From the NCBI RefSeq assembly GCF_009766065.1, contig NZ_LMUE01000002.1, forward strand, positions 62,001 through 126,000: 64,000 nucleotides of DNA. Direction: 5' to 3'. Both the position numbers and the translations under genes were made by a program. Below, in pieces: positions 1 through 64,000 of the stretch (position 1 is its first letter; every line of letters starts with the position of its first letter). Under the pieces are notes generated by a model. It worked only from the letters and a program-made list of their open reading frames with translations. It had not been told where the DNA came from and did not search any database. This DNA is from Dyella sp. S184 (lineage in GTDB: Bacteria > Pseudomonadota > Gammaproteobacteria > Xanthomonadales > Rhodanobacteraceae).

Positions 1-1059
1 GTTGACCCAGGGCACGAAGATCTGTCCGGACATTTCGCGCGAGGTATGCACGACCTGCATGCGCATCGAGTAACCCAGCGACATTGCCTCGCGGGTCATC
101 GAAAATGCGCCGGAAATCACTGCCTGCGAGGCGATCACCGTGGCCACCGTGGCGAGGCCGATCATCGGATACAGCAGGAACGCGGGCACCATCTTGAAGA
201 ACGGATTGTCGATCGCGTCGGGGTGGGCAAGCAGCAACGCGCCCTGACCGAAATAGTTGATCACGAGTGCCGGCAATACAAAGCTGAACCAGGCCAGCCG
301 GATCGGCCGCTTGCCGAAATGCCCCATGTCGGCATACAGCGCCTCGGCACCGGTCAGCGCCAGCACCACGCCACCGAGTGCGATGAACGCCTGCATCCCG
401 TGGGTGAAGAAGAAACGCAGGCCATGCATCGGATTGATCGCCCACAACACCTGCGGGTTTTTCACGATCAGATGCATGCCAAGCAAGGCGATCACGATGA
501 ACCAGACCACCATCACCGGCCCGAACACGCTACCCACGCGCGCCGTGCCATGACGCTGCATCGCAAACAGGATGAACAGGATCACCGCCGTCACCGGCAC
601 CACCCAGTGCGCAAGACTGGGGGCCGCCACCTTCACGCCCTCCACCGCCGACAGCACGGAGATCGCCGGCGTGATCACGCCATCGCCATAGAACAGCGAG
701 GCACCGAAGATGCCCAGGATGGCCAGCACCCAGCGCAACTTCGGCTGCTCGCGTACGCTGCGCTGCGCCAGTGCCATCAGCGCCATGATGCCGCCTTCGC
801 CCTTGTTGTCGGCGCGCATGATGAACACCACGTACTTCAGCGACACCACCAGGATCTGCGCCCAGAAGATCAGCGAGAGAACGCCATAAATGCTTTCCGG
901 GGTCGGCCTCATGCCGTCGTGGCTGAGCGTGGTCTGCAAGGTGTACAGCGGGCTGGTGCCGATATCGCCATAGACCACGCCGATCGCACCCAGCGCGAGT
1001 GCCGCCAGGCGCCGCTTGGTTTCCGACTCGTTTGTGCCGTGCATGGCTTCCTGACTCAC
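1..1059 (-). CDS. kup: Kup-family potassium uptake permease (C-terminus outside the window)
   Basis: Inner-membrane low-affinity K+/H+ symporter of the KUP/HAK/KT family. The 353 codons present show the family N-terminus: a short Thr/Glu/Lys-rich tail, then ALGAIGVVYGDIGTSPLYTL in the first membrane helix, the GADNKGEGG-like loop (MRADNKGEGGIMAL) and the FYGDGVITPAISVLSAVEG segment, followed by repeated hydrophobic helices. The reading frame runs off the left edge. The start is uncertain: GTG at 1059 has GGGGAG eight bases upstream, while ATG at 1044 (MHGTNESE) is preceded by AGGAAG. The GTG lies 4 bp after the ruvA stop, so ruvC-ruvA-kup reads as one transcript, as in other Xanthomonadales. 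Identification is secure; start is not. Confidence 0.94.
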   Translation of the reverse strand, partial: MSQEAMHGTNESETKRRLAALALGAIGVVYGDIGTSPLYTLQTTLSHDGMRPTPESIYGVLSLIFWAQILVVSLKYVVFIMRADNKGEGGIMALMALAQRSVREQPKLRWVLAILGIFGASLFYGDGVITPAISVLSAVEGVKVAAPSLAHWVVPVTAVILFILFAMQRHGTARVGSVFGPVMVVWFIVIALLGMHLIVKNPQVLWAINPMHGLRFFFTHGMQAFIALGGVVLALTGAEALYADMGHFGKRPIRLAWFSFVLPALVINYFGQGALLLAHPDAIDNPFFKMVPAFLLYPMIGLATVATVIASQAVISGAFSMTREAMSLGYSMRMQVVHTSREMSGQIFVPWVN

Positions 1060-1063
1060 GAAT

Positions 1064-1660
1064 TCAACTCCCCAGCGCGGCGCGTAGCGCCTTGCGGATA
1101 ATGGCTTCGGCGTTGTCGCCGTCGGCTGCGACTTTCTGTACCAACCGCGTCACTTCGATCGGCTTGTAACCCAGCTGTTGCAGCGCCACGGTGGCCTCCC
1201 CCGCTGCGTCGAGCGGTGCGCCGGGGCTCTGAGCGGATCCGCCAGGCAGGCTGGACAGCCCATCCAGACGATCGCGCAGCTCGACCACGATGCGCTCGGC
1301 GGTCTTCTTGCCGATGCCAGGGATCTTGGTCAAGGCGACCACGTCGCCGGCATGCACCAGTCGAGCGAAGTGGTCGGTGGAAACGCCAGACAGCACCGCC
1401 AGCGCGATCTTCGCGCCGATCCCGCTGACCTTCAGCAGGTTGCGGAACAGCGCGCGTTCGGCCTCATGCAGGAAGCCATATAGCGTCACGCTGTCCTCCT
1501 TCACCGCATGGTGGGTGAGCAGGATCACTTCCTTGCCGAGGCCCGGCAGGTCGTAGATCGTCGACATGGGCGCTTCGACTTCATAACCGACGCCACCGAC
1601 CTCGACCAGCAAGGACGGCGGCTGCTTGGAAATCAGGATGCCGCGCAGACGTCCGATCAT
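1064..1660 (-). CDS. ruvA: Holliday junction DNA helicase subunit RuvA
   Basis: RuvA tetramers bind four-way DNA junctions and load the RuvB motor during recombinational repair. The 198-residue product has the expected three parts: an N-terminal OB fold starting [12 protein letters not shown], a central pair of helix-hairpin-helix motifs ([18 protein letters not shown] near residue 75-95 and [20 protein letters not shown] near 108-130), and a C-terminal UBA-like RuvB-binding domain ([15 protein letters not shown]). Length is typical. Its start overlaps the ruvC stop by 4 bp (ATGA), indicating translational coupling. RuvB is not in the window; kup follows instead. Confidence 0.98.
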
Positions 1661-2178
1661 CGGCGTCGCCTCCAGGCGGTACGCGGAATGCCGACACGCG
1701 CGAGGCTGGCGCGGGTATGCGCATGGGTCACCGCGATCGCCAGCGCATCGGCCGCATCGGCCTGCAGCGGACCCTTGAGGCCGAGCAGTATGCCGATCAT
1801 GTGCTGTACCTGGGTCTTGTCACTGCGGCCGCTGCCGACCACGGACTGTTTCACTTCGGTTGCTGCGTATTCGTGCACCTCGATCCCCTGACTGACCACC
1901 GCACAAATCGCGGCGCCACGCGCCTGCCCCAGCTTCAGCGCCGAATCGGGATTGCGCGCCATGAATACACGCTCGATCCCGCACTCGACCGGCTGATGCG
2001 CGGCGATGATGTCACACAGCTCGTCAAAGATGCGTTTCAAACGCAACGGGAACGTGGCTTCACCAGCCACCACCAGCGCGCCATGAAAGACGTGGGTGAG
2101 CTTGCCAGCATCGTCTACGTCGATGATGCCCACGCCCGTGCGCTGGCTGCCCGGGTCGATGCCGATGATTCTGGTCAT
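1657..2178 (-). CDS. ruvC: Crossover junction endodeoxyribonuclease RuvC
   Basis: RuvC is the dimeric, Mg2+-dependent resolvase that cuts Holliday junctions delivered by RuvAB. The 173-residue product has the RNase H-like fold signature: first catalytic Asp in [13 protein letters not shown], the Glu in [22 protein letters not shown], and the C-terminal acidic pair in [18 protein letters not shown]-type sequence (residues about 135-155). The Lys/Arg-rich tail ends RTAWRRRR. It sits downstream of yebC (46 bp gap) and overlaps ruvA by 4 bp, the usual yebC-ruvC-ruvA arrangement. Confidence 0.98.
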
Positions 2179-2223
2179 GGAGCGGAGCCAGGCAAGGCGG
2201 CAGGCGAACCTGCCGACCGGCGC

Positions 2224-2958
2224 TTACGGATGGGCCTCGGCCGGCAGAGCGGCGTTGTGATAGATCTCGTGCACGTCGTCGAGCTCTTCCAGCCAGTCGA
2301 GCAGGTCGAGCAGGGTTTCCTGCGCCTCGGCCGGAATCGCCACGCGATTGGCCGGGCGCATCACCACCTCGGCACGTGACGGCTTGAGGCCGGCCGTGGC
2401 GAGCGCCTGCTGCACCACCTCGAAACTGTCCGGCGTGCACAGCACGCTGCTCTCGCCCGCCTCGTTCACCACATCGTCGGCACCAGCCTCGAGTGCGGCT
2501 TCCAGAATTTTCTCTTCCAGCGCAGCGTCGCCTGCCGTGTCGAACACCAGCTCGCCGCAACGATGGAACTGGAATGCCACCGAACCGCTGGTACCCAGAT
2601 TGCCACCGTGCTTGGTCAGCCCGTGGCGCACGTCAGCGACCGTGCGCACCGGGTTGTCGGTGACGCAATCGATGATCAGTGCGATGCCGGCCGGACCGTA
2701 GCCCTCGTAGCGCAGCTCATGCATGTCGGCACCGCCGTCGGCACCGGAACCACGCTTGATCGCGCGGTCGATGGTGTCGCGGGTCATGTTCGCCGACAAC
2801 GCCTTGTCCACCGCCGAGCGCAGCCGCGGATTGCCGGCAGGATCGGCCACGCCGGCGCGGGTGGCGACGGTGATCTCGCGGATCAGCTTGGTGAATACCT
2901 TGGCGCGCTTGGCGTCCTCGGCACTCTTGCGACCTTCGATGGAGGGGCCTCTACCCAT
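2224..2958 (-). CDS. yebC: YebC/PmpR-family protein (translational/transcriptional regulator)
   Basis: Member of the YebC/TACO1 family, cytosolic proteins that bind DNA or assist the ribosome at difficult proline stretches. The product begins MGRGPSIEGRKSAEDAKRAK, the hallmark N-terminus; an ATG five codons upstream (2973) is in frame but would add residues absent from the family, so 2958 was chosen. Other conserved parts are the LRSAVDKALSANMTRDTIDRAIKRG helix bundle, the EGYGPAGIALIIDC segment and GGNLGTSGSVAFQF. At 244 residues the length is standard. It precedes ruvC as in many gammaproteobacteria. Which of the two proposed roles applies here cannot be read from sequence. Confidence 0.96.
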   Translation of the reverse strand: MGRGPSIEGRKSAEDAKRAKVFTKLIREITVATRAGVADPAGNPRLRSAVDKALSANMTRDTIDRAIKRGSGADGGADMHELRYEGYGPAGIALIIDCVTDNPVRTVADVRHGLTKHGGNLGTSGSVAFQFHRCGELVFDTAGDAALEEKILEAALEAGADDVVNEAGESSVLCTPDSFEVVQQALATAGLKPSRAEVVMRPANRVAIPAEAQETLLDLLDWLEELDDVHEIYHNAALPAEAHP

Positions 2959-3061
2959 GACAATAGCCTGCACTTGGATCAGGTGAACGAGCCGGGAATT
3001 TTACCTGATTTCGGATCGCGTGCCGGAATTGCGGCAAGGACGCGGCAAGTGCCGCCACGAC

Positions 3062-3691
3062 TCAATCGACCTCGAAACGGCCCTGGCGCAGGAAACGCGC
3101 GGTTCGCTGGGCCACCTCGGCGGAAAACAGCAGGCCGGTATGGTTGGCTTCGACCACGCAATGGGCGGTCAGGCCAGACAGGCGGGTTTCCTCTACCGTC
3201 ACGGTGCCATCGTGCTCGCCCTCAAAATGGCCAAGCATGGCGCCGAGACCAAGCGGCATGCGGCCGGCGATCATGCCGACCTCGCGTGCGCCGTCCCAGC
3301 GCTCGAAACCTTGTTGCAACAATTCACGGTTATGCCCCAGCAACACTGCGCCGCCGCGGCCCCAGGCGGCGAAGCCACGTGCAGCGGCGCTACCCTTCAC
3401 CGGCGAACCGAGACAGACGATGCGACCCGGCGGCAGCTCGCCGTCGAGACAGGCGCGCAAGGCCAGCAGGCCGCCAAGGCTGTGGCCGACCAGGTGCACT
3501 GCATCGGCTTCTGCGGCCAATCCGTTCATGCGTGCCTGCAGCCGATCCAGGATGCGCTGCTGGGTGGCCGCCACGCTCAGGTAGTCGAATCGGTGTACGC
3601 GAAAACCCGCCTCGATCAACCGACGATGCAGCATGGACAGCGCGAAACCACGCATCCAAAGGCCGTGCAGCAGGATCACATGATCAGACAT
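3062..3691 (-). CDS. Alpha/beta-hydrolase, PGAP1/lipase-like small esterase
   Basis: A 209-residue alpha/beta-hydrolase without signal peptide. It starts MSDHVILLHGLWMRG, with HG-x-x as the likely oxyanion region, and has the nucleophile elbow GHSLGG around residue 69, a candidate acid in EHDGTVTVEET (about residue 160) and the catalytic His in ANHTGLLF (about 185). The small size and the HGLW...GHSLGG pattern resemble PGAP1-like or lecithin-acyltransferase-type esterases; the substrate is unknown. It lies 102 bp downstream of aspS and 103 bp upstream of yebC on the same strand. Class assignment is firm, function is not. Confidence 0.85.
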   Translation of the reverse strand: MSDHVILLHGLWMRGFALSMLHRRLIEAGFRVHRFDYLSVAATQQRILDRLQARMNGLAAEADAVHLVGHSLGGLLALRACLDGELPPGRIVCLGSPVKGSAAARGFAAWGRGGAVLLGHNRELLQQGFERWDGAREVGMIAGRMPLGLGAMLGHFEGEHDGTVTVEETRLSGLTAHCVVEANHTGLLFSAEVAQRTARFLRQGRFEVD

Positions 3692-3793
3692 GAGACAAAT
3701 GAAACCTGACGCGTAGTGGGAAAAACGACATCGCCGCCACTGGCAACCGCGTCCGCATGAACAACCTGACGCCGGTCATGCCGGCGCACAGAC

Positions 3794-5566
3794 TCACGTG
3801 CCTGACGCCTCGCCGCCCAGTACCTGCACATGCAGCTCCTTCAGCTGTACCGCCGCGATCGGCGACGGCGCATCGGTCATCAGGCACTGTGCGCTGGTGG
3901 TCTTGGGAAACGCAATCACGTCGCGAATCGACTCGGTGCCGGCCATCAGCGCAGCAATCCGGTCGATACCGAACGCGAGGCCACCATGCGGCGGCGCGCC
4001 GAACTTGAGCGCCTTCAGCAGGAAACCGAACTTGGCATCGGCTTCGGCCGCGCCGATGCCAAGCAGCTCGAACACTGTGCTCTGCATTTCCGGGCGATGG
4101 ATACGGATCGAACCACCGCCGATCTCGTTGCCGTTCAACACCATGTCATAGCCACGGCTCACCGCGTTTTTCGGATCGGCGCGCAGCTGGGCGGCATCGT
4201 CCACCTTCGGTGCGGTGAACGGATGATGCAGGGCGACGTAACGCTGATCTTCCGCGTCGTACTCGAACATCGGGAAGTCGGTGACCCACAGCGGCCTCCA
4301 GCAGTTCTCGACCAGCCCACGGTCCTTTGCGACCTTCAGCCGCAATGCACCCATGAAATCGGTCACGGCTTTCCACGTACCGGCACCGAAGAACACGATG
4401 TCGCCCGACTGGGCGCCCGTGGCCTTGAGCACGCCGTCCAGCGCCGCGTCGTCGAGGAACTTCGCTACCGGCGAGTTGACGCCTTCGCGGCCCTTGGCCA
4501 GATCCTCGACCTTCAGCCAGGCCAGACCCTTCGCGCCGTAACGCGACACGTATTCGACCAGCCCGTCGATATCCTTGCGGCTCAGTGTGCTGCCACCGGG
4601 CACGCGCAGCGCGGTAACGCGGCCGTCCGCCTCATTGGCCGGCTCGGCAAACACCTTGAACTCGACGTGCTTCACCGCGTCGGCGATGTCGACCAGTTCC
4701 AGCGCGATGCGCAGGTCAGGCTTGTCCGAACCGAAACGACGCATCGCCTCGGCCCAGGTCATGCGTGGAAAGCTCGCATCGAGTTCCACGCCCTGCACTT
4801 CGCGGAACACGTGGCGGATCAATTCCTCCACGAAATCCTGCACGTCCTGCTCTTCGACGAAGGCGAATTCCAGGTCGAGCTGAGTGAATTCCGGCTGGCG
4901 GTCGGCACGCAGGTCCTCGTCGCGGAAGCAGCGCGCGATCTGGTAGTAGCGGTCGAAGCCAGCCATCATCAGGATCTGCTTGAACAGCTGCGGCGACTGC
5001 GGTAACGCGTAGAACTGGCCCGGATGCACGCGGCTGGGTACCAGATAGTCACGTGCCCCCTCGGGGGTGGCCTTGGTCAGGATCGGCGTCTCGACGTCCT
5101 GGAAACCGCGCTCGTCGAGGTAACGGCGCAGGGTCTGCACCAGCTTGATGCGCTTGCGCATCATCGCCTGCATTTCCGGACGACGCAGATCGAGGTAACG
5201 GTAGGTCATCCGCATGTCCTCGTTCGGGTTCTCGTGCAGCGCGAACGGCAGATCCTTCGCAGCGTTGAGAATTTCCACCGTGTCGGCGAGCAGTTCGACC
5301 GTGCCGGTCTTCAGCTTGTCGTTGACGGCGATGCGCTTGCGCAGCGTGCCGGTGACACGCAGGCAGTACTCATTGCCAATCTCGTTCGCCACCGCAAAGG
5401 CTGCCGCGTTGTCGCGCTCGATCACCACCTGCGCCAGCCCTTCGTGATCACGCAGATCGACAAAGGCGACGTGGCTCTGCAGGCGCAGGGTGTTGACCCA
5501 GCCGCACAAGGTAACGGTCTGGCCGACCAGGGACTCGTCGATGAGGCCGCAGTAATGCGTGCGCAT
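3794..5566 (-). CDS. aspS: Aspartate--tRNA ligase (AspRS, bacterial type)
   Basis: Charges tRNA-Asp (possibly also tRNA-Asn if the cell uses the transamidation route). The 590-residue product begins [23 protein letters not shown], the usual start, so an upstream in-frame GTG/ATG extension of 26 codons was rejected. Domains: N-terminal OB anticodon-binding fold (1-110); class II catalytic core with motif 2 [20 protein letters not shown] (about 217-236) and motif 3 [16 protein letters not shown] (near 530-545); and the inserted bacterial GAD domain (about 290-410). It is followed by the small hydrolase gene; a GGAG lies 10 bases before the ATG. Confidence 0.98.
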
Positions 5567-5668
5567 GCGCTTGGAACTCCGGGCCGCGGGGCGGCAAAAC
5601 AGATGGAAAAGACCCGGAATGTTACCACCGCCGCGCCCGACCACGATCAGCGGGCGCCGCTGGGTTGT

Positions 5669-6007
5669 TCAGTCGCTGCTGCCGGATGTGCCGCCAGACG
5701 ACGCGATCGGGGCGGTTGGGGCAGGCGGAGCCGCCGGGGCCGCAGCGGCCTTATCGGCAGCTGGTGGGGCTTTGCTGTCGCCACTGCCGCCAGCGTCTCC
5801 CGCAAGATTCCGCTTCTTGTCGCCATCCTTCTTGAAGTCGGTTTCGTACCAGCCGCTGCCGGCCAGACGGAACGATGGCGCACTGACCCGCCGCCGCAAC
5901 TGCGGCGCATCGCAGGCCGGACAGATCGACGGATCCGTATCGGACAGTTTCTGCAGACGATCGAAGCGGTGGCCACAGCCACTGCATTCGAATTCATAGA
6001 TGGGCAT
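5669..6007 (-). CDS. FmdB-family zinc-ribbon regulatory protein
   Basis: A 112-residue protein starting MPIYEFECSGCGHRFDRLQK, the signature of the FmdB/CxxC_CxxC_SSSS putative regulators. Two CxxC pairs (CSGC and CPAC, 19 residues apart) form a predicted zinc ribbon in the first 35 residues; the rest is a low-complexity Ala/Pro/Ser/Gly tail ending SSGGTSGSSD. GGAG sits 5 bases before the ATG at 6007, which was preferred over an in-frame codon 24 bases upstream. It lies 102 bp upstream of aspS, a frequent arrangement in proteobacteria. Molecular role is not established for the family. Confidence 0.9.
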   Translation of the reverse strand: MPIYEFECSGCGHRFDRLQKLSDTDPSICPACDAPQLRRRVSAPSFRLAGSGWYETDFKKDGDKKRNLAGDAGGSGDSKAPPAADKAAAAPAAPPAPTAPIASSGGTSGSSD

Positions 6008-6132
6008 GAAGACTCCAGTCAGTCCAGCCAACTCCAGGCTGGCAACCGTTCATTATCGGCGCGTTCGGGGGGATTTCAATGCATACCCGGCGCATGCAGC
6101 AATCTTCGCCGCAGAGTGCGCCGGGATTTATC

Positions 6133-8739
6133 TCATGCCTGCGGTGACTGGCGAAACACCAGATGGCCGCCGGCGGCATCCACCGTGATCACGGCACCGG
6201 GTGCATAACGCCCTTCGAGGATCTCCCGCGCCAGCGGATTCTCCAGCTGTTGCTGGATCGCCCGCTTCAACGGCCGCGCCCCGTAGACCGGATCGAAACC
6301 GACGTTGCCGAGCAGCGCCAGCGCATCGTCACTGACCTCCAGCTTGAGCTGGCGTTCTGCCAAGCGTTTCTCCAGATATGCCAGCTGGATCCTGGCAATC
6401 GCACGGATCTGCGTCTTGTCGAGCGGACGGAACACCACCAGCTCATCGAGCCGATTGATGAACTCCGGGCGGAAGTGCGCCTGCACCACGCCCATCACCG
6501 AAGCTTTCATCTGCGTGTACTGTTCCTCGGCATCGCCACCCTCGCTGTTCTCGGACGCGTCCTGGATCATCTGCGAGCCGAGGTTCGAAGTCATCACGAT
6601 CACGGTGTTGCGGAAGTCCACCGTGCGGCCTTGGCCGTCGGTGAGGCGGCCATCGTCGAGCACCTGCAGCAGGATGTTGAACACGTCCGGGTGCGCCTTC
6701 TCCACCTCGTCCAGCAGGATCACGCTGTATGGCCGGCGCCGCACCGCCTCGGTGAGATAGCCGCCCTCTTCGTAGCCCACATAACCCGGCGGTGCACCGA
6801 CCAGCCGGCTCACCGAGTGCTTCTCCATGAACTCGCTCATGTCGATGCGCACCATCGCATCGGTGGTGTCGAACATGAACTCGGCCAGTGCCTTGCACAG
6901 CTCGGTCTTGCCCACGCCGGTCGGGCCGAGGAACAGGAAGGAGCCGTTCGGTCGGTTCGGATCGGACAAGCCTGCACGGGAGCGGCGGATCGCGTCGGAC
7001 ACCGCACGCACCGCCTCGTCCTGGCCGACCACACGCTTGTGCAGGTCGTCTTCCATGTGCAACAACTTTTCGCGCTCGCCCTCGAGCATCTTGGCGACGG
7101 GAATGCCGGTCCAGCGCGCCACCACTTCGGCGATTTCCTCGGCGGTCACCTTGTCCTGCAGCAGCTTGAAATCCTGCGTCTCGGCGGCCTGCGCGGCGGC
7201 CAGCTGTTTCTCCAGTTCCGGCAGGCGGCCGTACTGGATCTCGCTCATCTTGGCGTAGTCCTGCCGGCGTTGCGCGGCATCCAGCTCCTGCCGCGCCTGC
7301 TCGATCTGCTCCTTCACCTTGGTCGCACCCTGCAGCGCTGCCTTCTCGGATTTCCAGATCTCGTTGAGATCGGAGAACTCGCGCTCCAGCTTCTCGATGT
7401 CGGTTTCCAGATCGGCGAGGCGCTGCTTCGATTCGCTGTCCTTCTCCTTCTTCAGCATCTCGCGCTGGATCTTCAGCTGGATCAGCCGGCGCTCCAGCCG
7501 ATCGAGTTCCTCCGGCTTGGAGTCGATCTCCATGCGGATGCGCGAGGCCGCCTCGTCCATCAGGTCGATCGCCTTGTCCGGCAACTGGCGATCGGCGATA
7601 TAGCGATGCGACAGCGTGGCGGCGGCGACAATCGCCGGATCGGTGATCTCGACGCCGTGATGTACCGCGTAGCGCTCCTTCAGCCCGCGCAGGATCGCGA
7701 TGGTGTCTTCCACCGATGGTTCGCCCACGAACACTTTCTGGAAGCGGCGCTCCAGCGCGGCATCCTTCTCGATGTACTTGCGATACTCGTCCAGCGTGGT
7801 GGCGCCGATGCAGTGCAGCTCGCCGCGCGCCAGCGCGGGTTTGAGCATGTTGCCCGCATCCATTGCGCCATCGGCCTTGCCCGCGCCGACCATGGTGTGC
7901 AGTTCATCGATGAACAGGATCACCCGACCTTCCTGCTTGGACAAATCGCTGAGCACGGCCTTCAGGCGCTCCTCGAACTCGCCGCGGAATTTCGCACCGG
8001 CGATCAACGCGCCCATGTCCAGCGCCAGCACGCGGCGACCACGCAGACCCTCCGGCACTTCGTCCTTGATGATGCGCTGGGCCAGACCTTCGACGATCGC
8101 GGTCTTGCCCACGCCGGGCTCGCCAATCAATACCGGATTGTTCTTGGTGCGCCGCTGCAGCACCTGGATGGTGCGGCGGATTTCCTCGTCGCGGCCGATC
8201 ACCGGATCGAGCTTGCCGGACTCTGCGCGCGCAGTCAGGTCGATGCAGTATTTCTCCAGCGCCTGACGCTGCTCCTCGGCGTTTTCGCTCTGCACCTTCT
8301 CGCCACCGCGAAGCTTCTCGATCGCCGCCTCGAGGTTCGGCTTGGTCGCACCCGCCGCTTTCAGCGCCGCACCCAGTTCGCCCTTGTCATCCAACGCCGC
8401 CAGCACGAACAGCTCGCTGGCGATGAACTGGTCGCCGCGCTGCTGCGCCAGCTTGTCGGTGAGGTTGAGCAGGCGAGTCAGCTCGTTGCCTGCATGGATG
8501 TTGCCTTCCTGCCCGCTGACTTTCGGCAAGCGTTCCAGCATGTCATTGACGCGCTGCTGCAGCGCCGGCACATTGACCTGCGCCTGGGTCAGCAACGGCC
8601 CGGTCGAGCCGCCCTGTTGATTGAGCAGCGCCGCCATCACATGCACCGGCTCCAGCATGTTGTTGTCACGGCCCACGGCCAGCGATTGCGCGTCGGCCAG
8701 CGCCTGCTGGAAACGCGAGGTGAGTTTGTCCATCCGCAT
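6133..8739 (-). CDS. clpB: ATP-dependent disaggregase ClpB
   Basis: Hexameric AAA+ chaperone that works with DnaK to pull proteins out of aggregates in the cytosol. The 868 residues contain the N-terminal Clp repeat domain (1-145, beginning [18 protein letters not shown]), first AAA domain with Walker A GEPGVGKT near residue 206, the long coiled-coil middle domain (about 405-525, rich in [15 protein letters not shown]-type sequence) that distinguishes ClpB from ClpA, and the second AAA domain with Walker A GPTGVGKT near 605 plus sensor-2 [12 protein letters not shown] sigma-32-type promoter lies 60-90 bp upstream (see separate entry). Confidence 0.99.
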
Positions 8740-8797
8740 ATCGAGATCCCCGGCAAGAGGTGAAAGGATTTGGCGGATCTGCCGCCACTGGCCACAA

Positions 8798-8825
8798 AGA
8801 TGCGGACTGCGACGGACGATTCAAG
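8798..8825 (-). promoter_or_regulatory. Sigma-32 (heat-shock) type promoter for clpB
   Basis: On the minus strand the sequence reads CTTGAAT, 13 bases, then CCGCATCT. The E. coli RpoH consensus is CTTGAAA-N11-16-CCCCATNT, so 6 of 7 and 7 of 7 specified positions match with spacing in range. The -10 element lies about 60 bases before the clpB ATG, leaving a normal leader. It sits in the 127-bp gap after pgeF, so clpB can be induced independently of the upstream genes. Confidence 0.8.
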
Positions 8826-8866
8826 CAAACGGCATGATCGCGCCGCGTCAAGATCTCGTCGGGCAG

Positions 8867-9628
8867 TCAGCTGTCGGCCAGCCAGATCAGGCTGGCGAAA
8901 CGGCCGCTGCGCGCGCCATCGCGGCGGTACGAATAGAACCGTGCATCGCTGAACGTATCGAAGCCGCCACCATGGATCCGCGTTACGCCCGCTGAGGCCA
9001 GCCGCCGCCGCGCCAGTCCCGCCAAATCGCACTGCCAATGGCCGGGTCGAGTCGGCACAAAGCAGTTCGCCGCTGCCCCATCCGATGCCACAAACGCGGC
9101 ACGCACCTCTTCGCCCACTTCGTACGAGGCCACCCCGATGCAGGGCCCAAGCCATGCCAGCAATCGTTCGCGGGGCGCATGCAGCTGGGTCAGCGTCGCT
9201 TCCAGCACGCCGGCAGCAAGACCGCGCCACCCGGCATGTGCGGCACCGATCTCGCTGCCATCGTCGGCACAGAACAGCACCGGCAGGCAATCGGCGGTGA
9301 GGATGGACAGCACGGTACCGGGGATGTGCGATATCGCCGCATCGGCCTGCGGTTCGTCAGCGCTGGGCAGCGGCCCCAGCTCGGCCACGCTTATACCGTG
9401 CACCTGGCGCAGCCAGCGCGGTGAAGCAGGCAGGCCGAGTATCTGTTGCAGGGCACTTCGATTAACCGCTACTGCATCGGGCAGATCACCGCTGCGCAAA
9501 CCCAGATTAAAGCGCTCGTATGGCGCAGCTGACACGCCAGGCCCATCGCAGGTAGTAACCGCCGCGTGCACCCGGCGCGGCGCTGGCCAGTCAGGCATCA
9601 GCCACGCCTGCTTATCCACGGTTACCAT
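8867..9628 (-). CDS. pgeF: Purine nucleoside phosphorylase YfiH/PgeF (former DUF152 laccase-like)
   Basis: Zinc-dependent protein of the YfiH/LACC1 family, shown elsewhere to have purine nucleoside phosphorylase/adenosine deaminase activity and reported to edit peptidoglycan precursors in E. coli. The 253-residue product carries the metal-site motifs in order: RQVHG (about 78-82), TADCLPVLF (112-120) and HAGWRGLAAG (133-142), plus LGPCIGVASYEVGEEV. ATG at 9628 was preferred over an adjacent TTG at 9631. The start overlaps the end of the glycosyltransferase gene by 17 bp. In most relatives pgeF directly follows rluD; here a glycosyltransferase lies between. Confidence 0.93.
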   Translation of the reverse strand: MVTVDKQAWLMPDWPAPRRVHAAVTTCDGPGVSAAPYERFNLGLRSGDLPDAVAVNRSALQQILGLPASPRWLRQVHGISVAELGPLPSADEPQADAAISHIPGTVLSILTADCLPVLFCADDGSEIGAAHAGWRGLAAGVLEATLTQLHAPRERLLAWLGPCIGVASYEVGEEVRAAFVASDGAAANCFVPTRPGHWQCDLAGLARRRLASAGVTRIHGGGFDTFSDARFYSYRRDGARSGRFASLIWLADS

Positions 9629-10988
9629 CAACCAGCAACGGGTGTTTCCAGGCAGCGTAACTCCGCGCGATCCAGACCAGCAGAAACACTGCCAACAGGA
9701 AAGTCACTGGTCGGAATGGTACGCTGTAGCGCGCGAACGGCGCACCAGCTACATGCACACCAATGGCAAAAAGATGCAGCAACGCGAGTAGGCGCAACCC
9801 ATCGGTCTTCGCAGCCCCAAACAGGGTACGAGTCCTGGGTGCAAATGCCACCAGTGTCCCCAATACCCCACAAACCATCAGTGGACCATAAAGCCCCCCC
9901 ACGATCGCCATGATCAGAATGAACGCCGGATCGGTCAACCAGGGTGATCGGAATACGGGATACACAAACATGTCATGCCACCCATCCGGCGTAGACCAGT
10001 GAAAGAAGTAAATGGTCTTCCCGACAAGGTACCACTTGATCATCGCCACCGGCCTGCGCGCAAACTTTGCGCGCAAATCGGAAAATTCGTTTACCCAACT
10101 GGATCCGATTCGGGCGGCATCGGGATCATACCAATAAGGATATCCGAAGCTCTTGGGAAGGTCGTTGAACATGAAATCCGGATAGCTACCATTCTGCACG
10201 GTTCCGACCATTTGGCTGGAATCAGATAACTTATGCAGAGTGAGTTCATTGCGCGCCCACCAAGGGGCCATCATCAGCATGAAGCCAAACGAGAAAACAA
10301 ATATTTCGCGATGGAAGCGCCGGACTTGCGGCAAAAGCAAAAACAAAAGCAGCACCGGAACCCATTGATTGAGAGTAGGCCTTACCAAACAGGTAACGCC
10401 GAACAATACACCGGCCAGCACTGCCCAAACGCAACGCCATCGCCATCGTCTGGCTCTCAGCGAAAGCACCCCCAGGCCCAACGACAACATCAATGTCGCG
10501 CCGTAAAGTGTTTCTGTTAGCAGATACGGGACATAAACACTTTGATGCGGACTGATGCTGACCAGGACACCCAACCATAGTCCGGCCCATGCACCCAGAA
10601 GTTCCATCGCCAACAGGGTCGAGCAAAGCAGAGTCAAGCCGGCGATCCATGCCTGCACATGCGTCACCCGTGACCAAAAGGCGAGGTCAACCTTGCTGCC
10701 AAGCAGAAGGCGCAACATCCAGGGATAGGCTGGTGGGCGGATGTCATCCGGCTCGGGCGCCAAAACCTCAGAGCCATTGACCTTGGAAATGTCTCGCGAG
10801 TAGACATCGTAAAACTTGAGATTCCAGGCATATGCAACATAGTCCTTGGCATCGTTCCGCACAGGATGATCAACTACGGTGAGATCAGCCGTTCCCAGGC
10901 GCAAGAACATTCCGACCGCGAGAATCAGCAGTAGACAAAACATTTGCAGGTACCACTGCAGCGAACTCTTCCGTGAGGCTATATGCAT
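9612..10988 (-). CDS. GT-C fold membrane glycosyltransferase (GT39/ArnT/PMT_2-like)
   Basis: A 458-residue polytopic membrane protein. It opens with a membrane helix ([20 protein letters not shown]), then a periplasmic loop containing the paired acidic residues expected in GT-C enzymes ([17 protein letters not shown] and [13 protein letters not shown]), followed by about nine further hydrophobic segments. The architecture is that of polyprenyl-phosphate-sugar dependent glycosyltransferases such as ArnT or protein mannosyltransferases. The acceptor is unknown. Base composition is clearly poorer in GC than its neighbours (for example A-rich runs around 10270-10370), yet it overlaps rluD by 10 bp at its start and pgeF by 17 bp at its end, consistent with a transferred gene inserted into an operon. 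Confidence 0.75.
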
Positions 10989-11938
10989 TTGGCGTCATCC
11001 CTCAGCGCAGCAATGAGATTTTCAAGGTCGGCCGGGCGCGCCGTCTGAAACTGTAACGGTTCGCCGCTGATCGGATGCTCGAAGGCCAATCGTTCGGCAT
11101 GCAGCGCCTGCCGACGGAAACCGCGCATCACGGCGATCAGTTCGGGCGAGGCACCCTTGGGCAGTTTCAGGCCGCCGCCGTAAAGCGGATCGCCGAGCAG
11201 CGGATGGTTGATATGCGCCATGTGGACACGGATCTGATGCGTGCGGCCGGTTTCCAGCTGGCATTGCAGCAGGCTGTGCGCACGAAAGCGCTCACGCAGC
11301 CGGTAATGGGTCACCGCACGCTTGCCATCCTCCTCGTCGCGCACGGCCTGGCGCAGGCGGTCGCCCATGCTGCGGCCAATCGGCTCATCCACCGTGCCAC
11401 CGGCCACCATCGTCCCCAGCACCACGGCCTCGTATTGCCGCTCCACCTCGTGACGCGACAGCAGGTCGACCAGCGCGGTATACGTCCGCAGTGTCTTGGC
11501 CACCACCATCAGGCCTGAAGTGTCCTTGTCCAGCCGGTGCACGATGCCGGCACGTGGCAGCTCGGCGAGCTTCGGATCGTGATGCAGCAACGCGTTGAGC
11601 AGTGTACCGGCTGGATTGCCGGCACCCGGATGCACCACCAAGCCGGCCGGCTTGTCCAGCACCAGCAGATGCTCGTCCTCATGAACAATATTCAACGCGA
11701 TGTCCTCGGGCGCGCTGGTGACCTCGACCGCCAGCTCGACCTGGAGCCGCACCAGCTCGCCGCCGCGCAGCAGCTGGCGGGGTGGCGCTACTACGCCATC
11801 CAAGGTCACCGCGCCGGATTTGACCCAGCCACTGAGCCGCGAGCGCGAATAATCGGGGAACATCTCGGCCAAAGCTTGGTCGAACCTGCGTCCTGCTGCG
11901 CCCAGCGGCACCGTTGCCTCGTGCCGGATGGTGGTCAT
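10979..11938 (-). CDS. rluD: 23S rRNA pseudouridine synthase RluD
   Basis: Converts U1911, U1915 and U1917 of 23S rRNA helix 69 to pseudouridine. The 319-residue product has an N-terminal S4 RNA-binding domain ([18 protein letters not shown], residues 30-50), then the RluA-type catalytic domain with the Asp nucleophile in [17 protein letters not shown] (about residues 133-149), and [24 protein letters not shown] (about 226-249). It is divergent from bamD, whose start is 71 bp away, the conserved gammaproteobacterial arrangement. The last codons overlap the glycosyltransferase start. Confidence 0.96.
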
Positions 11939-12009
11939 GCCGGCATCCGCGGGCGGTGGCCGGTTTCGGCTATCATGCCTTTTCGATCAAACATCTGAAT
12001 CCTGTCCTC

Positions 12010-12864
12010 ATGCGTGTAACCAAGTTGCCGATGTCCAAATTGCCTGCCCTGAAGATACTCGTCGTGCTCGTGCTCGCCGTGTCGATGAGCGCCTGCTCGA
12101 TGTTCGGCTCCAAGCGCGCCACTGACGATAACCTGTCGCTGGAAGCGCTTTACAGCAAGGCGCACAACTCACTGGAGAACGCCGACTACTCTGGAGCGAC
12201 CAAGAGCTACCAGCGCCTGATTGCGCGCTTCCCGTCGGGCCCGTACAACGAGCAGGCCCAGCTCGACCTGGCCTATTCGCAGTACAAGGACGACCAGCCG
12301 GATGATGCGCTGTCGACCATCAACAGCTTCATCAAGACGAATCCGACCAACAAACACGTTGATTATGCCTATTACCTGCGTGGCCTGATCAATTTTGATC
12401 GCACCACCGGCTGGATCGCGCACTACACCAAGAACGACAGCGGCCAAGCCCGCCGCGATCAAGGCTACAACCTGCAGTCGTTCGACGACTTCTCCGAGCT
12501 GTCGCGCCGCTTCCCGGATAGCGCGTACACCGCCGACGCACGCCAGCGCATGATCTACCTGCGCAACGTGCTGGCGCAGTACGAGATCAACGTGGCCGAG
12601 TTCTACCTGAACCACAAGGCCTATGTCGCCTCGGCCGATCGCTCGCAGTATGTGATCGAGCATTACCAGGAAGCGCCACAGACCGGTGACGCGCTGGCCA
12701 TCCTGAGCCGCAGCTACCTGGCACTGGGTCACAAGGAGCTGGCCGACCAGACGCGTCAGGTACTGGCGCTGAACTATCCGAACCATCCCTATCTGACAGA
12801 TGCCAAGTGGCCGCATCCGCCGTCCACCCTGCGCAAGATGGTGCCGTTCTCCGGGCATCACTGA
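12010..12864 (+). CDS. bamD: Outer membrane assembly lipoprotein BamD
   Basis: Essential lipoprotein of the BAM complex that folds beta-barrels into the outer membrane. The 284-residue precursor starts with a lipoprotein signal peptide (LPALKILVVLVLAVSMSACS) and the lipobox Cys is in SMSAC. Five TPR-like helix pairs follow, e.g. LEALYSKAHNSLENADYSGA, FPSGPYNEQAQLDLAYSQYK and FPDSAYTADARQRM. ATG at 12010 (MRVTKLPMSK) was chosen; ATG at 12031 also leaves a workable signal peptide. It is divergent from rluD and is closed by a strong terminator 19 bp after the stop. Confidence 0.96.
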   Translation: MRVTKLPMSKLPALKILVVLVLAVSMSACSMFGSKRATDDNLSLEALYSKAHNSLENADYSGATKSYQRLIARFPSGPYNEQAQLDLAYSQYKDDQPDDALSTINSFIKTNPTNKHVDYAYYLRGLINFDRTTGWIAHYTKNDSGQARRDQGYNLQSFDDFSELSRRFPDSAYTADARQRMIYLRNVLAQYEINVAEFYLNHKAYVASADRSQYVIEHYQEAPQTGDALAILSRSYLALGHKELADQTRQVLALNYPNHPYLTDAKWPHPPSTLRKMVPFSGHH

Positions 12865-12882
12865 GTTTTCAGTTTTCACAGC

Positions 12883-12913
12883 AAAAAGCCGGCGATTCAT
12901 CGCCGGCTTTTTT
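12883..12913 (+). terminator. Rho-independent terminator of bamD
   Basis: AAAAAGCCGGCGAT-TCATCGCCGGCTTTTTT-type hairpin: AAAGCCGGCGAT pairs with ATCGCCGGCTTT around a two-base centre, ending in a T run. The A-rich 5' arm makes it potentially bidirectional. Confidence 0.92.
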
Positions 12914-13075
12914 ATGCGCGTAGCTCCCGCGTGCACAAGGTCAGCCGCTTTTGCCGCCATGCGCATCCCATCATGCGAACCGGGTTGTTCGTAAATACCT
13001 GCGACATCGTGCCATCTATCGCATGCCGGGCAGCTCACTATCCTTGCGACCTTAGACCCGCATCCAGAATATCCC

Positions 13076-15334
13076 TTGAAAGCCATCCTGCCCGGCCTGT
13101 GTGCCGTCGCCCTGATGCTGCCCAGCCAACGGCTGCTGGCGGCCGCCGATCCTGCTTCGGCAACCACTACATTGGCACCCGTGTCGGTGCATGCCAGCGA
13201 TACGATCGTGACCGAATCACCAAGCGTGCAGGTCCACGTGACCCGCAAGAAATTGCAGCAACAGAACGTCACCACCAGCGCAGATGCCTTGAAGTACGCG
13301 CCGAACATGATCGTGCGTGCACGCTACATCGGCGATCCGAATGCCGTGATCAGCGGGCGCAACGCCGGCACCCTGCAGAGCGCGCGCAGCCTGGTCTATG
13401 CCGACGGCCTGCTGCTGTCCAACCTGATGACCAACGGCTACAACGGCGCACCGCGCTGGGGCATGGTGGTACCGGAGGAAATCGGTGCCGTGGACATCAT
13501 GTACGGGCCGTATTCCGCGCTCTATCCAGGCAACTCGCTAGGTACCACGGTACTGATCCACACCGTGTTGCCACAACAGCTGGTCGCCAGCGTCAGCACG
13601 CAGTTCTTCAGCCAGGACTACCACGACGCCTATGACGCGGATGGCCATTACAACGGTAGCCAGATCGCCGCCACACTAGGCAACAAGCAGGGTCGCTGGA
13701 GCTGGCTGCTGGAGCTGAGTCGACTGGACAACGACAGCCAGCCGCTGCAATACGCTACAGCCACCGCCGGCGGCAACGCCGCAACTGCGATACCAGTGGA
13801 GGGGGCCACGCTGGATCGCAACCCGAACGGCACGCCGCGACTGGTCTATGGTGCCAACAGCATCGAGCACACCGTGCAGACCCAGGCCAAGCTGAAACTC
13901 GGCGTGGACATCACTGACCACGTCGCGGCGCTATTCACGCTCGGCTCGTGGCACGACGAAGCCGAGGATCGCACCCGCAGCCTGATCCGTGATGCCGGCG
14001 GGCAGCCGGTCAGCAGCGGGGTCATCAGCGCCGACAACCAGATCTGGACGCTGCCACGCAGCGGTCTGGCGCCCACCTCCAGCATCGATACGCACATGCT
14101 GTATGGCGCCGAATTGAATGGTCATCTCGACAACGGGTGGTACTGGACCGCCGTGGCCAGTGATTACGATTTCCTGCAGTCGCAGGCGGCTACCGCGAAG
14201 CTGGCCGAACCCGGTGCCCCGGTCGGCGGCCCTGGCACGATCGCCGACATGAGTGGCTCCGGCTGGAACACTTTCGATCTGCGCAGCTCAGGTCCGCTCG
14301 ACGATCAGAACATGCTGTACGCCGGCGTGCATGGCGATCGCTACATACTCAATACCCAGGTCCACAATGCGAACGACTGGCTCGGTGACGCCGACGGCAC
14401 CCAGGTCAGCGCATTCGCCGGGCGCACCCAGACCCGTGCAGCCTACCTGCAGGACGTGTGGAGCTTCGCACCCGCCTGGGCGCTGACGGTCGGTGGGCGC
14501 CTGGAACAATGGCGTGCGTACGGCGGCTTGCTCGCGAATACCAGCAACACGCTGCGCTATACGGACCGCCAGCGCACCGACTTTTCGCCGAAGACATCGC
14601 TGAGTTGGGATTTTTCCGACGACTGGCAACTGCGGCTGGCCCATGGGAAGGCCGTGCGCTATCCGACCGTGGCCGAATTGTTCCAGGGCACGATCTCGGC
14701 CAACGCCATCGTCAACAACAATCCCGATCTGAAGCCGGAGATCGACGAATCCACCGACCTCACGCTGAACCGCCAACTGACCAATGGCCACTGGCGCGTC
14801 TCGCTGTTCCAGGATCGGATTGCCAATGCGCTGTACTCGCAGACTGACATCACCATCACGCCCACGGTGACCAGCGTGCAGAACATCGCTGCGATGCGCG
14901 TGCGTGGCATCGAGGGCGAGTTCGGCCTGACGGATGTCTGGACGCCCGGACTCGACCTTTCGGGCAGCCTCGCCTTCAACGACGCCAGGACCCTGGACGA
15001 TCGCCAGTACCCGCTCGCCAATGGCAAATATTTCCCACGCATCCCGAAGGTCCGCGCCAGCCTGCTTGCCGACTACCGCTTCTCGCCGCAATGGGACATG
15101 TCACTCGGCATCCGCCACTCCGGCCGTCAGTACGGCACGCTGAACAACAGCGACTTCGTCGATACCTACGGCGCAGTGAGCAGCTTTACCGTGGCCGATG
15201 CCAAACTGCGCTGGCGCTACGCAGCGCAATGGACGGCATCGCTCGGCGTGGACAATCTCACCAACGAGCATTACTGGGTCTACCATCCCTACGCTGGCCG
15301 CACCGTGTTCGGCCAGCTGCGTTGGAACCTGTGA
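13076..15334 (+). CDS. TonB-dependent outer membrane receptor
   Basis: A 752-residue energised outer-membrane transporter. The start is TTG (13076), which gives a complete signal peptide (MKAILPGLCAVALMLPSQRL, cleavage after LLAA); no ATG would. The plug domain spans roughly residues 50-170 (TTSADALKYAPNMIVR, SGRNAGTLQSARSLVYADGL, VPEEIGAVDIMYGPYSALYPG). The rest alternates beta-strands, with the late barrel motif GKAVRYPTVAELFQG and DNLTNEHYWVY near the end; the last strand ends RTVFGQLRWNL. Substrate is not evident. It is followed after 23 bp by the propeller gene and then a thioredoxin-like gene, so the three likely form one envelope operon; metal or a metal chelate is a reasonable guess only. 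Confidence 0.92.
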   Translation: MKAILPGLCAVALMLPSQRLLAAADPASATTTLAPVSVHASDTIVTESPSVQVHVTRKKLQQQNVTTSADALKYAPNMIVRARYIGDPNAVISGRNAGTLQSARSLVYADGLLLSNLMTNGYNGAPRWGMVVPEEIGAVDIMYGPYSALYPGNSLGTTVLIHTVLPQQLVASVSTQFFSQDYHDAYDADGHYNGSQIAATLGNKQGRWSWLLELSRLDNDSQPLQYATATAGGNAATAIPVEGATLDRNPNGTPRLVYGANSIEHTVQTQAKLKLGVDITDHVAALFTLGSWHDEAEDRTRSLIRDAGGQPVSSGVISADNQIWTLPRSGLAPTSSIDTHMLYGAELNGHLDNGWYWTAVASDYDFLQSQAATAKLAEPGAPVGGPGTIADMSGSGWNTFDLRSSGPLDDQNMLYAGVHGDRYILNTQVHNANDWLGDADGTQVSAFAGRTQTRAAYLQDVWSFAPAWALTVGGRLEQWRAYGGLLANTSNTLRYTDRQRTDFSPKTSLSWDFSDDWQLRLAHGKAVRYPTVAELFQGTISANAIVNNNPDLKPEIDESTDLTLNRQLTNGHWRVSLFQDRIANALYSQTDITITPTVTSVQNIAAMRVRGIEGEFGLTDVWTPGLDLSGSLAFNDARTLDDRQYPLANGKYFPRIPKVRASLLADYRFSPQWDMSLGIRHSGRQYGTLNNSDFVDTYGAVSSFTVADAKLRWRYAAQWTASLGVDNLTNEHYWVYHPYAGRTVFGQLRWNL

Positions 15335-15357
15335 CCCAATCACCATCCAGGTATCCC

Positions 15358-16533
15358 ATGCGCAAGTTGATCTTTACCCTGCTCTGTCTGTTGCCGTTGA
15401 CCGTCATCGCGCATGACGACATGGCCATGATGCAGATGGCCAGGGGTCCGCAGCTGGGCGCCAGCACAGCATTCGATACGCACGGCCGGTTGTGGCTGGT
15501 CGACGCGGCGAACGGCCATGTACGACTGCGTCACTCGGATGACTTCGGCAAGACGCTCAGCGCGCCGGTCGAGATGAACGCCCAGGCCGAGCCGATCTAC
15601 GACAGCGCCGAGAACCGGCCGAAGATCGCCATCGGTCCGCATGATGAGTTGTATGTGAGCTGGTCGCAGCCACGCCCAAAACCGTATACCGGCTTCGTGC
15701 GTTTCGCCCGTTCACTCGATGGTGGCGCACATTTCTCCACTCCCATCACTGTGCACCACGACCGCGCCGAGATCACCCACCGCTTCGACACGCTGGCGGT
15801 CGACGGCCACGGCCGCGTGGTGATCGCCTGGATCGACAAACGCGACCTCGAGGCGGCACAGGCAAAGGGTGCGCGCTACCTCGGTGCCGCCGTGTACTAC
15901 AGCTGGTCGGACGACGAGGGCCGCAGCTTCGTGCCCGAACGCAAGCTGATCGACCAGAGCTGCGAGTGCTGTCGCCTCGCCATTGCGCGCACGCCGCAGG
16001 GCGACGTTGCCGTGTTCTTCCGCAGCATCTTCGGCGACAACATCCGCGATCATGCCTATGCCGTGCTGCCTACGGACGGCGAGCCAAGTCACGGCGAACG
16101 TGCCACCTTCAACCAGTGGCAGATCGCCGCTTGCCCGGAACATGGCCCCGGCCTCGCCATCGGTGCCGATGGCACGCGCCACGCGGTGTGGTTCGAGTCC
16201 AAAGACAAACCGACCATCTGGTATGGCCAGCTCGATCCGGGACATCCTCCGCAACACGCACTGTTGATCGCCAACGCCGGCGCCAGCCATGCCGACGTGG
16301 GCGTGCACGGCAAGACGGTATGGATCACGTGGAATCAGGTCAGCGCCAACGGCTATGCACTGATGCTGCGACGATCGTCCGACAACGGCGTGCATTTCGA
16401 TACGGCCCGTGAAATCGCTCGAAGCACTGACGCGATCGGCTCGCCACAGCTGCTGCAGACGCAGGATCGCGCGTTCGTGGCGTGGAACACCGCCGGTGGC
16501 TTCCGCCTGATCACACTGGATACCCCACAATGA
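15358..16533 (+). CDS. Secreted sialidase-like (BNR/Asp-box) beta-propeller with N-terminal His
   Basis: A 391-residue exported protein. Signal peptide MRKLIFTLLCLLPLTVIA is predicted to be cut after V-I-A, leaving a mature N-terminus HDDMAMMQMARG. The rest shows repeated Asp-box/BNR-like strands: RHSDDFGKTLSAP, ARSLDGGAHFSTP, SWSDDEGRSFVPE, RRSSDNGVHFDTA, which typify sialidase-fold propellers. It also has a CECC cluster (SCECCRLAIA) and CPEHGPG. No sialidase FRIP motif or catalytic triad is apparent, so glycosidase activity is doubtful. It lies between a TonB receptor and a thioredoxin-like gene and overlaps the latter by 4 bp. The His/Met-rich mature end and Cys cluster suggest metal (copper) binding; this is inference. 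Confidence 0.8.
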   Translation: MRKLIFTLLCLLPLTVIAHDDMAMMQMARGPQLGASTAFDTHGRLWLVDAANGHVRLRHSDDFGKTLSAPVEMNAQAEPIYDSAENRPKIAIGPHDELYVSWSQPRPKPYTGFVRFARSLDGGAHFSTPITVHHDRAEITHRFDTLAVDGHGRVVIAWIDKRDLEAAQAKGARYLGAAVYYSWSDDEGRSFVPERKLIDQSCECCRLAIARTPQGDVAVFFRSIFGDNIRDHAYAVLPTDGEPSHGERATFNQWQIAACPEHGPGLAIGADGTRHAVWFESKDKPTIWYGQLDPGHPPQHALLIANAGASHADVGVHGKTVWITWNQVSANGYALMLRRSSDNGVHFDTAREIARSTDAIGSPQLLQTQDRAFVAWNTAGGFRLITLDTPQ

Positions 16534-16988
16534 AACGCCTGTTGCTTGCGTTCGTCTGCATGTTGCCGGCACTGGCCAGCGCCGGCTCGCTGGAGCCGCT
16601 GAGCGCGACTGATGTACCAACCTTGCTGCAGCCACCGGCACATGGCGAGCGGATCATCGCGCTGTGGGCGTTGGACTGCGCTTATTGCGAACAGAATCTC
16701 CAGGCCTTGGCCACGCTGCAGCGCGCCCATCCGGAAGCCATCGAACTGATTACCGTGGCCACCGACAGCATCGAGCAACACGATGCCATCGAAGCACGCC
16801 TGCGAAATGCCAGGGTGGAGGATTACCGGGCGCGCGCTTACGCCGAAGCGTCACCCGAGCGGATCAACTTTCTGCTTGATCCCAACTGGGGCGGTGAGTT
16901 GCCGCGCGTGCTGGTGATCCGTGCAGATGGCAGCCGGCTTGGTTTCAGCGGCGCGCTGACGCCCGCACAACTGCAGAAGCTCCACTAA
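16530..16988 (+). CDS. Exported thioredoxin-fold protein (TlpA/redoxin-like)
   Basis: A 152-residue protein with signal peptide MKRLLLAFVCMLPALASAGS and a thioredoxin fold: HGERIIALWALDCAYCEQNL carries the redox CxxC (CAYC, about residue 50-53), and the C-terminal half has the cis-Pro-like strand GGELPRVLVIRADG followed by the final strand LGFSGALTPAQL. Start overlaps the propeller stop (ATGA), so translation is coupled. A likely role is disulfide reduction or Cys delivery for the Cys-rich propeller encoded just upstream; that partnership is inferred from gene order. Convergent with the asparaginase gene, 10 bp apart. Confidence 0.85.
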   Translation: MKRLLLAFVCMLPALASAGSLEPLSATDVPTLLQPPAHGERIIALWALDCAYCEQNLQALATLQRAHPEAIELITVATDSIEQHDAIEARLRNARVEDYRARAYAEASPERINFLLDPNWGGELPRVLVIRADGSRLGFSGALTPAQLQKLH

Positions 16989-16998
16989 GTTAAGAGCT

Positions 16999-18042
16999 CT
17001 ACGGCTGTGCCGTGCTATCGGCCGGCGCCGGTGGCTCGGCAATGCCATCGTCCTCGTCGCCGTAGATCGCCACGTGCGCTACGCCATCGGCCCCGATCCA
17101 GCCGCGGTACATGCCATCGGTATTGAACGGAATCGCGATGTGGCCATCCGTATCCAGTGCGATGGCGCCACCGTTGCCACCCATTGAGGGGATTTCCTGG
17201 TTGATCACCTGGGCGGCCGCCCGATTCAGCGGCACGCGCATCTGGGTCACCATCATGCAGATCTCGTGCGCGGCGACGGTGCGGATGTAGTACTCGCCCC
17301 AGCCGGTACCGGATACCGCACAGCCGGAATTCGCATAGGTGCCGGCGCCAATGATCGGCGAATCGCCGATCCGGCCCCAGCGCTTGTCGGTCATGCCGCC
17401 GGTGGACGTGCCAGCGGCGAGATGGCCCTCGACATCCAGCGCCACCGCGCCCACCGTGCCGAAGTGTTTCGCCGTCTCCACCTCGGCATGTGGCTGCTTC
17501 GCCGCGTCTTCCTTCAAGGCTTTCTGCAGCTGCTGCAAGCGTTCCTCGGTGCGGAAGTAAGAAGGATCGACCAGGGTAATGCCCTGCTCCTTCGCAAATT
17601 CCTCGGCCCCCTCACCGGCCAGCATCACATGCGGTGAATGCTCCATCACGGCACGCGCCAGCAGGATCGGGTTTTTCACCCGTTGCACGTCCGCCACAGC
17701 ACCGGCGCGCAGGGTATTGCCGTCCATGATCGCTGCATCCATTTCGTTCTTGCCATCGTGGGTGAACACCGAACCCTTGCCGGCGTTGAAGTTCGGATCG
17801 TCCTCCAGCACAGTGATCGCCGCCGTCACCGCATCCAGCGCCGGCTTGCCCGCCTTGAGCTGGGCGTAACCGTTCTGCAACGCCAGCGTCATCGCCGCGC
17901 GCACGGCCTTTTCCTTCGCCGGCGTCATGTCGCGCTTGATCACGCCGGCACCGCCGTGGATCACCAGTACGGGTGAGACGGCGGCGTGGCTCATGGTGGC
18001 GATTCCGAGGGCGGCAAGGACAACGAACAGGCGGTACTTCAC
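16999..18042 (-). CDS. Isoaspartyl peptidase / L-asparaginase (Ntn-hydrolase, plant type), exported
   Basis: Threonine-type N-terminal-nucleophile hydrolase that cleaves isoaspartyl dipeptides and asparagine after self-processing. GTG at 18042 follows GGGAGAG by a few bases and opens a signal peptide (MKYRLFVVLAALGIATMSHA), giving 347 residues; a longer frame upstream lacks support. Family motifs are VLVIHGGAGVI, DDPNFNAGKGSVFT, MDGNTLRAGAVADV, the processing site HFGTVGAVALD with Thr as new N-terminus (about residue 203), and GRIGDSPIIGAGTYAN. The C-terminal tail is rich in Asp/Glu/Pro (DEDDGIAEPPAPADST). Periplasmic location is predicted. Confidence 0.94.
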   Translation of the reverse strand: MKYRLFVVLAALGIATMSHAAVSPVLVIHGGAGVIKRDMTPAKEKAVRAAMTLALQNGYAQLKAGKPALDAVTAAITVLEDDPNFNAGKGSVFTHDGKNEMDAAIMDGNTLRAGAVADVQRVKNPILLARAVMEHSPHVMLAGEGAEEFAKEQGITLVDPSYFRTEERLQQLQKALKEDAAKQPHAEVETAKHFGTVGAVALDVEGHLAAGTSTGGMTDKRWGRIGDSPIIGAGTYANSGCAVSGTGWGEYYIRTVAAHEICMMVTQMRVPLNRAAAQVINQEIPSMGGNGGAIALDTDGHIAIPFNTDGMYRGWIGADGVAHVAIYGDEDDGIAEPPAPADSTAQP

Positions 18043-18171
18043 ATGACTCTCCCGACGGCAACGGGACAAGTATAACGAGCCGCCGATTTTGCACGTGCTA
18101 CATAAAGTGAAGTCCCCTGATTGTTCCAACCAGCGGCCTTCAACTCATCAAAGCTTGATCAGAAGCCGCTG

Positions 18172-19491
18172 TTACACGCTTGCTGCGCTATTTGCTGCCG
18201 CACAACTCCGAGTCGGCGTAATTGTCAGTATTGACGGCGCCCCGCCCTTTTCATCGTCCACTTTCACCGCCATCGGACTATTGAACGAACCGCGTAACGT
18301 GGGATGGAAATCAATAGCGCGCCCGTCGAATGTATGCACCGAACCTTTGATGTCGACCTGTACCACAGCAGCGGTTAGAGGCTTCACCATCAAATCAAAC
18401 GTCCACCTGGGCTTTCCATTGTCGTCCCCTAGAGAAATGCTTGCGGGCTCGCCGGTCTTTACGCATACCGTAGGCGTGCCTAATGTTTCGCTTCCTTGGC
18501 TGAGATTCATGGCGAGCTGAAAGACCTGCTTCGCCGAGGCATCAGATTTTGACTTGATCGCTGGTTGATTCATCGCATAGATCGCTCCGGTAAAGCCGGC
18601 AATGGCTGTGCAGACGATAGCTATTCCGATCAACCGGCGGCTGCGGTTCGGTGAAGACAATTTCAACATGGCAATGCGCTCCGTGATGGGATGACGAGGT
18701 GACCAAGTGCAACCAACCGGCAACGCAAGCGCGGCCGATTGGGTCTTCAACATGGCATTCGCATAACTTCGCCGTTGCACGCTGTGCTCGCGCAGCACAG
18801 CGGCATCACAGGCCAATTCCTGGTCGTGGCGCAGCGCCAAAAACGTCCAACGCACCAATGGATGGAACCAGAGGATGGCGACGACCGCCTGCGCGAGAAG
18901 GCACCACCAGCCGTCGCGTCGGCGCGCATGCGTAGTCTCATGAGCAAGAATTAGCGCACGCTCGGTTGTGTCGTAACGCTGTTCGAAATCGGCTGGCAAA
19001 ACGATACAGACTCGCCACGCACCAACCAGCGCCGGTCCGACATCTACACCAGCAGCGCGCAACACGGGCCAGCGCGATGACACGTCGACAACCGGCATGG
19101 CCCCACGCAAACGGGCACGGTAGCGTGATTGCGCGAGCGTGGATAGCAGCAAGGTGACCACGCTGCCCGCAAGCCAGACCAACACAACACTGGCACGCCA
19201 ATCGATGGCCATCGCACCCGAAGCATGTGATGGAAATGCCGCAGCCGCCGATGTGATTCTGAGTACTACCGGAGGCAATACCGTGATTGGTTCTGCGGCA
19301 ACATGCGGCAGTTGACTCGCCAGCATCGCCAGCGGCAGCAGCAACCAAAGCTGGAACGCGCATTCGGCACCGAAGAGGCGTCGGCATGGTCTGCGTAGTG
19401 GGGCAACGACGAGTACCGCTGCGGTGAAGGCGAGGATCAACAGCCAACCGCGCCCGAGCCAGTCGATTCCTGCCAGATCAATGCTGTTCAT
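18172..19491 (-). CDS. M56 (BlaR1-family) membrane metalloprotease without penicillin-sensor domain
   Basis: A 439-residue partner of the BlaI-like repressor encoded just upstream. Membrane helices occur near residues 15-35, 45-60, 100-120 and 305-325. The zinc protease motif is HETTH (ILAHETTHARRRDGWW, about 190), followed by ALRHDQELACDAAVL with the third Glu ligand. BlaR1/MecR1 proteins end in a beta-lactam-binding domain; this one instead has only about 115 periplasmic residues after the last helix (FQLAMNLSQGSETLGTPTVC onward), with no SxxK/KTG motifs, so the signal it senses is something else. Its ATG overlaps the blaI-like gene by 14 bp. Confidence 0.88.
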   Translation of the reverse strand: MNSIDLAGIDWLGRGWLLILAFTAAVLVVAPLRRPCRRLFGAECAFQLWLLLPLAMLASQLPHVAAEPITVLPPVVLRITSAAAAFPSHASGAMAIDWRASVVLVWLAGSVVTLLLSTLAQSRYRARLRGAMPVVDVSSRWPVLRAAGVDVGPALVGAWRVCIVLPADFEQRYDTTERALILAHETTHARRRDGWWCLLAQAVVAILWFHPLVRWTFLALRHDQELACDAAVLREHSVQRRSYANAMLKTQSAALALPVGCTWSPRHPITERIAMLKLSSPNRSRRLIGIAIVCTAIAGFTGAIYAMNQPAIKSKSDASAKQVFQLAMNLSQGSETLGTPTVCVKTGEPASISLGDDNGKPRWTFDLMVKPLTAAVVQVDIKGSVHTFDGRAIDFHPTLRGSFNSPMAVKVDDEKGGAPSILTITPTRSCAAANSAASV

Positions 19492-19849
19492 CGTCGAGCT
19501 CCTGCAGCAGTTTCCTAAGTTCGGCGATGTCCTTCTTCGAGAGCTTGCGCTGCTCGGAGAAGTGCGCGACCAGCGGCGCCACGCGACCGCCGAACAGACG
19601 GTCGAGCAACCCCTTGCTCTCCTGCTGGACGTACTGCTCGCGGGTGAGCAGCGGCGTGTACAGATAGCGGCGGCCATCGCGCTCGGCATGCACGGCTTTT
19701 TTCCGCAACAGGCGATTGAGCAGGGACTTCACCGTGCCCTCCTGCCAGTCCTGCACCGGGCCAACCTCGGCGAGGATTTCCTCGGCACTTCGCGGCGCCT
19801 CGCGCCACAACACGTCCATCACCACCGCTTCCGCTTCGCTGATTGCCAT
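19478..19849 (-). CDS. BlaI/MecI-family winged-helix repressor
   Basis: A 123-residue transcriptional repressor. The N-terminal winged helix begins MAISEAEAVVMDVLWREAPR and contains WQEGTVKSLLNRLLRKKAVHAERDGRRY, the BlaI recognition helix and wing; the C-terminal part (LLDRLFGGRVAPLVAHFSEQ) is the dimerisation region where BlaR1-dependent cleavage occurs in characterised systems. Two TACA-N2-TGTA operators lie immediately upstream. No beta-lactamase gene is in the window, so the regulon is unknown; the divergent CoA-transferase is the nearest candidate. Confidence 0.94.
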   Translation of the reverse strand: MAISEAEAVVMDVLWREAPRSAEEILAEVGPVQDWQEGTVKSLLNRLLRKKAVHAERDGRRYLYTPLLTREQYVQQESKGLLDRLFGGRVAPLVAHFSEQRKLSKKDIAELRKLLQELDDEQH

Positions 19850-19860
19850 GTGTCACCGTT

Positions 19861-19870
19861 TACACGTGTA
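19861..19870. promoter_or_regulatory. BlaI-type operator 1
   Basis: Perfect palindrome TACACGTGTA (extended GTTTACACGTGTAAG) 11 bp upstream of the blaI-like ATG. It fits the BlaI/MecI core TACA-N2-TGTA. Its position between promoter and start predicts autorepression. Confidence 0.85.
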
Positions 19871-19884
19871 AGTGAGTTTATGTT

Positions 19885-19894
19885 TACACGTGTA
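19885..19894. promoter_or_regulatory. BlaI-type operator 2
   Basis: Second TACACGTGTA palindrome (extended TTTACACGTGTAAA), centred 24 bp from the first, about two helical turns, so two dimers can bind the same face. It lies 122 bp from the divergent CoA-transferase ATG. Confidence 0.85.
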
Positions 19895-20016
19895 AATGAT
19901 CGCGTCAAGTCTCGCTTAACTGGCGTGAAATCAGACCTGCGACCTTGGTACAGGGCCGTACACAGTTAAACCGTCGTATCCTTGGCAGCTGACTCTCCCT
20001 GCAGGAAGACATCGCA

Positions 20017-21375
20017 ATGGACAAGGTTTACCCAAGCGCAGCAAAGGCTCTGGATGGCCTGCTGGTCGATGGCATGACGATCGCCGCTGGCGGCTTTGGC
20101 CTATGCGGCATTCCCGAGAACCTGATCGGCGCATTGCTGGAAGCCGGTACCAAGGACCTGACTATCGTCGGCAACAACGCGGGCGTGGATGATTTCGGCA
20201 TGGGCCCGTTGCTGAAGACACATCAGGTGAAGCGCGTGTACGCCTCCTACGTGGGCGAGAACAAGGAGTTCGAGCGCCAAGTACTGGCCGGTGAGCTGGA
20301 ACTGCACCTGACCCCGCAAGGCACGCTGGCCGAGAAGCTGCGCGCCGGTGGCGCTGGCATTCCCGGGTTCTATACGCGCACGGGCTTCGGCACCAAACTG
20401 GCCGAAGGCAAGGAAACCAAGGTATTCGGCGACAAGGAATACGTGCTGGAAGAGGCAATCCATGCCGACCTGTCGATCGTGAAGGCGTGGAAGGGCGATG
20501 CCCACGGCAACCTGGTGTTCCACGAAACCGCGCGCAACTTCAATCCGATGATCGCCACCTGCGGCAAGATCTGCGTAGCCGAAGTGGAGGAGCTGGTGCC
20601 AGTCGGCTCGATCGATCCCGATGGCGTGCATGTGCCCGGCATCTATGTCGACCGCATCGTACAGGGCGTGAAGTATGAGAAGCGCATCGAGTTCCGCACG
20701 ATTGCGGGCGCCAATACCGGCAAGGAAAGCCCGGTACGCACGGCCATGGCGCAGCGCGCTGCGAAGGAACTGCGGGATGGCTTCTACGTGAACCTCGGCA
20801 TCGGCATCCCCACCCTGGTTGCCAACTTCATCCCGGAAGGCATCGACGTCACCCTGCAGTCGGAAAACGGACTGCTCGGCATCGGCCCGTTCCCGACCGA
20901 GGACAAGATCGATCCTGACCTGATCAACGCCGGCAAGCAGACCATCACCACGCTCCCCGGCTCGAGCTTTTTCTCCAGCGCGGAGTCGTTCGCGATGATC
21001 CGCGGCGGCCATATCGACCTGTCGATCCTCGGTGGCCTGGAAGTCTCCGCGCACGGCGATCTGGCGAACTGGATGGTGCCGGGCAAGATGGTCAAGGGCC
21101 CCGGCGGCGCGATGGATCTGGTCAGTGGCGTCAAGCGCGTGGTGGTGCTGATGGAGCACAACGCGAAGGACGGCACACCCAAGATCAGGACCGAATGCGA
21201 ACTGCCACTGACCGGCAAGCAGGTGGTCGATCTGATCATCACCGACCTGTGCGTGTTCGAGGTGGCCAAGGGCAAGGGCCTGACCCTGATCGAACTCAAC
21301 GACGGCGTGACGCTGGACGAAGTTAAGGCGAAGACCGGCTGCGCGTTTGCGGTGGCTGCCGGGCTGGCTGGCTGA
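20017..21375 (+). CDS. Single-chain succinyl-CoA:3-oxoacid CoA-transferase (A and B subunits fused)
   Basis: Family I CoA-transferase, moving CoA from succinyl-CoA to acetoacetate or a similar 3-oxoacid. The A part (residues 1-about 232) begins [20 protein letters not shown] and has [13 protein letters not shown]; the B part (about 245-452) has [20 protein letters not shown] and the catalytic Glu in [11 protein letters not shown]. Bacteria usually encode the two as separate ScoA/ScoB genes; here a linker of roughly a dozen residues ([14 protein letters not shown]) joins them, as in the mitochondrial enzyme. AGGAAG lies 8 bases before ATG. It is divergent from the BlaI-like gene and shares its operator region. 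Confidence 0.95.
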
Positions 21376-21383
21376 GTAGAGGT

Positions 21384-21417
21384 ACGCGTGGAACCGACTT
21401 CTGTCGCTTCCACGCGT
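21384..21417. terminator. Stem-loop between convergent CoA-transferase and glutaredoxin-like genes
   Basis: ACGCGTGGAA and TTCCACGCGT pair perfectly around a 14-base loop that itself contains GAC/GTC. There is no good T run on the plus strand, so it may be a weak or Rho-assisted terminator serving the convergent genes. Confidence 0.5.
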
Positions 21418-21439
21418 TGTTCGCGGAAAGGGTGCGCTC

Positions 21440-21667
21440 CTACGCGAGAAACCCGCGCACCGCTGCCGCGTCGAACGGCCAGTCCAGTTCGCGCCCGTCG
21501 CGGTCATCACGCAGCACCGGCACCCGCGTGCCGTAACGCTGTTCCAGTTCGGCCGTGTCATCCACCCACACGCTATCGAACTCCGGCGCACGCGCCTCGG
21601 CCAGCACTGCCAGCGCGAGGTCGCACAGGTGGCAATAATCGCGCTGGTACAGGATCAGGTCGGACAT
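21440..21667 (-). CDS. Glutaredoxin-like (DUF836/YbbN-independent) thiol protein
   Basis: A 75-residue protein with a glutaredoxin fold: MSDLILYQRDYCHLCDLALA has the CxxC active site (CHLC) after the first strand, and YGTRVPVLRDDRDG contains the cis-Pro (VPVL) typical of thioredoxin-fold proteins; RELDWPFDAAAVRGFL forms the last helix. It belongs with the small glutaredoxin-like DUF836 proteins. Function is probably cytosolic disulfide exchange; partner unknown. It is divergent from sdaA, 77 bp between start codons. Confidence 0.85.
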   Translation of the reverse strand: MSDLILYQRDYCHLCDLALAVLAEARAPEFDSVWVDDTAELEQRYGTRVPVLRDDRDGRELDWPFDAAAVRGFLA

Positions 21668-21744
21668 GCGCTTGCGAATGGACTGCCAAAGGCGGGGACG
21701 CCGCGTAGAATAGCCGGTTCACTCCCTTCCCCAGCAGCAAACCC

Positions 21745-23127
21745 ATGGCCGTCAGCGTATTCGACCTGTTCAAGATAGGCATTGGCCCCTCCTCCTCGCA
21801 CACGGTCGGACCGATGCGCGCGGCGGCACGTTTCGCCGAGCGCTGGCTGGAAGAGAAAGGTGTACTGGATCGGGTGACCCGCGTGCGTGCGGAACTGTAC
21901 GGTTCGCTGGCAATGACCGGCCGCGGCCACGGCACCGACAAGGCCGTGCTGCTGGGCCTGGAAGGCCAGCATCCGGACACCGTCGATCCCGACCAGATCC
22001 CCGCCACGCTCGAACGCATCCGCAAGACACAGCGCCTGCGCGTACTGGGCAAACACGAGATCGAGTTCGAGGAAAAGCGCGACCTCGTTTTCAACAAGCG
22101 CCAGAAACTGCCGTTCCACACCAACGGCATGCGCTTCAGCGCGTACGATGCCGACGGCAACGAACTGGCCACGCGCGACTACTACTCGGTCGGCGGCGGC
22201 TTCGTGGTCAACACCGACGAGGCCGCGGAAGACCGCATCGTCGCCGACACCACTGAGCAGCCCTACGCGTTTTCCAGTGGCGACGAGATGCTGGCGCTGT
22301 GCAAGCAGCACGGCCTGACCATCGCCCAGCTCATGATGGCGAACGAAACCGTGTGGCGCCCCGAGGCGGAAACCCGCGCGGGCCTGCTGACGATATGGAA
22401 GGCGATGCAGGATTGCGTCAATCGTGGCCTGCGCTCGCCCGGCGTACTGCCCGGCGGTCTGAAGGTGCATCGTCGGGCACCCGCCATGGCCGAGGAATTG
22501 CGCAACGCGCCCGAAGCCGCCCTGCGCGATCCGCTGACCATCCTCGACTGGGTGAATCTGTATGCGCTGGCGGTGAACGAGGAAAACGCCGCCGGTGGCC
22601 GCGTGGTCACCGCGCCGACCAACGGCGCGGCCGGCATCGTGCCGGCGGTGGGCCACTACTACCTGCGTTTCTGCCCGAAGGCAGACGACGACGGCATCGT
22701 CGAGTACCTGCTCACCGCCGCCGCGATCGGCATCCTGTACAAGGAAAACGCCTCGATCTCCGGCGCCGAAGTCGGCTGCCAGGGTGAGGTCGGCGTGGCC
22801 TGCTCGATGGCTGCCGGTGGCCTCACCGCCGCGCTTGGCGGCAACGTGTTGCAGGTCGAGAACGCCGCCGAGATCGGCATGGAACACAACCTCGGCCTCA
22901 CCTGCGACCCGATCGGCGGCTTGGTGCAGATCCCCTGCATCGAGCGCAACGCGATGGGCTCGGTCAAGGCGATCAACGCCAGCCGCATGGCGCTGAAGAG
23001 CGACGGCAAGCACCGCGTCTCGCTGGACAAGGTGATCAAGACCATGCGCGACACCGGCCGCGACATGAAGGACAAGTACAAGGAAACGTCACGCGGTGGC
23101 CTCGCGGTCAACGTCATCGAGTGCTGA
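21745..23127 (+). CDS. sdaA: L-serine ammonia-lyase (L-serine dehydratase, single chain)
   Basis: Fe-S enzyme that deaminates L-serine to pyruvate and ammonia. The 460-residue protein has the beta domain first ([20 protein letters not shown], with [12 protein letters not shown]) and the alpha domain after about residue 185. Cysteines for the 4Fe-4S cluster occur in [20 protein letters not shown] (around 345-360), [20 protein letters not shown] (around 385-400) and at the C-terminus, which ends NVIEC. The terminal Cys is the known autoinhibitory ligand in this family. It is followed by an amino-acid permease, which may import the substrate. Confidence 0.97.
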
Positions 23128-23221
23128 AGCGGCCTGCCTGACTTTTGCCGGGTGACAGCTCCGGCACACTCTGTAACCATCGGTTTCTTTGGGTGTTGTT
23201 CTCGCCCACGCAGGAGTTCGC

Positions 23222-24886
23222 ATGTCTTCATCCAGCCCCCTTCGCCGCGACGTCGGCCCATTCGCCCTGATGCTCACCGGCCTGGGCTCGATCATCGGCT
23301 CCGGCTGGCTGTTCGGCGCGTGGAAAGCCGCCGGCTTAGCCGGCCCCGGAGCAGTGTGGGCGTGGGTACTGGGCGCGGCGATCATCATGACGATCGCGTT
23401 GACCTATGCCGAGCTGGGCGCGATGTTTCCCGAGTCCGGTGGCATGGTGCGCTACGGCCATTACTCGCATGGCTCGCTGGTCGGCTTCATCGCCGCATGG
23501 TCGAACTGGATCGCGATCGTGTCGGTGATCTCGGTGGAGGCCGAGGCCTCGGTGCAATACATGTCCGGCTGGAAGTGGCAATGGGCGAAGGACCTGTACG
23601 CGCATGTGCCGGGCGCATCAGGCGAACTCAGCCATGCCGGCCTGGTCATCGCCGCAGTGCTGGTAATCATCTATTTCCTGATGAACTTCTGGAGCGTGAA
23701 GCTGTTCGCCCACTCCAATACCGCAATCACCGTGTTCAAGCTGGTGGTGCCGGCGGCGACCGGCCTGTTGCTGATCGCCAGCGGTTTTCATCCTGAAAAT
23801 TTCTCGGTCGGCATCCACGGTGGCGCGCACGTGACTGACTTCGCGGCCATCCTCACCGCCGTGGCCACCGCCGGCATCGTGTTCAGCTTCAACGGTTTCC
23901 AGAGTCCGGTGAACCTTGCCGGCGAAGCGCGCAATCCGGGCCGGAGCATCCCGTTCGCCATCGTCGGTTCGATCACGATCGCCACCGTCGTCTACATGAT
24001 CCTGCAGGTCGCCTATATCGGCGCGATACCACCGGACCTGCTGGCCAAGGCCGGCTGGCACGGCCTCGATTTCAGCTCGCCGTTCGCGGATCTGGCGAAA
24101 ATTCTCGGCCTGTTCTGGCTGGCGAACCTGCTGTTCCTCGATGCGTTCATCAGCCCCAGCGGCACTGGCATGACCTACACCGCCACCACCGCGCGGATGA
24201 TCTACGGCATGGAACGCAACGGCACGCTGCCGAAGATCCTCGGTCTTGTGGATCCGAAGTCGGGTGTGCCACGCCCGGCGATGTGGCTGAACCTGGTGGT
24301 GTCGTTCCTGTTCCTGTTCTTCTTCCGCGGCTGGGGCACGCTGGCCGCGGTGATCTCGGTGGCCACGATCATTTCCTACCTCACCGGCCCGGTCAGCGTG
24401 ATGACGCTGCGCCGCACCGCGAGTGAGCTGCATCGTCCCTTGCGCATCACCGGCCTGCCGATTCTTGCCGGCATCGCCTTCATCATGGCGACGGAACTGC
24501 TGTACTGGGCCAAGTGGCCGTTCAACGGGCAAATCATCCTGCTGATCGTGGTGGCGCTGCCGGTGTACCTGTACTACCAGGCCAAGAGCGGCTGGCACGA
24601 CTTCGCCCGACAGATGAAGGGTGCGTGGTGGCTGGTGGTCTACCTGCCGGTGATCGCGTTCACCGCTTGGGCCGGCAGTACCACGTTCGGCGGCCAGGGT
24701 TATCTGACTTACGGCTGGGACCTGGTCGTGGTCGCGGTGATCGGCCTGGTGTTCTACGTGTGGGGCGTGAAATCCGGCTGGCGCACGCCGTCGGTGGAAG
24801 CCGCGCAGTTGGCAGCACAAAGTAATCCGACTTCTCCGCTGATACCGCCGGATGAAGCGACCGCGGAGCGCATCACCGGGCACTGA
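23222..24886 (+). CDS. APC-superfamily amino acid permease (AspP/YveA-like)
   Basis: A 554-residue permease with about 12-14 membrane helices. The first helix FALMLTGLGSIIGSGWLFGA carries the APC GSIIGSGW substrate-binding turn; FSFNGFQSPVNLAGEARNPG (about 225-245) is the conserved helix 6-7 region. The N-terminal RRDVGPFALM and the YAELGAMFPESGGMVRY segment resemble aspartate/glutamate:proton symporters such as YveA, but the substrate is not provable from sequence. ATG at 23222 has GGAG 8 bases upstream; a TTG-rich extension upstream was rejected. It follows sdaA by 94 bp and ends at a strong terminator. Confidence 0.9.
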   Translation: MSSSSPLRRDVGPFALMLTGLGSIIGSGWLFGAWKAAGLAGPGAVWAWVLGAAIIMTIALTYAELGAMFPESGGMVRYGHYSHGSLVGFIAAWSNWIAIVSVISVEAEASVQYMSGWKWQWAKDLYAHVPGASGELSHAGLVIAAVLVIIYFLMNFWSVKLFAHSNTAITVFKLVVPAATGLLLIASGFHPENFSVGIHGGAHVTDFAAILTAVATAGIVFSFNGFQSPVNLAGEARNPGRSIPFAIVGSITIATVVYMILQVAYIGAIPPDLLAKAGWHGLDFSSPFADLAKILGLFWLANLLFLDAFISPSGTGMTYTATTARMIYGMERNGTLPKILGLVDPKSGVPRPAMWLNLVVSFLFLFFFRGWGTLAAVISVATIISYLTGPVSVMTLRRTASELHRPLRITGLPILAGIAFIMATELLYWAKWPFNGQIILLIVVALPVYLYYQAKSGWHDFARQMKGAWWLVVYLPVIAFTAWAGSTTFGGQGYLTYGWDLVVVAVIGLVFYVWGVKSGWRTPSVEAAQLAAQSNPTSPLIPPDEATAERITGH

Positions 24887-24910
24887 ATTTCGATCATTTG
24901 ACCAAACAAG

Positions 24911-24942
24911 AACGCGCGGCTCATCGCCGCGCGTTTTTTGTT
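24911..24942 (+). terminator. Rho-independent terminator after the permease gene
   Basis: AACGCGCGGC-TCATC-GCCGCGCGTTTTTTG: a 9-bp GC-rich stem with a five-base loop and six T residues, 25 bp past the permease stop. Confidence 0.92.
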
Positions 24943-25053
24943 TCTAATGCCTCCAGCCACTTCATCCGCATCTGACAACGACAGCATTAGTTGTAAAGTG
25001 AATACTTGGAACTTGGATCGTGGCCTTCACGTTACTCAACCGAGGGACGTCAG

Positions 25054-25752
25054 ATGAATCCGCAGAAGCCAGTCGGTGCAAGAGTAAAAATTTCGAAGAA
25101 CGGCCCCTATCTCGTTTCGGGACGGCTCCCTCTGCAAAAGGAGACCATCGGCACGAACGCAGATGACGAGTCGATAAAGTGGGAAAAAGGGCAGCACTAT
25201 GCTGCGGAGGAGCAATACGCACTCTGTCGCTGCGGCCATAGCGCGAACAAGCCATTTTGCGATGGCACGCATGCCAAGGTCGGCTTTGACGGCAGCGAAA
25301 CCGCGAGTCGCAAGCCGTATCTCGAGCAAGCCGAAGTCATTCGGGGCCCAGTGATGTCGCTGACCGACGTCGAGAGCCTGTGCGCATTCGCGCGGTTTTG
25401 CGATCCGCGCGGCAAGGTATGGAACCTCGTCAACGAAACCGACAACCCCACGGCCAGCAAGCATTTCGTTAGTCAGACCTGCGACTGCCCGTCGGGACGG
25501 CTGGTGGCTTGGGACAACGAAACCGGTAAAGCGATCGAACCTGCGTTTGAGCCATCGATCGCTCTGATCGAAGATCCTGCCCAGCATTGTTCCGGGCCGA
25601 TCTGGTTACGCGGCGGCGTGCAGCTGATCGGCGCCGATGGCTTTGAATACGAAGTGCGTAATCGCGTGACTCTGTGCCGCTGCGGCGCATCGCAGAACAA
25701 GCCGTTCTGCGATGGCACTCATGCGTCGATGGGGTTCAGCGACAGCAAGTGA
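25054..25752 (+). CDS. Tandem CDGSH iron-sulfur protein
   Basis: A 232-residue cytosolic protein with two full CDGSH (mitoNEET-type) 2Fe-2S sites: CRCGHSANKPFCDGTH around residues 57-72 and CRCGASQNKPFCDGTH near 209-224; each supplies three Cys and one His ligand. Between them is a DUF1271/ferredoxin-like stretch with additional Cys (FVSQTCDCPSGRLVAW). GAGGGA precedes ATG 25054 by 7 bases, so that start was preferred over an ATG 48 bases upstream. Likely an electron-transfer or cluster-handling protein; no partner is visible in the neighbourhood. Confidence 0.92.
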   Translation: MNPQKPVGARVKISKNGPYLVSGRLPLQKETIGTNADDESIKWEKGQHYAAEEQYALCRCGHSANKPFCDGTHAKVGFDGSETASRKPYLEQAEVIRGPVMSLTDVESLCAFARFCDPRGKVWNLVNETDNPTASKHFVSQTCDCPSGRLVAWDNETGKAIEPAFEPSIALIEDPAQHCSGPIWLRGGVQLIGADGFEYEVRNRVTLCRCGASQNKPFCDGTHASMGFSDSK

Positions 25753-25787
25753 AAGTGCGCCTGCCTGCGCTACATCATCCCGGCGCC

Positions 25788-26193
25788 AGCACATCTCCCA
25801 ATAGCGCCTGCGCGGTCACCTCCGGTCCCGCGTCCGGCCCCTGGATCACCAAAGGCTGGGTGTTGTGCCGGGTAGTGGTAAGCGCGCAGTGGTTGTCGGT
25901 GCCATACGGGCGCGCGCAGCGCCTTGGGCACCAGACCCTGCACATCCACCTCGTCGGTGCCGAGGGAAAATGCCGCGTTGCGGGCGATGATCAGCAGTTT
26001 GCGCGCCACGTCCTCGACGGAAAGATCGGAGCGTGGATCAGGCTCGGTGTCGCCCAGTTGACGCGCTTCGCGCAGCAAGACAGAGAATGGCTGGTTGCCG
26101 TCATACTGGTTGAACACCCACGACAACGAGCCGGAGAACACGCCTTCCAGCGTGAGCAAGCTGTCACCACAGGTACGCAAACGGCGCACTGCC
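25788..26193 (-). pseudogene. Decayed 3' fragment of a homoserine dehydrogenase gene (second copy)
   Basis: The DNA aligns by eye with the 3' half of the intact hom gene (31655-32236), same strand. The segment 25960-26193 is nearly identical to 31970-32236, including a 42-base identical run at 25976-26017; the 25788-25900 part is more diverged. About 170 bp present in hom (around 31780-31955) are missing near 25908, which also breaks the frame, and the NAD-binding half is absent. A readable stretch encodes TCGDSLLTLEGVFSGSLSW. This is not functional. It marks the left border of the lanthipeptide island and forms a direct repeat with hom. Confidence 0.88.
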
Positions 26194-26231
26194 CAGCAGA
26201 AGCATTGATTGTGTAAGCATCGATTCGTGAT

Positions 26232-26261
26232 AAACGAAAGCCCCGCCGAGTCGGGGCTTTC
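26232..26261 (-). terminator. Terminator of the lanthipeptide operon
   Basis: On the minus strand GAAAGCCCCGACTCGGCGGGGCTTTC: AAAGCCCCG pairs with CGGGGCTTT over a six-base loop. The stem overlaps the lanT stop codon and is followed by CGTTTATC, a weak U tract. The complementary arms also end in T on the plus strand. Confidence 0.8.
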
Positions 26262-28173
26262 AACCAATCATATCCGCGCCACCACCATCGGCCTCACCAT
26301 ACAGCCGCGTCTGCAATCGATACAGCTCGGCATAGCGCCCATTTGCCTGTAGCAATTCGTCGTGACTACCCTGCTCGATCAGCACACCACGCTCCAAGAA
26401 GAAGATCCGGTGTGCCTTGCGGATGCTCGCCAGCCGATGGGTGATCAGGATCACCGTACGCTGCTGCGCCAGCTTGCGCAGGGACTCGTACACCGCCTGT
26501 TCGGCCTTGGCATCCAGCGACGACGTAGGCTCGTCCCAGATCACCAGCGGCGCATCGCGATACAGCCCGCGCGCGACTGCCAACCGCTGCCATTGGCCGC
26601 CGGATAGATCCTGACCGCCGAGAAAATGACGCGACAGCAAGGTATCCCAGCGCCGCGGCAGCCTGTCGATAACCTCGCTCGCGCCGGCGTCGCGTGCCGC
26701 GCGCCGCAGATCGTGCTCGCCCGGATCGGGCCGGTCATGCCGTCCGAGACGCACGTTGTCACGCGCATTGCGCGGCCAGCGTACGGGCTCCTGCAGCACC
26801 ATGGCGACGCGATCGGCCAACGACTCGGGCGCCATTGCACGCAGATCAACACCGCTCCAGCTGATCCGCCCCGCGCTTGGCCGATACAGGCCGGCGATCA
26901 ACTTCGCCAGGGTGGTCTTGCCGGAACCGTTCTCGCCGACTAGGGCAATCGTCTCGCCCGCCTGGATGGTCAGCGAGATCTCCTGCAGCGCCAGGCCCTG
27001 TGCACCGGGATAGCCAAAGCTGACCTGCTCCAATTCGATCTGGCCCGGTGCCTGCGGTGCCTCGACACCAGCTGCCGGACCACGCTGGAGTTCCAACTGC
27101 TCGATAAATTCCCGGTAGTCGCTGATATACAGCGCCTTCTCGAACAGTTCGCGCGCCACCAGCATCAACCTGGCAAGCGCCGCGCTGGCACTGCGAATCG
27201 CGATCACCGCCGTGCCGGCAGCGGCCAGATCCAGCCAGCGCTCATCGAGCATCACGCCGAGTGCCACAAAGGTACCGATCAGCCCCAACCCGGACAGCAG
27301 CCGGCCCAACGTGGTCGATCGGGTCTCGGCCATACCTTGGCGCACCAGATGCCGCTCAAGTTCGGTCGCGCTGCGGCGGTATTCCGCCAGCACATAGTCC
27401 TGTGCCTGGTTGGCGCGGATCTCCGGCGCCGCTTCGCGCTCGGTGGCCAACTCAGCCATCATCTGGGTTTGCCGGGTCAGCGCGATCGTGGTCGGCATCG
27501 CAGCGTATTGCAGGCCGGCGGCCTTCAGCGCGGCCCAACCATCCGGCAGCAGCGCAAGCAACAACACTGGCAGCAACAGCGGATGCAGCAGAAACACTGC
27601 GAGCGAGGCACCGGCCACCGCGAGCAGCGCGCTGAGCACCTCGACCAAACAAGCGGTAGCGCTTTCCATATGCATCACACCGCGATCCTTCGCGCGATGC
27701 AGCCGATCGTAGAACGCCGGATCGTCGAACGATTCCAGCGGCACTTGCAGGCTGACTTCGAACAGTTGCTCCTCGGCCACGCGATGCACTCGCGGCGCCA
27801 GTCGCACCCTGGCGATGGACGTCAAGGCGTCCATCGCGATACGCAGCAGATACACGGCGCACAACAGCAGCAGCAGCGGCAAGGCGGCTCGCAGTTGCGC
27901 TGGATTGCCGGGCCCGTTGAAGACGCGCGCCAGCACTTTGGCCGTCAGCAACAGACCCAAGGTAGTAGCCGCGCCGGCGAGCAATTGCGCCACTACCACC
28001 AGCACCGCAAGTCTCGGCGAAGCGCGCCGCAGAATACCCACCACCGGTCGTGCCGCCATGCCCAGGCGACGCAATAGCGCGCGCAGCCCTACGGCTTGCT
28101 GCGCTTGATCGTCCAGACGCCAGTACGGGGTGTGCAGCTCTGCCTGATCGACCTGGTCTGCCTGCGTGTTCAG
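26260..28173 (-). CDS. lanT: Lanthipeptide ABC exporter (fused permease-ATPase, no C39 peptidase); CTG start
   Basis: Half-transporter with permease and ATPase in one chain, predicted to export the lanthipeptide. From the CTG start it is 637 residues: about 50 N-terminal residues, membrane helices between 55 and 330, then an ABC domain with Walker A GENGSGKTT (about 413-421), signature LSGGQWQRLAVARG, Walker B PLVIWDEPTSSLD and switch His in LITHRLASI. CTG 28173 overlaps the lanM stop (CTGA) and has GGAGG 9 bases upstream; the first conventional codon, TTG at 28074, lacks such a site and would drop 33 in-frame residues (WRLDDQAQQAVGLRALLRR region). Class II LanT proteins usually begin with a Cys peptidase; none is present here. 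Confidence 0.88.
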   Translation of the reverse strand: MNTQADQVDQAELHTPYWRLDDQAQQAVGLRALLRRLGMAARPVVGILRRASPRLAVLVVVAQLLAGAATTLGLLLTAKVLARVFNGPGNPAQLRAALPLLLLLCAVYLLRIAMDALTSIARVRLAPRVHRVAEEQLFEVSLQVPLESFDDPAFYDRLHRAKDRGVMHMESATACLVEVLSALLAVAGASLAVFLLHPLLLPVLLLALLPDGWAALKAAGLQYAAMPTTIALTRQTQMMAELATEREAAPEIRANQAQDYVLAEYRRSATELERHLVRQGMAETRSTTLGRLLSGLGLIGTFVALGVMLDERWLDLAAAGTAVIAIRSASAALARLMLVARELFEKALYISDYREFIEQLELQRGPAAGVEAPQAPGQIELEQVSFGYPGAQGLALQEISLTIQAGETIALVGENGSGKTTLAKLIAGLYRPSAGRISWSGVDLRAMAPESLADRVAMVLQEPVRWPRNARDNVRLGRHDRPDPGEHDLRRAARDAGASEVIDRLPRRWDTLLSRHFLGGQDLSGGQWQRLAVARGLYRDAPLVIWDEPTSSLDAKAEQAVYESLRKLAQQRTVILITHRLASIRKAHRIFFLERGVLIEQGSHDELLQANGRYAELYRLQTRLYGEADGGGADMIG

Positions 28174-31055
28174 AACCGATCGCCTCCGAGAGTGAGGATC
28201 GAGGGCAGGGCGCTGTCCGGATGCGCTTTCAATAGCTGATAGGCGATACCACCCTGACCCGACATCAGTCCTGGCGAAAAGATCTCGCGGGTCATGCCGC
28301 AGATCGGGCCGTGTTGCTCCAGGCTGGTCAGCACGTATTCCAGCAGCCCGTCGCGCGACAGCTCCGGCGGTCCCTCACCGGCAACGATTGCATGATCCAG
28401 CAACTCCCACGCACTGAGATCACCGTGGCAGACACAGTGGTTCCAACCCAGCCCCAACCGCCAGGTCGCCGCGGCAGCACGCCGCAGCAGCAGCCGCGTC
28501 GACGGCTGCCGCAGCTGTGGATCGAGATCGAGCCGGGCCAAACCGATCCCGACCGAGCCATGGCACCACGCGGCGGCGGTTTTGATGCCACCCAGCAGGC
28601 GCTTGTCTAGCCAGTTTTGTTCTTCGTCATCGAACAGGGCGTCCTCGAAAGCGAACGCCGCCTGCGCCGTTTGTAGATATCGCGCCTCGCCGCTGGCTTG
28701 GGCCAGCCTGCTCAAGGCCCAACCGATTCCGCTGACACCGTGCGCAAAACCGCCGATACCGTCCGGCCATTGCTCATACACCCAGAACGCCTGCCCATCG
28801 CGTTGGCTGGCCTGCGCACACAACTGGTCACCGAGAGCACAGGCCATATCCAGATAGCGCGTATCACCAGTGCGCTTGGCCAGCATCAGCAAGGGCGGGA
28901 TCGCGCCTGGTGCACCGGAAAGCACATCTTGCACATCGCAGGCGGCGGCCGCCTCGGCGATATCGTCGGCCATCGCGCAGGCGCGGGCCACGCTGTCATC
29001 GCCTGCCATGCCCCAATCGGCCAAAATCAGCCGTGTCCAGATCAGCGAACCCAAGCCGAAATAGCCGCCAGGCGACAAGGGGCGCACCTCGATACTACTG
29101 TTGCGCTGGTTCTGGCGTTTCGCCTCGGCCAAATCGAGCGTGCGCAAGGTTGCGGCGAATAAGGCCTCGATGCCCTCGACCGGATCGGCACGGCCAGCTT
29201 GAGCTTCACGCAGATAGGCCGCGGTCAGCAGCGCGACCCCGGCAGTGCCGCCGTACAGGTCCAAGCCCACCGGCTGCACCGACCAGTCCGTGTCCGGATC
29301 GAATACAGGGGCGATCCAGGCGACGCTGCCATCGTCGCCGCGGATCGCGCTGGACAGCAGCTCGCGCATGATTTGCGCCGCCAGCAATCGGCGGCGCGCA
29401 TCGTGTTCGCCGGTATGCGCTCGTGCCGGCCACATCGATGTCTCATCCGGCAACCAGCCTTGATTGATATAGGCACTGATCAAAGCACCCTGGATCACCT
29501 TGCGTTCCAGTTGCAGATCGGCGGCACGCCAATGCCGCAGCGCCGCCTCGATCAGGTCGCCCTGTGCGCGCCAGCGTGTGCCGCGCGGACCTTCCAACTG
29601 CCCTTCGCCGGCCATCGCGGTAAAGAACGGAATATCGCCGACCAGCAGATCGTCGATCTCGGCCTCGATCACCACGGACTCGCCTGGTGCTGCCGCCACG
29701 TTGGCGGCCATCTTGCTTAATAGTTCACGCGCCCGCTTTCGTGCCGGTGGCTCGTTATGCAGTGACACCGGATGCCACAACATGCGACCCAGTTCGGCAT
29801 ACACCTCGGTGGCGCGGGGCACTACCCGGATACGGCAGTCGGCAAACGCGGCCAACCGTATGCGCAGCGTGCCGGCGGCGTCAAGTGTGTGCAGGTGTGC
29901 GGTCATCTGATCGAATGCATCCAGCACCTCGGGCCAGTACTGCGCTAGCGCCGGCTGCGGACTGGGATGATTCTGCGAGATCGGCGCCGACACCAGGCTG
30001 GTACCGATATGCGCCTGATCGGTGCCGGGCTCGAGGATATCCGGCAGCGGCAGCAGCGGCTGCTCTCCCGGCAGCATACCGACCGCCGAAGCATCGACGC
30101 CACGCCAGCCCAGTCCCACACCGCGGCCCGGCAGCATGCCGATGCTCAGCACCGTGCCAGCGACCAGTTCCGATGCGCGGTCCAATGCCTGCCCGAAGCC
30201 GGAGGGCGATGGCGCAACCTTTGGCGTAAACAGCGTCTCGCAATCGATCACCACGGGACTGTCGCCATGGGCGATCACGTTCTCCGCGTGCAGATCGGTC
30301 CCGCCGAGCAGGCGCATCACCGCCAGCCAGTGGCCGATGCCGCGATAGAAACCGCGCAGTTGCCCGGCATCCGCTGCGTAGCGATGGCCGATAAATTCGG
30401 TCCAGCCATAACCCTTGCGCGCCACCACCCGGGGTACGCGCATGCTTGATCGCTCAGTCTGCGCGTCGGCGAGCTCGTCGACAAAATCGGCCAGCACGAT
30501 ATCCACCGCCACCGAACGCGGTTTGTAGACCAGGCGCCCGCCGGTGCAGCGCAGCAGTGCTACGGTTTGTCCGCCGCGATGACTGTCGCCAGCACTGAAA
30601 CTCATTTCCAACAAGTCGCCCAGCGGCTCGGCGCACAGCGACGCCAGGCTGGCGCGATCAACCGCCCAGCGTTGCGCGAAATTCAACGATGCTGCGCAGC
30701 GATGCTGCACGATATACGTGACCCGCGCCAACAAACCGGGATAGCGCTCGGCCCGGCTATCCCAGAAGCTGCGCTGCGACGAAAGGTCGAGAAACTGCTG
30801 CCAACGCTGAGCACTATCGTCGCCATGCAGTTGGCCGGTGACCCGCGCCGCATTCAGCTCCAGCAGCAGCATGCGGCTAAGCTTGCTGTGCAGCACGGCG
30901 TAGAGGGATTGCCGCGTCGCGGCCAGGATCGCTTCGCGTTCGCGCTCAACAAGGCCGGTAATCAACGCAAACTGGGTTGCCAGCTCGTCCAACGCGGACG
31001 AGAACAGGCAACCCAGCGATGCATCAAAATTACCGGCGTCCGTGGTGGACGCCAT
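28170..31055 (-). CDS. lanM: Class II lanthipeptide synthetase LanM
   Basis: Bifunctional enzyme that phosphorylates and eliminates Ser/Thr in a precursor peptide, then adds Cys thiols to make (methyl)lanthionine rings. The 961-residue protein has the dehydratase domain (about 60-560) with kinase-like residues Lys178 (LVYKPRS), His256/Asn259 (GGTDLHAEN) and Asp271 (VVIDCETLF), and the LanC-type cyclase domain (about 600-961) with zinc ligands Cys831 (WCHGSVGIG), Cys876 and His877 (NHCVCHGDLS). ATG 31055 lies 5 bases after the lanA stop with no clear Shine-Dalgarno, so coupled translation is likely. Longer starts would run antisense-frame through lanA and were rejected. Confidence 0.95.
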   Translation of the reverse strand: MASTTDAGNFDASLGCLFSSALDELATQFALITGLVEREREAILAATRQSLYAVLHSKLSRMLLLELNAARVTGQLHGDDSAQRWQQFLDLSSQRSFWDSRAERYPGLLARVTYIVQHRCAASLNFAQRWAVDRASLASLCAEPLGDLLEMSFSAGDSHRGGQTVALLRCTGGRLVYKPRSVAVDIVLADFVDELADAQTERSSMRVPRVVARKGYGWTEFIGHRYAADAGQLRGFYRGIGHWLAVMRLLGGTDLHAENVIAHGDSPVVIDCETLFTPKVAPSPSGFGQALDRASELVAGTVLSIGMLPGRGVGLGWRGVDASAVGMLPGEQPLLPLPDILEPGTDQAHIGTSLVSAPISQNHPSPQPALAQYWPEVLDAFDQMTAHLHTLDAAGTLRIRLAAFADCRIRVVPRATEVYAELGRMLWHPVSLHNEPPARKRARELLSKMAANVAAAPGESVVIEAEIDDLLVGDIPFFTAMAGEGQLEGPRGTRWRAQGDLIEAALRHWRAADLQLERKVIQGALISAYINQGWLPDETSMWPARAHTGEHDARRRLLAAQIMRELLSSAIRGDDGSVAWIAPVFDPDTDWSVQPVGLDLYGGTAGVALLTAAYLREAQAGRADPVEGIEALFAATLRTLDLAEAKRQNQRNSSIEVRPLSPGGYFGLGSLIWTRLILADWGMAGDDSVARACAMADDIAEAAAACDVQDVLSGAPGAIPPLLMLAKRTGDTRYLDMACALGDQLCAQASQRDGQAFWVYEQWPDGIGGFAHGVSGIGWALSRLAQASGEARYLQTAQAAFAFEDALFDDEEQNWLDKRLLGGIKTAAAWCHGSVGIGLARLDLDPQLRQPSTRLLLRRAAAATWRLGLGWNHCVCHGDLSAWELLDHAIVAGEGPPELSRDGLLEYVLTSLEQHGPICGMTREIFSPGLMSGQGGIAYQLLKAHPDSALPSILTLGGDRF

Positions 31056-31060
31056 CGGGT

Positions 31061-31246
31061 TTAGCAGCACTGACGCGTTTGTGACCCCGTACAAGCCGTG
31101 CCGCATCCACCGAGCGTGGTTGGCCTGATCGATTCGCTGACGATGTCGGCCTCGGCGAATTGGCTGCTGCTGAACAGCGGACCGGCTGGATTGTCCAGTC
31201 CAGCATCGTTGAGCCAACCAGAGACCATATCGTTTGCATTGCTCAT
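31061..31246 (-). CDS. lanA: Lanthipeptide precursor peptide
   Basis: A 61-residue peptide directly upstream of lanM. The leader (1-47) begins MSNANDMVSGWLNDAG, is acidic (QFAEADIVSES) and ends TTLGG, a double-glycine cleavage site. The predicted core is CGTACTGSQTRQCC: Cys 1, 5, 13, 14 and Thr 3, 6, 10 plus Ser 8, so dehydratable residues and Cys match 4:4. AGAGGT lies 8 bases before the ATG. This is what a class II precursor should look like; the exact ring pattern cannot be deduced. No second precursor was found nearby. Confidence 0.93.
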   Translation of the reverse strand: MSNANDMVSGWLNDAGLDNPAGPLFSSSQFAEADIVSESIRPTTLGGCGTACTGSQTRQCC

Positions 31247-31641
31247 AACATCTACCTCTTAGATGGTTGAGGAAAATCGTGCCGGAAAGATGTGCAAAGG
31301 CAAACGGCGATTTATGAGCTTTGCTTTATGTCGAACCGCCTCCACCCCGTAAACTCCGCCGACAAACTGGGAGATCACTCTCCCGCGGCGATGGTAGTCA
31401 CGCTTAAAAGAACCGGTCTACCTGGGCGAATTACCAGTTGACTATTCCAGCGGAATAGCCACATTACGGCGCAAAGCAGTGCAGCATTTCATGGCGGTCG
31501 TGTAGATTTTCGTGCCGGATACATATGGATGATATTGCAGCATTGGTGCGATCCAGACAGTCGCAACATGCTTTGTTGTGAGGCATGTTGCGACTGCCGC
31601 ACGACGGAAATTTAGCGCTTCTGGATAAACTTTCGTCACCG
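31247..31641. other. Gene-free, lower-GC region upstream of lanA
   Basis: 395 bp between lanA and the end of hom with no convincing gene. It is visibly richer in A/T than its surroundings. It holds a perfect small hairpin at 31369-31384 (GGGAGA-TCAC-TCTCCC) and a weak promoter candidate for lanA (separate entry). A 65-codon minus-strand frame (31442-31639) has no ribosome site, leader motif or family resemblance and was not called. The region is the right part of the island boundary. Confidence 0.6.
31325..31353 (-). promoter_or_regulatory. Candidate promoter of the lan operon
   Basis: Minus strand TTTACG, 17 bases, CATAAA: 4 of 6 matches to each sigma-70 element with ideal spacing, 79 bp before the lanA ATG. 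Weak; offered only because no better candidate exists in the region. Confidence 0.3.
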
Positions 31642-32751
31642 CTACAAAAGGGCTAACACGTCACCAAGCAAAGCCTGTGCGGTCACTTCCGGCCCCGCGC
31701 CTGGCCCCTGAATCACCAGCGGTTGGGTGTTGTAACGGGTAGTGGTGAGGGCGAACTGGTTGTCCGTGCCGTAGAGGCGTGCGGCAGGATGGGTAACGGG
31801 GACTTCGGCGATGCCGACGCGCGCCTTGCCACGCTGGTTGAGACGGGCGAGGAAGCGCAGCACGTTGCCGCGTGATTTGGCTTCGGCGTGACGCGCGGCA
31901 AGCGGTTCGTCCAGTTCCGTCAGCCGAGCCAGAAACTGCTCGGCAGTGATCGCACGCAGCGGTTCGGGCACCAGGCTTTCCACCTGTACCTCATCGACGC
32001 CCAGGGCGAAGCCCGCGTTGCGGGCGATGATCAGCAGTTTGCGCGCCACGTCCTCGCCGGAAAGATCCGAGCGTGGATCGGGCTCGGTGTAGCCCAGTCG
32101 ACGCGCCTCGCGCAGCAAGACAGAGAATGGCTGGCTGCCGTCGTACTGGTTGAACAGCCACGACAGCGAACCGGAGAACACGCCTTCCAGCGTGAGCAGG
32201 CTGTCACCACAGCTACGCAAACGGCGCAGCGTGGACAGCACCGGCAGGCCTGCTCCAACAGTGGCCGAATCGCCGTAGCGACCGCCGTTCGCGACCGCCG
32301 CCTGCAGCGCACGCCAGCCGGGCAGTTCGCCGCCCGCCAGCGCCTTGTTCGCGGTGACCACGTGATAACCACGTGCCAGCCACTCGGCGTGGCGCGACGC
32401 CAGGGACACGCTGGCAGTGGCGTCGACGATCACCTTCACCGCCGCACTGCTGGCATCCAGCACCTCAAGCAGGATGGCATCGCTGCGCGCATCGCCCTGG
32501 CTGTTCAACTGCTCGCGCAGGCTGCGATTGGCCAAATGGATCGGATCGGTCTGCTGGCGGCGTGAGTTGGCCGCACCGACCAGCCGCACGCTGGCGGCAG
32601 CCGGCGTGTTGAGCAGCTTCAACAACGCGCCACCGACCACGCCTGTACCTAGCAGCACGATGGCAATCGTGGGCGCGGTTCCAACTGCGAGGGTGGCGCG
32701 CGGCAGCTTGCGGTCAACCGCAGCAGCCGCTTCTTCCAGCACCGCGCTCAT
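31642..32751 (-). CDS. hom: Homoserine dehydrogenase (monofunctional)
   Basis: Reduces L-aspartate semialdehyde to homoserine with NAD(P)H, supplying the threonine and methionine branches. The 369-residue protein resembles the C-terminal half of ThrA/MetL: Rossmann motif IAIVLLGTGVVGGALL (about 28-43), VTANKALAGG with the conserved Asn-Lys, EGVFSGSLSWLFNQYDG, and DLSGEDVARKLLIIAR with the catalytic Asp/Lys region. There is no aspartokinase or ACT domain. ATG overlaps the metB stop by 4 bp. The 3' half is duplicated in decayed form beyond the lan genes at 25788-26193. Confidence 0.95.
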   Translation of the reverse strand: MSAVLEEAAAAVDRKLPRATLAVGTAPTIAIVLLGTGVVGGALLKLLNTPAAASVRLVGAANSRRQQTDPIHLANRSLREQLNSQGDARSDAILLEVLDASSAAVKVIVDATASVSLASRHAEWLARGYHVVTANKALAGGELPGWRALQAAVANGGRYGDSATVGAGLPVLSTLRRLRSCGDSLLTLEGVFSGSLSWLFNQYDGSQPFSVLLREARRLGYTEPDPRSDLSGEDVARKLLIIARNAGFALGVDEVQVESLVPEPLRAITAEQFLARLTELDEPLAARHAEAKSRGNVLRFLARLNQRGKARVGIAEVPVTHPAARLYGTDNQFALTTTRYNTQPLVIQGPGAGPEVTAQALLGDVLALL

Positions 32752-33953
32752 GCGATCACCCGGCGTTTGGATTTATCCACGGCGACGGCACGCAACAGCG
32801 CCGCATCGAGATCGCGCAGCAGGTCGTCGCCATCTTCGATGCCCACCGACACCCGCAACAGGCTGTCGGCGATACCGGCGGCGTGACGCGCTTCCACCGC
32901 CATCGACGAATGCGTCATCGAGGCCGGATGCGCGATCAGGCTCTCCACTCCGCCCAGCGACTCGGCCAGCGAAAAATACTCGAGCCCATCGACGAACGCT
33001 TCGATCTGGGTGACATCGCCTTCCAGCTCGAAACTGAGCATGGCGCCGAAGCCTTGCTGCTGACGTGCGGCCAGGGCGTGACCGGAATGGCTGGCAAGGC
33101 CGGGGTAATACACCTTGCGTACGGCCGGATGGGCATCCAGCTGCACGGCAATGCGTTCGGCGTTCTCCTGATGCTGACGCAGGCGTACGGACAGGGTACG
33201 CAGGCCGCGCAAGGTCAGGTAGCTGTCGAATGGCGCTCCGGTGAGGCCGTTGCAGTTGGCCCACCACTTCAGCTGCTCGAACACGGCCGGCTCACGCGCC
33301 ACCACCGCGCCGCCGACCACGTCGCTATGACCGTTGATGTACTTGGTAGTGGAGTGCACCACCACATCCGCACCGAGCAGCAATGGCTGCTGCAGTGCCG
33401 GCGACAGGAAGGTGTTGTCAACCACCACCAGCGCACCGACCGCATGCGCGGCCTGCGCCACGTGGCGGATGTCGGTAATCCGCAGCAAGGGATTGGACGG
33501 CGTCTCCACCCAGACCAGCGCCGGCTTCTGCGCCAGGCCCGCGGCGAGCGACACACTGTCGGTCAAGTCGGCGAATTCAACACTGAAACGACCCTTCTTT
33601 GCCCACGCATCCAGCAAGCGCCAGGTGCCGCCGTAACAATCGTGCGCAGCGAGGACTTTCGATCCCGCCGGCACCAGTTCCAGCGCCAGCGCCACCGCCG
33701 ACATGCCACTGGACGTCACCACCGCGCCAGCGCCCTGCTCCAGTTCCGCCAGTGCATTGCCGAGCAGGTCACGGGTGGGATTGCCGCTACGCGAATAATC
33801 GTAGGCGCGCTTGCGGCCGAGGCCAGCGAAACTGTAGTTGCTCGACAGATGCAGCGGCGGCACCACGGCGCCGTGCTGGGTGTCGCTTTCGATGCCGGCG
33901 CGCACGGCGCGGGTACTTGTACCTTTCTCGGTACAGGGGGCGGACTCGCTCAT
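32748..33953 (-). CDS. metB: Cystathionine gamma-synthase / O-succinylhomoserine (thiol)-lyase
   Basis: PLP enzyme of the Cys/Met metabolism family, joining an activated homoserine with cysteine (or sulfide). The 401-residue protein has the PLP phosphate site SSGMSAVALAL, the PLP-stacking/Asp region VWVETPSNPLLRITDI and VVDNTFLSPALQQPL, and the Schiff-base Lys in HSTTKYINGHSDVVGG (about residue 208). The YDYSRSGNPTRDLLG segment is typical. It lies between metX (37 bp) and hom (4 bp overlap), forming metX-metB-hom under the SAM riboswitch. Cystathionine synthase versus direct sulfhydrylation cannot be separated by eye. Confidence 0.94.
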   Translation of the reverse strand: MSESAPCTEKGTSTRAVRAGIESDTQHGAVVPPLHLSSNYSFAGLGRKRAYDYSRSGNPTRDLLGNALAELEQGAGAVVTSSGMSAVALALELVPAGSKVLAAHDCYGGTWRLLDAWAKKGRFSVEFADLTDSVSLAAGLAQKPALVWVETPSNPLLRITDIRHVAQAAHAVGALVVVDNTFLSPALQQPLLLGADVVVHSTTKYINGHSDVVGGAVVAREPAVFEQLKWWANCNGLTGAPFDSYLTLRGLRTLSVRLRQHQENAERIAVQLDAHPAVRKVYYPGLASHSGHALAARQQQGFGAMLSFELEGDVTQIEAFVDGLEYFSLAESLGGVESLIAHPASMTHSSMAVEARHAAGIADSLLRVSVGIEDGDDLLRDLDAALLRAVAVDKSKRRVIA

Positions 33954-33990
33954 GGGTGGATCTCCAGTTCTTGCTAGTTATCGGATGTAG

Positions 33991-35022
33991 TCAGGCCAGC
34001 GCTTCGCGCAATAGCGGCGCGAGCTGCTCGGGTTCTTTCAAGAAGGCATCGTGGCCGTACGGCGACTCGACTACTTCCAGCGTGGCCGGGCCGTGCAGGC
34101 GGCGCTGCAGCTCGCACAGGTCGGCCAGCGGCACCAGCCGGTCGGACGGGAAGCCGATCAGCGTGGTCGGCGTCGGGATCTGCTCCGGCGTCACGTCATG
34201 CAGGTCGATCGATTCGGACAGCGCGAGGAAACGATCCGCATCGAAACGCTCGACGAAGCGGCGCCCCTGATGCTCCAGATAGTCCTCGACCGGGAAATGG
34301 AAGCGCTCGTCACGCCATTCCGGGCCACCGGCAAAGCGCCGGCCGAATTCGCCGCTGCCGCGGTAGGTGGTGATCGCCAGCTGGCGTGCCAGCGCCAGTG
34401 CCTCATCGACCCGGCCGGTCGACTGACCGAGCCGCACGATGCCGCGCTGCACGCTGCGCTGCGCGGTGGCCAGCGGATGCGGCCGGTGCGCGCCGGCCAG
34501 CAGCAGCAGCCGATCGACGCAGCGTGGATGGCGCGCCGCGAAGGCCAGCGCCACCATCGCGCCGTACGAGGAACCGACGAAGGCGTGCGCCTGCGGGACC
34601 GCCAGCGCCTGCAGCAGCGCGGCCAGCGCGTCGGCCTGATCCTCACTGGATACCGAGTCGACGCCCAGCTCGGCCGGGGTCAGCCAGTCGATCGCCAGCA
34701 CGCGCCAGCGGTCCAGATCGATCGCTGCACCGGCGCCCACCAGCGCCTGCCACCAGCCCGGAGCGCTGTCGCCGTCCAGCGCGGTGACGTCGCGACTGGC
34801 CGAGATACCGCCCTGGACGATCAAGGTCGGTGCATCGGGCGCGCCGCACCACAGGTAGCGCACCTCGACCTCGCGCGGGCCGGCGCCGTATTTCGGGGTG
34901 AGCCGCAGCCGCCGCGTACTGCGCTGGGCGGTCAGCTGCGGGCGCGCGTGTCGCGCCTCCAGGCCTTCGACAAACGCGGCGTGGCTGGTCTCGACATAGC
35001 GGGTTTCGGGCAGGAAGGTCAT
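33991..35022 (-). CDS. metX: Homoserine O-acyltransferase MetX (probably succinyl-transferring MetXS type)
   Basis: Alpha/beta-hydrolase-fold acyltransferase that activates homoserine for methionine synthesis. The 343-residue protein has the oxyanion region IVQGGISASRDV, nucleophile Ser in FVGSSYGAMVALAFAARHP (about 147), the acid in IGFPSDRLVPLADL and the catalytic His in ESPYGHDAFLKE (about 326). Classical acetyl-transferring enzymes have GGSMGGMQ at the nucleophile; the GSSYGAM form resembles the succinyl-CoA-using MetX group described in Xanthomonadales, so succinyl-CoA is the favoured donor. GGAG sits 6 bases before ATG inside a sequence that can pair with the riboswitch (see that entry). 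Confidence 0.92.
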   Translation of the reverse strand: MTFLPETRYVETSHAAFVEGLEARHARPQLTAQRSTRRLRLTPKYGAGPREVEVRYLWCGAPDAPTLIVQGGISASRDVTALDGDSAPGWWQALVGAGAAIDLDRWRVLAIDWLTPAELGVDSVSSEDQADALAALLQALAVPQAHAFVGSSYGAMVALAFAARHPRCVDRLLLLAGAHRPHPLATAQRSVQRGIVRLGQSTGRVDEALALARQLAITTYRGSGEFGRRFAGGPEWRDERFHFPVEDYLEHQGRRFVERFDADRFLALSESIDLHDVTPEQIPTPTTLIGFPSDRLVPLADLCELQRRLHGPATLEVVESPYGHDAFLKEPEQLAPLLREALA

Positions 35023-35109
35023 CTCGCTCTCCGGTAGGCATCGCCCTGCGCAGTACCGGAAAGGTCGCCATTCCGGAATCGGCAGCGGATAGCTGCGATA
35101 CCGATGACG

Positions 35110-35221
35110 CCCATCTACCGGTCAGTGCCGAAGCACCTCCGCAGGAGTTGGCACCGTGGCGGAAACGCTCCGCAGGTTGCCCCGGCTTCAAAGGGCCTGT
35201 CCCTCAGCCGGTCTCGATGAG
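35110..35221 (-). promoter_or_regulatory. SAM-I (S-box) riboswitch upstream of metX-metB-hom
   Basis: The minus strand follows the S-box consensus in order: CTCATCGAGACCGG, GCTGAGGGACAGGCCC, TTTGAAGCCGGGGCAACC (kink-turn arm and P2 return), GGTGCCAACTCC and a CTCC-TGC-GGAG P4. P1 can form between CTCATC (35216-35221) and GATGGG (35110-35115). J4/1 holds CCGGTAG (35115-35121), exactly complementary to CTACCGG (35031-35037) next to the metX ribosome site GGAGAG. That predicts control at translation initiation rather than by a terminator; no T-run terminator is seen. SAM binding is expected to shut metX off. Confidence 0.95.
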
Positions 35222-35229
35222 TAGAGCGG

Positions 35230-35258
35230 ATATTGAACGCCTTGTTTCACAGTGTCAA
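35230..35258 (-). promoter_or_regulatory. Sigma-70 promoter of the metX transcript
   Basis: Minus strand TTGACA (perfect -35), 17-base spacer, CAATAT (-10, 3 of 6). Transcription would begin at about 35222-35224, exactly where the riboswitch aptamer begins, which supports both calls. Confidence 0.75.
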
Positions 35259-35259
35259 T

Positions 35260-35283
35260 AGACGTCTAAACATCTAAACGCAT
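35260..35283 (-). promoter_or_regulatory. Three tandem 8-bp met-box-like repeats next to the metX -35
   Basis: Reading the minus strand in strict 8-base register: ATGCGTTT, AGATGTTT, AGACGTCT. Against the MetJ met-box AGACGTCT they match 5, 6 and 8 of 8. The array ends one base before the -35 TTGACA. In enterobacteria MetJ with SAM represses through such arrays. No MetJ gene is in the window, so the binding protein is uncertain (MetJ, or another methionine regulator such as SahR/SamR). Confidence 0.55.
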
Positions 35284-35436
35284 ATATGTTTATTCGTGAT
35301 AACGATTTGCCATATACCTGAAACATCCTCATGCTGACCATCCATGCCATCACCTGAAGCCACACCCCGCAGGCCGGAGGATGCTGAAGTCCTACCTGCA
35401 ACTGGTGCCGGCACCACAAGGTTGACTGGCTTATTG

Positions 35437-35487
35437 CCTCTCCCCTGCGACCGAAGGAAGTCCCTTTTCGGGACAAGCAGGGGGAGG
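35437..35487 (+). repeat. Nested stem-loop in the leader of the cysteine-synthase-like gene
   Basis: CCTCTCCCCTGC (35437-35448) pairs with GCAGGGGGAGG (35477-35487); inside is a second hairpin AGTCCC-TTTTC-GGGAC. The layout looks like a dispersed intergenic palindrome of the kind common in Xanthomonadales or a cis-regulatory leader. It ends 36 bp before the start codon. Only one copy is visible in the window. Confidence 0.6.
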
Positions 35488-35523
35488 AGAATCTCTGCCA
35501 AGCCCACTCATCAAGCCGTCGCC

Positions 35524-36540
35524 ATGAGCATTCACCTTGACCTCTCCGCCACCATCGGCCACACCCCGCTGCTGCGGCTGCGCCACGCTTCCGCGTTGAC
35601 CGGTTGCGAGATCCTGGCCAAGGCCGAGTTCCTGAATCCCGGCGGCTCGATCAAGGACCGCACCGCGCTTGGCCTGCTGCGCGATGCCGAGCAGCGCAGC
35701 CTGATCCGTCCAAGCGGCACCATCGTCGAAGGCACTGCCGGCAATACCGGCATCGGACTGGCCTTGCTCGGTGCCAGTCTGGGTTATCGCACGGTGATCT
35801 TCATGCCGGAGACGCAGAGTCGCGAGAAGATCGATGCACTGCGCGTCACCGGCGCCGAGGTGCGGCTGGTACCTGCCGTGCCGTACAAAGATCCGAACCA
35901 TTACGCACATCACGCCCGCCGACACGCCGAGGCATTGAACGCGATCGACACGGGCATCGCATGGTTCGCCAACCAGTTCGACAACACCGCCAACCGCGAC
36001 TTCCACGAAGCCACTACCGGCGTGGAAATCTGGGAAGACACCGACGGCCGTGTGGACGGCTTCGTCTGTGCCGCCGGCACCGGCGGCACCTTGGCCGGCG
36101 TCGGCCGCGCACTGAAAGCGCGCAAGCCGGGCGTGATGATCGCACTGGCCGATCCCACCGGCTCCGCGCTAGCCAGCTACGTCAATACCGGCGAACTGAC
36201 TGCCACGGGCAATTCGATCAGCGAGGGCATCGGCTCCAGCCGCGTCACCGCCAACTTCGACGGCGCGCCAATCGACCTGGCCTGGTCGATTCCCGACGAT
36301 GAATCGGTGCCGCTCGCCCACTTGCTGCTGCACGAGGAAGGCTGGTGCGTCGGTGGCTCCAGCGGCGTCAACCTGGCCGGCGCGATCCGCCTCGCACGCG
36401 CACTCGGCCCCGGCCATACCATCGTCACCGTGCTCGCCGATGCCGGCACGCGCTATCAGGCCAAACTGTTCAATCCGGCGTTCCTCCACGAAAAAGGCAT
36501 ACCCGTGCCGGACTGGCTGGCGCAGGCGTTCCCGGGCTGA
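35524..36540 (+). CDS. Cysteine synthase family PLP enzyme (CysK/Cds1-like)
   Basis: Fold type II PLP enzyme of 338 residues, expected to make cysteine from O-acetylserine and sulfide, or to run as a cysteine desulfhydrase. It has the PLP Lys in FLNPGGSIKDRTALG (about 43), substrate loop EGTAGNTGIGLAL (about 73), phosphate-binding CAAGTGGTLAGVGRAL (about 185) and the C-terminal GGSSGVNLAGA. ATG 35524 (MSIHLDLSATIGHTPLLRL) fits the family start. It is divergent from metX, linking cysteine supply to transsulfuration. CysK is usually about 310-325 residues; exact subfamily is open. Confidence 0.9.
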   Translation: MSIHLDLSATIGHTPLLRLRHASALTGCEILAKAEFLNPGGSIKDRTALGLLRDAEQRSLIRPSGTIVEGTAGNTGIGLALLGASLGYRTVIFMPETQSREKIDALRVTGAEVRLVPAVPYKDPNHYAHHARRHAEALNAIDTGIAWFANQFDNTANRDFHEATTGVEIWEDTDGRVDGFVCAAGTGGTLAGVGRALKARKPGVMIALADPTGSALASYVNTGELTATGNSISEGIGSSRVTANFDGAPIDLAWSIPDDESVPLAHLLLHEEGWCVGGSSGVNLAGAIRLARALGPGHTIVTVLADAGTRYQAKLFNPAFLHEKGIPVPDWLAQAFPG

Positions 36541-36600
36541 GGCGATCGCTGCGATGGCAGAGTCTGCGCCGCTTCATGCGCCTCCTGCTAACGTATTCGC

Positions 36601-37326
36601 ATGACCGCACACTCCGACACGTCGACGTTGCACATCCAGCTGCAACGCGACGGCTTTGCCTTCCTCACCGCCGACCAGATGCGCGACCTGTTACAGGCGC
36701 AGGCGCTGAGCGACTGGCCCGCGTTCGCCGCCAGCTGGAACGATCTGGGACCCGACACCTATCTGGCTGCACGCGGCCGGCAGCGGCGCCGGCGGCATGC
36801 GGTGTACGCCGCCGATGCCAGCGGTGAGATCCGGCGCGAACCGCACCAACCGCATTACCAGAGCCTCACCTACAACACCCTGCAGGGCGACATCCAGCGC
36901 TGGTTCGATCCGGTGCAGCAAGCGATCGCCGAAGGCCCCAGCCTGCGGCGCATCCTCGCCTTCAGCCGTGAACTGTTCGGCGCGCTGGCGCCGGCCACTC
37001 GCCATTGGCACATCGAGGTGCACCAGTTCCGCATTGAGGCGCGTGCGGGCGAGGCCGGCGAGCCAACTCCGGAAGGCGTGCATCGCGACGGCGTCGACTA
37101 TGTGCTGGTGCTGCTGATTGACCGCGCCAACATCGAGAGCGGCACCACCACCATCCACGCCCACGATGGCACCCTGCTGGGCAGCTTCACCCTCACCCAT
37201 GCACTGGACGCCGCCCTGGTCGACGATGCCCGCGTCTACCACGGCGTTACCGCAGTGACGCCGCTCGATCCTAAGCACCCAGCCCATCGCGACGTGCTGG
37301 TGGTGACGTTCAAGGCCTCCACATAG
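36601..37326 (+). CDS. 2-oxoglutarate/Fe(II) dioxygenase, PF10014 family
   Basis: A 241-residue cytosolic protein of the 2OG-Fe dioxygenase family that includes L-isoleucine/L-leucine hydroxylases such as IDO. Iron ligands are likely His and Asp in EGVHRDGVDYVLVLLI (about 160-163) and His in DDARVYHGVTAVTPLD (about 214); a 2OG-binding Arg lies in PAHRDVLVVTF near the C-terminus. Upstream it has HWHIEVHQFRIEA. It lies 60 bp after the cysteine-synthase-like gene on the same strand, so it may be co-transcribed and act on a free amino acid; the substrate is unknown. Confidence 0.85.
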   Translation: MTAHSDTSTLHIQLQRDGFAFLTADQMRDLLQAQALSDWPAFAASWNDLGPDTYLAARGRQRRRRHAVYAADASGEIRREPHQPHYQSLTYNTLQGDIQRWFDPVQQAIAEGPSLRRILAFSRELFGALAPATRHWHIEVHQFRIEARAGEAGEPTPEGVHRDGVDYVLVLLIDRANIESGTTTIHAHDGTLLGSFTLTHALDAALVDDARVYHGVTAVTPLDPKHPAHRDVLVVTFKAST

Positions 37327-37485
37327 CAGCCCGTGCATCGCTGCAATTGTTACGACATCGTCATCGGACGTGTGCCGCGCACCGAGCACCCCGGGCAAGC
37401 CGCGAATTTGCTGGAATAGCCATCAACATCCGCGTTACGTCACACCCGCTATGATGGAACCCACATTTTTCACAAGGTACCCCCC

Positions 37486-38673
37486 ATGTCCCTCGATTCA
37501 TCTCATCGCAGGGACAACGCTGCCCCCGCCTTGCCACACGATGCCATCGAGGAGCGGTTGAAGTTCAGCGGTGACAACTCCTTCCATCGCGAACTGCGTC
37601 GACGTGTCGACGCCGAGTTCGAGCGCAGCGGCCGCCACCAGCGTGACAGTGCGCAGATGTATCTGAAGACGGCGATCATCCTTGGCCTGTTCGCGCTCAC
37701 CTATGTAGCGCTGGTGTTCTTCGCGACCAGCGGCTGGCAGGCCCTTCTGCTGAGCATCGTGCTCGGCGTGGCGACAGCCGGGATCGGTTTCAACATCATG
37801 CATGACGGCGGCCATCAGGCGTATTCGGAACGCCGCTGGATCAACCGGCTGATGGCAATGACGCTGGATATGGTCGGCGGCAGCTCGTACATCTGGCAGT
37901 GGAAGCACGCACGTTTCCACCATACATGGGTCAACGTCGCCGGGCATGACAGTGACATCGACCTCGGCGTACTGGGGCGCCTTTCCCCATCGCAACCGAG
38001 GCGACCATGGCATCGCTGGCAACACTTCTACCTGTGGGTGCTGTACGGCGTCACCGCGATCCGCTGGCATCTGTACGGCGATTTCCGCGACATGATTACC
38101 GGCACTGTCGGCGAACGTCCGTTCGCGCGCCCGCGCGGTTGGGATCTGGCTGTGTTCGTGGTCGGCAAGCTGGCGTTCTTCACCCTTGCGTTCGGGTTGC
38201 CGCTGGCCTTCCATTCGATCGGTGCCGTGCTGCTTTTCTACACGGTGACCACCGCCGTCGCTGGCGTGCTGCTGGCGCTGGTGTTCCAGATGGCGCACGT
38301 GGTGGAAGAGGCAGCGTTTCCCGAGCCGAATGAAGGCGGTCAGCAGATGGACACGCCATGGGCGATCCATCAGCTGGAAACCACGGTGGATTTCGCGCGC
38401 GGCAATCGCGTATTGAGCTGGTTGATCGGCGGCCTGAATTTCCAGGTGGAACACCACCTTTTTCCACGTATCTCGCACGTGCACTATCCGGCCGTCGCAC
38501 GCGTGGTGGAAGAGGCCTGCCGCGAATTCGGAGTGACCTACCTCGAACATCGCACGTTCGCTGCCGGCATCGCTTCGCATTACCGCTGGCTGCGGCAACT
38601 GGGCCGCCCAGTCATCGTGACAGCCACCGCTCCAGTATCCGTACTGGAACCCGAACCGCTGCCGCAGACCTGA
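37486..38673 (+). CDS. Membrane fatty-acid desaturase (front-end/linoleoyl type)
   Basis: A 395-residue diiron membrane desaturase acting on acyl chains. The three histidine boxes are present: HDGGH (IMHDGGHQAY, about 106), HARFHH (WKHARFHHTWVN, about 142-147) and QVEHHLFP (FQVEHHLFPRISH, about 320). The Q in the third box is typical of front-end desaturases; no fused cytochrome b5 domain is present. Membrane helices surround residues 62-80, 85-104, 215-235 and 240-265. TATGAT at 37450-37455 could be its -10 but no -35 is convincing. Confidence 0.93.
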   Translation: MSLDSSHRRDNAAPALPHDAIEERLKFSGDNSFHRELRRRVDAEFERSGRHQRDSAQMYLKTAIILGLFALTYVALVFFATSGWQALLLSIVLGVATAGIGFNIMHDGGHQAYSERRWINRLMAMTLDMVGGSSYIWQWKHARFHHTWVNVAGHDSDIDLGVLGRLSPSQPRRPWHRWQHFYLWVLYGVTAIRWHLYGDFRDMITGTVGERPFARPRGWDLAVFVVGKLAFFTLAFGLPLAFHSIGAVLLFYTVTTAVAGVLLALVFQMAHVVEEAAFPEPNEGGQQMDTPWAIHQLETTVDFARGNRVLSWLIGGLNFQVEHHLFPRISHVHYPAVARVVEEACREFGVTYLEHRTFAAGIASHYRWLRQLGRPVIVTATAPVSVLEPEPLPQT

Positions 38674-38910
38674 GCCACCCATTCCACGTGCCCGTGGAAA
38701 GATCCGAGGCACGCGTGACTGTCGCCCACATGTGAATGCCGCACTCCCACGAAATTCACATGCAAAGAGCCTGCGGCTTGCGATGCTGTATCCGCAGTAG
38801 CCATGCCTTCGGTACGGTTTCACCTCCGTCAGGTGCGTGCGCTGACATTTGCCACTGTCCTTGACCTGTGGCTCCGCCACAAGCTTGGCATTCATAAAGG
38901 ACACCTCATC

Positions 38911-39249
38911 ATGAAAACGAAACTTGTCTTGGCTATGTGCGCAGCTCTGCTGGCTTCAAGTGCAGCGATGGCAGCGCAGGATGATCAAAGCAGCGACGGC
39001 ACTGTTCAGACCACGAAAACCACTACTACGACCATGCAGCACGTCAGCGGCGCCCACACCACCTGGTACAAGGAAGGTGGCGTGATACCTACCGAGTATC
39101 GCGGCAACACCTATGTCGTTCAGCACTGGCAGACCGAGCATTTGAACGAACCCACGGAAGGATCCCACTGGGTGCGTGGTGACAATGGTGACTACCTGCT
39201 GGTCGACGAAAACACCGGCGCGATTACCAGCATCATCCATCAGCATTGA
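38911..39249 (+). CDS. RcnB-like periplasmic protein, copy 1
   Basis: A 112-residue exported protein: signal peptide MKTKLVLAMCAALLASSAAMA, then a Thr-rich stretch (VQTTKTTTTTMQH) and an RcnB-type domain (PF11776-like) with WYKEGGVIPTEYRGNTYVVQ, GSHWVRGDNGDYLLVDENTG. RcnB was first described as a nickel/cobalt homeostasis protein in E. coli; many relatives have unknown roles. AAGGA lies 10 bases before ATG. It is a tandem duplicate of the gene at 39578 and has its own terminator. Confidence 0.85.
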   Translation: MKTKLVLAMCAALLASSAAMAAQDDQSSDGTVQTTKTTTTTMQHVSGAHTTWYKEGGVIPTEYRGNTYVVQHWQTEHLNEPTEGSHWVRGDNGDYLLVDENTGAITSIIHQH

Positions 39250-39288
39250 TTGACCTGCTGGGCGCGGCTTCTTGCCGTACCCATGCTG

Positions 39289-39319
39289 ACGGACCCATGG
39301 TTTCCATGGGTCCGTTTTT
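39289..39319 (+). terminator. Terminator of RcnB-like copy 1
   Basis: ACGGACCCATGG-TTT-CCATGGGTCCGTTTTTG: a perfect 12-bp stem with a three-base loop and a T run. The same design, with one changed base pair, follows copy 2. Confidence 0.92.
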
Positions 39320-39577
39320 GTTTCTGCCGATCCGATCAAGTGGCATGCCGTTCCCGGAAACTGAAGGGCAGACAACAATCTGAACGCACCATCGCAGACA
39401 GGTGACCTACGTTCAAACGTGAACGGCGCACTGGCGCGAAATTCACATATTGAGGGCTTGCAGCTTGCAAAGCTGCCTGTGCATTAGGCATGCCCGGTGC
39501 GATTTAACTCTTAGCTAGTGCACGCTGAGATTTGCTGCCTTTCTTGTTGTGACTCGCCATTTACGAAGGAATACATC

Positions 39578-39916
39578 ATGAAAACGAAACTTGTTTTGGC
39601 TATGTGCGCTGCCCTGCTGCTGTCCAATGTGGCGTTGGCGCAAACCGACGATCAAAGTGGTGGGACGGTTGAAACCACCAAGACGGTCACTACCACCGTG
39701 CAGCATATCGGTGGCAACAACGAGACCTGGTACAAACAGGGTGGCGTAATACCTACCGAGTATCGCGACAATCGGTATGTCGTTCAGCACTGGCAGACCG
39801 AGCACTTGAACGAACCCGCTGAAGGTTCCCATTGGGTGCGTGGCGACAACGGTGACTTCCTGCTGGTCGACGAAAACACCGGTGCCATCGTAAGCATCGT
39901 CCACCAGCAACACTGA
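39578..39916 (+). CDS. RcnB-like periplasmic protein, copy 2
   Basis: A 112-residue paralogue of the gene 667 bp upstream, differing mainly just after the signal peptide (MKTKLVLAMCAALLLSNVALA) and in the Thr-rich linker (VETTKTVTTTVQHIGGNNET). The RcnB domain is almost the same: WYKQGGVIPTEYRDNRYVVQ, GSHWVRGDNGDFLLVDENTG. Its upstream DNA also resembles that of copy 1 (GAAATTCACAT and surrounding words), so the duplicated unit includes the promoter region. Divergence suggests an old duplication. Confidence 0.85.
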   Translation: MKTKLVLAMCAALLLSNVALAQTDDQSGGTVETTKTVTTTVQHIGGNNETWYKQGGVIPTEYRDNRYVVQHWQTEHLNEPAEGSHWVRGDNGDFLLVDENTGAIVSIVHQQH

Positions 39917-39930
39917 AGCTGATCGGCCAA

Positions 39931-39991
39931 GGGCACGGTTTATCGCCGTGCCCTTGCAAACGGATCCATGGTTTCCATGGATCCGTTTTTT
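39931..39991 (+). terminator. Double hairpin/terminator of RcnB-like copy 2
   Basis: Two stems in a row: GGGCACGG-TTTATCG-CCGTGCCC at 39931-39953, then ACGGATCCATGG-TTT-CCATGGATCCGTTTTTT at 39960-39991. The second matches the copy 1 terminator except for one base pair. Confidence 0.88.
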
Positions 39992-40137
39992 ATTGCAGAT
40001 TTCGATCTACTGCCCGCGTTTGCCGTTACCTCCCCTTGTAGAACTACAGGTTTGCGATGAACCGATCCGGCTGCGACACTGCGGCCACGGTGCTCCAGCC
40101 ATGGAACGCCATGATCAACTCATCCAAGGGGAGTGAC

Positions 40138-40494
40138 ATGTCCATCGCCGCAAACGTCGTGATCGCCATCATCGCGCTGCTGCACCTGTGGTTCCTGATC
40201 CTGGAAATGTTCCTGTGGACCAAGCCCGCGGGCCGCCGCGCCTTTGGCCTCACCCCAGAATTCGCCGAGCAGTCGAAAGCGCTCGCCGCCAACCAGGGGC
40301 TCTACAACGGCTTCCTGGCCGCAGGACTGGCCTGGGGCCTCTACCTCGGCGGCGCCGGCTTCAGCGTGAAAGTGTTCTTCCTCGCATGTGTATTGGTCGC
40401 CGGCATCTTCGGCGGACTGACCGCGAGCAGGAAGATTCTGTGGATACAGGCATTGCCGGCCCTGATTGGGCTGGTACTCGTCCATCTGGCCTGA
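40138..40494 (+). CDS. DUF1304 integral membrane protein
   Basis: A 118-residue protein with four predicted membrane helices (IAANVVIAIIALLHLWFLIL, YNGFLAAGLAWGLYLG, VKVFFLACVLVAGIFGGL, ILWIQALPALIGLVLVHL) and the DUF1304 features HLWFLILEMFLW and FAEQSKALAANQGLYNGFLA. GGGGAG is 6 bases before ATG 40138, favouring it over a frame extension of 27 codons. Function unknown for the family. The downstream peptidase gene starts 15 bp later, so the two are probably co-transcribed. Confidence 0.88.
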   Translation: MSIAANVVIAIIALLHLWFLILEMFLWTKPAGRRAFGLTPEFAEQSKALAANQGLYNGFLAAGLAWGLYLGGAGFSVKVFFLACVLVAGIFGGLTASRKILWIQALPALIGLVLVHLA

Positions 40495-40508
40495 CGAGGC
40501 AGACACTC

Positions 40509-41171
40509 ATGGCGACGCCCTCTCGCGAAGCTGTCGGACAACGCTTCGATCAAGCGCTGATGCAACACGCCCGCGAAAAAACCTGGGCCGCGCTACATGG
40601 CATCCGCGAACGCATGCGTCCGGGCATCAGCGAAGACGAGGCGAAGCTCGAGGCAGCCGAGGTATTCCGCGAGCTAGGCTTCGAGCGGCTATGGCATCCG
40701 GTGCTGATCCGCATCGGGCCGAACACCACCAAGATCTATCGGCAGCGCTCCGACCCCAGCGTGCGACTGGGCGAGAACGATAGCTACTTCATCGATCTTG
40801 GACTGGTATTCGACGGACACGAGGGTGATGTGGGCGATACATTCGTGGTCGGTCACGCGCCGGAACGTCAGGCTTGCGCGGAAGCGGCGCGGACGTTGTT
40901 CGGCGAAGTGGCCGACGTGTGGCGCTCGCAAGCGCTGAGCGGCCAGGCGCTGTATGCGTATGCCGGCCAGCGTGCCGCAGCGATGGGTTGGCGGTTCAAC
41001 CACGCGATCAAAGGTCATCGGGTCAGCGACTTTCCGCATGCGATCCACAAGGCCGGCGACCTTGGTGATCTGGAAGCATCACCGTCTAGCGGACTGTGGA
41101 TCCTGGAAATCCAGATCGCGCATCCGAGCGAACCGTTCGGCGCGTTCTACGAGGATCTGCTGGCGCGCTGA
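40509..41171 (+). CDS. M24-family (creatinase/aminopeptidase fold) metallopeptidase-like protein
   Basis: A 220-residue pita-bread-fold protein. Candidate dimetal ligands are in the family order: Asp in SYFIDLGLVF, Asp in DVGDTFVVG, His in FPHAIHKAGDLG, Glu in GLWILEIQIAH and Glu in GAFYEDLLAR at the C-terminus. It opens with helices like those of Xaa-Pro aminopeptidase catalytic domains (RERMRPGISEDEAKLEAAEVF) but lacks the N-terminal domain. Whether it is an active peptidase is unclear. ATG 40509 follows the DUF1304 gene by 14 bp. Confidence 0.82.
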   Translation: MATPSREAVGQRFDQALMQHAREKTWAALHGIRERMRPGISEDEAKLEAAEVFRELGFERLWHPVLIRIGPNTTKIYRQRSDPSVRLGENDSYFIDLGLVFDGHEGDVGDTFVVGHAPERQACAEAARTLFGEVADVWRSQALSGQALYAYAGQRAAAMGWRFNHAIKGHRVSDFPHAIHKAGDLGDLEASPSSGLWILEIQIAHPSEPFGAFYEDLLAR

Positions 41172-41281
41172 TCCGCGCAAACACAGCAGCCACATACCCG
41201 CATTGCAATCACCCAGACTGAACGCCATGCGCGCTATGCTGCAGCCTCATCCAGGCGTCGCCTAGATTCAGGCTGCACCGC

Positions 41282-44200
41282 ATGCCGTCGTATCTGAAGC
41301 CAGTACCCACTCCCGCCGCAACCGCCGGCAAAGGCGCACTAACGGCGAAAACCCGCAAGCTGCCACCGAACAGCACCATGATCGTTGGCATCGGCGCCTC
41401 GGCGGGTGGACTGGAAGCGTTCAAGTCGTTCTTCGCGCACATGCCGGCCGATGGCGAGCTGGCCTTCGTGCTGGTGCAGCATCTGGCGCCCGATCACAAC
41501 AGCCTGCTGGCGGAACTGATCGGGCGCAGCACCACGATGCCGGTGCTTGAGGCGACGCATGGCATGCGGGTGGAAGCGCGACATGTCTATGTGATTCCGC
41601 CGAATGCCACGCTGACGATTGCCGACGGCGTGCTGCAGGTATGCAAGCCGGCGCCACCACGCGAGCATCGCTGGCCGATCAATACGTTCTTCACGTCGCT
41701 GGCCGAGGATCAGGGCGATGGCGCGGTGTGTGTGGTACTGGCCGGCACCGGCAGTGATGGTGCACAGGGGCTACGCGCGGTGAAGGATCACGGCGGCCTG
41801 GCGCTGGCGCAGTCCGGCTTCGACCACGAGGCGATGACCGGCATGCCAGCCAACGCGGTAGCCACCGGGCTGGTCGATGCCGTCATGCCGGTATCCGACA
41901 TGCCGGCACGGCTGCTGGCCTATCAGAAGCAGATGCACGCCGCGCAGCAGAAGAAGGGTTCCGATGGCGTACGCGGCGATGTGGCTGCGCACCTGAATAC
42001 CATCTGCGGATTGCTGCACGCCGAAGTCGGCCACGACTTCAGCCAGTACAAGGAGAAGACACTGATGCGGCGGATCCAACGGCGCATGCTGGTGGTGCAG
42101 GCCGAGACCGTGACGGATTACATCGAGTATTTGCGCGAGCATCCGAACGAACACGAATTGCTGTTTCGCGAATTCCTGATCGGCGTGACCGAGTTCTTCC
42201 GCGATCCGGTTGCCTTCGAGGCACTGCGCTCCATCGCGATCCCTTCGCTGCTGGCGGACAGGGCCAGCGACGATGTGCTGCGGGTCTGGGTACCCGGTTG
42301 CGCCACCGGCGAGGAGGCCTACTCCATCGCGATCCTGCTGCGCGAGGCGATGGGTTCGCAGCGCGGCCTGAAGGTGAAGATTTTCGCCACCGACATCGAC
42401 GATCAGGCGATCGACCGCGCACGCGCCGGACGTTACCGCGCACCGTTGAACGGCATCTCGCCGGAGCGCCTCGAGCGTTGGTTCACCCAGGACCGCGACG
42501 ACTACTGCGTGGCCAAGCAGATCCGCGAAATGTGCATCTTCTCGCCGCATAGCGTGATCAAGGATCCGCCGTTCTCGCGGATGGACCTGGTCTCCTGCCG
42601 CAATCTGCTGATCTATCTCAACAACGGTCTGCAGGAGCGGCTGGTGCAGTCGTTTCACTATGCGTTGCGACCCGGCGGCTTCCTGCTGCTGGGTCCGTCA
42701 GAGCGGCTGGCACGGAACGCGCGCCTGTTCACCGAGCTGGACAAGAAGCAGCGGCTGTACGTGCGACGCGACGACACACATACACGCCCGCGGGATTTTG
42801 TCAGCACGCATCCGCGCCCCTTCAGCAGTACCGAGCACGCCGCGCCGCGACATGTGGAAGACCCGATCGATCAGTCTGCGCGCCAGGCGCTGGAACCGTG
42901 GTCACCGGCTTACGTGGTGATCAACAGCAGCCACGACGTGCTGCGCTTCGGCGGCGACACCGGACGTTACCTGGCACCCTCGACCGGCGCAGCCAGCCTG
43001 AACCTGTTCCAGCTGCTCGACAAGCCTTTGCGCGGCGCCGTGCGCGCAGCCGCACTGCAGGCATTTGCCAGCGGCAAGCAGGTGATCCGCGATGGACTGA
43101 CCCTCCTGCTCAACGGACACGAGCGATCGTTGCGGCTGATCGTGGAGCCGCTGGGTCAGGATGAGCTCCGCGACGACGGCAAGGTCGAGATGTGTGTGGT
43201 TGCCTTCCATGAGCTCGAACCTGCGCCGCACTCGATCGAGCCGACAACGGACGGTAAACCCGGCAATGAACTTACGCGCATTCAGGCACTGGAGGACGAA
43301 TTGCGCGGCACGCGCATGCAACTGCATGCCGCGGTCGACCTGCACGAAACGGCCAGCGAGGAACTGAAATCAGCGAACGAGGAATACCAGTCGGTCAACG
43401 AGGAACTGCAATCCGCCAACGAAGAGCTGGAAACCTCGACCGAGGAAATGCAGTCGATCAACGAGGAATTGCAGACCGTCAACGCCGAGCTCAACAGCAA
43501 AAACGAGGCGTTGAACCGGCTCAACAACGACATCCGCAACCTGCTCGACAGCACGCAGATCGCGACGATCTTCCTCGATTGCGAGCTACACATCCGCAGC
43601 TATACGCCGAAGATGACCGAACTGTTCCATCTGCGTGACGGTGACAAGGGCCGGCCGATCACCGAGATCTCGCCGCGCATCAGCTACCCGGAACTGAAAA
43701 GCGACGTGGCGCAGGTGCTGCACGACATGGCCGTGACCGAACGCATGCTGCGCGGCGTAGGTGAAGCCCCGACCTTCCTGCTGCGCATGCGGCCCTACCT
43801 GACGTTCGACAATGTCGTAGACGGCGTTGTGCTGACCTTCGTCGACATCACCGAAAGCCAGCAGTTGAACAGCGAGCACGCCCGAATGGCAGCGATCGTG
43901 AACGCCTCGCGCGACGCGATCTTCGGTTTTTCGCTGGACGAGCGCATCAGCAGCTGGAACGCCAGCGCCGAACGCATCTTCGGCCTGTCCGCCAAACAGG
44001 TAGTCGGTCAGCCGTTAAACATGCTGCTACCGCCGGAACCGTCCGAGGAGACCAGGAAGTTCTTCGTCAGCCACGAGCGGCCGATGCGGCTGGCCGAATT
44101 CGACATGACCTGGGTGCGACCGGACGGCGCATCCGTGCCACTGGCGATCAGCTACTCGCCGGTATGCGACCAGGACGGCACGATGTTCGCCGGCAAGCTG

Positions 44201-44851
44201 ATCGCACGCGACGTGACCGAGCGCGTGCGCGCGGAACGGCATACGGAAATGATGATGGCCGAGCTCAACCATCGGGTAAAAAATACCCTCGCCACGGTGC
44301 AGGCGATTGCCCAGCAGACCATCATCAACGCGCAAGACTTGCCTGCCTTTACCGAAAGCTTCCTATCGCGGCTGCTGGCGCTGTCGCACACGCACAACCT
44401 GCTGGCACAGGATGCATGGCTCGGCGCGTCACTGGTTGGCATGATCAACAACGAACTGGCGCCATACCGGCACGACAGCGATGCGCGGATGAATGATGCG
44501 AGGGTATGCCTGCAGGGTGATGAACTCAATCTGCAGCCGAAGCAGGCGCTGGCACTGAGCATGGCCTTGCACGAACTCGCCACCAATGCCAGCAAGTACG
44601 GCTCACTGTCGATACCGGAAGGCCTGGTCACCGTCACCTGGACGACACACATCAAGGACCAACGTCCGTGGCTGCTGCTGCAGTGGACGGAAACCGGCGG
44701 CCCAGCCGTCAAGCCACCCACACGCCGCGGCTTCGGTTCACGCCTGATCGATGAAGGCGTGCCGTATGAACTGGATGGTGAGGTGACCCTCGCATTTCCC
44801 CATAGCGGTGTGACCTGCACCATCGATGTACCACTTGAGGTAGCTTCCTGA
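41282..44851 (+). CDS. CheB-CheR-PAS-PAS-HWE histidine kinase fusion
   Basis: A 1189-residue cytosolic signalling protein. Order: CheB methylesterase (about 30-215; nucleophile in GASAGG, LAGTGSDGAQG), CheR methyltransferase (about 225-490; FRDPVAFEAL, SAM motif PGCATGEEAYS near 340), long coiled coil of repeated SANEEL/SINEEL units (about 665-745), two PAS domains (about 750-865 and 868-985), HWE/HisKA_2 kinase with phospho-His in AELNHRVKNTLATVQ (about 997) and ATPase N-box HELATNASKYG (about 1096). No receptor or CheA is nearby. The stop overlaps the start of a receiver gene (TGATG), its likely phosphorylation target. Confidence 0.94.
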   Translation: MPSYLKPVPTPAATAGKGALTAKTRKLPPNSTMIVGIGASAGGLEAFKSFFAHMPADGELAFVLVQHLAPDHNSLLAELIGRSTTMPVLEATHGMRVEARHVYVIPPNATLTIADGVLQVCKPAPPREHRWPINTFFTSLAEDQGDGAVCVVLAGTGSDGAQGLRAVKDHGGLALAQSGFDHEAMTGMPANAVATGLVDAVMPVSDMPARLLAYQKQMHAAQQKKGSDGVRGDVAAHLNTICGLLHAEVGHDFSQYKEKTLMRRIQRRMLVVQAETVTDYIEYLREHPNEHELLFREFLIGVTEFFRDPVAFEALRSIAIPSLLADRASDDVLRVWVPGCATGEEAYSIAILLREAMGSQRGLKVKIFATDIDDQAIDRARAGRYRAPLNGISPERLERWFTQDRDDYCVAKQIREMCIFSPHSVIKDPPFSRMDLVSCRNLLIYLNNGLQERLVQSFHYALRPGGFLLLGPSERLARNARLFTELDKKQRLYVRRDDTHTRPRDFVSTHPRPFSSTEHAAPRHVEDPIDQSARQALEPWSPAYVVINSSHDVLRFGGDTGRYLAPSTGAASLNLFQLLDKPLRGAVRAAALQAFASGKQVIRDGLTLLLNGHERSLRLIVEPLGQDELRDDGKVEMCVVAFHELEPAPHSIEPTTDGKPGNELTRIQALEDELRGTRMQLHAAVDLHETASEELKSANEEYQSVNEELQSANEELETSTEEMQSINEELQTVNAELNSKNEALNRLNNDIRNLLDSTQIATIFLDCELHIRSYTPKMTELFHLRDGDKGRPITEISPRISYPELKSDVAQVLHDMAVTERMLRGVGEAPTFLLRMRPYLTFDNVVDGVVLTFVDITESQQLNSEHARMAAIVNASRDAIFGFSLDERISSWNASAERIFGLSAKQVVGQPLNMLLPPEPSEETRKFFVSHERPMRLAEFDMTWVRPDGASVPLAISYSPVCDQDGTMFAGKLIARDVTERVRAERHTEMMMAELNHRVKNTLATVQAIAQQTIINAQDLPAFTESFLSRLLALSHTHNLLAQDAWLGASLVGMINNELAPYRHDSDARMNDARVCLQGDELNLQPKQALALSMALHELATNASKYGSLSIPEGLVTVTWTTHIKDQRPWLLLQWTETGGPAVKPPTRRGFGSRLIDEGVPYELDGEVTLAFPHSGVTCTIDVPLEVAS

Positions 44852-45213
44852 TGACCATCGACAGCAACCTGCCCTGCATCCTGCTCGCCGAAGACGAGAT
44901 GATGCTGGCGATGATGCTGGAGGATCGCCTCAACGCCTCGGGCTACCGCGTAATCAAGGCCGCGCGGTTGGCCAAATGCCTGGAGCTGGCCGAGTCTGCG
45001 TCGATCGATCTGGCCATTCTCGATATCAACCTGGCCGGTGAAGTCAGCTTCCCCGTCGCCCTGGTGTTGCGCCGTCGTGGCATTCCGTTTGTGTTTTCCT
45101 CCGGCTACGACGACCAGGACCTGCCGGAAGCGTGGCGCAACGAAAAAGTCCTGCAGAAGCCGTATGACACCAGGCAACTGGCCGCGGCACTGACCGCACT
45201 GCGCGCAGCCTGA
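44851..45213 (+). CDS. Single-domain response regulator receiver
   Basis: A 120-residue REC domain: acidic pair in ILLAEDEMMLAMMLEDRL, phosphoacceptor Asp in IDLAILDINLAGEVSF (about 56), Ser in FVFSSGYDDQDLP and Lys in KVLQKPYDTRQL. It has no output domain. The first base of its ATG is the last of the kinase stop codon, so the two are made together; HWE kinases commonly signal to such receivers. Confidence 0.93.
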   Translation: MTIDSNLPCILLAEDEMMLAMMLEDRLNASGYRVIKAARLAKCLELAESASIDLAILDINLAGEVSFPVALVLRRRGIPFVFSSGYDDQDLPEAWRNEKVLQKPYDTRQLAAALTALRAA

Positions 45214-45400
45214 TTGGCTTCGAAAGGCAAATGACGCCCCTCTCGCTTTCGGCGCACTGACCGCAAATTCGAGGCTGGGCGGGCCTTGGAAGCGATTCCA
45301 GCGGGCGGGCTTACAAGCTGGACCCCAAATCACGCTAAAATAAGCGGTTATACCGTTGTCGTTCCCCATGGATGTCCCTCGGACCGTGCTTCGAGGCATA

Positions 45401-45433
45401 GCCATCCACGGAACGGCTGCGTCCGTGGATGGC
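45401..45433 (+). repeat. Perfect 12-bp stem-loop in the leader of the EF-G gene
   Basis: GCCATCCACGGA pairs with TCCGTGGATGGC over a nine-base loop, 67 bp before the EF-G ATG. No T run follows, so it is not a simple terminator. The 286-bp gap 45214-45499 otherwise holds a possible -10 (TAAAAT near 45335-45341) and nothing else recognisable. Confidence 0.6.
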
Positions 45434-45499
45434 GTTTCGCAACCGCGGATAACTTCACTTTACCCATTCAATCACGCTCGATACTCCGGAACCCAGGTC

Positions 45500-47629
<2,130 letters not shown>

Positions 47630-47675
47630 GCCTTCGCTTGCATGATCGTGCTGATCTGATCGTCAGCGCGAAAGC

Positions 47676-47711
47676 AAAGAGCCCGGGGAGCGATCCCCGG
47701 GCTCTTTTTTA
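47676..47711 (+). terminator. Terminator of the EF-G gene
   Basis: AAAGAGCCCGGGG-AGCGAT-CCCCGGGCTCTTTTTT: 11-bp stem, six-base loop, T run, 46 bp past the stop. Its A/T flanks are symmetric, so it may also stop the convergent gene at 47729. Confidence 0.93.
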
Positions 47712-47728
47712 TCCATCGGTCCAGTGAT

Positions 47729-48112
47729 TCAACGCACTTCGACTCTCACGTCGGCGCGCACACTCTGGCCTGCTCCGCAGGCAAAAGCCGGCGCGATGCC
47801 GAGCACGGATCTCATGGGGATATGGCTGCCGGTGACTTCAACAGCCGGACTCAGCACATCGAGCCGATAACGTTGCCCACTGGCATCCACCGGTAAATTG
47901 GTGAATGCAAACGTGGCATCCGCATTGCTGGCGGTGTAAGCGGTCTGCTGCGTTTGCTGATCGATAAGGCGGATCACGGCGGCGGGCAGCGGATGTCCGG
48001 TGTAGTCATACGCGGTACCCATAATGCGACACTCATCGGGCGACGCCTGCACGTTGAAAGCCAAGGTCGCGAACAGCGCGGTGAGAACCAGGGTTGGAAC
48101 TAGACGGGTCAT
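47729..48112 (-). CDS. Exported protein with carboxypeptidase-regulatory-like (Cna-B) fold
   Basis: A 127-residue secreted protein of unknown function. Signal peptide MTRLVPTLVLTALFATLAFN ends in NVQA; the mature part reads like one Ig-like carboxypeptidase regulatory repeat: GTAYDYTGHPLPAAVIRLID, then ATFAFTNLPVDASGQRYRLD. Two Cys (DECRI, AFACGAG) could form a disulfide. It is convergent with EF-G and divergent from the creatininase gene. Start 48112 was chosen for the signal peptide; a longer frame from 48160 is unlikely. Confidence 0.65.
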   Translation of the reverse strand: MTRLVPTLVLTALFATLAFNVQASPDECRIMGTAYDYTGHPLPAAVIRLIDQQTQQTAYTASNADATFAFTNLPVDASGQRYRLDVLSPAVEVTGSHIPMRSVLGIAPAFACGAGQSVRADVRVEVR

Positions 48113-48347
48113 GACGATGCCTCCATCTGCGAGGAATGCATCCCTGCGTGGCGGGCTCACCAGCAGATTTTAGCGCTTCTAATGCCGACGGATGCAGTTC
48201 CACCGGGCAAATCGTGAATCTTTCGGGCATCTGCTCAGAAGCATAAAAGAAGCCAAACGGCATTATGGTTGGGCGGCATGTAACCATATGTGGTGATGCT
48301 TCAACCGTTTCCCCACACCATGCACCGCACACCCGCGAGGACGCTTC

Positions 48348-49166
48348 ATGATGCGCCACCCATTGCGACAAGCTTTCGCGCTTGCCATCCTGCTGATCGC
48401 CGCGCAGGCATCGTTTGCGCAAACGCCAAAAACCGTTCAGCTGCAGGACCTCACCTGGACGGAGCTGCGCGACCAGATTCAGGCGGGCAAGACCACCATC
48501 ATCATTCCCATCGGTGGGACCGAGCAAAGCGGCCCGGGCATTGCCGTGGGCAAGCACAACGTACGCGTGACGGTGCTGTCGCAACGCATTGCGGAAGGGC
48601 TGGGCAATGCGCTGGTCGCGCCGACCATCGCCTATGTGCCCGAGGGAGGCTACGCGCCACCGACCTCGCATATGCGCTTCCCGGGCACCATCACCATTCC
48701 GGACAGCGTGTTCGAACAGATGCTGGAATCCGCGGCCAACAGCTTTGCGGTGCATGGGTTTCGGAACATCGTCTTCTTGGGCGACCATGGCGGCTATCAG
48801 AAGGAGCTCCAGCGGGTCGTCACCCATCTCAACAAGACCTGGGCCGGTTCAACAGCGCGGGCCTTTGTACCGCCGGAATACTACGAGGCCAGCTCGGATG
48901 GTTACGCGCAGATCCTGCGCCAGCATGGCATCCGCGATGACGAGATCGGCACACATGCAGGACTCGCCGACACCTCACTGCAACTGGCGGTCGCACCACA
49001 GATGGTCCGGCTGGATCGACTGCGCAACGGCCCGCAACTTGGTCCTGCCGACGGTGTTTACGGCGGGGATCCCCGTCGATCGAGCGCCGAACTTGGCCAA
49101 CTGGGTATCAATGCGATCGTGTCGCGAACGGTCGATGCCCTCAGGAAGGACACAGCTGGGCGATAA
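48348..49166 (+). CDS. Exported creatininase-family amidohydrolase
   Basis: A 272-residue protein with signal peptide (MMRHPLRQAFALAILLIAAQ, cut near SFA-QT). It follows the creatininase/MftE-like family: TTIIIPIGGTEQSGPGIAVG with the first Glu ligand, KHNVRV, FLGDHGGYQKEL with the second His-containing metal motif, and GTHAGLADTSLQLAV. Compared with the usual EQ(H/N)GPH, the second position and the following His are Ser and Gly here, so one metal-site residue may be lost. GAGGAC precedes the ATG. A YVTN propeller gene starts 56 bp downstream and is probably co-transcribed. Substrate unknown. Confidence 0.85.
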   Translation: MMRHPLRQAFALAILLIAAQASFAQTPKTVQLQDLTWTELRDQIQAGKTTIIIPIGGTEQSGPGIAVGKHNVRVTVLSQRIAEGLGNALVAPTIAYVPEGGYAPPTSHMRFPGTITIPDSVFEQMLESAANSFAVHGFRNIVFLGDHGGYQKELQRVVTHLNKTWAGSTARAFVPPEYYEASSDGYAQILRQHGIRDDEIGTHAGLADTSLQLAVAPQMVRLDRLRNGPQLGPADGVYGGDPRRSSAELGQLGINAIVSRTVDALRKDTAGR

Positions 49167-49222
49167 TGCAGCGCTGGCGCCTTACTCATTCCCCTCCCCC
49201 ATCATTTGAAAACGAATTCGCC

Positions 49223-50395
49223 ATGACTACACGTCCCCAACGTTTTTCCCGGATCGCCGCATGTGTCGGCATAGCATTTGCTGGCCTCTGTACGGCCCCC
49301 TTCGCGGGAGCCGCACAGTCGATTGCTACCGTCCCCGGCATGCCCCGGGTGGTGAATGCCAGCAATATGTACAGCGAAGCCGGCGTCAATCACTTCAGCC
49401 CGGCCGTGGCGGGGGCATTGCCGCGGATTTACGTGCCGAACCTGCGCTCGGACACGGTATCCGTGATCGACCCGGCGACGTTCAAGGTGATCGACACGTT
49501 TCCCGTCGGCCAGAGCCCGCAACATGTGGTCCCGGCATGGGACCTGAAGACGTTGTGGGTGACCAACAACGCCGAGGGCCACAACGACGGCAGCCTCACA
49601 CCGATCGATCCGAAGACCGGCAAGCCGGGCACAGCGGTCGCGGTGGACGATCCCTACAACATGTACTTCACCCCGGACGGCAAGGAAGCGATCGTGGTGG
49701 CCGAGTCGCGGGCGCGGCTGGACTTCCGCGATGCGCATACGATGGCCTTGCACAACAGCCTCCAGGTACCGGAGTGCAAGGGCATCAACCACGCCGATTT
49801 CTCGATCGACGGCCGCTATGCGATCTTCACCTGCGAATTCGGCGGCAAGCTGGCCAAGATCGACATGGTCAAGCGCAAGGTGGTGGGCTATCTGCTGCTC
49901 GACAAGAAGGGCATGCCGCAGGACATCCGCGTCTCGCCCGACGGGAAGGTGTTCTACGTCGCCGACATGATGGCGAATGGTGTCTACCTGGTCGATGGTG
50001 ACAGCTTCACCCGGATCGGTTTCATTCCGACTGGGGTCGGCACGCATGGGATGTATCCGAGCCGGGATGGCACCAAGCTGTATGTCGCCAATCGCGGCTC
50101 CAACCGCATCCACGGACCACGCCACGGCAAGGGCAGCGTGTCGGTGATCGACTTTGCCACGCGCAAGGTCGTCGCGAACTGGCCGATTCCACACGGTGGC
50201 AGCCCGGACATGGGCAACGTCAGTGCCGATGGCAAGCTGTTGTGGCTGTCGGGACGGTTCGACGACGTCGTCTATGCCTTCGACACCACCACCGGCGCGG
50301 TCAGATCCATCAAGGTCGGCGCGGAGCCCCACGGACTGGCCGTCTGGCCGCAGCCCGGACGCTACTCGCTGGGCCATACCGGGATCATGCGTTGA
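49223..50395 (+). CDS. Exported YVTN/YncE-type beta-propeller protein
   Basis: A 390-residue periplasmic or secreted propeller. Signal peptide FSRIAACVGIAFAGLCTAPF ends near AGAA. Blades are marked by repeated motifs: RIYVPNLRSDTVSVIDPAT, TLWVTNNAEGHNDGSLTPID, KLYVANRGSNRIHGPRHGKG and LLWLSGRFDDVVYAFDTTTG. Such proteins act as binding scaffolds; no catalytic residues are evident. It follows the creatininase-like gene and ends in a terminator, so the two exported proteins probably work together. Confidence 0.88.
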   Translation: MTTRPQRFSRIAACVGIAFAGLCTAPFAGAAQSIATVPGMPRVVNASNMYSEAGVNHFSPAVAGALPRIYVPNLRSDTVSVIDPATFKVIDTFPVGQSPQHVVPAWDLKTLWVTNNAEGHNDGSLTPIDPKTGKPGTAVAVDDPYNMYFTPDGKEAIVVAESRARLDFRDAHTMALHNSLQVPECKGINHADFSIDGRYAIFTCEFGGKLAKIDMVKRKVVGYLLLDKKGMPQDIRVSPDGKVFYVADMMANGVYLVDGDSFTRIGFIPTGVGTHGMYPSRDGTKLYVANRGSNRIHGPRHGKGSVSVIDFATRKVVANWPIPHGGSPDMGNVSADGKLLWLSGRFDDVVYAFDTTTGAVRSIKVGAEPHGLAVWPQPGRYSLGHTGIMR

Positions 50396-50436
50396 CCCGT
50401 ATTCCGCTCTGACTTAGCGGCAAGCGCAAAACCAGG

Positions 50437-50467
50437 GACCCGGGGAGAAATCCTCGGGTTCTTTTTT
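50437..50467 (+). terminator. Terminator after the propeller gene
   Basis: GACCCGGGGAGAAATCCTCGGGTTCTTTTTT: stem ACCCGGGGA/TCCTCGGGT with one mismatch, then a six-T run, about 40 bp past the stop. Confidence 0.85.
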
Positions 50468-50611
50468 GCTGGTCTGGGCAGGTGCAATAAGCTGCCAATG
50501 ACCTTTTGGCCAGCATGCAGGCACCCGCCGTCTGCGCTATCAAGCCATCACTGAGGCGTTGGCTCGATCCAAGCTACAATTGCCGGTTAACGCTCCAGCC
50601 GACCTGCCCGC

Positions 50612-52213
50612 ATGTCCACCCATCTGCAAGAAACCCGTCGCCGCCGTACCTTCGCCATCGTCAGCCATCCTGACGCGGGCAAGACCACGTTGACCGAAAA
50701 GCTGCTGCTGTTCGGCGGCGCGATCCAGATGGCCGGCTCGGTGAAGGGACGCAAGGCGGCGCGGCATGCGACGTCCGACTGGATGGCGCTGGAAAAAGAG
50801 CGTGGCATCTCGGTGACTTCGTCGGTGATGCAGTTCCCGTACGAAGGCAAGATCGTCAACCTGCTCGACACACCGGGACACGCGGACTTCTCCGAGGATA
50901 CCTACCGCGTGCTGACCGCGGTGGACTCGGCGCTGATGGTGATCGACTGCGCCAAGGGCGTGGAAGAACGCACGATCAAGCTGATGGAAGTGTGCCGTCT
51001 GCGCGATACGCCGATCATGACCTTCATCAACAAGCTCGACCGCGAGGGCCGCTCGCCGATCGAACTGCTGGACGAAGTGGAGTCGGTGCTCGGCATCGCC
51101 TGTGCGCCGGTGACCTGGCCGATCGGCATGGGCAAGCGACTCAAGGGCGTCTATCACCTGCTGCTGGATGAAGTGCACGTGTTCGAACCGGGCAAGAACT
51201 TCACCCGGCAGGACTCGACGATCTTCAAGGGCCTCGATGCACCGGGCCTGCTGGAGAAAGTCGGCGACGAAGCAATGCGCGAGCTGCGTGAGGAACTGGA
51301 GCTGGTGCAGGGTGCTGCGCCCTCGTTCGAGATGGACGAATACCTGGCCGGCAAGCAGACACCGGTGTTTTTCGGCTCGGCGGTCAACAATTTCGGCGTG
51401 CAGCTGCTGCTGGACTTCTTCGTCGAACACGCACCTTCGCCGCGTCCACGCGGCACGATGAGTCGCGAAGTGCAGCCCGAGGAAGAAAAACTGACCGGTT
51501 TCGTGTTCAAGATCCAGGCGAACATGGACCCGGCGCACCGCGACCGCGTGGCGTTCATGCGCGTGTGCTCGGGCACCTACAACGCCGGCATGAAGATGAT
51601 CCAGACCCGCACCGGCAAGGACATCCGCATTGCCAATGCGTTGACCTTCATGGCCAGCGACCGTGAGATCGTGGAGACCGCCTATCCGGGCGACGTGATC
51701 GGCCTGCACAACCACGGGACCATCACCATCGGCGACACCTTCACCGAAGGCGAGGCGATCAACTTCACCGGTATCCCGAACTTCGCGCCCGAATTGTTCC
51801 GTCGTGCGCGGCTGCGTGATCCGCTGAAGATGAAAGCGCTGCAGAAGGGCCTGGCGCAGCTGTCCGAGGAAGGGGCTACCCAGTTCTTCCGTCCGCTGAT
51901 GTCGAACGACCTGATCCTCGGCGCGGTCGGCGTACTGCAATTCGATGTGGTCGCGTACCGCCTGAAGGACGAATACAACGTCGATGCCAGCTTCGAGCCG
52001 GTAACGGTGACCACCGCGCGCTGGGTGCATTGCGACGATGAAAAGAAGATGGCCGAGTTCCGCGAGAAGAATGCGATGAACCTGGCCATCGACGGCGCCG
52101 GCGAACTGGTCTACATCGCACCGACGCGAGTGAACCTGCAGCTGGCACAGGAGCGCTGGCCGCAGGTGCGCTTTGCCAACACGCGTGAGCATGCGGCGTC
52201 GGTGGACGTGTAA
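50612..52213 (+). CDS. prfC: Peptide chain release factor 3
   Basis: GTPase that removes RF1/RF2 from the ribosome after termination. The 533-residue product has the RF3 G domain: [20 protein letters not shown] (G1), [12 protein letters not shown] (switch), [14 protein letters not shown] (G3) and [12 protein letters not shown] (G4), and then the EF-Tu-like domain II and the RF3-specific domain III ([34 protein letters not shown]). The start [20 protein letters not shown] is typical. It forms its own unit, 145 bp downstream of a terminator. Confidence 0.97.
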
Positions 52214-52306
52214 CCCGTTACTGCCGACCTATCATGACCGATGCCACTGGGTGGCTGCTGGGGGCGATCACTAGTGTGCGGTCTTTCCAACAGGGGACGC
52301 CGCACC

Positions 52307-53230
52307 ATGCAGGAAATTTCGACCGCCTTCGCCACACCCGCCGCGGCGCCCGCGTGGAAACGCTGGCTGCTGTTCTCGCCGCTGGCGCGCATCGCGATCT
52401 TCATCGCGCTGTTCATGGCTGGCGTGATGTTGGCCGAACACGGCCTGCACGCAGTAGGCTGGGGCAAGGGCGCACCGGCGCTGCAGCGTGGACTGGCACA
52501 GTTCATCGGTCGCTCGTTGCCGCCGCTGATCGCCTATCTGGTGCTGGTGAAGCTGATCGAACGCCGACCGATGACCGAACTGGCGCCATGCAAACTGCTG
52601 CCACATGGTCTGCTTGGCGTGTTTCTTGGCACGGTACTGTTCAGCACGATCGTCGGCATACTCGGGTTGCTGGGCAGCTATCACATCACCGGATTCAATC
52701 CCCATGCCGCATGGCTGCCGGCGCTGCTGATGGTCGGCCTTGGCGCCGGCATCGGGGAGGAAATCATGTTTCGTGGTGCACTATTCCGTATTGTTGAGGA
52801 GGGCCTCGGCACTTGGGCTGCACTGATCGTGTCGGCGCTGGTCTTCGGCTTCATGCACGCGAGCAATCCCGGCGCCACGGTGTGGAGTTCGATGGCAATC
52901 GCAATCGAGGCCGGTCTGTTGTTCGGCATGATTTACCACCTCACCCGCTCACTGCCGCTCTGCATGGGTCTGCATGCGGCCTGGAACTTCTGTCAGGGCA
53001 CGGTCTACGGAATTCCGGTATCCGGTCTGCCAGCCGACGGCTGGCTGGTTTCCACGCGCAGCGGCCCGGACTGGCTCAGCGGTGGCGTGTTCGGGGCCGA
53101 AGCCTCGGTGGTCGCGCTGAGCCTCTGTTCAGCATGCACGCTCGCCTTATTGATTGTCGCTATGAGGCATGATTCGATCATGCCGTGCGCACCCTGGCAG
53201 CGATTCCGGCACTGGTTCAGGCGCTGCTGA
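52307..53230 (+). CDS. CPBP-family intramembrane metalloprotease
   Basis: A 307-residue membrane protein of the CPBP/Abi family. Motif 1 is GIGEEIMFRGALFRIVEEGL (EExxxR, about 165-184), motif 2 is VFGFMHASNPG (FxxxH, about 198) and motif 3 is GLHAAWNFCQG (HxxxN, about 243), which together form the glutamate/histidine active site. Helices surround them (IAIFIALFMAGVMLAEHG, GVFLGTVLFSTIVGILGLLG, AEASVVALSLCSACTLALLI). AGGGGA is 10 bases before ATG 52307. Substrate unknown; family members process prenylated or membrane-bound peptides and some protect against bacteriocins. Confidence 0.88.
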   Translation: MQEISTAFATPAAAPAWKRWLLFSPLARIAIFIALFMAGVMLAEHGLHAVGWGKGAPALQRGLAQFIGRSLPPLIAYLVLVKLIERRPMTELAPCKLLPHGLLGVFLGTVLFSTIVGILGLLGSYHITGFNPHAAWLPALLMVGLGAGIGEEIMFRGALFRIVEEGLGTWAALIVSALVFGFMHASNPGATVWSSMAIAIEAGLLFGMIYHLTRSLPLCMGLHAAWNFCQGTVYGIPVSGLPADGWLVSTRSGPDWLSGGVFGAEASVVALSLCSACTLALLIVAMRHDSIMPCAPWQRFRHWFRRC

Positions 53231-53238
53231 TCCGGAGT

Positions 53239-53268
53239 GTGCGGCCGGCTATGGTTCGCCGGCCGCAC
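53239..53268 (+). terminator. GC-rich stem-loop after the CPBP gene
   Basis: GTGCGGCCGGC pairs perfectly with GCCGGCCGCAC over an eight-base loop, 8 bp past the stop. No T run, so termination would need Rho or be partial; it may instead protect the 3' end. Confidence 0.45.
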
Positions 53269-53344
53269 CGGCTACCCTGTTGAAGGCACGATGGCCGTTC
53301 CGGTGGTCGTGTAACAGGTCGCCCACGAACCACGATGGCCCAGC

Positions 53345-56300
53345 ATGCATCCGACTCAATCAAATTTCTCCTGGTTGGCTAATCAGCCGCTGCAGCGCAA
53401 GATCCTGTTCGCGGTCGTCCTGCTGCTGAGTCTGTTCCTGTTGTCCAGCCTGGTGACCTTGCACTCGCTGCGCCAGCAGGAAAGCAATCGCTTCTGGACG
53501 ATCCATACCTACCAGGTGCTGCTCGAGCTGGATCAGGTGCAACACGCATTGCAGAGCAGCCAGATTGGTGCGCGCGGCTACATGCTGACCCAGCACGCCG
53601 ACCAGCGCGCCATGTTCGAGAAAGGTGCAAGCGACCTGCGTGACTGCATCGTCCAGTTGCGCCGGCTGACCAGTGACAACGCGCTGCAGCAGTCGCGCAT
53701 CGATAACCTGGAGACCATGGCCGCGCAATGGCGGCGCGAAGTCACGGCGAATGCGCTGGACGCGGTTGCTCATCTGAAAACGGCTGATCCCGGGGCGATG
53801 GCGCTGGAACTCCAGCATATCCAGTCGAACTATCTGGAGCATCGTACGGTTCGCATCGAGGACCTGAACAATGCCGTCGGCCAGATGATCGGCGAAGAAA
53901 ATCAGTTACTGACCGTGCGCAGCCAGAAACTTGACAGCACGCTGAGCCGGACCCAGGTAATCAACTCCGTCGCGGCTTTGCTCAGCATCCTGCTCGGGAT
54001 TGCAGTGATTGGCCTGACTTCACGGCTGGTCACCCGACCACTGCGACGCAAGGCCGACCTGATGGCCCGGCTGGCCAATCACGACCATGATTTCGAGGTC
54101 GACCAGCTCGGCCGTCGCGACGAGATCGGTGAAATTGCCCGCGCCCTGCAGGTATTCAAGCGGATGGTGATCGACACCGAGGCACGAACCTGGATCAAGA
54201 CCCAGGTATCGGGCATCTCCCACGTGCTGCTGCAGGCCACTACCCACAAGGAGTTCGCGCAGTGGCTGACCAGCGAGCTGGCGCCCCTGTTCGGAGCCGG
54301 CCTCGGCCTTTTCTATTCGTTCGACGATGCGCGCCGCCGGCTCGACCTGCTGGGCAGCTACGGCTTGCGCCTGAACAACCGGACTGCCGATCACTACCTT
54401 CCCGGCGAAGGACTGGTGGGCCAGTGCGCGATCGAACGCAAGCCGATCATGCTCGATGACGTACCGGAAAATTACCTGCACATCGACTCCGGCAGTGGCG
54501 AGGCCCTGCCCCGGCACCTTGCAATCCTGCCGGTGCTGTATCGCGACACGCTGATCGGGGTGCTGGAGCTGGCCAGCTTCTCCGCACTGACGCCACTGCA
54601 GCTGCAACTACTGGAGGAATTGCTGCCGATCGTCGCGCTAGCGCTGGAAAACCTCAACCGCGCCGTCAGCACGAATGACCTGCTGCTGCAGACACAGGAA
54701 CAGGCCGACGAGCTGCGCGTATCCGAGCTGGTGATGCGGCAGCAAAAAGAGGTGCTGCGCGACAACAACGAGGCGTTACAGGCCAAGACAAGCGAACTTG
54801 AAGAACAGTCCGAGCGGCTGGTCGCCTCCGAGGAGGAGCTGCGCCTGCAGGCCGAGGAGCTGCAGGCCTCCAACGAGGAGTTGCGCGAAAAGACCGACAG
54901 CCTGAATCGGCAGAAACGCGTTTTGGTGGAGTTGCAACAGGAGACCGCGGAAAAGGCCGACGAATTGGCACAGGCCAGCCAATACAAATCCGAGTTCCTC
55001 GCCAACATGTCGCACGAACTGCGCACGCCGCTGAACAGCCTGCTGATCCTCTCGCGCAGTCTGGCCGACAACGACAGCGGCAATCTCGACGAGGAACAGA
55101 TCGAGTCGGCGCGAATCATCCACGACGCCGGCAACAGCCTGCTGTATCTGATCAACGACATCCTCGACCTGTCCAAGATCGAGGCGGGCAAGATGGATCT
55201 GGTGATCGACAAGTTGCCGCTGGCCGACCTGGAGCAGCGGCTCCGACGCACTTTTGCGCACGTTGCCGAGGAAAAGGGCCTTGGCTTCACGCTGGAGATC
55301 GAGCCCGGACTGCCGACGATCCTGCGCACCGACGGCGCCAAGCTCGAGCAGATTACCAACAATCTGCTCAGCAATGCCTTCAAGTTCACCGCGCACGGCG
55401 CCGTCGCCGTACGCATCGGTCGTCCCGGCAGCGAGATCACCATTCCTGAGGCACTGCGAGAAAAGCCCCTGATCGCGATCACCGTAAGTGATACCGGCAT
55501 CGGCATTCCGGCCGACAAGTTCCAGCGCATCTTCAACGCGTTCGAGCAGGTGGACGCGGGCACCAGCCGGCAGTTCGGCGGCACCGGCCTGGGCCTGGCG
55601 ATTTCGCGCCAGATAGCCATGCTGCTGGGCGGTGACATTGCCCTGCGCAGCGAAAGCGGCCATGGAAGCAGCTTTACCGTGCTACTGCCCGAAACACCGC
55701 CGGAGCAACGGCGCGAGGCGGCCGAAGGCGCCGTGCCCGCCAAGGCACCGCCACTTGCTCTGCCAGCGTCCCCCTACCTGTTGCCAGACGCCATCGACGA
55801 CGACCGCCGTTCATTGCAGCCCGGCCAGACCACGATCCTGGTGATCGAGGACGATCCGGCATTTGCGCGCATCCTGGTCGACATGATCCACCGCAAGGGC
55901 TACCGCGCGCTGGCAGCGACCGATGGCGTAGCGGGCTTGCAATTGGCCCGCGAACATCATCCCACCGGCATCCTGCTGGACGTGATGCTGCCGGCGATGG
56001 ACGGCTGGGCGGTGATCGACCAGCTCAAGGCCGACGACACCACACGGGCGATCCCGGTGCACTTCATTTCCGCGACCGACGATGCCACACGCGGGCTTGA
56101 ACGCGGTGCAGTCGGCTTCCTGACCAAGCCGGTCAGCCGCGCAGCCATTGATACCGCGTTCAAGCGCCTGCTGCATTTCGCCGAAGGACATCAGCGGCAC
56201 CTTTTGATCGTCGACGACGAAGCCGATTCGCGCACCGCCGTGCGCAGCATGCTGAGCGCCGATGGCGTGCTGATTGATGAGGTCGCTACCGCCGAGGAGG

Positions 56301-56983
56301 CGCTCGAGAAAACCGCACACACCCGCTACGACTGCATCGTGCTCGACCTCGGCCTGCCCGGCATGTCCGGTTTGGAGCTGCTTGAAAAACTCTCGAAGGA
56401 GCCTGGCGGCGTGCCGCCGGTGGTGGTGTATTCCGGTCGCGACCTGAGTCGCGAGGAAAACCTGCTACTGCGCCATTACACCGACTCCATCGTGGTCAAG
56501 GGTGCTCGCTCGCCGGAACGCCTGCTCGACGAAGTCAGCCTGTTCCTGCACAGCATCCAGCATGCGACGCGACGCGCCGATGCCGGCAAGCTGTCATCCG
56601 CTTCCGAACTGGCTGGCCGCAAGGTGCTGCTGGTGGACGACGACATGCGCAACCTGTTTGCTCTGTCGAAAGTGCTGCGCGGCTGGGGCCTGGTGGTGAA
56701 CCTGGCGCAGGACGGTCAGAAGGCGCTCAAGGCACTCGCGGATGACGACACGCCTGAAGTGATCCTGATGGACATCATGATGCCGATGATGGATGGCTAC
56801 GAGACGATCCGTGCTATCCGCGCGCAGCCGGGTTTCGCGACGCTGCCGATCATCGCGCTGACCGCCAAGGCGATGCGCGGCGACCGCGAGAAATGCCTGG
56901 AGATGGGCGCCAGCGATTACCTGTCCAAACCGATCGACATCGACAAGCTGGCGTCGATGATCCGCGTCTGGCTGCAACGCTGA
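53345..56983 (+). CDS. Hybrid sensor histidine kinase: CHASE3-HAMP-GAF-kinase-REC-REC-REC
   Basis: A 1212-residue inner-membrane kinase. TM1 (ILFAVVLLLSLFLLSSLVTL, about 20-40), CHASE3-like periplasmic sensor (45-200), TM2 (VAALLSILLGIAVIGLTSRL, about 208-228), HAMP (to about 282), GAF (about 300-440, FYSFDDARRRLDLLGSYGLR), coiled coil (445-545), HisKA with phospho-His in NMSHELRTPLNSLL (about 557), ATPase (NNLLSNAFKFTAHGA, GIGIPADKFQRIF), and three receivers starting near 828, 951 and 1093 with Asp in ILLDVMLPAMDGW, IVLDLGLPGMSGL and ILMDIMMPMMDGY. CheR, CheB and a diguanylate cyclase gene follow in one operon. Confidence 0.95.
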   Translation: MHPTQSNFSWLANQPLQRKILFAVVLLLSLFLLSSLVTLHSLRQQESNRFWTIHTYQVLLELDQVQHALQSSQIGARGYMLTQHADQRAMFEKGASDLRDCIVQLRRLTSDNALQQSRIDNLETMAAQWRREVTANALDAVAHLKTADPGAMALELQHIQSNYLEHRTVRIEDLNNAVGQMIGEENQLLTVRSQKLDSTLSRTQVINSVAALLSILLGIAVIGLTSRLVTRPLRRKADLMARLANHDHDFEVDQLGRRDEIGEIARALQVFKRMVIDTEARTWIKTQVSGISHVLLQATTHKEFAQWLTSELAPLFGAGLGLFYSFDDARRRLDLLGSYGLRLNNRTADHYLPGEGLVGQCAIERKPIMLDDVPENYLHIDSGSGEALPRHLAILPVLYRDTLIGVLELASFSALTPLQLQLLEELLPIVALALENLNRAVSTNDLLLQTQEQADELRVSELVMRQQKEVLRDNNEALQAKTSELEEQSERLVASEEELRLQAEELQASNEELREKTDSLNRQKRVLVELQQETAEKADELAQASQYKSEFLANMSHELRTPLNSLLILSRSLADNDSGNLDEEQIESARIIHDAGNSLLYLINDILDLSKIEAGKMDLVIDKLPLADLEQRLRRTFAHVAEEKGLGFTLEIEPGLPTILRTDGAKLEQITNNLLSNAFKFTAHGAVAVRIGRPGSEITIPEALREKPLIAITVSDTGIGIPADKFQRIFNAFEQVDAGTSRQFGGTGLGLAISRQIAMLLGGDIALRSESGHGSSFTVLLPETPPEQRREAAEGAVPAKAPPLALPASPYLLPDAIDDDRRSLQPGQTTILVIEDDPAFARILVDMIHRKGYRALAATDGVAGLQLAREHHPTGILLDVMLPAMDGWAVIDQLKADDTTRAIPVHFISATDDATRGLERGAVGFLTKPVSRAAIDTAFKRLLHFAEGHQRHLLIVDDEADSRTAVRSMLSADGVLIDEVATAEEALEKTAHTRYDCIVLDLGLPGMSGLELLEKLSKEPGGVPPVVVYSGRDLSREENLLLRHYTDSIVVKGARSPERLLDEVSLFLHSIQHATRRADAGKLSSASELAGRKVLLVDDDMRNLFALSKVLRGWGLVVNLAQDGQKALKALADDDTPEVILMDIMMPMMDGYETIRAIRAQPGFATLPIIALTAKAMRGDREKCLEMGASDYLSKPIDIDKLASMIRVWLQR

Positions 56984-56988
56984 GCACC

Positions 56989-57858
56989 ATGCCCGCATCG
57001 CCACCAGACACCGAGCTGGAGCAGATCGAGCTGGACCTGTTCGTGCAGGCACTCAGGCGCCGCTACGGCTACGACTTCAGCCAGTACGCGCCAGCCTCGC
57101 TGACCCGGCGCGTGCGCCAGCTGGTGCATACGCATCACTGCGGCAGCATCAGCACACTCACTGCGCGCCTGCTGCATGAAGCGGATTTCGTGACCAAGGT
57201 GATCCGGGGACTATCGGTACCCGTGTCGGAAATGTTCCGGGACCCGCCGGTGTTTCGCGCCTTGCGCGAGCGTGTATTGCCGGTGCTGGCCTCATATCCG
57301 CAGATCACCATCTGGCAGGCGGGCTGCGCGCATGGGCAGGAGGTCTACTCGCTGGCGATCCTGCTGCAGGAGGCCGGACTGTACGAGCGCAGCCATATCT
57401 TCGCGACCGACTTCAATTCCGATGCATTGCTGCGGGCGCAGGAAGGCATCTATCCGGCCAGGGATGCGCAGTTGTGGTCACGCAATTATCTGGAAGCCGG
57501 TGGCGCCTACTCGCTGGCCAGCTACTACAGCGCACGCTACGACTTCATCAAGCTGGACCAGAAGCTGCGCCGCCACATTACGTTTGCCAACCACAACCTG
57601 GTGGCCGACAAGATGTTCTGCGAGGCGCACCTGGTGCTGTGCCGCAACGTGCTGATCTATTTTTCCAATCCCCTGCAGAACCGCACGCTGGAGCTTTTCC
57701 GCGACAGTCTGGTACGCGGCGGCCACCTCTGTCTGGGACTGCGTGAGTCGCTGGATTTCGCTCCGGTAGCCACCGATTTCACTGCCGTGGATGCGAGCCT
57801 GCGGCTGTACCGGCGAACCAGCCAGCCGGCCTCGCGAGAGCGTAATGAACAAGCTTGA
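56989..57858 (+). CDS. cheR: CheR-type protein-glutamate methyltransferase
   Basis: A 289-residue SAM-dependent methyltransferase. The N-terminal helical part has YGYDFSQYAPASLTRRVRQL and LSVPVSEMFRDPPVFRALRE, the latter being the CheR signature; the SAM site is IWQAGCAHGQEVYSLAILLQ (about 104-123), close to but altered from the usual GCSTGEEPYS; LVLCRNVLIYFSNPLQNRTL is the catalytic-domain end. It starts 6 bp after the kinase stop and overlaps the CheB gene by 14 bp. No chemoreceptor is encoded here, so the substrate may not be a chemotaxis receptor. Confidence 0.93.
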   Translation: MPASPPDTELEQIELDLFVQALRRRYGYDFSQYAPASLTRRVRQLVHTHHCGSISTLTARLLHEADFVTKVIRGLSVPVSEMFRDPPVFRALRERVLPVLASYPQITIWQAGCAHGQEVYSLAILLQEAGLYERSHIFATDFNSDALLRAQEGIYPARDAQLWSRNYLEAGGAYSLASYYSARYDFIKLDQKLRRHITFANHNLVADKMFCEAHLVLCRNVLIYFSNPLQNRTLELFRDSLVRGGHLCLGLRESLDFAPVATDFTAVDASLRLYRRTSQPASRERNEQA

Positions 57859-58411
57859 AGCGATTGCCATCGGTTGTTCGAAGGGCGGCTTCAATGCGCT
57901 CAAGCTCCTGCTGGGTGCGCTCGATCCACGCCTGCAGCAAACGCTGCTGGTGTGCTGTCATACCGGCGGCGGTACCGATGTACTCGCCAGCCTGCTCGCC
58001 AGTCATTCAACACTGCCAGTCATCGAAGCGGGTGAGCGGCAACCGGCCCGTGCCGGTACCGTGCATGTGGCACCCGGTGGCTATCACCTGCTGCTGGAGC
58101 ACGATCGACATTTTGCGTTGTCTGTAGACGAACAGGTGTGTTTTTCGCGGCCGTCCATCGATGTGCTGTTCGGTTCTGCCGCGGATGTCTATCACGCTGC
58201 ATTGATCGGCGTAGTGTTAACTGGTGCCAATGGCGATGGTGCCGAAGGCTTGGCACAAATCCGCGCTCACGGCGGCATTGCCGTGGTGCAGACACCTGAC
58301 AGCGCCGAAGCGGCTGCAATGCCGCAGGCCGCGCTGGATATCGCCGGCGCCGATTATTGCCTGCCACTGGAACAGATTGCCGCGCTAATCAACCGTCTAT
58401 GCCTGACATGA
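57845..58411 (+). CDS. cheB: Stand-alone CheB-type methylesterase domain
   Basis: A 188-residue protein consisting only of the CheB esterase domain; the receiver found in chemotaxis CheB is missing. Catalytic residues are likely Ser in IAIGCSKGGFNAL (about 11), His in LLVCCHTGGGTDVL (about 39) and Asp in VLTGANGDGAEGL (about 131). The N-terminus MNKLEAIAIGCSKGG begins right at the first strand. It overlaps the CheR gene (14 bp) and the REC-GGDEF gene (ATGA), so expression is tightly linked. A putative protein-glutamate methylesterase; target unknown. Confidence 0.92.
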   Translation: MNKLEAIAIGCSKGGFNALKLLLGALDPRLQQTLLVCCHTGGGTDVLASLLASHSTLPVIEAGERQPARAGTVHVAPGGYHLLLEHDRHFALSVDEQVCFSRPSIDVLFGSAADVYHAALIGVVLTGANGDGAEGLAQIRAHGGIAVVQTPDSAEAAAMPQAALDIAGADYCLPLEQIAALINRLCLT

Positions 58412-59409
58412 ATGCCACGCTGCCGAAAATCCTGGTCGTCGACGATACGCACGCCAACCTGGTCGCGATGCGCCGCTTGCTCGCGCAAAGCGGCGCGCAG
58501 ATCCTCGAGGCGCGCAGCGGCAACGAAGCGCTGGCGCTGTGCCTGGATCACCAGTTCGCGCTGATCCTGCTCGACGTCAACATGCCCGACATGGATGGCT
58601 TCGAGGTGGCGGCCCTGCTTGGCGAAGCCGAGCAGCTGCGCGAGACGCCGATCATCTTCGTTACTGCAGCCTATGCCGATGACCTGAACCGGCTCAAGGG
58701 TTACCACTCCGGCGCAGTCGACTATATCGCCAAGCCGATCAACGACGTGATCCTGCAGTCCAAGGTACGCATTTTCTTGGAGCTTTACGCGGCACGCGCC
58801 GAACTGCAGCAGACCATGGCCGAGCTGGCCCTACGCAACCAGCAGTTGACCCAGGAGATTGCCGAGCGCGAGCTGATCGAGGCGATGGTTCGCCACCAGG
58901 CCAGCCATGACATGCTGACCGGGCTGCCCAATCGGATGCTGTTCCAGGATCGCCTGCATGTCGCGATCCAGCGCACACAGCGCCATCACGGCCACTTCGC
59001 ACTGGCCTGTATCGACATCGACGGCTTCAAGAACGTCAACGACACCCATGGCCATGCCGCTGGCGACGCCCTGCTGCAGGAGATCGCAGCACGTCTGTCG
59101 ACGCACCTGCGCGGCAACGACACCGTGGCACGGCTTGGCGGCGACGAATTCGCCTTGATCCTGGAAGACCTCGAGGATCCGCAGCTGGCGCTGCAGCTAT
59201 GCCAGAAGTTGTGCGCGGCACTGCGTGAGCCTTATACGCTGCGCGTCAATGGCTGCTCGATCGATGTGCGCATTGGCGCGAGCATCGGTATCGCGCCCTA
59301 TCTGCCGAGTGATCGCCACGACGCCGACGAGCAACTGGTTCAGGCGGCCGACCGCGCGATGTACGAAGCCAAACGCGGCGGCAAGAATCGCTGCGTGCTG
59401 GCGAGCTGA
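58408..59409 (+). CDS. Response regulator with diguanylate cyclase output (REC-GGDEF)
   Basis: A 333-residue cytosolic protein. REC domain 5-125: ILVVDDTHANLVAMRRLL, Asp in ALILLDVNMPDMDGF (about 55), Lys in DYIAKPIND. A coiled coil (ELYAARAELQQTMAELALRN) leads to the GGDEF domain with an intact active site ARLGGDEFALIL (about 245) and an inhibitory I-site RGND exactly five residues before it, so it should make c-di-GMP under product control. ATG 58408 overlaps the cheB stop; an ATG at 58399 is the alternative. As last gene of the kinase-cheR-cheB operon it is the likely output of the pathway. Confidence 0.94.
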   Translation: MNATLPKILVVDDTHANLVAMRRLLAQSGAQILEARSGNEALALCLDHQFALILLDVNMPDMDGFEVAALLGEAEQLRETPIIFVTAAYADDLNRLKGYHSGAVDYIAKPINDVILQSKVRIFLELYAARAELQQTMAELALRNQQLTQEIAERELIEAMVRHQASHDMLTGLPNRMLFQDRLHVAIQRTQRHHGHFALACIDIDGFKNVNDTHGHAAGDALLQEIAARLSTHLRGNDTVARLGGDEFALILEDLEDPQLALQLCQKLCAALREPYTLRVNGCSIDVRIGASIGIAPYLPSDRHDADEQLVQAADRAMYEAKRGGKNRCVLAS

Positions 59410-59440
59410 GCGCTCGCGCCAGCATCAGACAGGGGCAAGC

Positions 59441-59914
59441 TCAAGCGTGTTTGCGCGGCGATACCCACATCATCACGCGTGCGCGAAAAACCGCCCCGCC
59501 GGCGGCATCGGTGACCTGCACACCAACCGGCCATTCATAGCCCTCATCTGACGCGGGGGCCGCAAGCTCAGGCGTTGCGACCCCATGCAAAGTCCCCACT
59601 GCCTTTTTCAGGTACTCGACGGTCATGCCCTTGGGAATCCAGCGCATATCCGCCGGGATGGTCGCATCAGTCATAACCCCGGCGCTGAGTTCGGCCAGAT
59701 TGCATAGCGCGATCGCATGCACGGTGCCGATGTGGTTATGCACGCGCCGCCGGTCGCGGATACGCACTTCGCAGCGCCCCGGCTCCAGCGCCACGAACCG
59801 CGGTGCGATCGTGGCGAAGTAAGGTGCCTTTAGACAGACCAGGCGCGAAAATAGCCAGTGACCCGCCGGCCAGCGCGTGATGCGGCGGTACAGCGACAGC
59901 ACGGACGCACTCAT
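59441..59914 (-). CDS. DUF4442 hotdog-fold protein (thioesterase-like)
   Basis: A 157-residue protein of the DUF4442/PaaI-like hotdog group: SLYRRITRWPAGHWLFSRLV then LKAPYFATIAPRFVALEPGR, the helix region VHNHIGTVHAIALCNLAELS with the Asn/His typical of the hotdog active site, and DMRWIPKGMTVEYLKKAVGT. It starts at ATG 59914; the long frame extension upstream is not supported. It lies downstream of fadE on the same strand (85 bp), so a role in acyl-CoA handling is plausible but unproven. Confidence 0.82.
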   Translation of the reverse strand: MSASVLSLYRRITRWPAGHWLFSRLVCLKAPYFATIAPRFVALEPGRCEVRIRDRRRVHNHIGTVHAIALCNLAELSAGVMTDATIPADMRWIPKGMTVEYLKKAVGTLHGVATPELAAPASDEGYEWPVGVQVTDAAGGAVFRARVMMWVSPRKHA

Positions 59915-59999
59915 CGACCATTCTCCCAATAGAAAGTAATCAGCCCGCGTCGGATGTCGTGCGAAAGACATTCGGCGCGGGCTGGGCACATGGTCAGAA

Positions 60000-62468
60000 C
60001 TACGCGGCGTTGGCCAGCTTCTTCTCGCCAGCACGCGTCTTGAACGCACGCAGCTCATCCGGCTCGAAATCGTCGACCGAGATGAACTCGAACACGCCCT
60101 CGCGCACGCGCTTGAGCAGCGCTGCTTCGCTGGCATTGATCACACCGGCCAGCTCGGCCTCAGCCAGCTGGCCGAGGTAATCGTGCGCCTTGAACTGGCC
60201 GGTTTTCAGCGCCTTGCCAAATTTGCGATCGACCGGCTCGGCGGCGATCACGTCCGGCAGCAGCGCATTCATGCGGCCCACCGTGTTGTTCGCCGTCGGC
60301 GTCAGGTACACCCATTCCATCAGGCGATCGCGCGCCTCGCTGGGTGCGGTGATCAAGGCGGCGACGCGACGACCCAGACGATCGGACGGCGGCACTTCAC
60401 GGCGACCAAACGGGAACACCAGCACGCGCAGCAGCCACGACACCGGGCGCACCGGGAAATTGCGGATCGCGCCATCCAGCGCCATCTGCATGTTCCACAC
60501 GCACTGATGGAACGCCCATGCGAGCAACGGACGATCCGCTTCCGGCCGACCGGTGTCCTCGTAGCGCTTGAGCATGCTGCTGGCGATGTACAGATAGCTC
60601 AGCACATCGCCGAGGCGTGCCGACAGCTTTTCCTTGAACTTCAGCTTGCCGCCGAGCACGCCCATGAACACATCGGCGCACAGCGCCAGTGCCGCAGAGT
60701 AGCGATCGAGCTTGCGGTAGTAGCGACGCGTATACGCATCACCCGCCGTTTCGCCCAAACGCGAGCCGGTGAGGCCCATCGCGAAGCTGCGCACCGCGTT
60801 GGATATGCCAAAACCGATGTGGCCGAACAGCAGCCGGTCGAAGGTCTTCAGCTGCTCGCCGCGATCGGTGATCGACAGCGTCTGCATTTCCTTCAGCACA
60901 TACGGATGGCAACGGATCGCGCCCTGACCGAAGATCATCAGGCTGCGCGTCATGATGTTGGCGCCTTCCACCGTGATCGCGATCGGCACGCCCTGCCACG
61001 CACGACCGGCATAGTTGTTCGGGCCGAGCTGTACGCCTTTGCCGCCCAGCACATCCATCGCGTCACCGGCGCACTGCCGACCCCATTCGGTGGCATGGTA
61101 TTTCGCGATAGCCGACGGCACCGCGGGTTTCTCGCCACGATCGACTGCAGCGGCAGTGGCACGCGACAGAGCGGCGGTGGCGTAAGTCAGGCCACCGATG
61201 CGTGCCAAGGCCTCCTCGACACCTTCGAAGCGGGCGATGGCCAAGCCGAACTGCTTGCGCATGCGCGCATAGGCGCCGACCGATGCCACGGCACCGCGCA
61301 GCGCACCGGTGGCGTTGGACGGCAGCGAAATCGCGCGGCCGACCGACAGGCACTCGACCAGCATGCGCCAGCCGTGGCCGGCCATGTGCGGGCCACCGAT
61401 CAGGGTGGACAGCGGCACGAACATGTCCTTGCCGTGGATCGGGCCGTTCTGGAACGGCACGTTCAACGGGAGGTGCCGGCGACCAATCTGCAGGCCCGGG
61501 GTGGCACGCGGCAGCAATGCCAGCGTGATGCCGAGATCTTCCTTCTCGCCGAGCAGATGCTCGGGGTCATACATGCGGAACGCCAGACCCACCACGGTGG
61601 CGACCGGCGCCAGCGTGATATAGCGCTTGTCGAAGGTGAGCTTGATGCCGATCGTCTCGACGCCGTCGACGGTCTGCTTGCAGACAATGCCGAAGTCGGG
61701 AATCGAGGTGGCATCGGAGCCGGCATACGGGCCGGTCAGCGCGAAGCACGGGATCTCGTCACCCACAGCCAGGCGCGGCAGGTAATGATTCTTCTGTTCG
61801 TCGCTGCCGTAATGCAGCAGCAGCTCGGCCGGCCCGAGCGAGTTCGGCACCGCGACGGTCGAGGCCACGGTGGCCGACATCGTCGCCAGCTTCTGCAACA
61901 CCGCCGAGTGCGCCAACGCGGAGAACTGCAGCCCGCCGTACTGCTTCGGGATGATCATGCCGAAGAAGCGGTTCTTCTTGATGAACTCCCACACGTTCGG
62001 CGGCAGGTCGGCCAGCTCGTGGGTGATCTGCCAGTCGTCGATCATCCCGCACAGTTCTTCCACCGGGCCATCGAGGAAAGCTTGCTCCTCCACGCTCAGT
62101 TCGGGCTTGGGCTGCTTCAGCAGTTCGTGCCAGTCCGGCTTGCCGGAGAACAGCTCGCCTTCGAAACCGACCGTGCCCGCTTCCAGCGCTGTCTGCTCGG
62201 TCTCGGACAGTTTCGGCGTGACTTTCGCGAACAGCTTCAGCAGTGGCGCGCTGATCTGGAGACGACGGAAATCCACCAGCAGCAGCGGCACGGCGATCGC
62301 CGCCTCGATGATCAACAGGATCACCATCGTCCACGGCGCATGCACGATAAGGCCGACCACCAGCGTGGTGGCCAGCGTGGCGATCGCCCAGGTGCGCAGG
62401 CTGCTGCGGTGGTAGGCACAGGCGCCGGAGGCAATCAACGCCGCCAGCAGGGTCAGTATCACAGACAT
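60000..62468 (-). CDS. fadE: Acyl-CoA dehydrogenase, FadE type
   Basis: Catalyses the first step of fatty-acid beta-oxidation. The 822-residue length and the hydrophobic N-terminus (MSVILTLLAALIASGACAYH and WAIATLATTLVVGLIVHAPW) are those of the membrane-associated E. coli FadE family rather than the 380-residue enzymes. The FAD core begins near 120; conserved parts are FFGMIIPKQYGGLQFSALAH, CFALTGPYAGSDATSIPDFG and DVLGGKGVQLGPNNYAGRAW, with RYYRKLDRYSAALALCADVF in the C-terminal extension. A hydrolase gene ends 12 bp upstream, so they are one transcript. Confidence 0.95.
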   Translation of the reverse strand: MSVILTLLAALIASGACAYHRSSLRTWAIATLATTLVVGLIVHAPWTMVILLIIEAAIAVPLLLVDFRRLQISAPLLKLFAKVTPKLSETEQTALEAGTVGFEGELFSGKPDWHELLKQPKPELSVEEQAFLDGPVEELCGMIDDWQITHELADLPPNVWEFIKKNRFFGMIIPKQYGGLQFSALAHSAVLQKLATMSATVASTVAVPNSLGPAELLLHYGSDEQKNHYLPRLAVGDEIPCFALTGPYAGSDATSIPDFGIVCKQTVDGVETIGIKLTFDKRYITLAPVATVVGLAFRMYDPEHLLGEKEDLGITLALLPRATPGLQIGRRHLPLNVPFQNGPIHGKDMFVPLSTLIGGPHMAGHGWRMLVECLSVGRAISLPSNATGALRGAVASVGAYARMRKQFGLAIARFEGVEEALARIGGLTYATAALSRATAAAVDRGEKPAVPSAIAKYHATEWGRQCAGDAMDVLGGKGVQLGPNNYAGRAWQGVPIAITVEGANIMTRSLMIFGQGAIRCHPYVLKEMQTLSITDRGEQLKTFDRLLFGHIGFGISNAVRSFAMGLTGSRLGETAGDAYTRRYYRKLDRYSAALALCADVFMGVLGGKLKFKEKLSARLGDVLSYLYIASSMLKRYEDTGRPEADRPLLAWAFHQCVWNMQMALDGAIRNFPVRPVSWLLRVLVFPFGRREVPPSDRLGRRVAALITAPSEARDRLMEWVYLTPTANNTVGRMNALLPDVIAAEPVDRKFGKALKTGQFKAHDYLGQLAEAELAGVINASEAALLKRVREGVFEFISVDDFEPDELRAFKTRAGEKKLANAA

Positions 62469-62480
62469 CTCAGCACCTCA

Positions 62481-63395
62481 TCACGGTTGAACAGTGCCGG
62501 CGCGCCGCCGGTCAGCTGATGGATCAAGACTCTGCACGAAGCGCACCACTTCGCGCGTGAACGCATCGTTCGCGTCACCCGCCACCATATGCGTGGCATG
62601 CGACAGTTCCACATGCTGCGCATGCGGTACCAGTTGCAGGAATTCATCGACGGTGGTGCGCGACACCACATCGCTGCGTGCACCCGACAGTAGCAACACG
62701 GGTATATCGATCTTCGCCGCGGCAGCCTGCAGGCGGGGCTGGTAACGCTCGCTTTCCTGCACCAGGCTGCCGGCCAGCAAGGCCGGATCCCAGTGCCAGC
62801 GCAGCCGGCCGTCGGCGCCTTCGCGCAGCAGCGGGCGCAGTTGTTCCTCGCTCTTGCGCTCGCGTCGCTGCGGCAGATAGCCGGCGATCTGCTCGGATGC
62901 CTCGGCGTAATCGGCAAAGCCGTCCGGGTGTGCCTGCATGAAGGCGAGGATGCGCTCGACCCCGGCGGTTTCCCAGCGCGGCGTGATATCGACCAGCACC
63001 AGCGCGCGGAACGGCGACGGATGCATCTCACCGGCAATCACGATCCCGAGCAGACCACCCATCGAGGCACCTACCAGGATCGGCGGCTGCGGCTGGGCCG
63101 CAGCAAGCCGCAGCAGATCGTCGGCGAATTGATCCATGTGGTAACCACCACCAGAATCCGCACCACCGGCCACGCGATCACTCTCGCCGTGGCCGCGACT
63201 GTCAAACGTCACGCAACGACAACCCGCTTCGGCCAGCGCCGCCGCCGCACCGTTCCAGGCGCCACGGGTCTGGCCAAAGCCGTGCGCGAACAACAGCGTC
63301 GGACTGCCGGCCGGATGACGCGTCTCCACCACCAGCGCCAGGTCGGCGACGGGGAATCGGCTGGGTTCAGCCTGAGTGTCAATCTCGGATACCAT
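62481..63395 (-). CDS. Alpha/beta-hydrolase (carboxylesterase/thioesterase-like)
   Basis: A 304-residue hydrolase: oxyanion motif LLFAHGFGQTRGAWNG, nucleophile Ser in ILVGASMGGLLGIV (about 113), acid in PVLLLSGARSDVVSRTTVDE and His in VELSHATHMVAGD (about 270). FDSRGHGESDR is typical of the meta-cleavage hydrolase/esterase group. ATG 63395 was chosen over TTG 63422. It is the first gene of the hydrolase-fadE unit and is divergent from a TetR regulator, so it may release fatty acids or CoA; substrate unknown. Confidence 0.85.
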   Translation of the reverse strand: MVSEIDTQAEPSRFPVADLALVVETRHPAGSPTLLFAHGFGQTRGAWNGAAAALAEAGCRCVTFDSRGHGESDRVAGGADSGGGYHMDQFADDLLRLAAAQPQPPILVGASMGGLLGIVIAGEMHPSPFRALVLVDITPRWETAGVERILAFMQAHPDGFADYAEASEQIAGYLPQRRERKSEEQLRPLLREGADGRLRWHWDPALLAGSLVQESERYQPRLQAAAAKIDIPVLLLSGARSDVVSRTTVDEFLQLVPHAQHVELSHATHMVAGDANDAFTREVVRFVQSLDPSADRRRAGTVQP

Positions 63396-63492
63396 ACGGA
63401 TGAGTATGGATCGCCTCGGCAAGCGCCGTCAATACATGGCCACCGTCATCACCGCGGCAGCGGCAGATAGCCAAGTATTTCAACGACCTTGC

Positions 63493-63519
63493 ACCCCGCA
63501 GATTACAAAGCTGCGGGGT
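63493..63519. promoter_or_regulatory. Inverted repeat between hydrolase-fadE and the TetR gene
   Basis: ACCCCGCAG and CTGCGGGGT, perfect 9-bp arms with a nine-base spacer (27 bp overall), centred about 30 bp before the TetR ATG and 110 bp before the hydrolase start. The position and size suit a TetR-family operator; an RNA hairpin is the alternative. Confidence 0.5.
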
Positions 63520-63536
63520 ATCGCTACCATACGCAC

Positions 63537-64000
63537 ATGAATGTCAGTAGCAAGCCAGAACGCACCCGCCTGTCTGCCGAAGATTGGGAACTCGCCGCCC
63601 TGCACCTGATCGCCGAACAAGGCGTCGGCGCCCTGGCCGTGGAGGCCTTGGCACGCCAACTGGGCGTGACCAAGGGCAGTTTCTACTGGCATTTCCGTAC
63701 CCGCGAAGCGTTGCTGAATGCCGCGCTGGAACGCTGGGAGCAATACGGCGAGCGCGAAGTACTCGGCCAGATCGAACAGATCGCCGATCCGCGCAAACGC
63801 CTGCCCGAATTGTTCCGCCGGGTCGCACACGAGCTGCAGCCGCACCGCGTCTACGCCGCACTGCTGAAGGCGCTGGATCATCCGCAGGTGGTGCCGGTGA
63901 TGGCACGGGTATCGCAGCGACGGATGGAGTTCCTGACCACCGCCTACCGCGAGGCCGGCCTGCCGGCGCCGCAGGCGCTGAATCGCGCGCGGCTGACCTA
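63537..64000 (+). CDS. TetR/AcrR-family transcriptional regulator (cut by the window edge)
   Basis: The 154 codons present include the full TetR helix-turn-helix: SAEDWELAALHLIAEQGVGA, then VEALARQLGVTKGSFYWHFR and TREALLNAALERWEQYGERE, followed by the start of the ligand-binding domain. The right edge truncates it. It is divergent from the hydrolase-fadE operon with an inverted repeat in the gap, which suggests it controls that operon, possibly in response to an acyl-CoA. Confidence 0.93.
   Translation, partial: MNVSSKPERTRLSAEDWELAALHLIAEQGVGALAVEALARQLGVTKGSFYWHFRTREALLNAALERWEQYGEREVLGQIEQIADPRKRLPELFRRVAHELQPHRVYAALLKALDHPQVVPVMARVSQRRMEFLTTAYREAGLPAPQALNRARLT

Follow-up and report, generated by a model that had tools for sequence, protein, structure and literature searches.

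The window analysed here, a stretch of 64,000 nucleotides from Dyella sp. S184, contains a short frame for a Cys-rich peptide next to a lanthipeptide synthetase gene, which raises the question of what this gene pair makes and where, in the precursor, the leader ends and the product begins. The earlier note on this DNA had proposed a class II lanthipeptide with a 14-residue core that starts directly after a double-Gly, in a bacterial background where such peptides would be unusual. To address these proposals, we compared the locus with its relatives. The pertinent features, all on the minus strand, are as follows.

25806..26188, minus strand: decayed 3' copy of hom; its two blocks match hom at 88% and 82% identity (nucleotide comparison)
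26260..28173, minus strand: gene for an ABC exporter; ATPase domain present, C39 match absent (ORF list, profile matches, locus comparison)
28170..31055, minus strand: lanM, class II lanthipeptide synthetase, 961 aa (ORF, TIGR03897, PF13575, PF05147, LicM2 alignment)
31061..31246, minus strand: lanA, DUF6229 lanthipeptide precursor, 61 residues, stop codon at 31061-31063 (translation, PF19740, codon comparison)
31064..31105, minus strand: minimum core, the C-terminal 14 codons, CGTACTGSQTRQCC (precursor survey, codon comparison, actinobacterial ends)
31106..31120, minus strand: TTLGG codons directly before the minimum core; the second Thr is Thr44, present in 8 of 8 orthologues, and the first Gly is present in 4 of 8
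31642..32751, minus strand: intact hom (homoserine dehydrogenase) beside the cassette, its 3' part mosaic (alignment)

Gene content of the locus

The translation of lanA (window 31061-31246, minus strand), MSNANDMVSGWLNDAGLDNPAGPLFSSSQFAEADIVSESIRPTTLGG-CGTACTGSQTRQCC, matches the Pfam profile PF19740 over positions 1-62 of 62 with 65.9 bits against a cut-off of 25; the peptide is thus a member of the DUF6229 family along its whole length, and it has no match among the NCBIfam models. The possibility that lanA is a chance ORF was rejected on the strength of the PF19740 match and the codon pattern described below. The lanM gene starts 5 bp past the lanA stop and has no inner stop codon. Its product scores 585.5 bits against TIGR03897 (cut-off 304) and matches PF13575 and PF05147. 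An alignment to LicM2 (6st5) spans residues 47-956, and both proteins have the D-x-H-x-x-N, D-x-E, WCHG and CHG motifs, which we take to be catalytic or zinc residues. Both hallmarks of class II are present, namely, a LanM with DUF4135 dehydratase and LanC cyclase domains, and an adjoining precursor with a Cys- and Ser/Thr-rich C-terminus. The PF19740, TIGR03897 and PF13575/PF05147 matches support the original assignment to class II, the translation and the uninterrupted lanM bear out the description of a 61-codon peptide 5 bp before a complete LanM, and the range then given, 28170-31246, is exactly lanA plus lanM. There is one match to the window LanM in this genome, and the lanA peptide almost certainly is the substrate of that enzyme.

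The ORF list starts the ABC gene at a TTG (28074). From the sequence context, the start probably is the CTG at 28173 (28171-28173), which overlaps the lanM stop (CTGA); GGAGG lies nine bases before this codon, and the start at the matching place is CTG in locus L082, GTG in L060 and L069, and ATG in L138. The ABC gene is directly 3' of lanM in 4 of the 8 orthologous loci (the window counted) and in genome G427; in the other four, the 14-15 kb of locus compared contain no match to the window ABC protein. Alignment of the 110 bases 5' of lanA across loci shows a purine-rich stretch resembling a ribosome-binding site and, further upstream, a partly common stretch in the window, L053 and L082. Between hom and lanA there is also a perfect 14-base inverted repeat with an 11-base spacer (window 31558-31596).

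A search for other genes common to loci with precursors of core types A, B and C (clusters present in at least 3 of 27 loci, the best 30 judged by eye) yielded, beyond lanM and the ABC gene, mostly synteny of close relatives or shadow frames. The exception is a response-regulator-like frame and a 386-residue frame near the lan loci L040/L044 and L139/L144, in two families; these frames are possibly regulatory. In the close pair L060/L069, the ABC gene is adjoined by a frame that we presume to be M1-aminopeptidase-like from its GAMENAG motif; among the eight loci and the window, the sole blastp partner of this frame is the other member of the pair.

Relationship to rhodanocin and other known systems

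Rhodanocin, the LanII product of Dyella sp. 333MFSha, derives from a DUF6229 precursor; it has been made in E. coli and its rings have been solved (PMC9576775). The first characterised gammaproteobacterial lanthipeptides were reported in 2022, one of them a DUF6229 member; the authors proposed rhodanocins as a name and suggested two or more ring groups within DUF6229 (PMC9576775). In Lysobacter, DUF6229 proteins account for 21 of the 27 unique class II precursors, and the precursor network has six families (PMC11451712); these precursors share with the window peptide the Pfam family and the lanthipeptide cluster setting, a comparison made at the family level. Because rhodanocin has been characterised and the Lysobacter precursors reported, DUF6229 proteins are already known as class II lanthipeptide precursors, and the window cluster belongs among them.

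Within the family, the window peptide resembles rhodanocin in its DUF6229 membership, its class and its C-T-x-S motif. Rhodanocin, however, has three Cys in the spacing T.C..CT.S...T....C and no CC end, whereas the window peptide has four Cys. The rhodanocin spacing occurs exactly in 5 of the 72 DUF6229 precursors collected here, the window peptide not being one of them. The window LanM is 51-53% identical to the LanMs adjoining such precursors, and the four of these that are in our trees fall in its clade. Mersacidin-type class II lantibiotics also depend on a LanM and can have Cys as the first core residue. The window cluster differs from them in its DUF6229 leader, in lacking the TxTxEC motif, and in that no C39-type LanT was found.

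Distribution of the DUF6229 family

Of 233 genomes in the window's family, 42 have DUF6229, spread over 13 of its 26 genera, and none of 14 control genomes does; given this frequency, the earlier view that class II is unusual in this background is out of date. In the class and phylum samples, 2 of 369 and 3 of 398 genomes have DUF6229 over the cut-off, all in the order of the window itself; another genome of the class, G513, which lies outside the order, has a match below the cut-off, and this counts against our own reading. Within the window's genus, 3 of 45 genomes encode DUF6229, the other two with a different core type. The survey excludes a below-cut-off match on contig C157 of G084, as well as G268, G513 and a second place in G450, and the second precursor of L146 is not among the 72.

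A pattern proposed at the outset as damaging to the precursor assignment, lanM kept while the peptide frame is lost, is not what we found. All 65 opened loci with a DUF6229 precursor also hold a LanM, and of the 46 family genomes with LanM over the cut-off, 41 also have DUF6229 over the cut-off, the others being G081, G102, G160, G205 and G229. In the 42nd DUF6229 genome, G126, the LanM is split: lanM is in two overlapping frames (L071, 7033-9902), beside a precursor that departs from the core (CTYSLKAFCC). L071 perhaps is a decaying copy.

Conservation of the core

The motif CGTACTGSxTRxCC ends 8 of the 72 DUF6229 precursors (65 loci), from six genera and two families: the window, G089, G106, G117, G141, G142, G232 and G461, the last from the second family of the order. 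Since the motif itself picked this set, agreement at the 12 fixed positions is built in. Not built in is that the five rows of the window's branch in the LanM tree (support 96/93) all carry the core, and that in a plain search of 398 genomes with the whole precursor, the six best non-self matches all carry it as well (G232 is not among the matches listed).

In the core codons, silent changes outnumber replacements. Between the window and G461, all 14 core residues agree and 8 codons differ silently. Over the 28 pairs of the eight orthologues, which are not independent and come from the motif-picked set, the last 14 codons show 164 silent against 47 replacement differences, as opposed to 65 silent against 244 replacement differences in the preceding 14 codons. 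For the four orthologues defined by the LanM branch rather than by the motif (L053, L082, L060 and L069), the core has 2, 2, 1 and 2 replacements relative to the window; with equally many nucleotide differences placed at random, values as low came up in 27, 0, 0 and 0 of 2000 draws. For L072, L075 and L137, the corresponding numbers are 2, 2 and 0 of 2000, with the proviso that selection by the motif biases these three toward such an outcome. The exact string CGTACTGS does not occur in the text of the papers searched, which says little given that sequences in figures and supplements escape such searches.

The leader boundary

The evidence bears unevenly on the 14-residue core. A cut after Gly46-Gly47 would release a peptide of 14 residues and at most four rings, in which Cys1 (Cys48) could bond only toward the C-terminus; the window indeed has TTLGG before the Cys, the last 14 residues contain four Cys and four Ser/Thr, and 4 of the 8 orthologues retain GG (the window, L053 and the close pair L060/L069). 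However, the residue before the last Gly across the eight is G, G, G, G, D, N, H and C, so that a conserved GG before the core is seen in only half of them. At this place, the eight A2-type relatives have GR (5), GY, EQ and TQ, and three actinobacterial relatives described below have LT, IS and TV rather than GG. Extra Cys residues are located further upstream, two residues before Cys1 in G461 and four or five residues before it in 6 of the 8 A2-type precursors, and Thr44, four residues before Cys1, is invariant in all eight orthologues.

The protease side also speaks against a double-Gly cut. Pfam profiles detect no Peptidase_C39 domain in the ABC protein of the cluster, so that an exporter with a fused C39 domain was rejected, and no leader protease was found within the cluster. 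Two small frames elsewhere in the genome match C39 (L086 and L087, on contigs C3 and C19 of G000), which says little because C39 also matches in 8 of 14 control genomes. Both C39-like frames adjoin repeat-rich, possibly amyloid-like secreted proteins. LahT150 is a C39 protease. It did not cut rhodanocin despite a possible double-Gly (PMC9576775).

Because GG is present in half of the orthologues and none of the actinobacterial relatives, no C39 domain is evident, Thr44 is invariant and extra Cys lie upstream, the 14-residue core and the argument built on its first Cys are doubtful, and we regard a cut directly after Gly-Gly as the less probable outcome. The comparison of sequences instead favours, as likely though by no means secure, a product that would start upstream of Gly47 and be N-extended. 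The four Cys to four Ser/Thr ratio previously given for the core holds if cleavage follows GG directly and fails otherwise; that Cys1 has no preceding residue depends on the same unsupported boundary, and for Cys1, bonding to a Ser further toward the C-terminus remains plausible by analogy with Cys8-Ser14 of rhodanocin. There is a practical corollary. A published mining method begins the core at a GG or GA, or else close to S/T(x)2-7C (PMC7268733); because the double-Gly is not conserved here, such mining may mis-cut DUF6229 precursors.

Relatives in another phylum and the LanM tree

In a tblastn search of a plasmid collection, the LanM of the window has as top matches those of Nonomuraea gerenzanensis (48.5% identity) and two Embleya strains (42.5% and 41.2%); these 3 of 186 records were opened. 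The gene tables, which are incomplete by design, show no precursor entry before lanM at the three loci. The frame directly before each lanM is over the DUF6229 cut-off (64.0, 79.4 and 82.9 bits), and these frames end, in the same order, in CGTVCTDSRPRVCC, CGTACSGSRTRPCC and CGTACSGSRTRPCC. A further locus, L085 (DAHUXF010000063.1, 5-3014), labelled Acidobacteriaceae, encodes a DUF6229 precursor ending SICTGSDTVQCC and a LanM 60% identical to that of the window; the label may reflect a binning error, the choice being between transfer and mis-binning.

The LanM trees omit L066 (cut by a contig end) and L071 (two frames). In the careful, midpoint-rooted tree of 39 rows, which includes 11 of the 38 rows of core types D, E and F, the Embleya and then the Nonomuraea LanMs split off before the group of 25 rows made up of types A, B and C; the forks of 28, 26 and 25 rows have supports of 100/100, 100/99 and 100/100. 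The LanM branch tracks the core type, with 10 label changes where shuffled labels average 39.6, partly because near copies are included. The eight exact-core members are not a single LanM branch (2 changes in both trees; 0% of 200 bootstraps in the 39-row tree), a scatter that fits an ancestral core, and also convergence or transfer. Because actinobacterial LanMs with similar ends branch outside the window's LanM clade, the CGTxC end may be the older state and the rhodanocin spacing derived, a polarity that depends on our choice of types D and E as the outgroup and on as few as three actinobacterial records.

A bolder scenario, which we put forward as speculation with the odds against it, is that a product of the form CGTxC[TS]xSxxRxCC, whose boundary lies upstream of Cys1, has persisted with little change in both Actinomycetota and this proteobacterial order. 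It would then be ancestral within this LanM lineage, rhodanocins and the other ring types would be derived, and its four interlaced rings would make up a new lanthipeptide topology that acts on a conserved target. The present analysis adds the recurrence of a similar core across phyla and the evidence against a 14-mer released at the double-Gly.

Predicted rings

Rhodanocin undergoes four dehydrations and has three rings, Thr6-Cys11, Cys8-Ser14 and Thr12-Cys23, Thr18 being Dhb (PMC9576775). By analogy, a tentative plan for the window peptide, more probably wrong in some part than right, would connect Thr53 to Cys60 or Cys61, Cys48 to Ser55, Cys52 to Thr50 or Thr44, and Thr57 to the remaining C-terminal Cys. 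Loss of the Thr57 or Cys48 counterpart in some relatives does not narrow the choice to one pairing, and in L139/L144 the stretch that matches the core contains four Cys against only three Ser/Thr.

Origin of the cassette

The lanA-lanM-ABC genes lie between hom and the decayed 3' copy of hom (88% identity over 278 bases and 82% over 111). In G163, G164 and G154, of the same genus, the metB, hom, CDGSH and permease genes are side by side, and nothing in the stretch compared matches the lan genes. Mosaic structure is evident in the intact hom: as far as alignment column 800 its closest sequence is that of G163/G164 (84-96 per block of about 100 columns), over columns 800-1100 that of G174 (94-95 against 70-80 for G163), and over the last 85 columns it shows no preference (G174 64, G163 67, G161 69). 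The decayed copy is nearest to the window's own hom over columns 600-800 (93 and 94 against 90 and 90), and from column 800 is nearer to G163 than to G174 (59 against 49 of 70). Because a decayed hom copy and a mosaic hom flank the cassette, its arrangement fits import by homologous recombination within hom from a G174-like donor; no lan genes are shown at the hom of G174. In G141 and G142 (L072 and L075), of another genus, lanA-lanM also lies directly 3' of hom, and their LanMs are not the nearest to that of the window; hom was not found in the stretches compared of the other five orthologues.

The N-terminal part of the leader (window 31208-31234), NDMVSGWLN, resembles type E precursors, such as NDEIVSGWLS of G174, and most of the window precursor's own group have QWRNEAG there. 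A hybrid leader is possible; a nucleotide search for a long stretch common to the window leader region and G172/G174 found none.

Predicted function

With high confidence, we assign the three genes lanA, lanM and ABC to one class II lanthipeptide operon in the DUF6229 (rhodanocin) family, which would work through modification, export and cleavage. Its gene content, family, conservation and linkage are direct observations. The chemistry, export, cleavage and activity outlined next are predictions. LanM would recognise the DUF6229 leader, dehydrate Thr50, Thr53, Ser55 and Thr57, perhaps along with Thr43/Thr44, and close Cys48, Cys52, Cys60 and Cys61 onto the dehydrated residues; the ABC protein would export the product; and a protease encoded elsewhere would take off the leader, more likely upstream of Gly-Gly than after it.

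That the intact genes form a silent cluster appears improbable. The patchy presence in the genus (3 of 45 genomes, the other two with a different core type) and the recombination of the cassette into the hom locus would suit disuse, as would the promoter and terminator scan, which found nothing (0 sigma-70-like promoters in 31200-31700, with 0.4 expected by chance, so that this is weak evidence), but lanA, lanM and the ABC gene are all open and the core has few replacements. We lean moderately toward an antibacterial product, expected to be narrow in its action. A LanM-modified peptide with another role, such as a signal, would fit the lack of an evident separate immunity gene among the listed frames of the operon and the weak activity of a rhodanocin fragment, probably non-native, which was selective in inhibiting K. 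pneumoniae at 126 uM (PMC9576775). We nevertheless consider such a role unlikely, given that nothing speaks positively for a signal and that the patchy distribution and turnover of the loci fit a bacteriocin. Since the ring-forming end is shared by several genera and has a near match in another phylum, this product is worth making first.

Elsewhere in the window, 38803-39249 and 39518-39916 (plus strand) encode a tandem pair of small paralogues that have a secretion-like start (MKTKLVLAMCAALL...).
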